In this document: piece after piece, positions 1 to 43,267 of the stretch
How the letters are laid out: every line of letters starts with the position of its first letter
Position numbering within the stretch: position 1 is the first letter of the stretch
Assembly (NCBI RefSeq): GCF_010672525.1
Contig: NZ_JAAHGH010000061.1
Span: 1-43,267 of the forward strand
Source: Okeania sp. SIO2B3
GTDB lineage: Bacteria; Cyanobacteriota; Cyanobacteriia; Cyanobacteriales; Microcoleaceae
Length of the DNA stretch: 43,267 nt
Reading direction: 5' to 3'
Notes under the pieces: generated by a model
Seen by the model: only the letters and a program-made list of their open reading frames with translations
Told to the model about the DNA's origin: nothing
Database searches by the model: none
Position numbers and translations under genes: made by a program

Positions 1-241
1 TATTACTTTGAATTTTGTTTTGATTGACATGAATCATTTTTGGTGTGGTAGATTCTCTCTTGCGCCACATACCTTTCGGACCCCGCCGAGCCGGAATTAT
101 TACAGGCATTCCACTGTCTGAAACTGGTATTTCCCAGAATCTGCCTTTTTTTTCGGCTCCTTTAACTCTTCCTTGAGCTAATAAAACTAATAAACGTTGA
201 CGAGATATACCTAATAAAAAAGATGCTTCTCTAGTACCCAT
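1..241 (-). CDS. HTH DNA-binding protein, partial (C-terminus off window)
   Basis: An open frame of at least 80 codons starts at ATG 241 on the minus strand and runs off the left edge without a stop. The N-terminus (MGTREASFLLGISRQRLL) looks like the winged-helix fold of excisionase or MerR-like proteins (HTH_17 type): a helix-turn-helix followed by a short wing with the residues GRFWEIP. The next stretch is basic (ARRGPKGMWRKR). Such small proteins bind DNA, often as autorepressors or recombination directionality factors; the role here is inference. A 22-bp palindrome (253-274) lies about a dozen bases upstream of the start and is a natural operator candidate. The gene reads in the same direction as the toxin-antitoxin genes to its right but is separated from them by almost 400 bases. 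Confidence 0.6.
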   Translation of the reverse strand, partial: MGTREASFLLGISRQRLLVLLAQGRVKGAEKKGRFWEIPVSDSGMPVIIPARRGPKGMWRKRESTTPKMIHVNQNKIQSN

Positions 242-252
242 GATTTTTTTTA

Positions 253-274
253 TTAACTATTGGACAATAGTTAA
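253..274. promoter_or_regulatory. Palindromic operator candidate upstream of the HTH gene
   Basis: TTAACTATTG-GA-CAATAGTTAA is a perfect inverted repeat with 10-bp arms and a 2-bp centre. It ends 12 bases from the start codon of the HTH protein. Its inner 18 bp are identical to the centre of the MITE copies at 12000 and 42506, are the reverse complement at 19399, and match over 16 bp at 34159. Its position suggests autoregulation by the HTH protein (inference). The flanks do not carry the MITE ends, so it is not an intact MITE. Confidence 0.5.
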
Positions 275-636
275 AGTTTATAAGATGTCTATTATATATA
301 AAGTTACTTAAAAGCAAATATAAACAAAATTATTGGTTTTGTCAACAAGAGAGTTTGCGCTCAAAAGTATGAGTGGTTAGGGTAGGAGTCAACTGAGACG
401 ACCTAAACCTGAACCAAGAAGTCCCAAATTCCCAATACTACGAACTTAAAGCGCATTACCCGCAGAGTTAAGGGGCGGTTTTGAAACTTAGGTTCCATTT
501 GGCTACAGAAATAATAATTCAGACACTTACTGAACTAAAAAGGTTTGAACTAATCACAACTGCCTGGCGAGTTTTTTTGATTTCTTGACCTCTAGTCGGG
601 TCTAGTTGTACGAATCAAACTTCTCCTCTTTTAGGA
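275..636. other. Intergenic, repeat-derived
   Basis: No gene is seen. The stretch from about 344 (gagtttgcgctcaaaagtatgag, continuing to about 392) resembles the ends of repeats at 17752, 20269, 23411 and 30558. The remainder is AT-rich without a coding frame. A PIN toxin expected downstream of a DUF2281-type antitoxin was looked for and not found. Confidence 0.5.
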
Positions 637-938
637 TTATTCATTTTCTGTTTCCCAATCTTCTCCATCAAGAATAGAAAACTCTGTTAATTCTGGGTCA
701 TTTAAAAAATTTTCAGCAGTTTTAGCTATTGATGCTGTTAATAATTTATGACGCTCCGCTATAGGCAAACGAGATTTTTTTTGAGAGATAACTTATTTTT
801 AGAATCAACTTGAGATAGTTTCAATTTGTGTTGAATAAACTGAATAAAGTCTAACACTTCCTGTTGTTTTTCAGGCGGTAATAATTTCAGATTATCCATA
901 ACTTCTTGTTCAATATTATTATTTGTTATTGCTGTCAT
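637..938 (-). pseudogene. DUF2281-type antitoxin with a frameshift at an A8 run
   Basis: Start ATG 938 has GGAG nine bases upstream. The first part carries LPPEKQQEVLDFIQFIQ, the signature of small DUF2281/VapB-like antitoxins that pair with PIN toxins. The frame then closes early at 759. In the next frame the reading continues with SRLPIAERHKLLTASIAK and ends at 637 in an acidic tail (DGEDWETENE), which is the usual C-terminus of this family. The switch lies at a run of eight A on the coding strand (about 775-782); nine would restore one continuous frame of about 100 residues. It could be a real mutation, an assembly error, or polymerase slippage making a full-length product. Confidence 0.65.
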
Positions 939-991
939 AAAAGTCATCTCCAACTCATATAAGAAGTCATTTTAGCAAAAATATTAAGTTA

Positions 992-1402
992 TCATGGTAA
1001 CACTTCAAATCCAGCTTGAAGAAAATGGTTATCTAAAGTTAAAGCTGTAACTATCTTTCGTTGTTTCATAATGATAAATGATAAACAATCAGTAAGAGAA
1101 TAGGATTTGTCTTGATGCTTTTGAAAATATTGCCATCCTTGATTAAATAGACTTTTATCAATATTAATCAATTCTATATCAGGACTTTCCAATAGTTGAT
1201 TACCAACTTCAACTGCTTTATAATGAAGGTTTATACTATTGAAGAAAGTTACTACTTTATCAAAAATATATGTTGTTGTTACTAACAAAGGCTGAGATTT
1301 GGCTAAAAAATTCCAATTTTGTAATACTTGTTGATGAGCATCTTCATTTTTTATTTCTAGAGCCAAAATATAGCTAGTATCCAAAAAATATACTTCTTTC
1401 AT
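992..1402 (-). CDS. PIN-domain ribonuclease toxin (VapC-like)
   Basis: A 136-residue protein of usual VapC length. The N-terminal FLDTSYILAL contains the first acidic metal ligand of PIN nucleases. SLTDCLSFIIM and ALTLDNHFLQAGFEVL match the later acidic motifs, with the final Asp in the LDNHF context. PIN toxins of type II systems cleave RNA using Mg2+ and are neutralised by the partner antitoxin. The start overlaps the stop of the upstream antitoxin by four bases (ATGA at 1402-1399), the classic translational coupling of vapBC pairs. RNA target unknown. Confidence 0.8.
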   Translation of the reverse strand: MKEVYFLDTSYILALEIKNEDAHQQVLQNWNFLAKSQPLLVTTTYIFDKVVTFFNSINLHYKAVEVGNQLLESPDIELINIDKSLFNQGWQYFQKHQDKSYSLTDCLSFIIMKQRKIVTALTLDNHFLQAGFEVLP

Positions 1403-1611
1403 TGTTGATTATACAGATAACGGTCGTGATTAATTGCGCCATCCTTTACATCACATTCCACAGGATTTTTACCTAAATCCCAAATAGAAGGTGTTTTTTT
1501 GATGCTGGTGATAATAATTTTCCCATTGTCTTGAATAATCTCAAATTCTTGGTTTTCTCCTAACAATTCTTTGGGTATGAATAACCCTTGTTCTGTTGCT
1601 GTTAATTTCAT
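1399..1611 (-). CDS. VapB/AbrB-like antitoxin
   Basis: A 70-residue protein. The first half (MKLTATEQGLFIPKELL, then FEIIQDNGKIIITSI) looks like a swapped-hairpin AbrB/SpoVT DNA-binding fold. The second half (SIWDLGKNPVECDVKDGAINHDRY) is the Trp- and acid-rich tail that in such pairs wraps the toxin. It lies immediately upstream of the PIN toxin with a four-base overlap. It probably binds its own promoter region (1612-1681), which is AT-rich. Family assignment rests on the pattern and context. Confidence 0.7.
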   Translation of the reverse strand: MKLTATEQGLFIPKELLGENQEFEIIQDNGKIIITSIKKTPSIWDLGKNPVECDVKDGAINHDRYLYNQQ

Positions 1612-1681
1612 GTTTAATTACCTCTATTAATTTTGTAAATTAATTCATTAAAATCGCCCTATTTCAGAATAGCAATACTTA

Positions 1682-2065
1682 TCATAAATTTTCAATTTCC
1701 TGCAATACTTCTATCAAAGTAGGAGCATTTGAGGAAATAATATTTTCTTCAGTTCCATCATGTTTGTGATGAGGAAAGTTGGGCAAATTTAGCTTTTTAT
1801 GGTGTCTAGTATTGTCATAACGAAAAATCAAGTTTTTGGAGGGAGTCATATATTGATATACGTACATACCACGATTGATTATTGTTTTAACATTTACAAA
1901 TTCACGCCAATAAAGAATAGAACCATCTATAAAACTTATTTCACCTACAATAAAACCTTGATCGCCTGTTCGTTCATCAGATGTAATATTGAAGGAAGTG
2001 ACTAATGAGCAAGAGTTAATTACTTCACGAATTTCCTGAACATAATCCTTAATTAACAAACTCAA
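1682..2065 (-). CDS. TumE-like toxin (DUF6516 family)
   Basis: A 127-residue protein. The pattern GEISFIDGSILYWREFV, then YQYMTPSKNLIFRYDNTRHH and NFPHHKHDG, is characteristic of the DUF6516/TumE family of small toxins common in cyanobacteria. The biochemical activity of this family is not something the sequence shows. The start overlaps the end of the upstream gene by 17 bases (2049-2065), so the two are almost certainly translated together. Confidence 0.7.
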   Translation of the reverse strand: MSLLIKDYVQEIREVINSCSLVTSFNITSDERTGDQGFIVGEISFIDGSILYWREFVNVKTIINRGMYVYQYMTPSKNLIFRYDNTRHHKKLNLPNFPHHKHDGTEENIISSNAPTLIEVLQEIENL

Positions 2066-2339
2066 CCACCTTTAAATTTTCTACTTCTTCACAGAGATTT
2101 TCCAGCATCCAAGATTCTCCAATCCATTCGTCTAATTCTAGGGTTTCTGTAAATTCATCATTTTCATATCTTCTGAGAAATTCTTCTGTAGATAACTGAT
2201 ACTTAGTCTCAAATTCCTGCAATCTTTGTTTGGTTCGTTCAATACCATCAGACAAAGATTGTAATTCTTTTTCTACTGCTGCTTTTAATAAAATTTTTAA
2301 TGATTCTGGGTGCTGGCATTTAATTTTTAGTTCTGGCAT
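2049..2339 (-). CDS. Antitoxin partner of the TumE-like toxin
   Basis: A 96-residue, acidic, helix-rich protein. Residues about 20-50 (KELQSLSDGIERTKQRLQEF) look like a coiled coil, followed by an acidic tail (NDEFTETLELDEWIGESW). No DNA-binding domain is obvious. The call rests on the 17-base overlap with the DUF6516 gene and on the small acidic coiled-coil character usual for partners of this toxin family. An AAAGGA ribosome site lies about ten bases before ATG 2339. It begins 17 bases after the upstream unknown gene, so all three may be one operon. Confidence 0.6.
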   Translation of the reverse strand: MPELKIKCQHPESLKILLKAAVEKELQSLSDGIERTKQRLQEFETKYQLSTEEFLRRYENDEFTETLELDEWIGESWMLENLCEEVENLKVVEFVN

Positions 2340-2356
2340 ATTTATTATTTCCTTTG

Positions 2357-2965
2357 TTAGTTATTCAATAACCTCTTTAATTCATCTTGAATACTTACAG
2401 CTACTTGCATTGTTTCATCAAAATATTTTCCATAACTATTAGCTTTATCACTAATTTGCATGGCTTTTAAGGCAGAAATATTATCAGAAAATTTTTCTGG
2501 TCTAAAATTAGGGTTTTCTCTCAATATTCTTTCTGTTTTAATAGCACGCACAATATCTTTTCGTGTTAGTTTAACTGCACCAATAACTTTTTCTCTATCC
2601 GAGAATTGAACGGGATTTCCTGCTTCTTTTAATTTATCTAATACAACAACGTTTTTAGCAGTATTATTAAACTTATCAGCTTCTAAAACTAAATGTCTGA
2701 GAGCTGAAGAAGCTAGAGGAATTTTTTTAGTAGATCGGTTCACAAATTTATCCTGGAAAAAAGAGTTATAGTAAAGAGAACCAGTCAACCTCTGTAAGAA
2801 AATTGGTCCTATTCTAAGGAGCTTAAGACCATTTTCTCGAAGTTCCTTCTGTTCTTTGAGTCCGCGACTACCGCCAAAGGGACCGAGAAAGTCAACTTCT
2901 TTCCAACCCATCAGCTCTATAATAAAATCATCACTAATAAAAAGTTGTTCTGAATCGTAAGCCAT
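2357..2965 (-). CDS. Unknown 202-aa protein heading the TA operon
   Basis: Not recognised. The frame opens at TTG 2974, but ATG 2965 (MAYDSEQLFISDDF) is the more likely start. Notable segments are LGPFGGSRGLKEQKELR near residue 30, a Lys/Arg-rich middle, and a C-terminal half of predicted helices (AVKLTRKDIVRAIKTERIL). No signal peptide or membrane segment is seen. It ends 17 bases before the TumE-like pair, with the same direction and base use, so it may be a third component of that system or simply a co-transcribed passenger. Confidence 0.55.
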   Translation of the reverse strand: MAYDSEQLFISDDFIIELMGWKEVDFLGPFGGSRGLKEQKELRENGLKLLRIGPIFLQRLTGSLYYNSFFQDKFVNRSTKKIPLASSALRHLVLEADKFNNTAKNVVVLDKLKEAGNPVQFSDREKVIGAVKLTRKDIVRAIKTERILRENPNFRPEKFSDNISALKAMQISDKANSYGKYFDETMQVAVSIQDELKRLLNN

Positions 2966-3289
2966 AAAACTCAACCTAAAACTAATAATTTAAAAGCTAT
3001 TTCTAGCATATCAAATAGATGCTTTTTTTTGCAAATTATTGGTTCATCTCATGTTCAGCTAAATACTTTTCATTAATGGATAATGGATAATGGAGAATTA
3101 CCTTTCCCTAAAAGGGAGAGGATTGACGAAAAGGAAAAAATTTATTTTTTTTCCCTTGAAAGGGGAGGCTAACAAAGCTGAATTATTTAATTATTTAATT
3201 ATTAATTCTTCGGTAATAAACTAAATTTGCACTCTGTTGTTTACAGGAAAGGTGAGCATATCGCCCACCCTAAATTAAACTACACCAAA
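2966..3289. other. Intergenic, AT-rich repeat DNA
   Basis: No gene is seen. From about 3060 to 3222 there are fragments (cctttcccta, cccttgaaaggggagg, ttatttaattattaattc, cggtaataaa) shared in type and order with repeat blocks at 22190-22400 and 23760-23960, so this is probably a decayed copy of that dispersed repeat. Confidence 0.4.
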
Positions 3290-6200
3290 CTACGCACTAA
3301 AATATTTCGCCACAGGATGATAAGTAATGATCGCTGTCGTAGACTGTTCTGGATAAAGTTGCTCGCTCTCATCCATATACATATCAATCCTTTTCACATC
3401 CAACAAGTCTAACTGCTTAAACTGATCCTGCATATTGGGACAAGCAGGATAACCAAAACTATAGCGCGACCCTTGATAACGCTGTTTCAAAATATCCTTA
3501 ATATTATCTGCATCCTCTGCACCGAAACCTAGCTCCCGACGAATACGAGCGTGTAACCATTCTGCCATTGCTTCCGCAGTTTGTACCGCCATACCGTGGA
3601 AATACAAATAATCTGTATACTGATCGGCAGCAAACAACTTCTGAGCAAACTCAGTGGCTATTTCTCCCACTGTTACAGCGTGCATGGGGAACACATCAAT
3701 AATTCCGGAATCCTTGGGAGCAAAGAAGTCAGCAATACATAACCGTCGTCCTGACTTTTGCCGAGGAAATTCAAAACTGTTGACAACTTTTGTTGCTTTT
3801 CCAGTCTTATTCATTTCGTCGGAGTCGTAGATTAAAAGTGTATTTCCTTCTGCTTGACAAGGGAAATAACCATAAATAGCTTGGGGATGTAGTAACTTTT
3901 CTTCAACTACCCGTGATTTCCAAGTTTCCAGAATCGGATAAACTTTCTCAGCTAAAAACTCATTATATTCTTCCCGTGGTTGTCCTTGGGGTTTGCGGAA
4001 TTGCCACTGCCCTGCCATCAACGCTTGTAAATCTAAATACCAGAATAATTCCTCGAATGGCATATCTTCTGGTTGTAATAACTTGGTTCCCCAGAATGGA
4101 GGAGTGGGGCGATCGATATCTACTGCTACATCATCGGAACGTCGAGTATCTACCACAACTGGTTCAGCAGGTTTAGTTTTCTCTTTTTCCTCGGACTTAA
4201 CTTGGGTATCAACTTTACCATTACCATTACCATTCCCACTCCCATTACCGTTTTCTTCGGCAAACTCACCTAAGAACCCTTGAATGTCATCCCATTTCTC
4301 TTCTGCTTTTGCTGGCATCAATTTATCCATGAAATGCAAGTCGGAAAAGGCATCCTTACCATAAACTACTTTACCTTTGTAGGTATTTTGGCAATCTTGA
4401 TGAACGAATTTAGGTGTTAGTGCAGCACCACCTAAAATCACGGGAACGGTAATACCTTCTTGGTTAAATGTTTCCAAGTTATCTTTCATAAATGCGGTTG
4501 ACTTCACCAATAAACCACTCATGGCGATACAGTCAGCATTATGTTCCCGGTAAGCGGAAATAATATTATCAACTGGTTGTTTAATTCCGAGGTTAATTAC
4601 TTTATAACCATTATTTGACAAGATAATATCCACGAGATTTTTACCAATATCGTGAACGTCTCCTTTAACAGTAGCAATTAAGAAAGTTCCTTTAGAATTA
4701 TCCTCACCTGACTCTTCTGTTTCCATGAAAGGTTGTAGATAAGCAACTGCTGCTTTCATAGTTTGAGCAGACTGCAATACAAATGGTAATTGCATTTGCC
4801 CGGAACCGAATAATTCTCCTACTACTTTCATGCCATCTAATAAATAGACGTTGATAATATCTAACGGCGGATATGTTTCTAAAGCTTTTGCCAAAGCATC
4901 TTCTAAACCGATACGTTCCCCATCAATAATATGTTGTTTTAAACGTTCTTCAATTGGTAAATTTTGTGTAGCACTTCGGTCTTTTTTAGTTGTTTTACCC
5001 TGGAACATTGTTGTCAATTCAGTTAGAGGGTCGTAAACACAAATATCCCCATCAAATTCCCGTTGGTCATATATTAGCTTCCGACAAACTTCTTGATGTT
5101 CTGGTTCAATTTTTGACATGGGTAAAATCTTACTGGCACTAACAATAGAACCATCCAAACCTACTGCCATTGCTTCATGCAAAAATACCGAGTTCAACAC
5201 TTGTCTTGCTGCGGGATTTAAACCAAATGAAATGTTAGAAACCCCAAGCATTATATGACAATCTGGTAACTCTTTCCGAATCTTTTTAATAGATTCAATT
5301 GTGGCTTTTCCATTTTCCCTATCCTCTTCAATACCTGTAGAAACTGGCAAAGCTAAAGTATCAAAGAACAATTCATGGGCTGGAATGCCATATTCTATTG
5401 CTGCATCATAAGCTCGTTTTGCTATTTCAAATTTCTTATCCGCCGTCCGAGCCATTCCATCCTCATCGATGGTTCCAACTACCACACCAGCACCATATTT
5501 TTTCGCCAATTCTAATACTTTAAAAAAACGAGGTTCTCCATCTTCATAGTTAGTAGAATTTAGCAAACATTTACCGCCAGCAACTTTTAAACCAGCCTCC
5601 ATTTTTTCCCATTCAGTCGAGTCTAACATCAGAGGCAAATTAACATTTGTGACTAAACGAGATGCTAATTCGTGCATATCTTTAACCCCATCGCGCCCCA
5701 CATAATCAACGTTAACATCGAGAATATGTGCTCCTTCTTTTACCTGAGATTTTGCTAAGGCAACTAAACCATCCCAGTCTTCATTATTCAGCAAAGTTCG
5801 ACATTTTTTAGAACCACTAGCATTCAGTCTTTCCCCAACAATTAAAAATGAGTTATCTTGTTCGTAAGTTTCCGAAGAATAAATAGATGCTGCTGAAGGA
5901 ATATAGTTATATTTTCGTTCTTTTGGTGTGAGAGTTTGAGTAATTTCAGCTAATGCTTTAATATGGTCTGGACGAGTACCGCAACAACCGCCGATAACTT
6001 GTACTCCCAGGTCTTCAACAAAGTGCATTAAAGCCATTTTTAACTCTAAAGGAGTTAATTTGTAGTGAGCTTGTCCGCCGATATTTTCTGGCAAGCCAGC
6101 ATTAGGAATACAGGAAACAACAAAAGGCGAATTTTCCGACAAATAACGAATATGTTCCTTCATTAAATCCGGACCAGTGGCACAATTTAATCCCAGAATA

Positions 6201-6865
6201 TCGATAGAATAAGGTTCTAAAATTGTCAGAGCAGCATTAATTTCCGAACCAACTAACATAGTTCCAAAAGATTCCATAGTTACTGACACCATGATAGGTC
6301 GGCGATCGCCTTTTTTTGCAAAGGTTTCTTCTATGCCATTTAATGCTGCTTTTATTTGTAAAACATCCTGACAAGTTTCTACAAGAAATAAATCTACTCC
6401 CCCATCAAAAAGACCTTCCGCTTGCTCGGCAAAACCATTTTTTAGGGTGTCAAAATCAATATGTCCCAGGGTAGGTAATTTTGTTCCTGGCCCCATTGAC
6501 CCAGCAACAAATCGAGGCTTTTCTGGGGTTGAAAATTCCGCAGTAACAGACTTTGCTAATTCGGCCGCTGCTTTATTCAAATAATAAGCTTTGTCCGCTA
6601 AATCGTATTCTGCCAATACAATTTTTGTACCACCAAAAGTATCAGTTTCAATCACATCGGCACCTGCTGCTAAGAACCCTCGGTGGACTGTAGCAACTGC
6701 TTCTGGTTTAGTATGGACAAGATATTCGTTACAACCTTCGTATTCTTTACCGCCAAAGTCTTCAGCAGTCAGGTTTTGGACTTGGAGATTAGTACCCATT
6801 GCACCATCAAAAACTATGACTGGGCGTTCTGGGCTATGGAGACGATTCAAAAATGGGCTATTCAT
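3290..6865 (-). CDS. metH: Cobalamin-dependent methionine synthase
   Basis: Transfers a methyl group from 5-methyltetrahydrofolate to homocysteine through cobalamin, giving methionine in the cytosol. The 1191 residues hold all four modules. The homocysteine domain (1-320) has zinc ligands Cys228, Cys294 and Cys295 in the LNC and GGCCGT motifs. The pterin-binding domain spans about 340-600. The cap and cobalamin domains (about 640-860) contain DVHDIG with His738 as lower cobalt ligand. The AdoMet-binding reactivation domain is about 925-1191, with [10 protein letters not shown] near the end. Length fits the family. An unusual Gly/Asn linker (about 871-884) precedes the reactivation domain. It stands alone, with no partner genes and no cobalamin riboswitch that I could recognise upstream. 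Confidence 0.97.
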
Positions 6866-7520
6866 AATCGAGTGTTTGGTTTTTAGGTACTATTTTATAC
6901 TACTCTTTTCAGAGTTTAAGAGCAATTTATGTTCTATATGATAATATGTATTTAAGAGGTGCTATCGCAATTAGAATATAGATTGTCTACAGTTAAATAA
7001 TAACTCAAAAAAATAGAAGTTATAAATCGGTGACTTATGACTTATATATCCTAATATCTATCAAATTTTTATTAGTAGTAATACGATAATTACTTATAAA
7101 TATAATTTGAAAATGAGAATGATATACAATCAAAATTCATAGATAAATTAAGATTTAATTTTTCTGACAATTACCAAGTTAATATTTTTTAGTAGACCTA
7201 GTTTGTCTAAGAAAAATTAGACTGATTAATTAACCTTAATTAAGGTGCTTGAAAAACGGCATTGGTGACTTGAGGTATGATATCATGTCCGGATAAGAGG
7301 GCGGGCAAAAAACTTTCCCCTTCTACTCCTGTTTTTTCTTCTTTATTCCCTTCTGACTCGGTCCTCCTAACTCCTGACTCAGTCGTTCCCCTTCTGGCTC
7401 CCCTCCTGGGAGGGGCGGGGGTGGGTTGACTCCTAAGTAATGAAGATGAATATCATACACGCTATTCAGCAACGCCAAAAAAACTAATGATTTGATTCAA
7501 TCAACTAGAATGAAGTAGCT
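6866..7520. other. Divergent intergenic region between metH and the kinase operon
   Basis: About 650 bases without a gene. Bases 6866-7240 are very AT-rich and should hold the metH promoter. Bases 7279-7296 (GATATCATGTCCGGATAA) match the end sequence of a repeat family seen at 12054 and 18359. Bases 7380-7430 contain a GC-rich hairpin (cccctcctgggagggg) followed by gggtgggttgactcc, a dispersed repeat. Bases 7431-7490 (aatgaagatgaatatcatacacgc and on) recur at 34670-34710. Confidence 0.6.
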
Positions 7521-10004
7521 ATGAATAGAACTGAGCAACTACCAGGAATCAAATTTCATCAAAAGCTAAGTATTTGGTGGAAAAATAGTCTACAAGATCG
7601 GAAATCAACTCGTAGTTTTCTGTTACGTTTGTTGGTTGCATGTACTACTGTCTTAGTTAGTATTGCTGCTTTTTATAGCTATCAAGTTGTTCGTGAATTA
7701 ATTCTAGAGAAATTGAAAAAAAATGCTTTGTTGGAAGTGCAGCTAGGAGCAGATAATATCGATCGCTGGTTAGCCACCAAAAAAATTGAAACATACACTA
7801 CTGCTAATACTCCTACATTCCGAACCATGGACTGGTCAGTGGTTAGACCTTTCTTAAAATCTAAAGAGTTGCGATCGCCAGATTTTTTCTTTTTTGCCAT
7901 GATTAATCCTGATGGTTCCTACTATACCAGTAAAGTTGGCAAGGCAAAAGCCAATCTTAAAGACCGTAAGCACATTAAACGAGCCATAGCTGGTCAAGTA
8001 AATGTTTCCGATCCTGTAATTTCTCGCACTCTAGATGTTTTAATGGTTTTTGTTGCTGTTCCTGTGTGGTCAGACGATCCTAATATCAAACAACCAATAG
8101 GAATTCTAGCGGGTGCAATTTCAACTGACCGGATGAGGCAAGTAGTGAGTAGTTTGCAGTATGGTGATAATAGTTATGCTTTTGCAATTAATTCTGAAGG
8201 AGAGTCAATATTTATACCTCAAAAAGATCTAAACGGCAATGAAACAAAACCTATTCCCAATTTTTCGTCGTCAAAAAATCCTAAGTTACAGAATATTTCC
8301 CGAAAAATGCTTGCCAAGGAAAAGGGTATAGAATTAGTAGAGATTAGCGATCGCCAAGTTTATCTAGCTTATCTTCCCATAGAGCAAACAGACTGGTCTC
8401 TGGGCTTAATTATCCCCCGTGCAAATATTGAATCGCAACTCAAAGCACTAAATCTGATGGCATTAGTAGTGCTAAGTTTAGCCGTTACCATGATTATAGT
8501 CTTGTGGAAAGTACAATCATTTGAGCAAAAGCAACTCAAAAAAACCAAACAAGCTGCTGAGATAGCAAACCAAGCCAAAAGCGAATTCCTAGCCAATATG
8601 AGCCATGAATTACGCACCCCTCTCAATGGCATTCTCGGTTACGCTCAAATCCTTCATCGTTCTAAGTATGGGGGCGAAAAAGAACACAAAAGCATTGAAA
8701 TTATTCATCAATGTGGTAACCACTTGTTAACTCTGATCGATGATGTTCTTGATATATCAAAAATAGAAGCTCGTAAACTTGATTTATATCCCTCCAATTT
8801 TCATTTCCCCTCTTTCCTAGAAGGAATTGTAGAAATGATTCGTATTAGATCTGATCGAAAAGGAATTGAGCTTATTTATCAACCAGAAACCAACTTACCA
8901 ACGGGTATCATTGCAGATGAAAAACGCTTGCGCCAAGTTTTAATAAATTTGTTAAGTAATGCAGTCAAATTTACTGATACTGGTAAGGTTGTTTTTCAAG
9001 TGAAAACTTTTAGAGGTAAGTCGAGTCAGAGTCAAGATAACTCACATCCATTTTCTACCATTGAATTTAAAGTTCAAGATACAGGAGTTGGTATTCCAGC
9101 AGAAAAAATCGACACTATTTTCAAACCCTTTGAGCAGGTGGGAGAGCAGATGAAACGCTCTCAAGGAACAGGATTAGGATTAGCTATTAGTAGTCAAATT
9201 GTTAATCTCATGGGTTCAAAAATTAGAGTAAAAAGTAAGTTAGGTGTAGGCAGTATCTTTTCCTTTAAAGCGAAATTTACTCTCAGTGCTAACTGGGTCA
9301 AGTCAGCTTCTACGATCGCTGGAAAACAAATTATTGGTTACACAGGGACACAAAAAACTGTTCTGGTTATTGACGATCGCTGGGAAAATCGATCTGTGCT
9401 AATTAATTTGCTGCAACCAATTGGTTTTGTAACTGCGGAGGCAGAAAATGGTTCTCAAGGATTAGCTAAATTAGCAGAACTCAAGCCAGATGTAACCATT
9501 GCAGATTTACAGATGCCAGTGATGGATGGTTTTGAGATGCTCAGGCAGTTGCGTGCAGTTGATGAATTGAAAAATTTGCTAGTAATAGTCTCTTCTGCCT
9601 CCGTATCACAGAGAGATCGACACAAAAGTCTTGATGCTGGGGGTAATGATTTTCTCCCTAAACCTGTAAATGCACAGAAATTATTTAAAATGCTAGATCG
9701 ACATTTAGGAATAAAATGGAAATATGCTCAAACAAAAAATATAGAAATCATGCCAGAATCATCTACTTCAGATATAGTTATTGACAACCCTCAGATTTTA
9801 TCCCCACCATTAGAAGAATTAGAAATCTTACTCGCATTGGTACAGAGAGGTAGGCTGAATAAATTGAGTATAAAAGCTCAACAAATTCAGCAGTCGAATC
9901 AAAAATATATTCCTTTCATTAAACCAATTTTGCAATGGACTAAAGATTTTGAAGCTGATAAAATTGAAGAATTTATTCAAAGTTTTTTAGAGCAAAAGGA
10001 GTAA
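7521..10004 (+). CDS. dCache hybrid histidine kinase
   Basis: An 827-residue membrane-bound sensor. A first transmembrane helix (about 33-56) and a second (about 309-330) flank an extracytoplasmic sensing domain of dCache type (about 60-300). The cytoplasmic part has a dimerisation/phosphoacceptor domain with [10 protein letters not shown] (His362), an ATP-binding domain with N-box Asn476/Asn480, DTGVGIP (Asp520) and GTGLGL (about 539-544), then a receiver domain with acidic pair Asp618/Asp619, phosphoacceptor Asp662, Ser691 and Lys714. No HAMP domain is visible. A C-terminal extension of about 85 residues has no clear domain. It is followed four bases later by a REC-kinase gene, so the two probably form one phosphorelay operon. 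Confidence 0.93.
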
Positions 10005-10008
10005 ATTA

Positions 10009-11415
10009 GTGACAACCACAAGTAGTTCAGCACTTATTTTAGTTGTAGATGATACTCCAGCTAACCTCACAGTAATGGTTGAAACTTTAATTGATGAAGG
10101 ATATGAAGTTACCACAGCAATTAGCGGTGAACGAGCACTCAAACAAATTTCTTATGAATTGCCAGAACTGATATTGCTAGATATACAAATGCCAGTCATG
10201 GATGGATTTGAAACTTGTAAAAAGTTGAAAGAAAATCCTGAAACTAAAGATATTCCCGTAATTTTTATGACGGCCATGGCAGATAGTGAAAGTATCGTTA
10301 AAGGTTTTACTTTGGGAGCCGTTGATTATATTACAAAACCTTTTAAAGTAATAGAAGTTCTCGCTAGAGTTAAAACTCACATCAATTTACAATATTTGAG
10401 AAAAAATCTAGAACAAACAATAGTCGAGAAAACTCATGAACTCGATCAAATTTTAAATGAGTTAAAAAAATTTCAAGTAAAACTAATTCAAAGCGAAAAA
10501 ATGTCAGCACTAGGAGAATTAATTGCTGGAATAGCTCACGAATTAAATAATCCCATAGGTTCAATTTATAGTAATACTAATCATCTAGAAATTTATATTA
10601 AAAATATAATTCATCACTTATCTCTTTACCAAAAATATTATCCTCATCCTGTTTCAGAAATTATTGAAGATGCTGAAAAAATGGATCTAGACTTTATTAT
10701 TCATGATTTACCCAACATGGTTACATCTATGAAAGCAGCTTCAGAAAGAATTACTATCCTGAGCACATCTTTACGAACATTTTCTCGGATTGAATTAAAT
10801 AACAAAAAAAAGGTGACATTTCATATTCATAAAAGTATTAATAGCACCCTATTAATACTAAATCATCGTCTGAAAGCTAATCAGTATCGTTCACGGATTA
10901 AAGTAGTGAAAGAATATGGATATATTCCACATATTGAATGTTTTCCAGGACAATTAGGACAGGTATTTATGAATCTTATTTCTAATGCTATTGATGCTAT
11001 AAATGAGTTGAGTAATCAAAAAGAATTTTCTCAGTTGAAAGTTGTGCCTCAGATTTTAATTCATACTGCAATAAATGAGAATCAAACAGCAGTAGTGGTG
11101 AGAATTCAAGACAACGGAATGGGAATGTCACAAGAAGTTAAGGCAAAAGTTTTTGATAGCTATTTTACTACTAAACCAGTGGGTGATGGAACAGGTTTAG
11201 GATTGTGCATTGCCCATCAAATTGTAGTAGAAAACCATGGTGGGAGACTTTGGTGTGAATCAATTTTAGGCCAGGGTTCAGAATTTATTTTAGAATTACC
11301 ATTGAAGAAGGAAGAAGGAAGAAGGAAGAGGGAAGAGGCAGGAAGGCTTAATATCATGTCTGAGAAGGAAGAAGGAAGAAGGAAGAAGGAAGAGGGAAGA
11401 GGCAGAAAGGCTTAA
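10009..11415 (+). CDS. Receiver-histidine kinase with repeat-encoded tail
   Basis: Starts at GTG 10009, four bases after the upstream hybrid kinase. An N-terminal receiver domain has Asp14/Asp15, phosphoacceptor Asp58, Thr88 and Lys110. A coiled linker leads to a phosphoacceptor helix with GIAHELNNPIGS (His177), then an ATP-binding domain with FMNLISNAID, QDNGMGM and GTGLGL. It is cytoplasmic, without membrane segments. Such REC-kinases usually take phosphate from an upstream kinase; here the neighbour is the obvious donor (inference). Homologous domains normally end near FILELPL (residue 432). The last 36 residues, Lys/Glu/Arg-rich, are encoded by the purine-rich tandem repeat that begins here. 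Confidence 0.92.
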   Translation: MTTTSSSALILVVDDTPANLTVMVETLIDEGYEVTTAISGERALKQISYELPELILLDIQMPVMDGFETCKKLKENPETKDIPVIFMTAMADSESIVKGFTLGAVDYITKPFKVIEVLARVKTHINLQYLRKNLEQTIVEKTHELDQILNELKKFQVKLIQSEKMSALGELIAGIAHELNNPIGSIYSNTNHLEIYIKNIIHHLSLYQKYYPHPVSEIIEDAEKMDLDFIIHDLPNMVTSMKAASERITILSTSLRTFSRIELNNKKKVTFHIHKSINSTLLILNHRLKANQYRSRIKVVKEYGYIPHIECFPGQLGQVFMNLISNAIDAINELSNQKEFSQLKVVPQILIHTAINENQTAVVVRIQDNGMGMSQEVKAKVFDSYFTTKPVGDGTGLGLCIAHQIVVENHGGRLWCESILGQGSEFILELPLKKEEGRRKREEAGRLNIMSEKEEGRRKKEEGRGRKA

Positions 11416-11580
11416 TATCATGTCCGAGAAGTGAAGAAGGAAGAAGGAAGAGGGAAGAGGCAGGAAGGCTTAATATCATGTCCGAGAAGTGAAGAAGGAA
11501 GAAGGAAGAAGGAAGAGGGAAGAGGCAGGAAGGCTTAATATCATGTCCGAGAAGGAAGAAGGAAGAGGGAAGAAGGCTTA
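11306..11580 (+). repeat. Purine-rich tandem array overlapping a kinase 3' end
   Basis: Four imperfect units with about 58-65 bp spacing, each joining a GGAAGAA/GGGAAGA microsatellite to AGGCTTAATATCATGTC. The AATATCATGTC core begins at 11350, 11414, 11472 and 11537. The first units are translated as the tail of the REC-kinase; the stop at 11415 lies within the array. The ATATCATGTCCG part is the end sequence of a dispersed element (see 12054 and 18359). Confidence 0.85.
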
Positions 11581-11624
11581 AAAACTTGAAAAAACCTAAA
11601 TTTCCTGTAGATATTCACCCTTGA

Positions 11625-11875
11625 GTTTAACTTTCCTGGCGGGAAGTCCCGCGCTCTCCCGCAGGGGAGCGTCGGGATGAAAGCCAGGGCCAGGATTCGG
11701 ATACCTTCATAAGCTAAACGTTCACAAGCCCTTGACAAGCTAGCTACATTTTGTTATTCTCCAGTTCAAAACAGGGGGAGGACATCACCTCTGTCTAAAC
11801 AGCGGTCAGGGTTTCCCAGACTGAAGAATCCCGCGTTGCCCTTACGGGACAACGTCGGGAGTATGTCAAACAAAT
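11625..11875 (+). other. Remnant resembling an IS200/IS605-type right end
   Basis: No gene survives. Bases about 11829-11870 form an imperfect hairpin (cccgcgttgcccttacgggacaacgtcggga) followed by GTATGTCAA. The TCAA ending after a GC-rich hairpin resembles the right ends seen next to TnpB fragments at 18230-18270 and 42623-42660. A second GC-rich hairpin lies at about 11640-11675. TnpB coding sequence itself is not recognisable here. Confidence 0.35.
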
Positions 11876-11962
11876 GATATTATTTCTTGCTTCTTTCTTC
11901 CCTCCTGACTCCCCCTCCTGGGAGGGGTTAGGGGTGGGTTGACTCCTGACTCCTAATATCAT

Positions 11963-12053
11963 CAGGATTTACGCAAAGACACTATGTATAGAGTCCAGTA
12001 ACTATTGGACAATAGTTAAAAGTACTATATATAGCGTATCTGCGTAAGTCCTA
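11963..12053 (+). mobile_element. 91-bp MITE, copy A
   Basis: Begins CAGGATTTACGCA and ends TGCGTAAGTCCTA, near-perfect 13-bp inverted ends. It is flanked by the 5-bp duplication ATCAT (11958-11962 and 12054-12058). The centre is the 18-bp palindrome AACTATTGGACAATAGTT at 12000-12017. It is inserted in the end sequence of another repeat (AATATCATGTCCGG), splitting it. It has no coding capacity. Confidence 0.9.
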
Positions 12054-12058
12054 ATCAT

Positions 12059-12304
12059 GTCCGGATAATCAGTTATAAAAAAACCTTTTCCCTTCTTACC
12101 TTTTCTTTCCTCACAGGAGTGCGCATTCCCTCTCTTGGTCAGCATTCCCTCTCTTGGTCGGCGTTCCCTTGCGTCTGACGCCGACGCGGGTTCCGACCGC
12201 TTGCGTCTGACGCGCCCCGCGGGGTCGCACCGCTTCTGCCTCCTGCCTCCAGCTCCCGCTGCCTTCCTTCCACCAAAGTCTAATTATTCAACCGGACATG
12301 ATAT
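12059..12304. mobile_element. Second repeat element with ATCATGTCCGG ends
   Basis: The left end (ATCATGTCCGGATAAT, reconstructed across the MITE insertion) and the right end (ATTATTCAACCGGACATGAT, 12283-12302) are inverted copies. The interior is about 210 bp of low-complexity and GC-rich short repeats and encodes nothing credible. A similar element with the same ends lies at 18359-18500. Confidence 0.6.
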
Positions 12305-12321
12305 GACTCCTGACTCCTCCG

Positions 12322-15300
12322 TCATTTTATCGGAATATTGATCATAAATTCTGTGCCTTTTCCTGCTTGAGAAATACATTCTAACTGTCCTCCATGTTGC
12401 TCAGTGATAATTTGGTAACTAATAAACAACCCTAGTCCGGTGCCTTTACCAACTGTTTTAGTAGTAAAAAAGGGGTCAAAAATTCGTTGACAAATATCTT
12501 CACTCATTCCAATGCCGTTGTCAGCAATTCTAATTCTTACCGTTTGCGAGTCTTTCACCTCAGTTGTGATGGAAATTTGGGGACAATTCTCTGACTCTGA
12601 GGCGATTACAGCATCAAGTGCATTGTTCAGAATATGTAGAAATACTTGATTGAGTTGATTGGCATAACAGTTAACCCGGGGAAGTTCCCCATAGTTTTTA
12701 ACAATAGCAATTTCTAGACCAGAGCTATTTCCATTGAGACGATGTTGCAAAATCATTAAGGTATTATCTAATCCTTCATGGATGTTTACCTCCTTGCTTT
12801 TCGATTCGTCCAGGCGGGAGAAGTTACGCAAACCGCGAATAATTTTGCTAATGCGCTTACTTCCTGTTTCCATAGAGTTCAAAAGTTTTTCTAAGTCGTC
12901 ACATAAGAACTCTAACTCAAGCTCTTCAAGTTTTTCTTGGATAACTGAACTAGGATCAGGTGAGTCTTCCTGGTAAAGGTTTAGCAGCTCTAGTAAGTCC
13001 TGGAAATATTCGCGAGCATGAGCGATATTACCTGAGATAAAGCTAATGGGATTGTTGATTTCATGGGCAATTCCTGCTACCATTTGTCCTAAAGAAGACA
13101 TTTTTTCAGTTTGGATCAGTTGAGCTTGGGTTTGTTGTAATTGTTTGAGAGTTTCTTGTAAATGTTGGGTTCTTTGTTCAACTTTTGCTTCTAGATGTTG
13201 GTAAAGTCTGGCGTTTTCGATGGAGATGGCTGCTTGGGCGGTCAGCAGATTGAGAATTTCGAGGCGCTCTGGAGTAAAAGCTTCTGTAGTGAGGTTATTT
13301 TCTAGGTAGAGGATGCCAATAAGTTTTCCTTGGTGGAGAATGGGAGTACAGAGGAGACTTTTGGGTTTTTGTGCGAAAAAGTAAGGGTCTGTAGTGAAGG
13401 TATTGTTTTGCTCAAGGTTGTTCAATAACAGTGTTTTTTGAGTGTGTTTGACAGTATTGATGATGGTGAGGGGTATGATTTCAGTTTGTTCTAGAGTAAT
13501 AGTGGATAGATCGCAAGTGTTGTTATGGCATTGAGCAACGATTTCCCAATTGTCGGAGTTGCTTAACAATAACACTCCTTTGTTTGCTCCAGCATTTTCC
13601 ATTAGAACCCGCATCAATTTTGAGAGCAAGCTATTGAGTTCGATTTCTTCGGAGATGGCTCTGGAGGCTTTGATGACAGATGCTTGGTCTAGGACTATAG
13701 TGAGTGTATCTGAGGATTGAGTAGAGGTGACAGTGTTGTGGAAATTATGGGGTTCTTTTCTTTCTAGGATGGCAGTGAGAAGTTGGGGATATGTTGATTC
13801 GAGTTGTTTGGTTTTGGCTCTTGCTCCCCAACGAGCGTAACAATAATAAGCTTCTTGCATATAGCCTACTGCCGCTTTTTCTTGACACCAGTCGAGGTAG
13901 AATTTTGCCACTAATTCATTCGCTAAGGCTTCTTCTTGGATGTATTCGTTTTCTTTGGCTCCAGCAATGGCGCGTGCATAAAGTTCGACCGCTTCAGCTT
14001 TTTGTCCTAAGACTCGGCATTTTTCTGCTTCTACCAAATCAACTTTATGTTGATGATTCATGGGAGCATAATTTGCCCACTGTTGTTGTAATTGTGTTTG
14101 GTTTTGTTCGACCCGCTGGAATTCTGCTGATGTTTCTTCTGCAGGTGAACTCATCTGTGCTAAAGCAACTAGAGAATCATAGAAATAAAATGCAGGTTCA
14201 GTTACTGAACCTGCGCCACCCATTAAATAACGCCTACCTTCAACTGCATAGTTTTGAGCTGATTCAATTTCTCCAAACAAGTAACAAAGCATCAGTTTAT
14301 AGACATAGAAGTAATACAACCCATTAGAATCATTGGCTTCGAGCAGTTGGGGCAGAAGTTCTGCTTCTTGGAGAGCCTCCCCAGACAATGTACTTGGATC
14401 TTCTACAGCTTCCAGCAAATTTAAAATTGATTGCCAATAAATTAGACACCAATTTCCTGTTATTAATTGATTCAATTGCACTAACGCATGGGAGTAAGCA
14501 CGAGTCTCCGGCTCCAAGATAGCAAGAGACTGACCGCACCAAAAAGAATTAAGACAAAAACCGTGAGCACAATATCCAAGAAATTCCAGACTCCCTACTT
14601 CTAGCCCAGTTGCATACCCATCTTGCAAGAGCGGTAACACTTCTTTGATATGATATTTGCGGTGTAAAATGAATATTCCCGCCACAGCTAATACCTCTGG
14701 TTTAACAGCTTTAGCATCCAGTTTGGAAACGACCTGAATTGCTAATTGACCAAACTTCACCCCCATATCGACATCTTGCAAAAAATTACAAGCAACGATA
14801 CCATAGGTACTATAAGCAAGAACAGAGGCTGTTGTGTTGCCATATTGAATGGAGAGTTTGACTGATAAGCTAATCAGTAAAGGAAACAAGGGAGAACCGG
14901 AGATATAAGCTGCTGGGGTGATACTATTGGCAATCTGAATAATGGCGATTTTTTCCACGTCCGTCATGATTTGCAGATCAACTAAGTCTTCAATTTCCCG
15001 GTCGCCGATCGCTCTGTTAATCTCGGCAATGCAATCTTGAATATCATTTTGTGTAGGTGTTTGAGGAAAAGTTACATCAAACTGTTGTAAGAGTTGTTGG
15101 GCAATGGCAATAGCTTCATTGGATTTATTCTGGAAGACATTTGCTCGAATTCTAATTAGGTAAACATTAACCTTTTCCAGTAAATAATTTGCCTGTTCGA
15201 TGACTGTATCAATGAACTGCTCCATCACATCAAACTCACCACATAGTGAAGCCAATTCTGCCGTTAAATTATGGAATTCCAGACACATTTCATATTGATG

Positions 15301-17724
15301 CTGCCAAGGTTTTTTGCCGAGCAAGGATAATCCAATGCTGGCATATTCACGACCTGCTTGATAAGCTGTTGCAGCTCTGGCTTTGCGACAGGCAATTAGA
15401 TTGAGTTTGGATAATTCATCTCGTTCTTTTTGTTCACTAATTAAGACCGTTCCATAATTTAATTGACCCACTAGCTCAAAAATTCTATGTTCTCTTGCTT
15501 CTTTGGGGAGCTGTTGCAGTAGAAGTTGTCCGATGTGGTAATGGGTTATTTGTTTTTCCTTTTCTGGAATCAAAGAATAAGCTGCCTGTTGTACTCGGTC
15601 ATGTAAAAAGCGATAACCAACTGTAATATCGTCAACATCCTTTTCCCCTTCTCCCTGGAAAAACTTATAGGTTTCACTCTGAGGAATTACAAACCCTTCT
15701 TGTAATGCTCCCCATAAATCTGTTGCCACTTTCTCTAGGTTTTTTTCACAAATTACCGCTAAGGTTTCCAAGTCAAACTGGTTACCAATGCAAGCTGCTA
15801 ACTTCAGTACATTCTGGGTAGCTTCATCTAGTTTACGTAAACGCCCGACCATGAATTCTAGCACATCATCGGTGAGGGCTAACTGTCGTATTTGCGTTAA
15901 ATCACATTGCCAGTAACCCGCCTCTGAATCAAATGTAATCCAAGCATCTTCATACAACCCTTTCAAAAATTGGGTTGTAAAAAATGGGTTTCCTTTGGTC
16001 TTTTGATAGACTAATTGAGACAATGGTGTAGCATTTTCCACAGAACATTGCAGAGTATCGGCAACTAAACGAGTAATATCTACTTCCCTTAAAGCAGCTA
16101 GTGTGATGGTATTAATCTTCACTTCCTGTTTTTGAATTTCATCCAGTGTCAGCATTAATGGATGAGTAGGAAACACTTCGTTATCTCGATAAGCTCCCAA
16201 TAATAGCAAATAACCTATCTCCGACTCACTCATCAACAACTTCAGCAGTTTCAACGATGCCAAATCTGCCCATTGTAAATCGTCCAGGAAAATCACTAGA
16301 GGATGATCTTTTGTCGTAAATACGCTAATAAATTTGCCAAACAGCAAGTTGAAACGATTCTGTGCTGCACTGCCAGACAATTCAGGAACAGGAGGTTGTT
16401 GACCAATAATATTTTCCAACTCTGGAATCACTTCAATTAGAACTTGACCGTTTTCTCCCACTGCATTGATAATTTTTTGTTTCCAATTATCCAGTTGGGT
16501 ATCACTTTCTGAGAGGAGTTGCCTCATTAAATCTCGAAAAGCTTGCACAATGGCAGAAAAGGGAATATTTCGATTGAATTGGTCAAACTTTCCTTTGATA
16601 AAATAGCCCCGTTGTCGAACTATGGGTTTGTGAATTTCATTGATAACAGCAGTTTTGCCAATACCTGAAAATCCTGCCACTAGCATCATTTCTACCCCAC
16701 AGGATTCTACTCCCCCCTTATTAAGGGGGGTTGGGGGGGATTCTTCTCCCCCTTTGCTAAGGGTAGTATCGGCGGGAGTGGCAACACGCTCAAAGGCGTT
16801 AAGGAGGGTTTGTATTTCCTGTTCCCTTCCGTAGAGTTTTTCAGGAATAATGAAGCGATCGCTCTTATCCCTCTGTCCTAATTCAAAGGATGGAATTTTC
16901 CCGATAGTTTCTAACTGTTGCAGACATCGCTCTAGATCGTACTTCAATCCCAAGGCACTCTGATAACGATCTTCAGCATTCTTAGCCATCAATTTCCGGA
17001 TAATATTCTGCAATACTTCTGGAACTTGACTTTCTATGGGAAAACTTGCTGTCTGGGCAATATGACAATGCAGCAATTCCATTGGGTCATTAGACTGAAA
17101 CGGTAATTTTCCGGTTAAGAGTTGAAAAAATGTTGCTCCCAGGGAATAAAAGTCGGTACGGTAGTCAATTCCTCGGTTCATGCGTCCGGTTTGTTCTGGG
17201 GAAATGTAGGCGAGAGTTCCTTGTAAGACTTTAGGGTTGATGAGTTGTTGTTGTTCGGTTGGTAGTAAACTGGAAATACTGAAGTCGATGAGTTTGACTT
17301 GCTTGGTTTCGGGATGAATCAGGATGTTACTTGGTTTGATATCTTTATGAATAATCCGTTGTTGGCTGAGATAGTGTAGAACTGATGCTAGTTGGATAGC
17401 TATGTTGAGGAAATCTTTTTGGGAATGCTCAGAGTGCTGCCAATAGTCCGAAAGGGCGATCGCTCCTGAGTCTGGCATCACCAAGGCGTAAGCATTGCCG
17501 TAACGTTCTAGGGCAAGAGGTTGAACAATAGCTGGATGTTCAAGATGGTGAGTAATGATATATTGGTTACGAAATTGGACTAATTCGTTAAAGTTGGGGT
17601 GGGGGTTGCGTAAGACTTTGATGATGACTGGTTGCCCTTGGGTAGTTTGGATAGCTTGATATACTAAGGTCCGGGTTCCGGCATATATTTGGTTTGTTTC
17701 TTGATAACCAGCTAAGTTTAGCAT
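12322..17724 (-). CDS. Ser/Thr kinase-ATPase-GAF-histidine kinase fusion (HstK type)
   Basis: An 1800-residue cytoplasmic signalling protein. The N-terminal Hanks-type kinase (about 1-270) has Lys36, HKDIKPSN with catalytic Asp128, and IDFS with Asp147. A predicted AAA ATPase follows, with Walker A GFSGIGKT (351-358) and Walker B VIFLDDLQW (Asp481/Asp482). A long helical region fills roughly 600-1330. A GAF domain (about 1345-1510) precedes a histidine kinase with GIAHEINNP (His1554), asparagines near 1700, ADNGIGM, and GTGLGL near 1761. This order is that of the cyanobacterial/HstK-like multi-kinases. About 24 residues (320-343, SKGGEESPPTPLNKGG) just before Walker A come from a dispersed DNA repeat inserted in frame. 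No partner gene adjoins it. Confidence 0.95.
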   Translation of the reverse strand: MLNLAGYQETNQIYAGTRTLVYQAIQTTQGQPVIIKVLRNPHPNFNELVQFRNQYIITHHLEHPAIVQPLALERYGNAYALVMPDSGAIALSDYWQHSEHSQKDFLNIAIQLASVLHYLSQQRIIHKDIKPSNILIHPETKQVKLIDFSISSLLPTEQQQLINPKVLQGTLAYISPEQTGRMNRGIDYRTDFYSLGATFFQLLTGKLPFQSNDPMELLHCHIAQTASFPIESQVPEVLQNIIRKLMAKNAEDRYQSALGLKYDLERCLQQLETIGKIPSFELGQRDKSDRFIIPEKLYGREQEIQTLLNAFERVATPADTTLSKGGEESPPTPLNKGGVESCGVEMMLVAGFSGIGKTAVINEIHKPIVRQRGYFIKGKFDQFNRNIPFSAIVQAFRDLMRQLLSESDTQLDNWKQKIINAVGENGQVLIEVIPELENIIGQQPPVPELSGSAAQNRFNLLFGKFISVFTTKDHPLVIFLDDLQWADLASLKLLKLLMSESEIGYLLLLGAYRDNEVFPTHPLMLTLDEIQKQEVKINTITLAALREVDITRLVADTLQCSVENATPLSQLVYQKTKGNPFFTTQFLKGLYEDAWITFDSEAGYWQCDLTQIRQLALTDDVLEFMVGRLRKLDEATQNVLKLAACIGNQFDLETLAVICEKNLEKVATDLWGALQEGFVIPQSETYKFFQGEGEKDVDDITVGYRFLHDRVQQAAYSLIPEKEKQITHYHIGQLLLQQLPKEAREHRIFELVGQLNYGTVLISEQKERDELSKLNLIACRKARAATAYQAGREYASIGLSLLGKKPWQHQYEMCLEFHNLTAELASLCGEFDVMEQFIDTVIEQANYLLEKVNVYLIRIRANVFQNKSNEAIAIAQQLLQQFDVTFPQTPTQNDIQDCIAEINRAIGDREIEDLVDLQIMTDVEKIAIIQIANSITPAAYISGSPLFPLLISLSVKLSIQYGNTTASVLAYSTYGIVACNFLQDVDMGVKFGQLAIQVVSKLDAKAVKPEVLAVAGIFILHRKYHIKEVLPLLQDGYATGLEVGSLEFLGYCAHGFCLNSFWCGQSLAILEPETRAYSHALVQLNQLITGNWCLIYWQSILNLLEAVEDPSTLSGEALQEAELLPQLLEANDSNGLYYFYVYKLMLCYLFGEIESAQNYAVEGRRYLMGGAGSVTEPAFYFYDSLVALAQMSSPAEETSAEFQRVEQNQTQLQQQWANYAPMNHQHKVDLVEAEKCRVLGQKAEAVELYARAIAGAKENEYIQEEALANELVAKFYLDWCQEKAAVGYMQEAYYCYARWGARAKTKQLESTYPQLLTAILERKEPHNFHNTVTSTQSSDTLTIVLDQASVIKASRAISEEIELNSLLSKLMRVLMENAGANKGVLLLSNSDNWEIVAQCHNNTCDLSTITLEQTEIIPLTIINTVKHTQKTLLLNNLEQNNTFTTDPYFFAQKPKSLLCTPILHQGKLIGILYLENNLTTEAFTPERLEILNLLTAQAAISIENARLYQHLEAKVEQRTQHLQETLKQLQQTQAQLIQTEKMSSLGQMVAGIAHEINNPISFISGNIAHAREYFQDLLELLNLYQEDSPDPSSVIQEKLEELELEFLCDDLEKLLNSMETGSKRISKIIRGLRNFSRLDESKSKEVNIHEGLDNTLMILQHRLNGNSSGLEIAIVKNYGELPRVNCYANQLNQVFLHILNNALDAVIASESENCPQISITTEVKDSQTVRIRIADNGIGMSEDICQRIFDPFFTTKTVGKGTGLGLFISYQIITEQHGGQLECISQAGKGTEFMINIPIK
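16688..16770 (-). repeat. Dispersed GC hairpin repeat inside a kinase gene
   Basis: Bases 16710-16757 contain cccccttattaaggggg and a second run of CCCCC/GGGGG. The repeat is in frame and adds a SPPTPLNKGG-type segment just upstream of the Walker A motif. The element type is common in cyanobacterial intergenic DNA and has here become part of a reading frame. Confidence 0.65.
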
Positions 17725-17751
17725 TTTGATTCTCAGGGGTAAAGTGAAGTA

Positions 17752-18011
17752 GGGTTTGCTGAAAAAGTCTTTTAGTAGGGGTAGGAGACAGGAGACAACC
17801 CACCCCCAACCCCTCCCAGGAGGGGAGAAATGGGAACTTAGAGGAGGTAGGAGCTAAGTTTTGTCCCTTAATTTTTCTGCCCAACTATGAGCCTAAAATA
17901 CGCTCCTTTTTGAGCGTGAAGAGCTGAAAACCAGGCACTTTTTAAAGGCAAAAAAAAGACTGAAACCTTTATCTGTAAATACTTTTAGATTTAATCAGCA
18001 AGCCCTAAGTA
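17752..18011. repeat. Repeat with TAGGGTTTGCTGAAAAA inverted ends
   Basis: The left end TAGGGTTTGCTGAAAAA (17752 on) and right end TCAGCAAGCCCTA (17997-18009) are inverted copies. The interior contains the hairpin cccctcccaggagggg (about 17812) and no gene. Related single ends occur at 23411, 30558 and 34345, and a compact version lies at 20269-20350. A reading frame crossing 17588-17884 is translated repeat and not a gene. Confidence 0.5.
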
Positions 18012-18229
18012 GCAAAAAATTAATTATTTTTGTTCTTATTGTACCAAATTAATGGTTGGAAAGAGAAGTGTTTTTTATGAGAGTTATAGCAGTCGCCATT
18101 ACTGTAATTGATAGATAAAAAGCTTACAACTCAGACAACGCAAGATTTTTCCTTCTTCCTTCTTCCTTCTTACTTCTGTTTTATGTGGAGATAGAGAGTT
18201 TAATTATCAAGATTGTCACCGATCTAACT
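18012..18229. other. Intergenic, no gene seen
   Basis: AT-rich sequence. Bases 18125-18165 (caactcagacaacgcaagatttttccttct) recur at 39605-39640 with few changes. A polypyrimidine run follows at about 18150-18180. Confidence 0.4.
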
Positions 18230-18270
18230 TTGACATCCTCTCCCGTGCTTCAACTGGGAGAGGATGTCAA
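18230..18270 (-). repeat. Right-end hairpin of the TnpB element
   Basis: TTGACATCCTCTCCC (18230-18244) pairs perfectly with GGGAGAGGATGTCAA (18256-18270) around an 11-base loop. GGAGGATGTCAA is also the end of the TnpB element at 42623. Transposon ends and the 3' part of TnpB guide RNAs lie at this position in related elements; here it is only a relic. Confidence 0.6.
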
Positions 18271-18358
18271 TATCTCTTGGTGCGCGTTCCGCAAGCGAGC
18301 TGAGGTCGTTGCGGGGTCGCATGGCTTTTTGACCATTCCAGAAACATTGTCATACCTG

Positions 18359-18500
18359 TAATATCATGTCCGTTGGTATTGATAGTCTTCTTCCCTCTTC
18401 CCTCTTCCCTCTTCCCTCTTCCCTCTTCCCTCTTCCCTCTTCCCTCTTCCTTCTTCCTTACCTTCGCTATACAATACCGATGCTACCGGACATGATATAA
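18359..18500. mobile_element. MITE-like element with ATATCATGTCCG ends and heptamer filler
   Basis: The left end (AATATCATGTCCGTTGGTATTG) and right end (CAATACCGATGCTACCGGACATGATAT) are inverted repeats. Between them is a microsatellite of about eight TTCCCTC heptamers (18390-18450). It sits inside TnpB-derived sequence, so it inserted after that element. Confidence 0.65.
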
Positions 18501-18972
18501 AAAAATTATTTGGTTTTCACGAATTATTTGAGTGGATAATTTATGCAGAAAATCCGTCCTAGTATCTTTGAGTTTGGCATATTTGTGTAGCATGACCTAG
18601 GAAAATTTAGCTACTCTCAATCTAGCTTTTTCATATCGTTTAGACCCTAATGTTTTCTTAGATAGTGATTTACTTAAGTTTCGTGAGCGCAGCACCTGCG
18701 GTTTGCGGAGCATGACCTAGGAAAAGAGGCTATTTTTTAATCCGTTTTTTCAATGGTTTAGGAGCATCAACCTTCGTACCACTGCTAAATTTAGCAAAGG
18801 TTTTAATGCCTAAGTCTATCCCCACTGAATTATCAGTTTTAGACAAAGTTTCAGGTAATATTTCCACTCCAAAACTTAAGAAATATCTATGAGCTGAATC
18901 TTTACATAAAATTGTTATAACACCCAAAATCTACTACCTACTACCTCACACCTCACACCTCACACCTCACAC

Positions 18973-19105
18973 TACTGGACTGTTTCATCTAAAATGTTGC
19001 AATAGAAAATGTTGCAATAGAAAATGTTGCAATAGAAAATGGGGTGATGGGGTGATGGGGTAACGAAAAAAGCTAATACACTATTTTAGGTGAAACAATC
19101 CACTA
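18973..19105. mobile_element. MITE-like element, TAGTGGATTGTTTCA ends
   Basis: Imperfect inverted ends: TACTGGACTGTTTCATCTAAAAT (from 18973) and ATTTTAGGTGAAACAATCCACTA (to 19105). The interior has AAAATGTTGCAATAG three times, then a GGGGTGAT run. The element at 33724-33826 is the same in the opposite orientation with fewer internal repeats. Noncoding. Confidence 0.7.
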
Positions 19106-19231
19106 CAAATATTTTAACTATTTTTTTTCTGCAACTTTTTTGTAAGCATTCAGCCGTCAGCGCTTCCCTGCGGGATGCTACGCAAACAGCGTTCAGCTAT
19201 TGCTTTTAGTTTTAGATAAAAGCTTTAGTAA

Positions 19232-19453
19232 TAGGACTTACGCAGATACGCTATATAGCAATGAGCGCTGGTGTATTTACAAATTGCAGGAGAGGCCAAA
19301 TAGCTAAAAGTCTTATATTATCAGTAATTTATTCCCCCTTCCGGAGCTGTTGCTTTCCGGAGCTGTTGCCTGCGCACAGCGCTATATATACTGCTCAAAA
19401 CTATTGTCCAATAGTTACTGGACCCTATAAATAGTGCCTTTGCGTAAGTCCTG
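19232..19453 (+). mobile_element. 91-bp MITE, copy B, split by a 122-bp insert
   Basis: Ends TAGGACTTACGCA and TGCGTAAGTCCTG, flanked by AGTAA (19227-19231 and 19454-19458). It is 222 bp rather than 91 bp. The extra 131 bp equals a 122-bp insert (19258-19379) plus a direct duplication of CGCTATATA (19249-19257 and 19380-19388). The central palindrome (AACTATTGTCCAATAGTT, 19399-19416) is intact. Confidence 0.85.
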
Positions 19454-19582
19454 AGTAATTGAAGCAGAATTTATACTTACTACCAAAGTCGGCTAAAACA
19501 GTCTATATTCATTTAAAACCCCTAATGAGAGCTGAGGGGCTGACAGCTAATAGCTGTTTGCGCAGCATTCCGTAGGAAATGC
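19454..19582. other. Intergenic with a short dispersed repeat
   Basis: Bases 19556-19578 hold the reverse complement of TCCTACGGAATGCTGCGCAA, the same short repeat that interrupts the TnpB gene at 40533 and recurs with small changes at 23475. No gene. Confidence 0.5.
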
Positions 19583-20233
19583 TTACATTTTTTTGGTTTC
19601 GGAAGTAAGAGAATTGTTGCCAAATAGTTGAGGAAGAATTAACCCAGAATTAGCTTGATATTCTGCAAATTCGGGATAGCGAGATAGAGACTTATCTTTT
19701 TTCAGCATATTAGGGATAAATATTCCGGCAACAAATGCTCCTAAAATTAAATAAGGTAGCCAATGTTGGGCTAACATTGCAAAAGAAAGATAGATAAATA
19801 TTTCTCCTAAATAGTTAGTATTTCGGCAACGGGCAAAGAATCCTTCTGTAATTAATCCTGACTTATATTTGAGAGTATAATATTTTTGAGCATCGCTACT
19901 GTAATGGAGGAAAATGCCAAAAATATTCAGAGAAATGGCGACAGCTACTAAAGGCAATGGAGGTTCAGTTCCACTACTAATTAAAATATAGGGAGCTACC
20001 CAATATAAGCAGACTATTCCAAAAATTATAATACCTTGTACAAAAGGAACTTCTTGTTCCCATTGCTTATCTGGATAAATACGGTCTTTCAGTAACCATA
20101 AAATTCCATAAGTACCATGTAGGGATAAATATACCCACGTCACTAAAGAAAAATTTTGATAGGCTACCATCAGCGCCAATATAAATATAAAAGTTGTAGC
20201 TTTAGATAGATTAATTGAATGTTTTACTTTCAT
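19583..20233 (-). CDS. DUF1295/isoprenylcysteine-methyltransferase-like membrane protein
   Basis: A 216-residue protein with about five to six hydrophobic helices (near residues 12-30, 33-48, 65-85, 93-110, 140-155, 160-178). The soluble signature SDAQKYYTLKYKSGLITEGFFARCRNTNYLGEI is that of the DUF1295 and steroid-reductase/isoprenylcysteine methyltransferase group, in which an Arg-Asn-Pro/Thr-Asn-Tyr box binds cofactor. The substrate cannot be told. It is transcribed in the same direction as the kinase gene to its right, but 198 bases separate them and a small repeat element lies between, so no operon is implied. Confidence 0.8.
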   Translation of the reverse strand: MKVKHSINLSKATTFIFILALMVAYQNFSLVTWVYLSLHGTYGILWLLKDRIYPDKQWEQEVPFVQGIIIFGIVCLYWVAPYILISSGTEPPLPLVAVAISLNIFGIFLHYSSDAQKYYTLKYKSGLITEGFFARCRNTNYLGEIFIYLSFAMLAQHWLPYLILGAFVAGIFIPNMLKKDKSLSRYPEFAEYQANSGLILPQLFGNNSLTSETKKM

Positions 20234-20268
20234 AAGGAGGGCTAGTTATTAAAAAAAATTGCTTATAT

Positions 20269-20350
20269 TTAGGGTTTGCGTATGGAAAGTCTTTTTGCTG
20301 AGGTAGGAGACAACCCTTACCCATAAGACTACTGAAGCGCAAACCCTAAT
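20269..20350. mobile_element. 82-bp MITE-like element, TTAGGGTTTGCG ends
   Basis: TTAGGGTTTGCG (20269-20280) and CGCAAACCCTAA (20339-20350) are perfect 12-bp inverted ends. The interior resembles sequence following similar single ends at 17752, 23411 and 30558 (aggtaggagac and related). It lies between the DUF1295-like gene and the kinase gene. Confidence 0.65.
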
Positions 20351-20431
20351 TAATCAGCAAGCTCTATTTATATATAGAATATAGATACGATTAATTGAAA
20401 AGTCAAGTTATATTAGAGATAATTCATCTCT

Positions 20432-21832
20432 CTAACCAGCAATAAAAGCTGCAATAACAAACAGAAATAAAATCACTAAAATACCAATAATTACAACAGT
20501 TGAAATTAACAATAAAGAGATAATCGACCACATTCTCTGATGCTTTCTAAATTCAGCAACATTTTTCCATTGCCGACTTTTCCAAGCCCACTCATTTCCT
20601 TTAATACCTAAAATTATTCCTGTCAGCAACCATCCGATACCCAAGGTAACAAAACTTAAATCAATCCAGGCAATTAATCCTATCCAAACATGATTAGTTA
20701 AACACCAGAAACCAGGCAAAAAAAATGCCCCCCAATTCCAACCAATAATTTCTGCTGGCACCTCATTAGAACTATGAATAATATTTCCGACTTTTGGAAT
20801 AGAAGCTATTGCTGTTTTTGTCTCTATTTCTTGATTCTTTGACTCAGTTTTACTGATTTGAGTTGGTGCAATAATTTCCGGTTCTGGAGGTTGTAGCTGT
20901 GCTAATATTTCCTCTGCGGACTGGAAGCGATCGCCAGGAATAAAAGCCAACATTCTATTTAAAATACCATCAAATTTCGGACTTAATTTTAGTTCTTTAC
21001 TCCATTGCCACTGCATTGTTTTTGTATTAATTAACTCTGAGGGAAGTTTGCCAGTCATTAATACTAAACAAGTCACTCCTAAAGCATACAAATCACTATG
21101 TGGAGCAACAATTCCTAACCGTATTTGTTCGTCAGGTGCATAACCAAATTTACCTAGCTTAGTAGCAGCAGGAACAACATTTTTAGAACTATCAGCTTCG
21201 TGAGAAACTTCGGCAGCAATTTGTTTTACTCCACCCAAATCAATTAAAATTGGTAACCCATCTTCTGCCCGACAAATAATATTATCAGGAGCAATATCTC
21301 GGTGAATAATTCCTCGACTATGTAGATAATTTAAAACTGGTAAAATTTGACGAAGAAAGTCAATTATTTCTATTTCGCTAAAAAATTTACCTTGTCGCCG
21401 ACGTTGACTAAGCAGAGATTCATAAGTTTGCCCTTCAATAAAATCTTGCACCAAAAACAAACATTTATTTTCCTGAATAAATTCCCAAAAACGCGGAATT
21501 TGAGGATGATTAATTTGATGTAATATCATTGCTTCTCGGTGAAAAAGTTCCTCCGCTTTTTGCACAAACTCAGTGCCTTGGTTTCCTGGTGTTAATTGTT
21601 TTAAAACTACTGCTTGCTTGAATCTACCTGTATCTTCTGCTAAGTAAGTTTTGCCGAATCCACCTTGACCTATTTGGCGAATAATTATGTAGCGATTTCT
21701 TAATTTACTTCCTGGTTTTAATTCCGTAGATGTTGTTTGATAGGGTTTTATTTCCTCTAGATAAGCACCACAATTAGAGCAAAAACGGGAGGTAATAGTA
21801 TTGTTATGTCCACAGTTTGTACAAATAGTCAT
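20432..21832 (-). CDS. Zinc-ribbon Ser/Thr protein kinase with membrane tail
   Basis: I place the start at ATG 21832 (MTICTNCGHNN), not at the first possible codon 29 residues upstream, because the zinc ribbon (two CxxC pairs) normally begins the protein. This gives 466 residues. The kinase domain has IGQGGFGKTY, the ATP-binding Lys in VVLKQL, HRDIAPDN with the catalytic Asp, and DLGG in place of DFG. A proline-rich linker leads to a C-terminal region with three to four hydrophobic helices (from GWNWGAFFLPGFW on), similar to small DUF2628-like membrane modules. It is probably anchored in the membrane with the kinase in the cytosol. Substrate unknown. Confidence 0.9.
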   Translation of the reverse strand: MTICTNCGHNNTITSRFCSNCGAYLEEIKPYQTTSTELKPGSKLRNRYIIIRQIGQGGFGKTYLAEDTGRFKQAVVLKQLTPGNQGTEFVQKAEELFHREAMILHQINHPQIPRFWEFIQENKCLFLVQDFIEGQTYESLLSQRRRQGKFFSEIEIIDFLRQILPVLNYLHSRGIIHRDIAPDNIICRAEDGLPILIDLGGVKQIAAEVSHEADSSKNVVPAATKLGKFGYAPDEQIRLGIVAPHSDLYALGVTCLVLMTGKLPSELINTKTMQWQWSKELKLSPKFDGILNRMLAFIPGDRFQSAEEILAQLQPPEPEIIAPTQISKTESKNQEIETKTAIASIPKVGNIIHSSNEVPAEIIGWNWGAFFLPGFWCLTNHVWIGLIAWIDLSFVTLGIGWLLTGIILGIKGNEWAWKSRQWKNVAEFRKHQRMWSIISLLLISTVVIIGILVILFLFVIAAFIAG

Positions 21833-21930
21833 ATTTATTAATTCAAAGAAATAAGGAAGAAGGGTAACTAATAATCCCAATATTAACTTTCTGCTTGGCC
21901 AACATCTGAATACAAGCATAGTTTATGAGA

Positions 21931-22193
21931 TATTGACATCCCTTGGTATGGCAATGGGTAATTACCAACATTATAGCTTTGCCTATGGGTTTATCTATTT
22001 TAGGGGTCGTTACTTTTGCTGCATTTGTTATTATTTTTGAAGTGCCTTTACAAGAAAATGATTGGCCTCCATACCCATGACCATTAGGTGATTTCTTGAA
22101 AATTTTGATAACTTGAGTAATTTTAACTGCTTTACAATGGTTTTTGCTACGACAAAAAATTACTTATGCTCCGTGGTGGGCAGCATTCAACAA
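21931..22193 (+). pseudogene. Membrane-protein remnant with two TGA codons
   Basis: One plus-strand frame reads ITNIIALPMGLSILGVV, then FEVPLQENDWPPYP, stop, PLGDFLKILIT, stop, VILTALQWFLLRQKITYAPWW. The sequence is plainly protein-like with two or three hydrophobic helices, but both stops are TGA at places where Trp fits (YPWP, ITWV). No start or ribosome site is visible. Most likely a decayed fragment of a membrane protein whose family I do not recognise. Confidence 0.6.
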
Positions 22194-22400
22194 TTAATAA
22201 TTAATAATTACCTCGATAGTGAAAATGGATAGAATTGACTAATGATGAAAATTTTTTCTTCTCTTGGTCGATTGGATATGCCTCCGACACTTCGCCATTC
22301 CCCGACCGCTTTTTTCTCCTTTAAAGGAGAGGGTTTCAACTTTAATTGTTTGGTAAATAGTACAGTTTAGTTAATAGCATTATTTCTGTTTTTGCGGAGT
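22194..22400. repeat. Dispersed AT-rich repeat block
   Basis: It starts caattaataattaataatt, then tgaaaattttttctt, a short GC-rich hairpin-like part (ctcctttaaaggag), and ends near ttggtaaat. A block with the same order of parts is at 23761-23960, and a decayed one is at 3060-3222. Confidence 0.5.
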
Positions 22401-22449
22401 AAATTTAATTATCCAGATTTTGTATTAAACCTTAATTATTCGGTAAATA

Positions 22450-22644
22450 TTAAGCTAAATTCCGCCACCTATTACTTTCAATACTAGGGGAAGTTGGATT
22501 CTCCTTATTTTTGTTCATTAAATCTTCTAAATCTGGAGGAAGAAATCCCCCGACCACACTTTCTAGTTCATGTTCTTGTAATACCACTAAGCCATTCTCT
22601 ACTTGATTGATTTTTTGATTCTTCTTGGCTTTAATTTTCTTCAT
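22450..22644 (-). CDS. Orphan double-glycine leader peptide (RiPP/bacteriocin-like)
   Basis: A 64-residue peptide. Residues 1-33 form a Lys-rich leader ending in HELESVVGG, which fits the classic leader motif (ExxE/L..V.GG) cut by C39 peptidase-transporters. The predicted product is about 31 residues (FLPPDLEDLMNK onward), with one Trp, no Cys, and Ser/Thr only in the middle. No modifying enzyme, C39 transporter or immunity gene lies anywhere in the window, so it depends on genes elsewhere or is a relic. Only a weak ribosome site (AAAGAG) is present. Function is inferred from the leader alone. Confidence 0.5.
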   Translation of the reverse strand: MKKIKAKKNQKINQVENGLVVLQEHELESVVGGFLPPDLEDLMNKNKENPTSPSIESNRWRNLA

Positions 22645-22881
22645 ATTTAATATTTGTCTCTTTAATATTGAGGAATTTAGACTCAGTAGAGAAGCTAGGG
22701 GGGTCGTACCAAATTAGATTATCAAAGATACTTTATGAGTATGCCAGATTCTACCTTTTCCCCATCTCCCCTAAACCTTCTCTCCCCAGAAGTTAGTATT
22801 TAGTATAATCTAGGGATGTTCTATAAAATATCCCTACTCACTCCTAATACTTAATACTTGATTTAAGCTTTTACTTAACAA

Positions 22882-23046
22882 TCAATTGAAATTATTTGTT
22901 TCATTACTTTTGCTTAGTGCTTGTTCTAAAATTTGTGACCGGATAAAAGTACGTTGTTGATACAGTGCATAGAGTAATAATTATTGCTGTTTAATCTGCT
23001 CTTGTGTTTTTTGATAAAGTATCTTCCAATCATGTTCTGCTGACAT
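22882..23046 (-). pseudogene. Small protein gene with one in-frame stop
   Basis: ATG 23046 follows a strong AAAGGAG ribosome site at eight bases' distance. The frame encodes MSAEHDWKILYQKTQEQIK and stops at TAA (22981). It then continues open, without a frame change, as LLLYALYQQRTFIRSQILEQ to a second stop at 22882. The whole would be a 54-residue helical protein. The 21-residue product may still be made. Family not recognised. Confidence 0.45.
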
Positions 23047-23112
23047 AACAAAGACTCCTTTAGATATCCAGGATGAAGTTGAATTTAAAGCTCGATTTTA
23101 ACAGTATTGTTA

Positions 23113-23319
23113 TTAAGTATTCTTAAATAATTTAGTTCTAAAATAACTGTTATCAATAGTTATATGTACTAAATTTATGGGGGTTTTGATACTGACTAAA
23201 TAGCCATTCATTCTCTGCGATAAATTGACTACATAGTACCTAATAAATGGGTATTTCAAGCAAATCAAAATAGGGTAAATCTGCATAGTCCATAGGATAA
23301 TTGATGATATTAAATTCAT
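23113..23319 (-). CDS. Short ORF with strong ribosome site, possibly broken
   Basis: ATG 23319 lies five bases after GGAGG. The 68-residue product (MNLISSIILWTMQIYPILI) is not recognised. A second frame starting at the same place reads NIINYPMDYADLPYFDLLEI, passes one TAG, then continues VLCSQFIAENEWLFSQYQN. That frame has more ordinary protein composition, so this may be a frameshifted small gene. Kept at low confidence. Confidence 0.3.
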   Translation of the reverse strand: MNLISSIILWTMQIYPILICLKYPFIRYYVVNLSQRMNGYLVSIKTPINLVHITIDNSYFRTKLFKNT

Positions 23320-23331
23320 TATAACCTCCAT

Positions 23332-24197
23332 ATATTTTCTGAAGTTGTAATGTTAAATAAGCGTTGTAATCTTTAACAGTAAAATCAGTATAAATGAGGT
23401 ATCTATCAACTAATTAGGGTTTGCTGAAAAACATGAGTGGTAAGAGTAGGAATCAGGAGCAAGAATCCATAAATTCCTACGGAATGCTCCGCAAACAGAA
23501 GAGATGGGAATTATAGACAAGGTAGAAGGAATAACTTGAGAAATCCGCATATAAAAATCTCCTAAGTCCTGATATGAAAATTTTTAGAAGTAATATTTTT
23601 GGTACACAGTTTTACTCAGCTATGAGCTGTAAATCTTCATAACAAAATATTAATTAAAGTTTTTGATTATTGCCAAGGTAGGTATAGCCGTTCAAAAGGT
23701 GGGGAAATCTACACTCACTTGCCGTGTTTATATGTTGCTCTAGCAAAAGGGGTGGGGATTCAACAATTAATAATTAATCATTAATAATTAACAATTACTT
23801 CTCCTTGAAAAGAAGAGGATTAACTCATAATGAAAATTTTTTCTTATCTTAGTCGATGGTCGGCCAGCGAGGAGACATCGCCATCCCACCCTTAGGGAAG
23901 CTCCGAAGATCGACCGCTTGCTTCTAGAGGCTTTAAACCTTAATTATTTGGTAAGGGAGTAGGGGAGTAGGAGAGATTGAAGGCTTGAAGTAATTATAGA
24001 ATTATAAAGATATATTATATAACCGGATTCTATATAAAAAGGCTTTTTCCTACAAAATTATGCACAAATATATGGGTAGCAAACTGTTAACTGAAATGAC
24101 TACTTCTTCAAGGGTATTTTTGATGTGACATTATTCTGTAGAGACATTCCAGAGAACACCTCTACTAAAGCCTAAAATTAATACTTAATTTAAGCTT
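23332..24197. other. Long intergenic stretch of repeats
   Basis: No gene is seen. Bases 23411-23450 match the TAGGGTTTGCTGAAAA repeat end. Bases 23474-23496 hold the short repeat CCTACGGAATGCTCCGCAAAC. Bases 23761-23960 are the second copy of the AT-rich block at 22194. Bases 24176-24205 (aatacttaatttaagcttctacttaacac) resemble 22850-22880. Confidence 0.5.
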
Positions 24198-26540
24198 CTA
24201 CTTAACACTTATAATCATTTTTTTTCCCATAATTTTCCATAACTCTGCTTGTACCTTTTCAACTACTTCTTGCCACTCCCTTGACTGAGAATGACGGAAT
24301 AATTTCATTGTTGGATACCAAGGAGTTTTTTCTCCTTCTTGTAACCAACGCCAGTCGGAATTAAAACATAACAAAGTCCATACATTTTTACCTAATGCTC
24401 CTGCTAAATGTGCCACTGAAGTATCAACACTTATTACTAAATCTAGTTGATTGATTACTGCTGCTGTATCAGCATAATTATTTAACTGAGAACTCATATC
24501 TTCTATCTGAATATTGCTGGAAAGTTGAGTTAGTTCTTTGGTAGCTTCTCCTTTTTGCAGACTGTAAAATTTGACTCCTGGTACTTGCAAAATAGGTAAA
24601 AAATTAGTTAGTTTGCAAGAACGATTATGGTCATTTTTATGAGTAGGACTACCTGCCCAAACAATACCTACTTTGTATTCAGTATCTGAGATATTTATAT
24701 GGTTACTTTTTGTGGATTGGAGATAGGGAATATTGGCAGGAATTGTTTCTAAAGTTGTGCCGAAAATATAGGGTAAACTCATTAAGGGTACATAGATATC
24801 AAATTCTGATAATTGTAGTTCTCCGGGTGGCATTAATTTATCAATTCCTGGGATATTTTTAAATAGAGGAATTAACTCTGGCGGACATACTAATATAATT
24901 CTTTGACAACGTTTCGCTGCTAGAGGAATATAACGGATAAATTGAATAGCATCTCCTGCTCCTTGTTCGGTATGAATTAACAAAATTTTATCCATAATAT
25001 CTTCCCCTTTCCATCGGGGATGAGGGCATTGAAAAGGAGTAAATTCTGCGGTTTGCCACCGCCATTCACATTCTGCAAATCCCCGTTTTAAGTCTCCATT
25101 TTTCAACAATGTCATGCCTAAATTAAAATGTGCTTTGGCAAAATTACCGTTGAGATTAATTGCCTTTTCATAATGTTTAATTGCTGCTTCTAATGCACCT
25201 TTTTGACTATAAGCATAAGCAAGACTGTTATGAGCATCTGCATTATCTGACTCTGTTTTAATTACCTGTTGTAAAACATTAATTGCTGCTTCGTACTGTT
25301 GATTATCTCCTAAAGCTACACCCAAATTATATTTAGCTCTTGTTAAGTCTGGTTGTAACTTCAAACATTCTTGATACTCAGCGATCGCTTCTAATAATTT
25401 ACCTTCTTGATATAGCTGATTTCCTTTTACTAAATGAGTCTCTGCCATAGCTATTTCTGAAGTTGGTTTGACTGTTTCTGCTAAGGCTTCATCTGGTAAA
25501 ACATAGGAACTAGCTAATAAATTTTCATCCCATTCAATAATTTCCGGGAAACGAATATTCGGCAAAACTGCCACAGAAAATATTTCCTGAACTCCAGCTT
25601 CAAACCTTAAAAAGGCGACAGTTTCTCCAGTAAAAATATTTACTACCCAAACCCCACAAATTCTTTCTTGAAGTTGAGTAATTGGCATCCCACTAAAAAC
25701 AGCAGTTTCTCGAACTTGAGACAAACCAATAAATGCTAAATTTCCCCAAAAATCTATACCGCGAGTAAATCCTGGTAATTTAGCAATTGTTTCTAATTTT
25801 CTCTGGTTTAAATCGACTTTTGCCAAGCTACCATTGCCCGATTCTAATAACCATAATTGTTCTTGATACCATCTCGGAGAATGGGGCATAGATAAACCCC
25901 GCATCAATATTTCATTTGTTTCTATATCCATTAATATGCCACCATTGGCTTTATTTTTTCTCCACCCTGCTGAAGTATCAGTTTCTCCTAAAGCTGTAGC
26001 ATATTTTGGTCGTTCATTTTTTAAACATAATCCATTCAAATGACAGCGGTCTGTTAAATCATATCCAGTAATAAAAGGAGGTCGCCATCTGGGCACGAAA
26101 CTATTAGGATGACCGAGAGTACAAAGGCAAGAAAAACGAGTATTAATAAACCATAATTCATCTTTTGCCCAAGCCATTTCGTGAATATCAATATCTCCAG
26201 TTATATGAATATTTCTGGGTAAATAACAAGCGTCATGTTTACCAGCAGGTTCTAATTTTTCTGCCACTGCTGGAACATTGCGAAAATCCCAAATTTGATA
26301 AGCAGTTCCCAGGGCAATTTTTTCGTGAGTTGCTGCTAATCCCATGGGTTTATTAAAGGTGCGAAAATGAGTATTAATTACTCCATTATCGGCACGCAAT
26401 ACGATTAATTTACCTGCTTGATAAGTGGAAACGACTAAAGAGATTCCTAATTGGTCTAAAATTTGGGGGAAGTTGTTTGTATGTACGCTTCTTAATAAAT
26501 AATTTTCGGTATTAACAGGGGTATTAGCTTGATTATTCAT
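24198..26540 (-). CDS. TIGR03032-TPR-glycosyltransferase-like fusion protein
   Basis: I choose ATG 26540 (MNNQANTPVNTEN) over the codon 17 residues upstream, because a duplicated copy of this 5' end also begins at the same Met. That gives 780 residues. Residues about 10-350 match the TIGR03032 (DUF4915) group: LGISLVVSTYQAGKLIVLR, then HEMAWAKDELWFINTRFSCL. Tetratricopeptide repeats fill about 370-490. The C-terminal 270 residues (HTEQGAGDAIQFIRYIPLAA, then VDTSVAHLAGALGKNVW) resemble the nucleotide-sugar half of GT9/heptosyltransferase-like proteins found after TPRs. The likely role is glycosyl transfer in surface polysaccharide or protein modification. No partner genes adjoin. Confidence 0.85.
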   Translation of the reverse strand: MNNQANTPVNTENYLLRSVHTNNFPQILDQLGISLVVSTYQAGKLIVLRADNGVINTHFRTFNKPMGLAATHEKIALGTAYQIWDFRNVPAVAEKLEPAGKHDACYLPRNIHITGDIDIHEMAWAKDELWFINTRFSCLCTLGHPNSFVPRWRPPFITGYDLTDRCHLNGLCLKNERPKYATALGETDTSAGWRKNKANGGILMDIETNEILMRGLSMPHSPRWYQEQLWLLESGNGSLAKVDLNQRKLETIAKLPGFTRGIDFWGNLAFIGLSQVRETAVFSGMPITQLQERICGVWVVNIFTGETVAFLRFEAGVQEIFSVAVLPNIRFPEIIEWDENLLASSYVLPDEALAETVKPTSEIAMAETHLVKGNQLYQEGKLLEAIAEYQECLKLQPDLTRAKYNLGVALGDNQQYEAAINVLQQVIKTESDNADAHNSLAYAYSQKGALEAAIKHYEKAINLNGNFAKAHFNLGMTLLKNGDLKRGFAECEWRWQTAEFTPFQCPHPRWKGEDIMDKILLIHTEQGAGDAIQFIRYIPLAAKRCQRIILVCPPELIPLFKNIPGIDKLMPPGELQLSEFDIYVPLMSLPYIFGTTLETIPANIPYLQSTKSNHINISDTEYKVGIVWAGSPTHKNDHNRSCKLTNFLPILQVPGVKFYSLQKGEATKELTQLSSNIQIEDMSSQLNNYADTAAVINQLDLVISVDTSVAHLAGALGKNVWTLLCFNSDWRWLQEGEKTPWYPTMKLFRHSQSREWQEVVEKVQAELWKIMGKKMIISVK

Positions 26541-27164
26541 TGTCAGGTTATCCAATATTAGGGTCAAAATAGGTATAAATTTATTAAACAATGAATTGAG
26601 CTAAAAATCCGGATTTTTAGGAGTCAGGAGTTAGGTCTAGTAGTGGATTGTTTCAACTAAAATAGTGCATTAGGTAGGGACGTTGCATGCAACGAACGTC
26701 CGTAGGGGAGAAAGATTGTTGTTGGGTTGAGGAACGAAACCCAACCTACATCTATTGCAACTTCTTAATAAAGAATTTTCGGTATTAACCGGGGTATTAG
26801 CTTGATTATTCATGGTCTTTTCAGTTATCAGTTATCGTTTGTCAGTACCTCCAGTTTCAGTCAGAGGGTTGAAATCTGAAATTTCTTTTTTTTTATCCCC
26901 TTGAAAGAGATAGGAAACCTGATTTTTTGGTCTAAGAAAGTAGGTATAAATCTATTAAACAATAAAAATAACCCTGAATCCGGAGTTTTACTAAACTCCA
27001 GATGAACACCTCTAGGCATGAAATTTGGTTATTTTTAATTTCTAGAACATTTAACACGATTGTTTCAGGTTGATTAATGTCACTTTTTTTGCCCTGATAA
27101 GCGCTCTTTGTCACCGTAACCTACTTTAGAAAGCAAACCTGCAAAAATTATCAATGATTTTGAT
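26541..27164. other. Intergenic with duplicated gene start and three hairpin repeats
   Basis: Bases 26761-26813 are a second copy of the first 17-18 codons of the downstream TIGR03032 gene (MNNQANTPVNTENSLLRS). Bases 26939-26962 repeat its upstream sequence (taggtataaatctattaaacaat, compare 26570-26592). Between lie an end of the TAGTGGATTGTTTCA element (26640-26672), the palindrome CGTTGCATGCAACG in a GGACG...CGTCC frame (about 26678-26701), and the hairpin GTTGGGTT...AACCCAAC (26721-26745). Confidence 0.7.
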
Positions 27165-27998
27165 ATGAAAAGACTTACCTTTGCCAGAATTATAGTATTA
27201 GGTTTAGCAATTGTAGTATTAGGTTTAGCAACTGCAGTTCCGCCTGCTAATGCAGTTTCTCTATTTAGCGTAGAGACGCAATCCAATAGCTTAGTTCTGA
27301 TTGATTCAGAAACAGGGAAAGTTAATACTATTGGTACCCTAGGATTTGATGCAGTTGATACAGATTTAGCATCTTTTGGCGATCGACTGTTTATTCTCAA
27401 CAGTATTTACCGAAACAGAGTAGATATTTATGAAGTTAATCCAACAACTGGTGCAACTCTATCTTCTGCTCAAGTAGCTTATGAAAATAAGCCTGTTTTA
27501 CACGCAGAAGGATTAACAAATCTTGGAAGAAAATTAATAATTGGCTTCTCAGCTAACGGTGGCGATCCTGGCTCTGAAAGCATAGGAGAATTATCACTAA
27601 TAGGCGCGATTACTAATGCTATGCCAACTGACACAGATTTTGATGGTCTTGGAGGAGATGGAATTGCCCAGATTTTTTCAGTAGATGGTCTAGGAGGATC
27701 AGGCCCAACTAATTTGTTTAATGTTAATTATACTAATGGCTCTCTCAGCCCAATCGCTAATCTCCCAATAGCTAGCAATGATATAGTCTCCGACGGAAAA
27801 AATCTTTTTCTACTCGATATTAATTCTGGGAAGTCAGAACTTAGACTTATTAAGACTTCTATTACTGGTGAAATTAAAAGTAATGTCCCTATCGAAGTAG
27901 GGCAACAATACCTTGGATTAGCTATAAAACCCGATCGTGGACTGTTGGGTATCATTGTTGAGTTTTTGTCTTGGCTGTTACAGGCGTTAAAATTTTGA
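27165..27998 (+). CDS. Exported beta-propeller-like protein
   Basis: A 277-residue protein. Residues 1-30 are a signal peptide: Lys/Arg start, hydrophobic core, and AVPPANA before a likely cleavage at about Ala30. The mature part has several strand-rich repeats with DSETGKVNTIGTLG, NPTTGATLSSAQVA and similar turns, as in NHL/WD-like propellers (DUF4394-like pattern). It also has a Gly/Asp-rich loop (DTDFDGLGGDG) that could bind calcium. A short hydrophobic helix ends the protein. The signal-peptide DNA contains a tandem copy of TAGTATTAGGTTTAGCAA (27192 and 27213), making VLGLAIVVLGLAT. A terminator follows at 28063. No catalytic role is visible. Confidence 0.75.
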   Translation: MKRLTFARIIVLGLAIVVLGLATAVPPANAVSLFSVETQSNSLVLIDSETGKVNTIGTLGFDAVDTDLASFGDRLFILNSIYRNRVDIYEVNPTTGATLSSAQVAYENKPVLHAEGLTNLGRKLIIGFSANGGDPGSESIGELSLIGAITNAMPTDTDFDGLGGDGIAQIFSVDGLGGSGPTNLFNVNYTNGSLSPIANLPIASNDIVSDGKNLFLLDINSGKSELRLIKTSITGEIKSNVPIEVGQQYLGLAIKPDRGLLGIIVEFLSWLLQALKF

Positions 27999-28062
27999 AA
28001 ATTTACTTTAGGCTGCTAGTGGGATAGGTTATTGTATAATTTTCTTGAATATTGTACCGTCA

Positions 28063-28098
28063 GTAGAGGCGAACGTTTGCTCGCCTCTACAATTTTAT
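28063..28098 (+). terminator. Hairpin terminator after the exported protein
   Basis: GTAGAGGCGA (28063-28072) pairs perfectly with TCGCCTCTAC (28081-28090) around an eight-base loop and is followed by AATTTTAT. The stem also resembles GTAGGGGCGA-type dispersed hairpins of cyanobacteria, so it may be a repeat that serves as terminator. Confidence 0.55.
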
Positions 28099-28545
28099 AT
28101 GTAGATGTTGCCTGATTTCTTTGGGTTAGGCGATCGCCCTTCAAAACACTACTAACTCTCAAAAATTACGGCATAATCTCAAAAAACTGACAATGCTTAC
28201 GTTGAAATAATAGTCAAATTTTTCTTCTATTGCTCTATACGCAATAGTCAATACATTTTCTCAAGTACCCAAACAGAATAGTCAAATTTTTCTTCTATTG
28301 CGTATAGACTTTTTTTTAAGGATTTTTTAGATTACGCAATACAGATAAAATAATGTATAGAATTCTATTACTTGCATTTATTGCAAAGTAGATAGCTGAA
28401 CAAGTTGGTAGTTGGTTACGATCGGCTAAAGAGACAGAAGGTAGTTGCAAAGGATCGAGTGAAATGGACATTTTATAATTTGCAGCTCATCAAACTACAA
28501 TATTATGATAATTTTCAAAAGACAGAATAAACTAGACTTCATCCA
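28099..28545. other. Intergenic with a 25-bp direct repeat
   Basis: AATAGTCAAATTTTTCTTCTATTGC occurs at 28209-28233 and again, exactly, at 28277-28301. Shorter pieces (acgcaatagtcaa) lie between. The spacing and single repetition do not fit CRISPR. No gene seen. Confidence 0.5.
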
Positions 28546-29266
28546 ATGACAAAAAAAACAAAAAAAGTCGATATTAGTAGTAAACGTTTAATTGGAATTG
28601 CCCCCAGTCGTTGGGTAGAATGGGTGACATAAATTACCAATATTACTGTCGAATAAATAATCTCTTCAGACTTCCAATGGGTAAGTCGAGAAGGGGATGT
28701 TTTGCTCAGTGTTTCTAGTCAAGAACATGGAGAATTTCTGGTCCTCAATGAAATGCAATTAAGATATGTTCAACAATTATTAATTATTAATTATTAATTA
28801 TTAATTATTAATTATTAATTATTAAACGCCTTTTGTTCCTATTCTCAAAGGTGGAGGAGAAGAAGCAACTGTGAGACAAGCATTACAACTTTTACGGGAG
28901 GATGAAGAACTCTTAGAATTAGAAAACTTACTAGCATTTTTTGCTACCTTTGTATTAAAGACGGAAATAGTACAACAGATAATGAGGTGGGATATGGCAG
29001 TTTGACAACAATCTCCTTAGTATCAACAAATTTTACAAGAGGGAGTAGTAATTGGCGAACAACGCGGAATTGAAATTGGTCAACAAATAGGAATACTTTC
29101 TGGAATAGAACTAGGATGAGAATTGAAATTTTGCTCCTCAGGAAAAGAGATATTTTCAGAGATTAATGCTATTGAAAATATTCAGGTTTTAGAAACAATT
29201 CTTGCCTCTCTCAAAACTGTGGAAACTATCGAGCAATTACGGCAAATTTATCAGTCAAATTCTTAA
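28546..29266 (+). pseudogene. Rpn-type nuclease/transposase family gene, decayed
   Basis: From ATG 28546 one reads KRLIGIAPSRWVEWVT, then SSDFQWVSREGDVLLSVSS and GEFLVLNEMQLRY, with stops between. This pattern is typical of cyanobacterial Rpn/PD-(D/E)XK family proteins. After 28770 the conserved middle is missing and replaced by a heptanucleotide run. The frame resumes with the C-terminal part (EEATVRQALQLLREDEELLE, then a coil ending IEQLRQIYQSNS) and stops at 29266. At least five in-frame stops make it non-functional. Confidence 0.75.
28768..28825 (+). repeat. Heptanucleotide microsatellite
   Basis: A run of about seven TTAATTA units (phase variants read attaatt) joins two halves of the Rpn-type pseudogene and replaces its missing centre. 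Similar shorter AT runs occur at 22185, 23768 and 3180. Confidence 0.8.
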
Positions 29267-29472
29267 ATTAGGGACTAGGGGACCCACCCCTAACCCCTCC
29301 CAGGAGGGGAGAAGGGGAATAGGGAGTAGTTAGGAAAAACGAGAATTCTGAATGCGAGTTTTGTTTCCTCCCCTCTAATAGCGCATCATCTGAAGAACTT
29401 GAAGTTGAAAAAAGACCGACCTCGCACATTTCCCGAAAGAGGCCGGCACAAAACATTTGTGAATAAGGCAGG
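29267..29472. repeat. Dispersed hairpin repeat
   Basis: Bases 29280-29318 contain cccacccctaacccctcccaggaggggagaagggg. The same hairpin core occurs in either orientation at about 7385, 11915, 17812 and 33960. A gap with no gene. Confidence 0.6.
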
Positions 29473-30441
29473 CTACAGAAGTGATTCTATAATTTCAATA
29501 ATGTCATCCGCCTCCTTTAAGAAGTCGTGCTGGGGTGTAAAGACGGAACCATTCGCGTATCTCGGCTTGCTTGAGCTAGGACCGTGATCTGCATCAATAG
29601 CCTTCCGCCATCTCTCTGCGTGGGTTCTCCACTGCAGCGTATTAACAAGCTCGGGTGCTGTGAACCAGAGATTCCAAGTAAGTACGTTGCCCTGCAGTAG
29701 CATATTGCCAGTAGCAATATTGAAAATATCTAGGACTTTTTGGTTGAAGGTATCGACAGTGGGATGATTTCTCGTTATGATTCTACCAATTTGCACTTCT
29801 ATATTCCCAACTGCCCATGCTCTTGGGTGTTTAGCAAAATCAGGAACTTCAAATGTTTTGCTTTGGCCAGCCATAATTGGAAAGATAGGTTGAACGGGGT
29901 TTCCAACCTTATGAGTATAGACCTGAATCGCGTTTGCTTTGTCCGAGGGAAAGGGCAGAGATTCTCTGGCAAAGAGATCCCATGCTTGCCGAACCAGCCA
30001 ATTTTGGTGGGAACTTGGACTAAACCAAATCTTAGCTTCTACAGTCATATCCGCTGCTAGGTCTAGCTCCCGATTTGTCTCGTTAACCCAACCTCTCTGT
30101 CCGGTAACACTAACTTCTACATTCAGGCAAGCTATGTTAGGAGCACAAGCACCTTGCTGGGGACAGATGATAGACCATATTCTCCCTGTATCGTCATAAC
30201 CGATGCTGGAAATATCGTGGGCAAACCTCTGAAAACACCTGGAACTGGGGTCTCCTTTAATGGTTTCCCAACTGAATTCTGGCCAATATATACGTTGCTG
30301 GCGTTTGATTCTGTTAATGTTGTCCATGTTACACAACATTGGCAACGAATTCAGGTTTGGATCTGGATAGGCAAAGGCGGGATTTGATTCAGCGAACCCG
30401 CCTATCCATCCTGGTGGGACATTTGAATTTTGATTAGACAT
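29473..30441 (-). CDS. Unrecognised 322-aa protein
   Basis: Not recognised. A soluble protein without signal peptide or membrane helices. The N-terminus (PPGWIGGFAESNPAFAYP) is rich in Pro, Gly and aromatics. The middle has several Trp residues and strand-like segments (SVTGQRGWVNETN, VEAKIWFSPSSHQNWL). There are two close Cys pairs near residues 103-110 (CPQQGACAPNIAC). Its DNA looks richer in G+C than its neighbours, and no homologous gene or operon partner is next to it, so recent transfer is possible. The frame is uninterrupted and a long ORF of this composition is unlikely by chance. Confidence 0.6.
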   Translation of the reverse strand: MSNQNSNVPPGWIGGFAESNPAFAYPDPNLNSLPMLCNMDNINRIKRQQRIYWPEFSWETIKGDPSSRCFQRFAHDISSIGYDDTGRIWSIICPQQGACAPNIACLNVEVSVTGQRGWVNETNRELDLAADMTVEAKIWFSPSSHQNWLVRQAWDLFARESLPFPSDKANAIQVYTHKVGNPVQPIFPIMAGQSKTFEVPDFAKHPRAWAVGNIEVQIGRIITRNHPTVDTFNQKVLDIFNIATGNMLLQGNVLTWNLWFTAPELVNTLQWRTHAERWRKAIDADHGPSSSKPRYANGSVFTPQHDFLKEADDIIEIIESLL

Positions 30442-30758
30442 TATAAAACTTTACTTTATTTAGTTAGGGATCAAATTGAGAGCTATCCAACTTACAAAAT
30501 TATTGTACTGCCATACTTCTGAAAAAATAAACTATTGGTCTCTTCTATGGTCTAGTTAGGGTTTGCGCTCAAAAGTCTTATGGGTGAGGGTAGGAGACAG
30601 GAGACATATGTCAATAACCTGAATTATGCTCACCCTGCACTCTACTGAATCATGCTAATTAGCAGAGCGATCGCTACTCCCTCCTAACTCCTGACCCCTG
30701 TTAATACCTACAATGTCCTAAAATCAATAAAGTTAATCATCAACTTAGGGAACTAGCA
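30442..30758. other. Intergenic with a TAGGGTTTGC repeat end
   Basis: Bases 30556-30600 (tagggtttgcgctcaaaag, then gagggtaggagacaggagac) match the repeat ends at 344 and 17752. The gcvT promoter should lie in 30690-30750. No gene. Confidence 0.5.
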
Positions 30759-31892
30759 GTGGCCAAATCAACAGAATCTAATACACAATCTCTTTCTCGC
30801 ACACCTCTATATGACTTATGCATTGAACTTAAGGCCAGAATGGTAGAATTTTCTGGGTGGGAAATGCCAGTACAATACACCAGCATCAGTACCGAACATG
30901 AGGCAGTACGCACCAAAGCTGGAATGTTCGATATTTCCCACATGGGTAAGTTTATCGCTCAAGGCCACGACTTAATCGAAAAAATTCAACTTTTAGTACC
31001 TTCCGACCTGAGTAACTTAGAACCTGGTAAAGCTCAATATACTGTCTTATTAAACTCCCAGGGAGGTATTATTGATGACTTCATTTTCTATCGTCAAAGT
31101 GATGACCCCATCACCAATGAAGCACGGGGTTTTATGATTGTTAATGCTGCCACTAAAGCTAATGATAAAGCATGGATATTAAGTCATCTAGAAAATAGTG
31201 GTGTGAAATTCCAAGATATTTCTGAGGAAAAAGTGTTATTAGCTGTGCAAGGTCCGGAAGCAGAGTCTTATGTGCAGCAGTTTGTGAAGGAAAATTTGGC
31301 ATCAATTGGATTTTTCGGGCATTCAGATATTACTGTATTAGAACAACCTGGTTTTATTGCCAGAACTGGTTACACTGGGGAAGATGGGTTTGAAATTATG
31401 GTTGACCCGTCTGTGGGTGTGGAGTTATGGCGTAGTTTGTTGAGTGCTGGCGTTACTCCCTGCGGTTTGGGAGCAAGAGATACTCTACGTTTAGAAGCTG
31501 CAATGGCACTTTACGGTCAAGATATTGATACTGAAACTACTCCTCTAGAAGCGGGTTTAAGTTGGTTAGTTCACCTAGATAAAAAAGGAGAATTTATTGG
31601 TCGCCAGGTCTTGGAAACACAAAAAGCAGAAGGAGTCTCAAAACGTTTGGTAGGTTTAGAAATGCTCGATCGCTCTATTGCTCGTCATGGTTATCCTGTT
31701 TGGAGTGATGGCAAAGTGGTAGGGGAAGTTACTAGCGGTACTAAGTCTCCTACTTTAGGGAAAGCGATCGCTCTAGCTTATGTACCTAAAAAATTAGCTA
31801 AGGTAGGTCAAAAATTAGAAGTAGAAGTTAGGGGTAAAAATTATGCAGCTATTGTTGTTAAGCGACCCTTTTATAGAAGGAATAGGGAATAG
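30759..31892 (+). CDS. gcvT: Aminomethyltransferase, glycine cleavage T protein
   Basis: Transfers the methylene group from the aminomethyl arm of the H protein to tetrahydrofolate, releasing ammonia. The 377 residues match the family along the whole length: PLYDLCIELKARMVEFSGWEMP, EHEAVRTKAGMFDISHMGK, GGIIDDFIFYR with the conserved catalytic Asp, GYTGEDGFEI, GLGARDTLRLEA and a C-terminal barrel with GEVTSGTKSPTLGKAIALAYV. It begins at GTG 30759; no ATG fits before the conserved N-terminus. The partners gcvP and gcvH are not in the window, as often in cyanobacteria. Confidence 0.95.
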   Translation: MAKSTESNTQSLSRTPLYDLCIELKARMVEFSGWEMPVQYTSISTEHEAVRTKAGMFDISHMGKFIAQGHDLIEKIQLLVPSDLSNLEPGKAQYTVLLNSQGGIIDDFIFYRQSDDPITNEARGFMIVNAATKANDKAWILSHLENSGVKFQDISEEKVLLAVQGPEAESYVQQFVKENLASIGFFGHSDITVLEQPGFIARTGYTGEDGFEIMVDPSVGVELWRSLLSAGVTPCGLGARDTLRLEAAMALYGQDIDTETTPLEAGLSWLVHLDKKGEFIGRQVLETQKAEGVSKRLVGLEMLDRSIARHGYPVWSDGKVVGEVTSGTKSPTLGKAIALAYVPKKLAKVGQKLEVEVRGKNYAAIVVKRPFYRRNRE

Positions 31893-32173
31893 GGAACAGG
31901 CAATAGGGAATAGGGAAAAATTACAACTCTATTTATTAGTGTAGACTGCAATTTTTCGCTATTTTCAAAGGTTATTTTTTTGTCGTAGTCATTGCAATAG
32001 CAATAGTAGTCTGTTGTAATTATTTTAGTCAAGGGGAATGATAGTGGGAGCATCTTGCTCCCTTGTTAGGTGTTGTTCGTCCCCATCTACCATTAAACTA
32101 TTATTTTTTTCTTCCTCCTTCTTCCTTCTTGCTTCTTCCTCCTTCCTCCTTCCTTCTTCCTCCTTCCTTAAAA
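31893..32173. other. Gap with polypyrimidine microsatellite
   Basis: Bases 32108-32170 are an irregular CTTCCTC/CTTCTTC run ending five bases before the next start codon. It lies where the ribosome site should be and gives a spurious N-terminal extension (SSFLLPPS-type) to the next reading frame. No hairpin terminator is obvious after gcvT. Confidence 0.55.
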
Positions 32174-32668
32174 ATGAAACATCAAGAATTACCTGTTATT
32201 GGTTGGCGAGAATGGATAGCATTACCCGAAATTGGAATTACTAGAATTAAGGCAAAAATTGATACTGGTGCCCGTTCTTCTGCTTTACACGCTTTTGATA
32301 TTAAAACTTTTGAAATTCACGGAAAACCGATGGTAAAATTTAAAGTTCATCCCCAACAACGAAATACCAATCTAATAGTAACTGCTGCAGCAGAATTAAT
32401 AGATGAACGAAAAGTTCGTAGTTCTAGTGGCGAAACAGAATTACGTCCTGTAATTTTAACTGAAGTCAATTTAATGAACAAAAAATGGCAAATTGAACTA
32501 ACCTTAACTAATCGGGAATTAATGGGATTTAGAATGTTATTGGGGCGACAAGCTGTGCGAAATAATTTCTTAATTAACCCTGGTAAATCCTATTTAGATA
32601 CCAATTCAAAATTTAGTCAAAAAAATGGTAGAAAACAACAAAATGAAAATCGCTGTTTTATCTACTGA
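32174..32668 (+). CDS. Retropepsin-like ATP-dependent zinc protease family protein
   Basis: I start at ATG 32174 ([19 protein letters not shown]), because the 37 residues before it are translated microsatellite. The 164-residue protein has the aspartic-protease-like [16 protein letters not shown] motif and [14 protein letters not shown], features of the DUF785/RimB-like family that is usually encoded beside rimK. Its end overlaps the start of the rimK-like gene by 26 bases. The combination suggests modification of a target by rimK and trimming or regulation by this partner (inference from the family's gene context). No usual ribosome site is seen, as the microsatellite occupies that place. 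Confidence 0.85.
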
Positions 32669-33524
32669 CCCCACTCTTTATTCAACCAGAAAATTAGTAG
32701 AAGCTGGAGAAAAACGCGGTCACGAAGTTCAGGTTATTGATTACCTACGTTGTTATATGAATATTACTTCAATGAAGCCTCAAGTTATTTATATCGGTGA
32801 ACCTTTAGAAGGATTTGATGCTATTATTCCTCGCATTGGTGCTTCTCAAACATTTTATGGCACGGCGGTAGTTAGACAGTTTGAAATGATAGGAGTTTTT
32901 ACAACAAATCCTTCTCAAGCTATTTCTCGGTCTCGTGATAAATTACATTGTTTGCAATTATTAGCTAGAGAAGGAATAGGATTACCTGTGACTGGTTTTG
33001 CTCATTCAACTCAAGATATTGATGGTTTAATTAATACTGTTGGTGGCACTCCTTTGGTAATTAAATTATTAGAAGGAACTCAAGGAATAGGAGTAGTTTT
33101 AGCTGAAACTTATCAAACAGCTAAGTCAGTTATTGAAGCTTTTCGTGCGTTATATGCTAATATTTTAGTACAGGAATTTATTGAAGAAGCAGGTGGTGCA
33201 GACTTGCGGTGTTTTGTAGTAGGAGATAGAGTAATAGCAGCTATAAAAAGACAGGGAGCTGAGGGAGAATTTCGCTCAAATTTGCATCGAGGTGGTAAAG
33301 CAGAAAAAATTAAATTGAGTCCAGAAGAACGCTCAACTGCTGTGCGTTCAGCTAAAGCAATGGGGTTGAGAGTTGCTGGAGTAGATTTGTTACGCTCTAA
33401 TCATGGCCCAGTAGTGATGGAAGTGAATTCTTCCCCTGGTTTAGAAGGAATAGAAGCTGCTACAGGAGTAGATGTTTCTGGTAAAATAATAGAATTTTTA
33501 GAGAAGAATGTAGGAAAAGGCTAA
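32643..33524 (+). CDS. rimK: RimK-family ATP-grasp amino-acid ligase
   Basis: Adds amino acids, classically Glu to the C-terminus of ribosomal protein S6, using ATP. From ATG 32643 ([21 protein letters not shown]) it has 293 residues, the standard length. ATP-grasp motifs are in order: [19 protein letters not shown] (ATP-binding Lys), [29 protein letters not shown], and [13 protein letters not shown] with metal-binding Glu and Asn. A start six codons earlier (32625) is possible. It overlaps the preceding gene, so expression is coupled. The true substrate may be another protein or peptide. Confidence 0.93.
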
Positions 33525-34120
33525 GTCCGCGATCATATTGAACCTACATTCCCCACTACAAAACGTAGCATAAAAACATAAGTCAAAAGTCAAAAGCAAG
33601 AAGTCAAAAGTAAGAAGAAAATTATAGTAGTCAATAGGAGTCAACGATTTAGAAAAAAAGGGTCAAACCTTGCCATAACAACAATGATAAAAAATCTAAT
33701 GCACAGTTTTAGCTGAAACGGTCTAGTGGATTGTTTCACCTAAAATAGTGCATTAGCTTTTTTCATCACCCCATCCCCCCATCACCCCATTTTCTATTGC
33801 AACATTTTAGCTGAAACGGTCCAGTAGTTATATCAAATCCGGTTAATTGCACATAGAATCCTGTTATACCAGTTTGATAAATCTTTGCTACAAATATTTA
33901 GGTTACTGCTATTGAGTCAACCCACCCCTACCCCTCCCCAACCCACCCGCGGGTCTCTCCCAGGAGGGGAGGGGAAGACAGGAGGACTGAGTCGTATGGG
34001 AATAGGTTTGATACCATTTTTTATGTAGTAATTTATCTTTTTCGTCCAATAGATATTTCCTACAAATTATTTTAATACTGCTTATTATTTGTAACATTCT
34101 TTTTTCACGCTTGGTATTAT
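33525..34120. other. Intergenic repeats
   Basis: No gene. It holds a half-element (about 33690-33723, acagttttagctgaaacggt), the MITE-like element 33724-33826, and the GC-rich repeat at about 33915-33975 (cccacccc, cccacccgcgggt, ctcccaggaggggagg). Confidence 0.6.
33724..33826. mobile_element. MITE-like element, TAGTGGATTGTTTCA ends, second copy
   Basis: Ends TAGTGGATTGTTTCACCTAAAAT and ATTTTAGCTGAAACGGTCCAGTA. The interior is the reverse complement of the 18973-19105 copy with a single GTTGCAATAG unit. A third partial end lies at 26640. Confidence 0.7.
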
Positions 34121-34211
34121 CAGGACTTACGCAAAGGCACTATTTATAGAGTCCAAGTACTATTGGACAATAGTTTTGAGCGCTATATATGGCGTATCTG
34201 CGTAAGTCCTA
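34121..34211 (+). mobile_element. 91-bp MITE, copy C
   Basis: Ends CAGGACTTACGCA and TGCGTAAGTCCTA, flanked by ATTAT on both sides (34116-34120 and 34212-34216). The central palindrome is ACTATTGGACAATAGT, 34159-34174. Noncoding. Confidence 0.9.
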
Positions 34212-34216
34212 ATTAT

Positions 34217-34696
34217 ATAATATCTGTTTATAATTCTATAATTACTTCAATATTAGACATCTCCACCAAAAGAGGCATCAGGAGGAAATAATTGATAATT
34301 TCTGTACGATAATTAATTTGATTTTTGATTATTGTAGATGTCTATTTAGGGCTTGCTGAATAAAGCTAAAAGTCAGGTAGCTTAAGGTAATGAAGCTTTT
34401 TATATTCAATTTATCTCCTAAGTTATTGGCTCTTATTTGCATCAATTTACTGAAATTTTCTGCTGAAGTTCAAGAAAATTTCTTCACATCAAATGGCGAA
34501 ACCATTGCCTGTTCCCCCATCTCCGCGTCTGATGCGTCTCCGTGTCCTACCCCCACCAACCAATTTTTTCAGCAGACCCTATTTAATCTCCCCTACTCCC
34601 CCACTCCCCCACTCCCCTACTCTCAACTATATAATCTGACTTCTAACTTCTGACTCCTGACTCCTAAGCAATTAAGATTAATATCATACACGCGCT
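34217..34696. other. Intergenic, repeat-derived
   Basis: Bases 34345-34366 (tagggcttgctgaataaagct) are a repeat end whose inverted partner is near 34557-34576 (aattttttcagcagaccctat). The stretch from 34660 (aattaagattaatatcatacacgc) recurs at 7438-7470. Reading frames across 34390-34653 encode only repeat-like sequence. Confidence 0.5.
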
Positions 34697-36514
34697 TCAG
34701 CAACGCCGCAAAATTTTTCCCTGATGCACTAATTTGTAAAATTCCTGTGCAGAAATAGGGGGACTAAAAAGATAACCCTGAATCATATCGCAATGGTGTT
34801 TTTGTAAGAATGCTAGTTCATCCTCTGTTTCCACTCCTTCCGCTACAACAGTAAGATCTAGTTGACGTGCCATCTGAATCATTGCAATCACAATGGCTCT
34901 GTTCTTGGAATGTTTGTGAATATTGGATAAAAACGAGCGGTCGAGCTTGAGAGTATCAAAAGGAAATCGATAGAGATAGCTCAGAGACGAATAACCAGTG
35001 CCAAAATCATCGATCGCTAGATTCAGTCCTAGGGTTTTGAGAGCTTCTAACTGTTGCTGGGCTATATCGATATCTTCCACCAAAGCACTTTCAGTCAACT
35101 CCAACTCTATAAAATTAGCACTGAGTTGGTGATTTAATAATATTTTGGAAAACTTCTGCTGTAACTGAGGTTGTCGAAGTTGATAACTTGAGATGTTAAC
35201 AGCCACTTTAAAGTCTTTGAGCAGCTCATCTTCTTTCCATACTTGGAGTTGTTTGCAAGTATTTTCTAATACCCATTCCCCAATAGTTTCAATCAAACCA
35301 GTAGCTTCTGCTAGAGGAATGAATTCTGTTGGAGATATGAAACCTGACTGTGGGTGATGCCAACGCAAGAGAGCTTCAGCACCAGAAATTTTACCTGTTT
35401 TTAGGTCTACTTTTGGTTGATAATAAAGCTGAAGTTGTTCGCGGTCGATCGCATAGTGTAAATCTGTTTCTAGAGCCAACCAGTTAGTATTGCTGGTTTT
35501 ACCCTGTGAGCTATGGAATTGATAACGATTACCTCCTTGCTCTTGGGCTTTTTGCATTACTAAATGACAATCTTGTAATAAAGAGAGAAAACTCTTGCTG
35601 TCACGAGGATAGAGCGCTCCACCCAGGCTGGCTGTGAGAAAAACTTCTCGCTCTCCAATAATATAGGGATTGGCAATTGTTTTTAATACAGAGTTAGCAA
35701 CTTCGCTAGCTTGACCCAAGTACTCAACAGGCTCCAAAATCAGGATAAACTCATTGATATCTGTACGAGCAACAACATTATTTTTCCCTACTACCTCAAC
35801 AATTCGCTTGGCTACAGTTTGCAGTAGATAGTCTGTTTCTTGACGATTCATGTATTGGTAGATTCTATAGAAGCGATCGAGGCTCAGACAAAATACTGGT
35901 ATGTAAAGAGATTGCTGGAAATGAGAGTGATTGTTTACTATGGGAAGTGAAAATCTATTTACTATCTCTTCAAACATACTTTGTAAAACTTTCCTAGTGG
36001 GTAGGTTCGTCAGTGGGTCATATTTGTGCAAACGCTCTAACTTTTGGTAAGCATCTTCGAGTTTACAAGTATATTCAGCTTGGGCAGCAACAACTGATTG
36101 ATGCTTTTTCAACGTAATCTCTATAGTAGTTTTTAAGTCTAGAATTTGAAAAGGTTTAATTAGATAACCATAGGAGTGTGTATGTTTTGCTCGTTCAATG
36201 GTATCATCATCAGCATAAGCTGTGGTAAAAATTACTGGAGACTGGAATTGTTGATGGATTTTTTCTGCTGCTGTAATTCCGTCAATCTCGCCTTGAAGCA
36301 TGATATCCATGAGTATCAAATCTGGATTTGTTGTTGCAACCTGTTGTATTACTTCTTCTCCGGAGTGAATAACTCCGACAATTTCATAGCCTAGTTTTTG
36401 TAAAACCATCCTGAGGTTTTCCGCCACAATTAATTCATCTTCAACAATCAGAATTTTAGTAGTTGCAGTGTAGTTAACTTGATTATTTGTTGCAGAATGG
36501 GTAGGGATTTTCAT
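34697..36514 (-). CDS. Response regulator with degenerate GGDEF and intact EAL domain
   Basis: A 605-residue cytoplasmic protein. The receiver domain (about 19-128) has Glu25/Asp26, phosphoacceptor Asp70 and Lys120. A coil leads to a GGDEF-type domain (about 160-335) whose signature is DINEF (252-256), so cyclase activity is unlikely. The EAL domain (about 350-600) keeps GAEALLRW (Glu380), VNISSYQL, ELTESAL, DDFGTGYSS and AEGVET, as expected for a working c-di-GMP phosphodiesterase. It starts 37 bases after a sensor kinase transcribed in the same direction, so phosphorylation by that kinase probably tunes c-di-GMP breakdown (inference). Confidence 0.93.
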   Translation of the reverse strand: MKIPTHSATNNQVNYTATTKILIVEDELIVAENLRMVLQKLGYEIVGVIHSGEEVIQQVATTNPDLILMDIMLQGEIDGITAAEKIHQQFQSPVIFTTAYADDDTIERAKHTHSYGYLIKPFQILDLKTTIEITLKKHQSVVAAQAEYTCKLEDAYQKLERLHKYDPLTNLPTRKVLQSMFEEIVNRFSLPIVNNHSHFQQSLYIPVFCLSLDRFYRIYQYMNRQETDYLLQTVAKRIVEVVGKNNVVARTDINEFILILEPVEYLGQASEVANSVLKTIANPYIIGEREVFLTASLGGALYPRDSKSFLSLLQDCHLVMQKAQEQGGNRYQFHSSQGKTSNTNWLALETDLHYAIDREQLQLYYQPKVDLKTGKISGAEALLRWHHPQSGFISPTEFIPLAEATGLIETIGEWVLENTCKQLQVWKEDELLKDFKVAVNISSYQLRQPQLQQKFSKILLNHQLSANFIELELTESALVEDIDIAQQQLEALKTLGLNLAIDDFGTGYSSLSYLYRFPFDTLKLDRSFLSNIHKHSKNRAIVIAMIQMARQLDLTVVAEGVETEDELAFLQKHHCDMIQGYLFSPPISAQEFYKLVHQGKILRRC

Positions 36515-36551
36515 TGTAATACCTCCAAAGATAATATAATTTTTTGAACTT

Positions 36552-39494
36552 TTAAAACCGTTGTTTGTACTTTAACTCTGAGAAAATTAAGCTAATAGAT
36601 GTACCGTTAGAAGTATCAAAAGTAAGAGTTCCATTTAACTGTTTTGCCAAAATACGGACGAGTTTGAGGCCCAGAGAGTTAGAAGTTTCCCAATTAACTG
36701 TTGAAGGTATTCCAATACCATTATCACATACTTCCAAGACTAATTTTTGATTGATATCTTTAAACATTGCGATCTGAACTTTTCCTACTCTTTGGTCAGG
36801 AAAACCATGTTTAAAAGCATTCATCAGAAGTTCATTAATCAGTAACCCACAAGGAACAGCTGTTTCTAAATTGAGCAATATGGCATCAACTTTCATAATA
36901 GGATTTACTCTGTTATTGTTGCTTTGACAAGAACAAAAGATGTTATTGACTAACTGTTTTATGTATTCACTAAAATCAACCTTCCCTAAATGATTTCCTT
37001 TGTAAAGTTGTTCGTGAATTAATCCCATAGTCTGGATGCGTTTTTTAGCATCATTAAATAGGTGAAGCAGAATTTCATCAGTAATTGAGTACGATTGCAA
37101 ATCTAGTAAGTTAGAGATAATATTAAGGTTATTTTTAACGCGATGGTGAATCTCCTTGAGTAATACTTCTTTTTCTGCTAAAGATTGCTTGATTTGCTCC
37201 TCAGCTTGTTTTCGTTCGGTGATGTCTCGCACAATCATCAACACTTCCTCTTCTCCATTGCTAACGATGCGGAGTTCTTCATAACGTACCTCACCATACC
37301 TGAGAATTTGTCGTTCATAAACTTGTAGTTTGCCTGTGAGTATTGCTTGATTGATATAGTAAAGTTCTTGCTCTAAGAAATTTGGTGGTAAAGGTTCATC
37401 ATTAGGAAAAAAATTTACCATATCAATACTTTCAGGAGGAATAAAATCCAAACAAGTGCCATCGCGTCGCACGCGCATAATTAAATCAGGAATTGCCTCT
37501 AACATAGCCCGGTTAAGGGTTTCGCTCTCTTGAAGTGCCTTTTGTGCTAACTGATGAGCACGCTCTGCTTCAACTCGCTCACTTGCTTCTAGTGCTAAGG
37601 CTACCAAATCTGCTAGAGTAGCAATAAAATTTTGTTCCTCTAAAGTCCAGGTACGGGGAGTACCAATATGCTCCAGACAAATAACCCCAATGATTTGACC
37701 ACCAGAATAAATCAAAGCATTCAATATGGAAGTGATGCCAAGTGGCATCAGATATTCCTGAAGCAATTCTTTGACTCTTGTATCAGAATGTACGTTGTCA
37801 ATAACCAGTACACGGCTATTTTCCAAAGCTTGGAAGTAGTCTGGATAGTCAGCAACCGGCAATTCTAATCCCTGAGTATGCTCATCTGTAGTAACTCGAT
37901 AACAATCTACACATCGAATGAGAGTGTGAGCATCATCTAGCAACCAAATACTTACCTGTTTGACTTCCAATGTCTGCGATACGACCTCATTAATTTTTTG
38001 GCAAGCTGCCAAGAAATCTCCTTGAGTTAATACCTTATTTTTAGATAGATCGATCAGTGCTTGATTGTGGGCAATTAACTGTCTGCGACTCCTTTGCAGT
38101 TGGGCAGTGCGTTCCTCTACTTGTTCTTCTAAGGTCTGATTCATTTGTGCCCATGCTTCAAAAGCAATTTTTAACTGAGCAGCCATCAGATTAAAAGCGA
38201 TCGCTAGTTCATCTAACTCACGAATATTTGGTAGCCAAGGAGCAATACTTTTTAATGGCACTGTCTGGTCTAAATTTCCATACGCAACAGATAAAGATGC
38301 TTTATGAACGCTGAGAATAGGAGCAGTAAGCCAACGCGAAATCTTGATGGCTAATTGTATTGCTAGTATGAATGCTACTAAAGAAACTGGGACGATGGTT
38401 TTCAGCCTGGCATAGAAACCTGCCATTAAGTCTAACTCCGGTGTGGCCACCACTAGCACCCAGTCCAAACCTAACTTTTCTCCCCAACTTGAAGCGTTAA
38501 CAAAATATTGCTCGCCTAGTAATTCCGTATTAAAATTTTGATGCGACTCAATTGTCTGTATGTTTTCAAGCTGTTGCTGCAAATATTGAGCAGTTGCTTG
38601 AGTCAGTGGATCGGGACTATTGACTGCTGCTAACCGTTTTGGTTTACCATTGATCACTTCAAAAGAAGGTGATTTCGAGGAGCTGGCAACCAACATTCCA
38701 GAACGTTCCATAATCATTACTACCTCAGATTGATTAACTTGTAATCTTTGTAGGAAATTGGAAATATCAGAAATCGCTTGATCTACCCCCAAAACACCAA
38801 TTAATTTTTGGTTATCATCATAGAGGGGATAACTTGCAGAAATTGCTAATATATCAGTTATTCCATCGCACACATAGATGTCGCTCCAGATAGCTTTACC
38901 TGCTTTAATTGGCTGAGTATACCAGTATTCTGTTTTGTAATCGTAGGCATAAGTGCTGCGAACATCTCCCAGGTTTCCTTCATAGTCAACAGCATACTCA
39001 TATACGATTTGAGGATGGGAGCGGGTTGTAATATCAATACTTATATTATTATTGCCTTTCATACCAGCACCTACAAATTCTCCGGTCTCATTGGCAAAAT
39101 TAATATAGCTGACATCAAATATCTGGCTTTGCTGGAAGAAAAAACGTCCTGTTGTTTCTAGATCGGATAAATCCAACAAACCTAATTTCACCGCATTGTG
39201 GTTCATCTGATTAATTAATAGGGGTTGACGCAGGTAGTTTTCTAGTAAATTAGTAACATTATTGATAATTTCTTCATGGAGAATTCCTGCTAAGTTATAA
39301 CTAGCCTGATGCCCATTCCAAACTGTTACCCATTGCAGTAGTAGCATTACTACTGATATTTGTAACACAAAGAAAACAACCAAAAAACTACGGAGAGAAA
39401 TTTTGCGGGAAATACTTTGGACATAATCAGAACGTTGTCGTCTCCAAAAACACACTCCTCTTTTTATTAAATTATGCACTAACATTTTTAACAT
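36552..39494 (-). CDS. dCache-HAMP-GAF-PAS sensor kinase (HisKA_2 type)
   Basis: A 980-residue membrane sensor. TM1 (about 35-57) and TM2 (about 366-388) enclose a dCache domain (about 60-350) with FVGAGMKGNNN and TYAYDYKTEYWY features. A HAMP domain (about 388-440), coiled coil, GAF domain (about 480-640) and PAS domain (about 660-760) follow. The catalytic part has LLKEIHHRVKNNLNIISNLLDLQ (His783 or His784), the HisKA_2 signature, then an ATP-binding domain with LLINELLMNAFKHGFP, DNGIGIP and NSLGLKLV. HisKA_2 kinases often act on stand-alone or output-domain response regulators; the next gene is one. The two likely form an operon. Confidence 0.94.
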   Translation of the reverse strand: MLKMLVHNLIKRGVCFWRRQRSDYVQSISRKISLRSFLVVFFVLQISVVMLLLQWVTVWNGHQASYNLAGILHEEIINNVTNLLENYLRQPLLINQMNHNAVKLGLLDLSDLETTGRFFFQQSQIFDVSYINFANETGEFVGAGMKGNNNISIDITTRSHPQIVYEYAVDYEGNLGDVRSTYAYDYKTEYWYTQPIKAGKAIWSDIYVCDGITDILAISASYPLYDDNQKLIGVLGVDQAISDISNFLQRLQVNQSEVVMIMERSGMLVASSSKSPSFEVINGKPKRLAAVNSPDPLTQATAQYLQQQLENIQTIESHQNFNTELLGEQYFVNASSWGEKLGLDWVLVVATPELDLMAGFYARLKTIVPVSLVAFILAIQLAIKISRWLTAPILSVHKASLSVAYGNLDQTVPLKSIAPWLPNIRELDELAIAFNLMAAQLKIAFEAWAQMNQTLEEQVEERTAQLQRSRRQLIAHNQALIDLSKNKVLTQGDFLAACQKINEVVSQTLEVKQVSIWLLDDAHTLIRCVDCYRVTTDEHTQGLELPVADYPDYFQALENSRVLVIDNVHSDTRVKELLQEYLMPLGITSILNALIYSGGQIIGVICLEHIGTPRTWTLEEQNFIATLADLVALALEASERVEAERAHQLAQKALQESETLNRAMLEAIPDLIMRVRRDGTCLDFIPPESIDMVNFFPNDEPLPPNFLEQELYYINQAILTGKLQVYERQILRYGEVRYEELRIVSNGEEEVLMIVRDITERKQAEEQIKQSLAEKEVLLKEIHHRVKNNLNIISNLLDLQSYSITDEILLHLFNDAKKRIQTMGLIHEQLYKGNHLGKVDFSEYIKQLVNNIFCSCQSNNNRVNPIMKVDAILLNLETAVPCGLLINELLMNAFKHGFPDQRVGKVQIAMFKDINQKLVLEVCDNGIGIPSTVNWETSNSLGLKLVRILAKQLNGTLTFDTSNGTSISLIFSELKYKQRF

Positions 39495-39660
39495 GAATTA
39501 ACCTCCTTTTTATCTAAAAGCAATCTCTTTAAATTCTACTTGAATTAATGAGGACTGCTGATAGAGCACTGGAAGGAAAGGGCGCGGACATATCAAAATC
39601 TTAAAACTCAGACAACACCAGATTTTTCCTTCTCTGTTAGATAACTAAAGCCTTCTTCCT
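39495..39660. other. Short gap with repeat
   Basis: Bases 39605-39640 (ctcagacaacaccagatttttccttct) match 18130-18155. The promoter of the sensor-kinase operon should lie here. No gene. Confidence 0.4.
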
Positions 39661-39899
39661 TTATATAGCTTGACTCAAAGATTGTCTAATCGGCATTTCA
39701 ATGATAAATTCTGTCCCCTCTCCAGACTGAGAGTTACATATTAGATTCCCTCCATGATATTCGACGACAATTTGGTAGCTAATTGATAATCCTAATCCTG
39801 TTCCCTTGCCAATCTCTGTGGTGGTAAAAAATGGGTCAAATAACTTAGACTGAATATCTGGCGGAATTCCGTAACCATTGTCAACTATCCGAGCGGACT

Positions 39900-39945
39900 G
39901 GATAACGCCGACGTTCCCAGGTAGAAGCAGGAATAGAACAGATTA
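39900..39945 (+). other. Scrap of a TnpB element 3' end
   Basis: gataacgccgacgttcccag followed by gtagaagcaggaatagaaca resembles the TnpB 3' end at 41406-41445 (gagtgctgccgacagttccg and gtggaagcaggaagtaaaca). It separates the GAF and ATP-binding pieces of the dead kinase, so a second insertion followed by deletion is likely. Confidence 0.45.
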
Positions 39946-40299
39946 TTTATAGAAAATCTATGATTTATATAGATAATCATAGGTTTCTCAGAACGGTACT
40001 ATCAATACTTTTATGGTAAAAAGCGATCGTATAATTTGCATACACTTGCCCTGGAATAACAACCAATGGCACTGACTAATTCAGGATTCTTCGCTTCTGT
40101 GACTACTTCCCAAAATGGCTGTGCAGTTGTGGCACGATACCAGGCAAAAGTACAGCGTTCAATCTTGAGTAAAGTATGAATCTCACTCACAACTGTTTCC
40201 AAAATAGTATTGATATTGAGAGTATTGACTTAATCAAATAATAACGATATAATACGTTAAAAAGCATACTATTAAAGCAGACTGTTCTCACTCATTTAC

Positions 40300-41440
40300 A
40301 TGAAGTCCATTAGAACCAAGCTCAAACTTAATAACAAACAGAAAACCCTCTTGGCTAAACACGCAGGTTACTCACGATGGTGTTATAATTGGGGGTTAAG
40401 TTTGTGGAAGGCAGCTTACAGAGATGCTTATAAACCTAATACTCGTAAACTTAGAGAGGTTTTTACTAACCATACAAAACCTCTTTACCCCTGGATGAAA
40501 AACTTGTCGTCTAGAGTTTATCAATACGCTTTTCCTACGGAATGCTGCGCAAACATCCACTTAGGTGAAGCATTTAAGAGGTTTTTTAAAGGACCCTTGT
40601 AAATATCCAAAATTTAAGAAAAAAGGTAGGTCTGATTCTTTCACAATAGATAATTGTGGAAAACCAATAGAACTTAATGGTTGGTCTCACAAGTTACCTT
40701 TTATCGGTATTGTTAAGACTTATGAACCCATTGAGGCGACAACCAAAAAAATCACCATTAGTAGACAAGCAGGTGATTGGTATCTTAGCTGTAGCTATGA
40801 ATTTAATGCAACAACTACACCCAAAAAAACTGATGTTATCGGTGTAGATTTAGGTGTGAAAACCTTAGCTACATTGAGTGATGGAAAAGTCTTTGAAAGT
40901 GTGAGATCGTATCGCCAGTTTGAAGCTAAGTTATCAAGAGAGCAATACCTAAATCGTCACAAAGAGGTAGGCTCTGCTAACTGGAGGGCGGCACAACAGA
41001 AGATAGCTAGATTGCATAGAAAAGTAGCAAATATCCGTAAAGATGCACTTCATAAATTGACAACATACTTAGCCAAAAACTACGGCAGAGTCTCAATTGA
41101 AGATTTGAATGTAAGCGGAATGTTACGCAATCGTAAGCTAGCAAAATCAGTTAGCAGATAGTGATTTTATGAGTTCAGGCGACAGCTAGAATACAAGTGC
41201 AAATGGTACGGTTCTAAGCTAGTGGTAGTTGATAGATTTTTTTCATCATCAAAGACTTGCTCTAACTGTGGTCATGTTCAGGATATGCCCTTGCATCTGA
41301 GAACTTATGATTGCCCAGAATGTGGGTTATCAATAGACAGAGATTTAAACGCAAGTATAAATTTAAGAAATGCGGTCGGCTTGACCGTTAATGCCTGTGG
41401 ACGGAGTGCTGCCGACAGTTCCGGTGGAAGCAGGAAGTAA
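40300..41440 (+). pseudogene. tnpB: TnpB nuclease gene (IS200/IS605-type), inactivated
   Basis: TnpB is an RNA-guided nuclease of IS605-type elements and the ancestor of Cas12. ATG 40300 opens MKSIRTKLKLNNKQKTLLAK, then CYNWGLSLWKAAYRDA. A short dispersed repeat (about 40531-40556) interrupts YQYA-EAFKRFFKG. A one-base frameshift follows at about 40593. RuvC-I GVDLGVKTLATLSDG and RuvC-II EDLNVSGM are intact. Two stops (TAG TGA, 41159-41164) interrupt the frame. The zinc finger (CSNCGHVQ, CPECGL) and RuvC-III DRDLNASIN follow to 41440. No tnpA is present. It sits inside the kinase pseudogene in the opposite direction. Confidence 0.9.
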
Positions 41441-41679
41441 ACATTAAAATGTCGCTATATGACGTTTTATATCGGTTTTATGAAGCAGAATTTGGTTAGC
41501 AATATGACTTTTGAGCCAGTGGCGACGTTGAGCTTCCAGGAATTTAAGTTGGGTTCGCTCTAATTCAGCATTTGCCAGTTGATTTTTTCTCCGTACTATT
41601 GTCACCCCAGCAACACTTAAAGCAAGTAAACCATTTACAGCAGTTTTCTAGTTGATGAGGTACAAAGTTTTATTGCTTT

Positions 41680-41722
41680 AGGCAACAGCTCCGGAAGGCA
41701 ACAGCTCCGAAAGGGAATATAG
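41680..41722. repeat. Short dispersed repeat GGCAACAGCTCCGGAA
   Basis: Two tandem copies (GGCAACAGCTCCGGAA, GGCAACAGCTCCGAAA). The reverse complement, also doubled, is at 19339-19370 inside the insert of MITE copy B. It interrupts the dead kinase between its sensor domain and TM segment. Confidence 0.7.
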
Positions 41723-42469
41723 GAATAAATAGTCTTATAGCTATACCTCACTATCCTCAAAAGTGCTGTAAAAATAGATACAGCCAGAGGAAATTGCTCA
41801 ACATTTTATGAGATTTAGCAGACAACGCTTCTGGGGAAATATAAGAAATTATTTTCCAACCGTAGCTATCTATGCCGTTTTTGGATAGGGTAATTTTGGG
41901 AATGTTCACTTGAGCCAAGTTTTTAGGTATATTCCGAGGGTCAAAGGTGGTAAAACTAAATAATCCCTCCTTAGTTTGTATTTGTCCTGAATCTTTGAGA
42001 GATATATCTTGCCATGCTTGGGGGAACTAACGCTCAAATGTTTGTTGCCTTCGCTGGGGTAGTATGAAACCCCATTCTTGCTCTGGCTCTGGACTGATTA
42101 ACCAATATCCAGACCTATTCAGTATCATTACTTGACCTAGAGTCGTATAACTTTTTTGGGTTAGCTGTCGGTCTAAGTGTTCTCCCATGTAGGTAATCGC
42201 TACAATCCCTTGCAGTTTATTTTGGCTATTGTATATAGGTGCAGCTAATCTTATAGATGCTTTAAATGGTCGGTCAATTTTTCCCCATTCTTGGTTTAAG
42301 TCAAAGGCCGAGATGTAAATACTATTTCTTGGTATAGCGATCGCTGTTTTGAAGTAATTCCTATCTGCTTTATTTGGCATTAAGTTTTGGGGAACAAGTT
42401 CAACTTTTCCATTTTCATAGTTAACTTTGACTATTTCTTGACCTGTAGTATCAAGCAGTCGAACTTGGT

Positions 42470-42560
42470 TAGGACTTACGCAGATACGCTATATATAGTA
42501 CTCATAACTATTGGACAATAGTTACTGAACTCTATACACAGTGTCTTTGCGTAAGTCCTG
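42470..42560 (+). mobile_element. 91-bp MITE, copy D, inside the dead kinase
   Basis: Ends TAGGACTTACGCA and TGCGTAAGTCCTG, flanked by TTGGT (42465-42469 and 42561-42565). Central palindrome at 42506-42523. Removing 91 bp plus one TTGGT joins IYYQ to VRLLDTTG in the kinase frame. The MITE brings a stop after about ten codons when read through. Confidence 0.93.
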
Positions 42561-42622
42561 TTGGTAATAAATTTGCTGATATTTGGCAAATGCCACAAAC
42601 TGTTCTTCTATATGCTCTAAAT

Positions 42623-42721
42623 TTGACATCCTCCCCGGCCTAAAGGCGCGGGGATTCCTACCGAGCCGAAGCTCCTCGGTGGGTTGACGTTTCACAGGCT
42701 GCTGCTACTTTTGCAGTAGTC
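42623..42721 (-). ncRNA. Candidate omega-RNA scaffold and right end of the TnpB element
   Basis: In IS200/IS605-type elements the guide RNA comes from the 3' end of tnpB and the right end, with the guide taken from flanking DNA. Here two stable hairpins end in GAGGATGTCAA at 42623. TCAA is the type of cleavage motif known from IS608. The flanking 20 bases (ATTTAGAGCATATAGAAGAA, from 42622 downward) would be the guide and belong to the disrupted kinase. Expression is not shown. Confidence 0.45.
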
Positions 42722-43267
42722 TTACGCTTGCCTCCACGTCCGTTTAGTGTCTCGGACTGCCCGCCCGCGACTAATATATTTATGGCTGCATTCTCGTCTA
42801 AGAACATGTTTTGCACCGCAGTTGAGACACTCCCATTCTCGTACCTTCAGGTCTAGCTTCCCACCTTTAAAGCCACAATCTGAACAAACTTGAGATGTTG
42901 GCTCAAGGGCGACTAATGACTCTAAAATCACGACCATATTTTTCAGCAATTCCATCTAGGAATGTCCGGAATTGTCTCCAACCTAAATCTGAAATTGCTC
43001 TGGATAATTTACGGTTTTTTACCATGCCAGAAACATTCAAATCTTCTAAAATAATTGTTTGGTTTTCACGAATTATTTTAGTAGATAATTTATGCAGAAA
43101 ATCTGTTCTTGTATCTTTCAGTTTGCCATGGAACTTAGCCACTCTAACCCTGGCTTTTTCATACCTTTTAGATCCTTTAGTTTTATGAGATAATGACTTG
43201 CTTAACTTTCTTAATTTCTTAATTCTTTTCTTCAGTGGCTTAGGAGCATCAACCTTTGTACCGTCGC
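42623..43267 (-). pseudogene. tnpB: TnpB element, partial (N-terminus off window), frameshifted
   Basis: Minus-strand TnpB whose beginning lies beyond 43267. It enters as DGTKVDAPKPLKKRIKKLRK and passes RuvC-II (LEDLNVSGMVKNRKLS) and YGRDFRVI. A frameshift near 42905 follows, then the zinc finger (CSDCGFKGG, CLNCGAKH), and a second shift near 42810, after which RuvC-III DENAAINILVAGG appears in another frame. Downstream (42623-42721) is a right end with two hairpins: accgaggagcttcggctcggt, then cccgcgcctttaggccgggg, ending GGATGTCAA at 42623. Two frameshifts make the nuclease inactive unless the sequence has errors. Confidence 0.85.

Follow-up and report, generated by a model that had tools for sequence, protein, structure and literature searches.

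The window (the whole stretch of DNA analysed, 43,267 nucleotides from Okeania sp. SIO2B3) is an entire contig, C208, of a 10 Mb genome in 249 contigs. At its low-coordinate end, an operator-like palindrome adjoins the start of a gene for an HTH protein. The features of this region are:

2..241, minus strand: N-terminal part of the HTH gene, 80 amino acids translated, running off the contig
253..274, minus strand: operator-like palindrome TTAACTATTGGACAATAGTTAA, which reads TTAACTATTGTCCAATAGTTAA on the strand of the HTH gene
264..291, minus strand: weaker promoter-like sequence TAGACA-16-TATTGT, its second hexamer inside the palindrome (consensus match only)
317..345, minus strand: promoter-like sequence TTGACA-17-TATATT, upstream of the palindrome (consensus match only)

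The start codon of the HTH gene occupies positions 239-241 on the minus strand, leaving 11 bases to the 22-mer and 13 to its inner 18-mer. The adjoining position claimed in the earlier note is therefore correct, while the distance is 11 and not 12 bp. The description of a small HTH protein holds for the HTH gene but not for the size, as the translated part is the beginning of a protein of approximately 157 amino acids that is cut at the contig start. The C-terminal part matching the truncated gene opens contigs C30 and C35, and a second copy of the gene (99% in protein) stops in the same manner at the end of contig C26, so that the interruption looks like an assembly break. The two promoter-like sites found in the palindrome region compare with 0.8 expected, which by itself is no evidence for a promoter.

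The N-terminal HTH resembles Pfam HTH_17 (PF12728), with scores of 19.4 and 16.9 bits that stay below the curated cut-off of 27. For the C-terminal half, the match is to phrog_8676 (E 4.4e-12), a family of unknown function; seven phage records, among them MN698245.1 and OR003939.1, contain relatives of this half with no HTH part attached, annotated in one case as a DNA-binding protein. No transposase or recombinase domain was recognised in the HTH protein. A profile search of solved structures returned three matches, all at chance level; a plasmid search gave no match, and no relative was confirmed in viral contigs. An AlphaFold model built from 15 close sequences had a mean pLDDT of 37 and was set aside.

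The inner 18-mer is present exactly at positions 255, 12000 and 42506 on the plus strand and at 19399 in reverse, and a fifth site at 34158 differs in the first base only, its inner 16 bases being exact. This amounts to 10 matches in the window (five sites, each on both strands), compared with 0.07 expected by chance. All sites except that at 255 lie within copies of a miniature transposon (MITE) of about 89 bp, which has the terminal inverted repeats AGGACTTACGCA and TGCGTAAGTCCT, no coding capacity and many copies. The copies in the window are:

11964..12052, plus strand: MITE copy with the 18-mer at 12000-12017; left end with one mismatch
19380..19452, minus strand: MITE copy with the 18-mer at 19399-19416; low-coordinate end lost, start approximate
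34122..34210, plus strand: MITE copy with the palindrome at 34158-34175, one mismatch
42471..42559, minus strand: oppositely oriented MITE copy; the palindrome, at 42506-42523, has its centre flipped

The claim that the inner 18 bp form the centre of the MITE is thus borne out by four copies (exact at 12000, 42506 and, in reverse, 19399; 16 bp at 34158). The MITE ends had been reported as absent around the lone site, and indeed none flank position 255.

Among 148 related genomes, 29 contain homologs of the HTH part, with up to 38 in one genome. Close homologs were defined by the motif QRLLVLL or QRLLILL (n = 39); the palindrome is located upstream of 38 of them, and the single exception has different upstream DNA. 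The palindrome carries 1.85 bits per base in 20 non-redundant flanks, compared with 0.31 in the upstream flank. For the wider family, 90 loci gave 64 non-redundant upstream regions; 37 of these contain ACTATNGNNCNATAGT within two mismatches, where 0.24 would be expected, and 28 of the 37 sites are centred 20-22 bp upstream of the residue aligned to the first residue of the window protein. The dyad therefore sits at a near-fixed place before a regulator gene, as is characteristic of autoregulated HTH genes. An unspecific test for any dyad upstream of the HTH genes gave a weak result, which counts against the operator reading. Upstream of some HTH genes there are tandem partial copies comprising the operator and the first part of the gene (loci L168 and L170, at about 1450-2300; G002:C687:21210, 21704 and 21906). 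Downstream of the HTH genes, the first 150 bp or so after the stop codon show conservation between paralogs and fall into two types (for example, L171 2472-2616).

These data bear on the suggestion that the site is the remnant of a MITE insertion, kept by chance before one HTH gene. At one homolog (L074), the operator does have a MITE immediately upstream. Against this, the site accompanies nearly all of the close homologs, MITE ends are lacking at 253-274, and a cognate site exists in genomes that hold no repeat copies of it. The lone site as a decayed MITE is rejected on these grounds, and we give the remnant explanation hardly any credence. The palindrome is likewise not restricted to decayed MITE remnants; such a restriction was what the earlier note had named as fatal to its own proposal.

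The recognition region of the protein and the sequence of the site were compared on a tree of 66 proteins, with motif and site tallied among those having a site within three mismatches. The sixth pair of the site is T:A for 34 of 34 proteins with the motif ISxQRL or MSxQRL; for the ICxQRV proteins its left base is A in 9 of 9, and the pair is a full A:T in 8 of 9. Eighteen of the 66 proteins, including two ICxQRV and one SxQRL protein, have no site within three mismatches, and two ISxVRL proteins with weak sites show A:T; both observations count against the operator reading. The T:A and A:T groups neighbour each other in the Okeania/Trichodesmium clade (fork 97/90) and, a second time, in a clade formed by two distant genomes (fork 97/92). 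With the two states present in both clades, motif and site have changed together at least twice, again as expected for autoregulated HTH genes, with the 18 proteins lacking a site not usable for this comparison. Upstream of the genes of a third subfamily (ISTGRL), there are sites like ACTANAACGTTATAGT, and the operator-like types of the three HTH subfamilies are represented by AACTATTGTCCAATAGTT, ACTATAGTGCTATAGT and ACTATAACGTTATAGT.

This co-variation also bears on a possible role in RNA, in which the palindrome would form a hairpin in the 5' leader of the HTH mRNA. The palindrome adjoins the ribosome-binding region, with a promoter-like site upstream, and the version in the window folds at -2.7 kcal/mol. 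However, a folding energy of only -0.4 kcal/mol was obtained for the common version, AACTATTGTCCAACAGTT, which does not improve on shuffled sequences, and the change in the arms goes with the recognition motif of the protein. As the common version hardly folds, action as RNA is very unlikely, and a hairpin was rejected as the main function on the basis of this folding energy.

Alternatively, the HTH gene, the palindrome and the conserved 3' trailer could together be a mobile cassette, the palindrome being its end or a recombination site and not an operator. Paralogs are homologous over a block that begins near the palindrome and ends some 150 bp beyond the stop codon, the sequences on either side of it being unrelated, and the tandem partial copies described above would also agree with a cassette. 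In deeper paralogs, however, the site is kept while its arms have changed to match the HTH motif; the protein lacks a recognisable transposase or recombinase domain; and several upstream flanks are common to different species, a situation that fits fixed loci. We therefore regard the cassette as quite improbable.

In the source genome, the palindrome has 426 strand matches with up to two mismatches (an exact site being counted on both strands), compared with one for the reversed control. With up to one mismatch there are 268 strand matches, and the copies at this level are put at some 260. All 98 exact sites of the 18-mer in this genome were classified, by end patterns or by a neighbour within 230 bp. 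A count inside and outside MITEs had been proposed in the earlier note; it places 49 sites in MITEs or their remains, 48 in tandem arrays and one in neither. That one, the sole exact copy outside MITEs and arrays, is the site before the HTH gene of the window. Lone copies in many unrelated places, which would mark a small dispersed repeat, were thus not observed among the 98 exact sites.

The 49 MITE copies lie between co-directional genes in 31 cases, convergent genes in 7 and divergent genes in 6, with one neighbour unknown in the remaining 5; no copy falls inside an open reading frame of at least 90 amino acids, and their positions have no promoter bias. With none inside such reading frames and only 6 of 49 between divergent genes, control of the neighbours of the MITEs is not indicated, and the proposal that MITE-adjacent genes come under shared control finds no support here. 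At one place (G003:C68:134749-134766), a single-mismatch palindrome is followed by what appears, as read from the sequence, to be part of a tnpB-type gene.

The MITE is not tied to a single centre. The source genome contains 105 MITEs with both exact ends; among the 50 of these that were listed, the centres as judged by eye are T:A in 24, A:T in 2 and other in 24. The ACTATNGNNCNATAGT centre is present in 42 of 107 shells in the source genome; for the four further genomes of its genus the figures are 63 of 127, 7 of 35, 15 of 77 and 35 of 73. In nine other genomes such shells number 0 to 2 per genome, and in the Trichodesmium group the palindrome hardly ever lies in an intact shell of this sort (0 to 2 per genome), which counts against the reading as a captured operator. 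ACTATAACGTTATAGT, which resembles the sites of the third subfamily, is present in 11 of 14 genomes, and the 17 loci seen comprise 11 shells (with full or partial ends), one array and five other contexts. The shell itself was found, with many centres, in 43 of 79 genomes; in G061, G017, G022, G091 and others it encloses other palindromic centres, which may be sites of other proteins.

Within the MITE, the palindrome arms vary less than the other internal columns (0.032 compared with 0.159; permutation p 0.013) in 23 copies, 16 of them distinct; these are the T:A set of 24 minus one of different length, picked by eye partly for the centre, so that selection is present in this comparison. The two central bases are the most variable (0.453). 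That the MITE carries and spreads the putative binding site of a regulator, as the earlier note had offered as one of two readings, is well supported by comparison of sequences, namely by the conservation before the HTH genes, the co-switching, the single-copy sites and the three centre types, and the same may be said of the presumed capture of operators by mobile elements.

Tandem arrays are a second setting of the palindrome. Eleven array loci, including one with a variant palindrome, were inspected. At least one end, GGCTTTGTTGCA or TGCAACAAAGCC, of a second type of element is present at 8 of them, with both ends at 5 loci and neither at 3. Regular spacings in these arrays span 58 to 99 bp, and the spacers are unrelated between loci. 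One array locus of a related genome (L117) has 19 sites, and arrays of variant palindromes occur in other genomes too. Helical phasing, considered by eye, was rejected, as the regular spacings differ between loci (58, 66, 70-71, 76, 77-78, 81-82, 96/99 and 153 bp).

The distribution among genomes gives an indication of the order of events. ACTATTCCGCAATAGT, the site of one subfamily, is found exactly once in each of two distant genomes, G140 and G100, in both cases just before an HTH gene; G100 has in addition one single-mismatch site. The 11-base core GTATAGCGCTA of another subfamily is frequent in three distant genomes, with 58, 41 and 43 matches against a single one for the control in each, in mixed contexts, so that not every subfamily's core is single-copy there, which counts against the operator reading. 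The palindrome is present within one mismatch in 15 of 148 genomes, a narrower range than that of the MITE shell, and in more than one copy in 12 of the 15; all 12, which belong to only three genera, have HTH homologs at E <= 1e-24. Counting against this association, the best homologs in G034 and G028, with 87 and 4 palindrome matches, are of another subgroup (61-63% identical). An order in which the operator came first and the MITE later fits best with these distributions, although they do not prove it.

The same data can be set against an alternative that treats the palindrome as a tiny mobile repeat in its own right, one that inserts into MITEs and tandem repeats and that came to lie before the HTH gene by chance. 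The small dispersed repeats (SDRs) of Nostoc, from the work of Elhai et al. 2008, are reportedly such dispersed units of about 20 bp, also located inside minitransposons and tandem repeats. Our palindrome occurs in two types of element, in arrays whose spacers are unrelated, and also before a gene, all of which would agree with this, as would the many other palindromic centres of the MITE shell elsewhere. On the other hand, an inserting repeat would not account for a near-fixed place before HTH genes at many loci and in many genomes, for a site that switches with the HTH motif, or for the single copy before an HTH gene in G140 and G100. Furthermore, the source genome has no exact copy outside a MITE, an array or the HTH operator, and a non-systematic look met no filled and empty pair of a bare palindrome. 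A mobile repeat of this kind is accordingly considered unlikely.

Taken together, the palindrome is probably an autoregulatory operator of the HTH protein, old in the paralog family, that was captured and spread by miniature transposons. The HTH protein would bind the two half-sites, presumably as a dimer, at its own promoter, and would control its own gene, most likely by repression. In the large paralog family the operator would be old, with the HTH recognition region and the half-site having changed together. In the Okeania/Trichodesmium lineage, the miniature transposons with AGGACTTACGCA ends, and a second type with GGCTTTGTTGCA ends, may have taken up such operators several times, and the captured operators would then have spread, partly as tandem arrays, to the present copy number. 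The protein may also bind the mobile copies, in which case titration of the regulator would follow, and silencing or helping of the elements by the HTH protein is possible.

A more far-reaching version, which we put forward only tentatively and consider rather doubtful, is one of co-diversification. Each HTH subfamily would recognise its own operator type together with the elements that carry that type, either silencing them, as bacterial counterparts to the zinc-finger repressors of transposons, or helping their movement. Hundreds of mobile operators would form a sponge and thereby determine how much of the regulator is free, and the three types in one shell would reflect rounds of contest.

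Our proposal of a captured autoregulatory operator has its nearest precedents in MITEs with an IHF site and in repeats with a CcrM site. The Correia/NEMIS MITEs of Neisseria carry an IHF-binding site, the deletion of which changed the expression of a neighbouring operon (PMC10969869, PMC2229807). Here too a MITE bears a site, putative and derived from sequence comparison, for a protein of the host. In contrast to IHF, which is a general nucleoid protein, the putative operator belongs to a specific, multiplied HTH family, and several operator types share one shell and also occur in arrays. The CIR repeats of Caulobacter (PMC2229807) likewise share a conserved site for a host protein with a regulatory role, GANTC for CcrM; that site is a short methylation motif, in contrast with the operator-like 18-bp dyad here. 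The REP/REPIN sequences and RAYT transposases (PMC3116915) also combine dispersed palindromes with a linked protein family in the same genome, whereas in our case no transposase domain was recognised in the candidate partner, an HTH protein.

The palindrome shares with the Nostoc SDRs the dispersed units of about 20 bp in minitransposons and tandem repeats. To our knowledge those repeats have no partner protein, whereas a candidate partner is present here. The SDR work (Elhai et al. 2008) is cited in PMC4390886, PMC3116915 and PMC3733652. In the literature covered, which was partial, no description of the palindrome, of the HTH family or of operators in cyanobacterial MITEs was recognised, and a word search of the main text of a 2024 review of prokaryotic MITEs returned neither 'operator' nor 'repressor'.

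As far as we know, the dispersed palindromes of bacterial genomes are mostly without a known partner protein. In the present case, the candidate partner, the home site and the mobile copies can all be named, and the specificity rule (SxQRL with T:A, ICxQRV with A:T) makes the link between protein and site directly testable. If binding holds, this would be a naturally occurring example of operators being captured repeatedly by transposons, and of an operator sponge on the scale of the genome.

A further feature of the MITE concerns its central two bases. The 18-mers at 12000 and 42506 are identical and lie in oppositely oriented MITEs, so that, relative to the MITE arms, the central GA has become TC. 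Among the 49 MITE copies, the centre read in this way is GA in 33 and TC in 14, with 2 unsure. The flipped centres look like an inversion of the spacer between the palindrome arms; the copies at G002:C6:24491 and G002:C59:15856 are the same over the 80 bases shown, save for the flipped centre.
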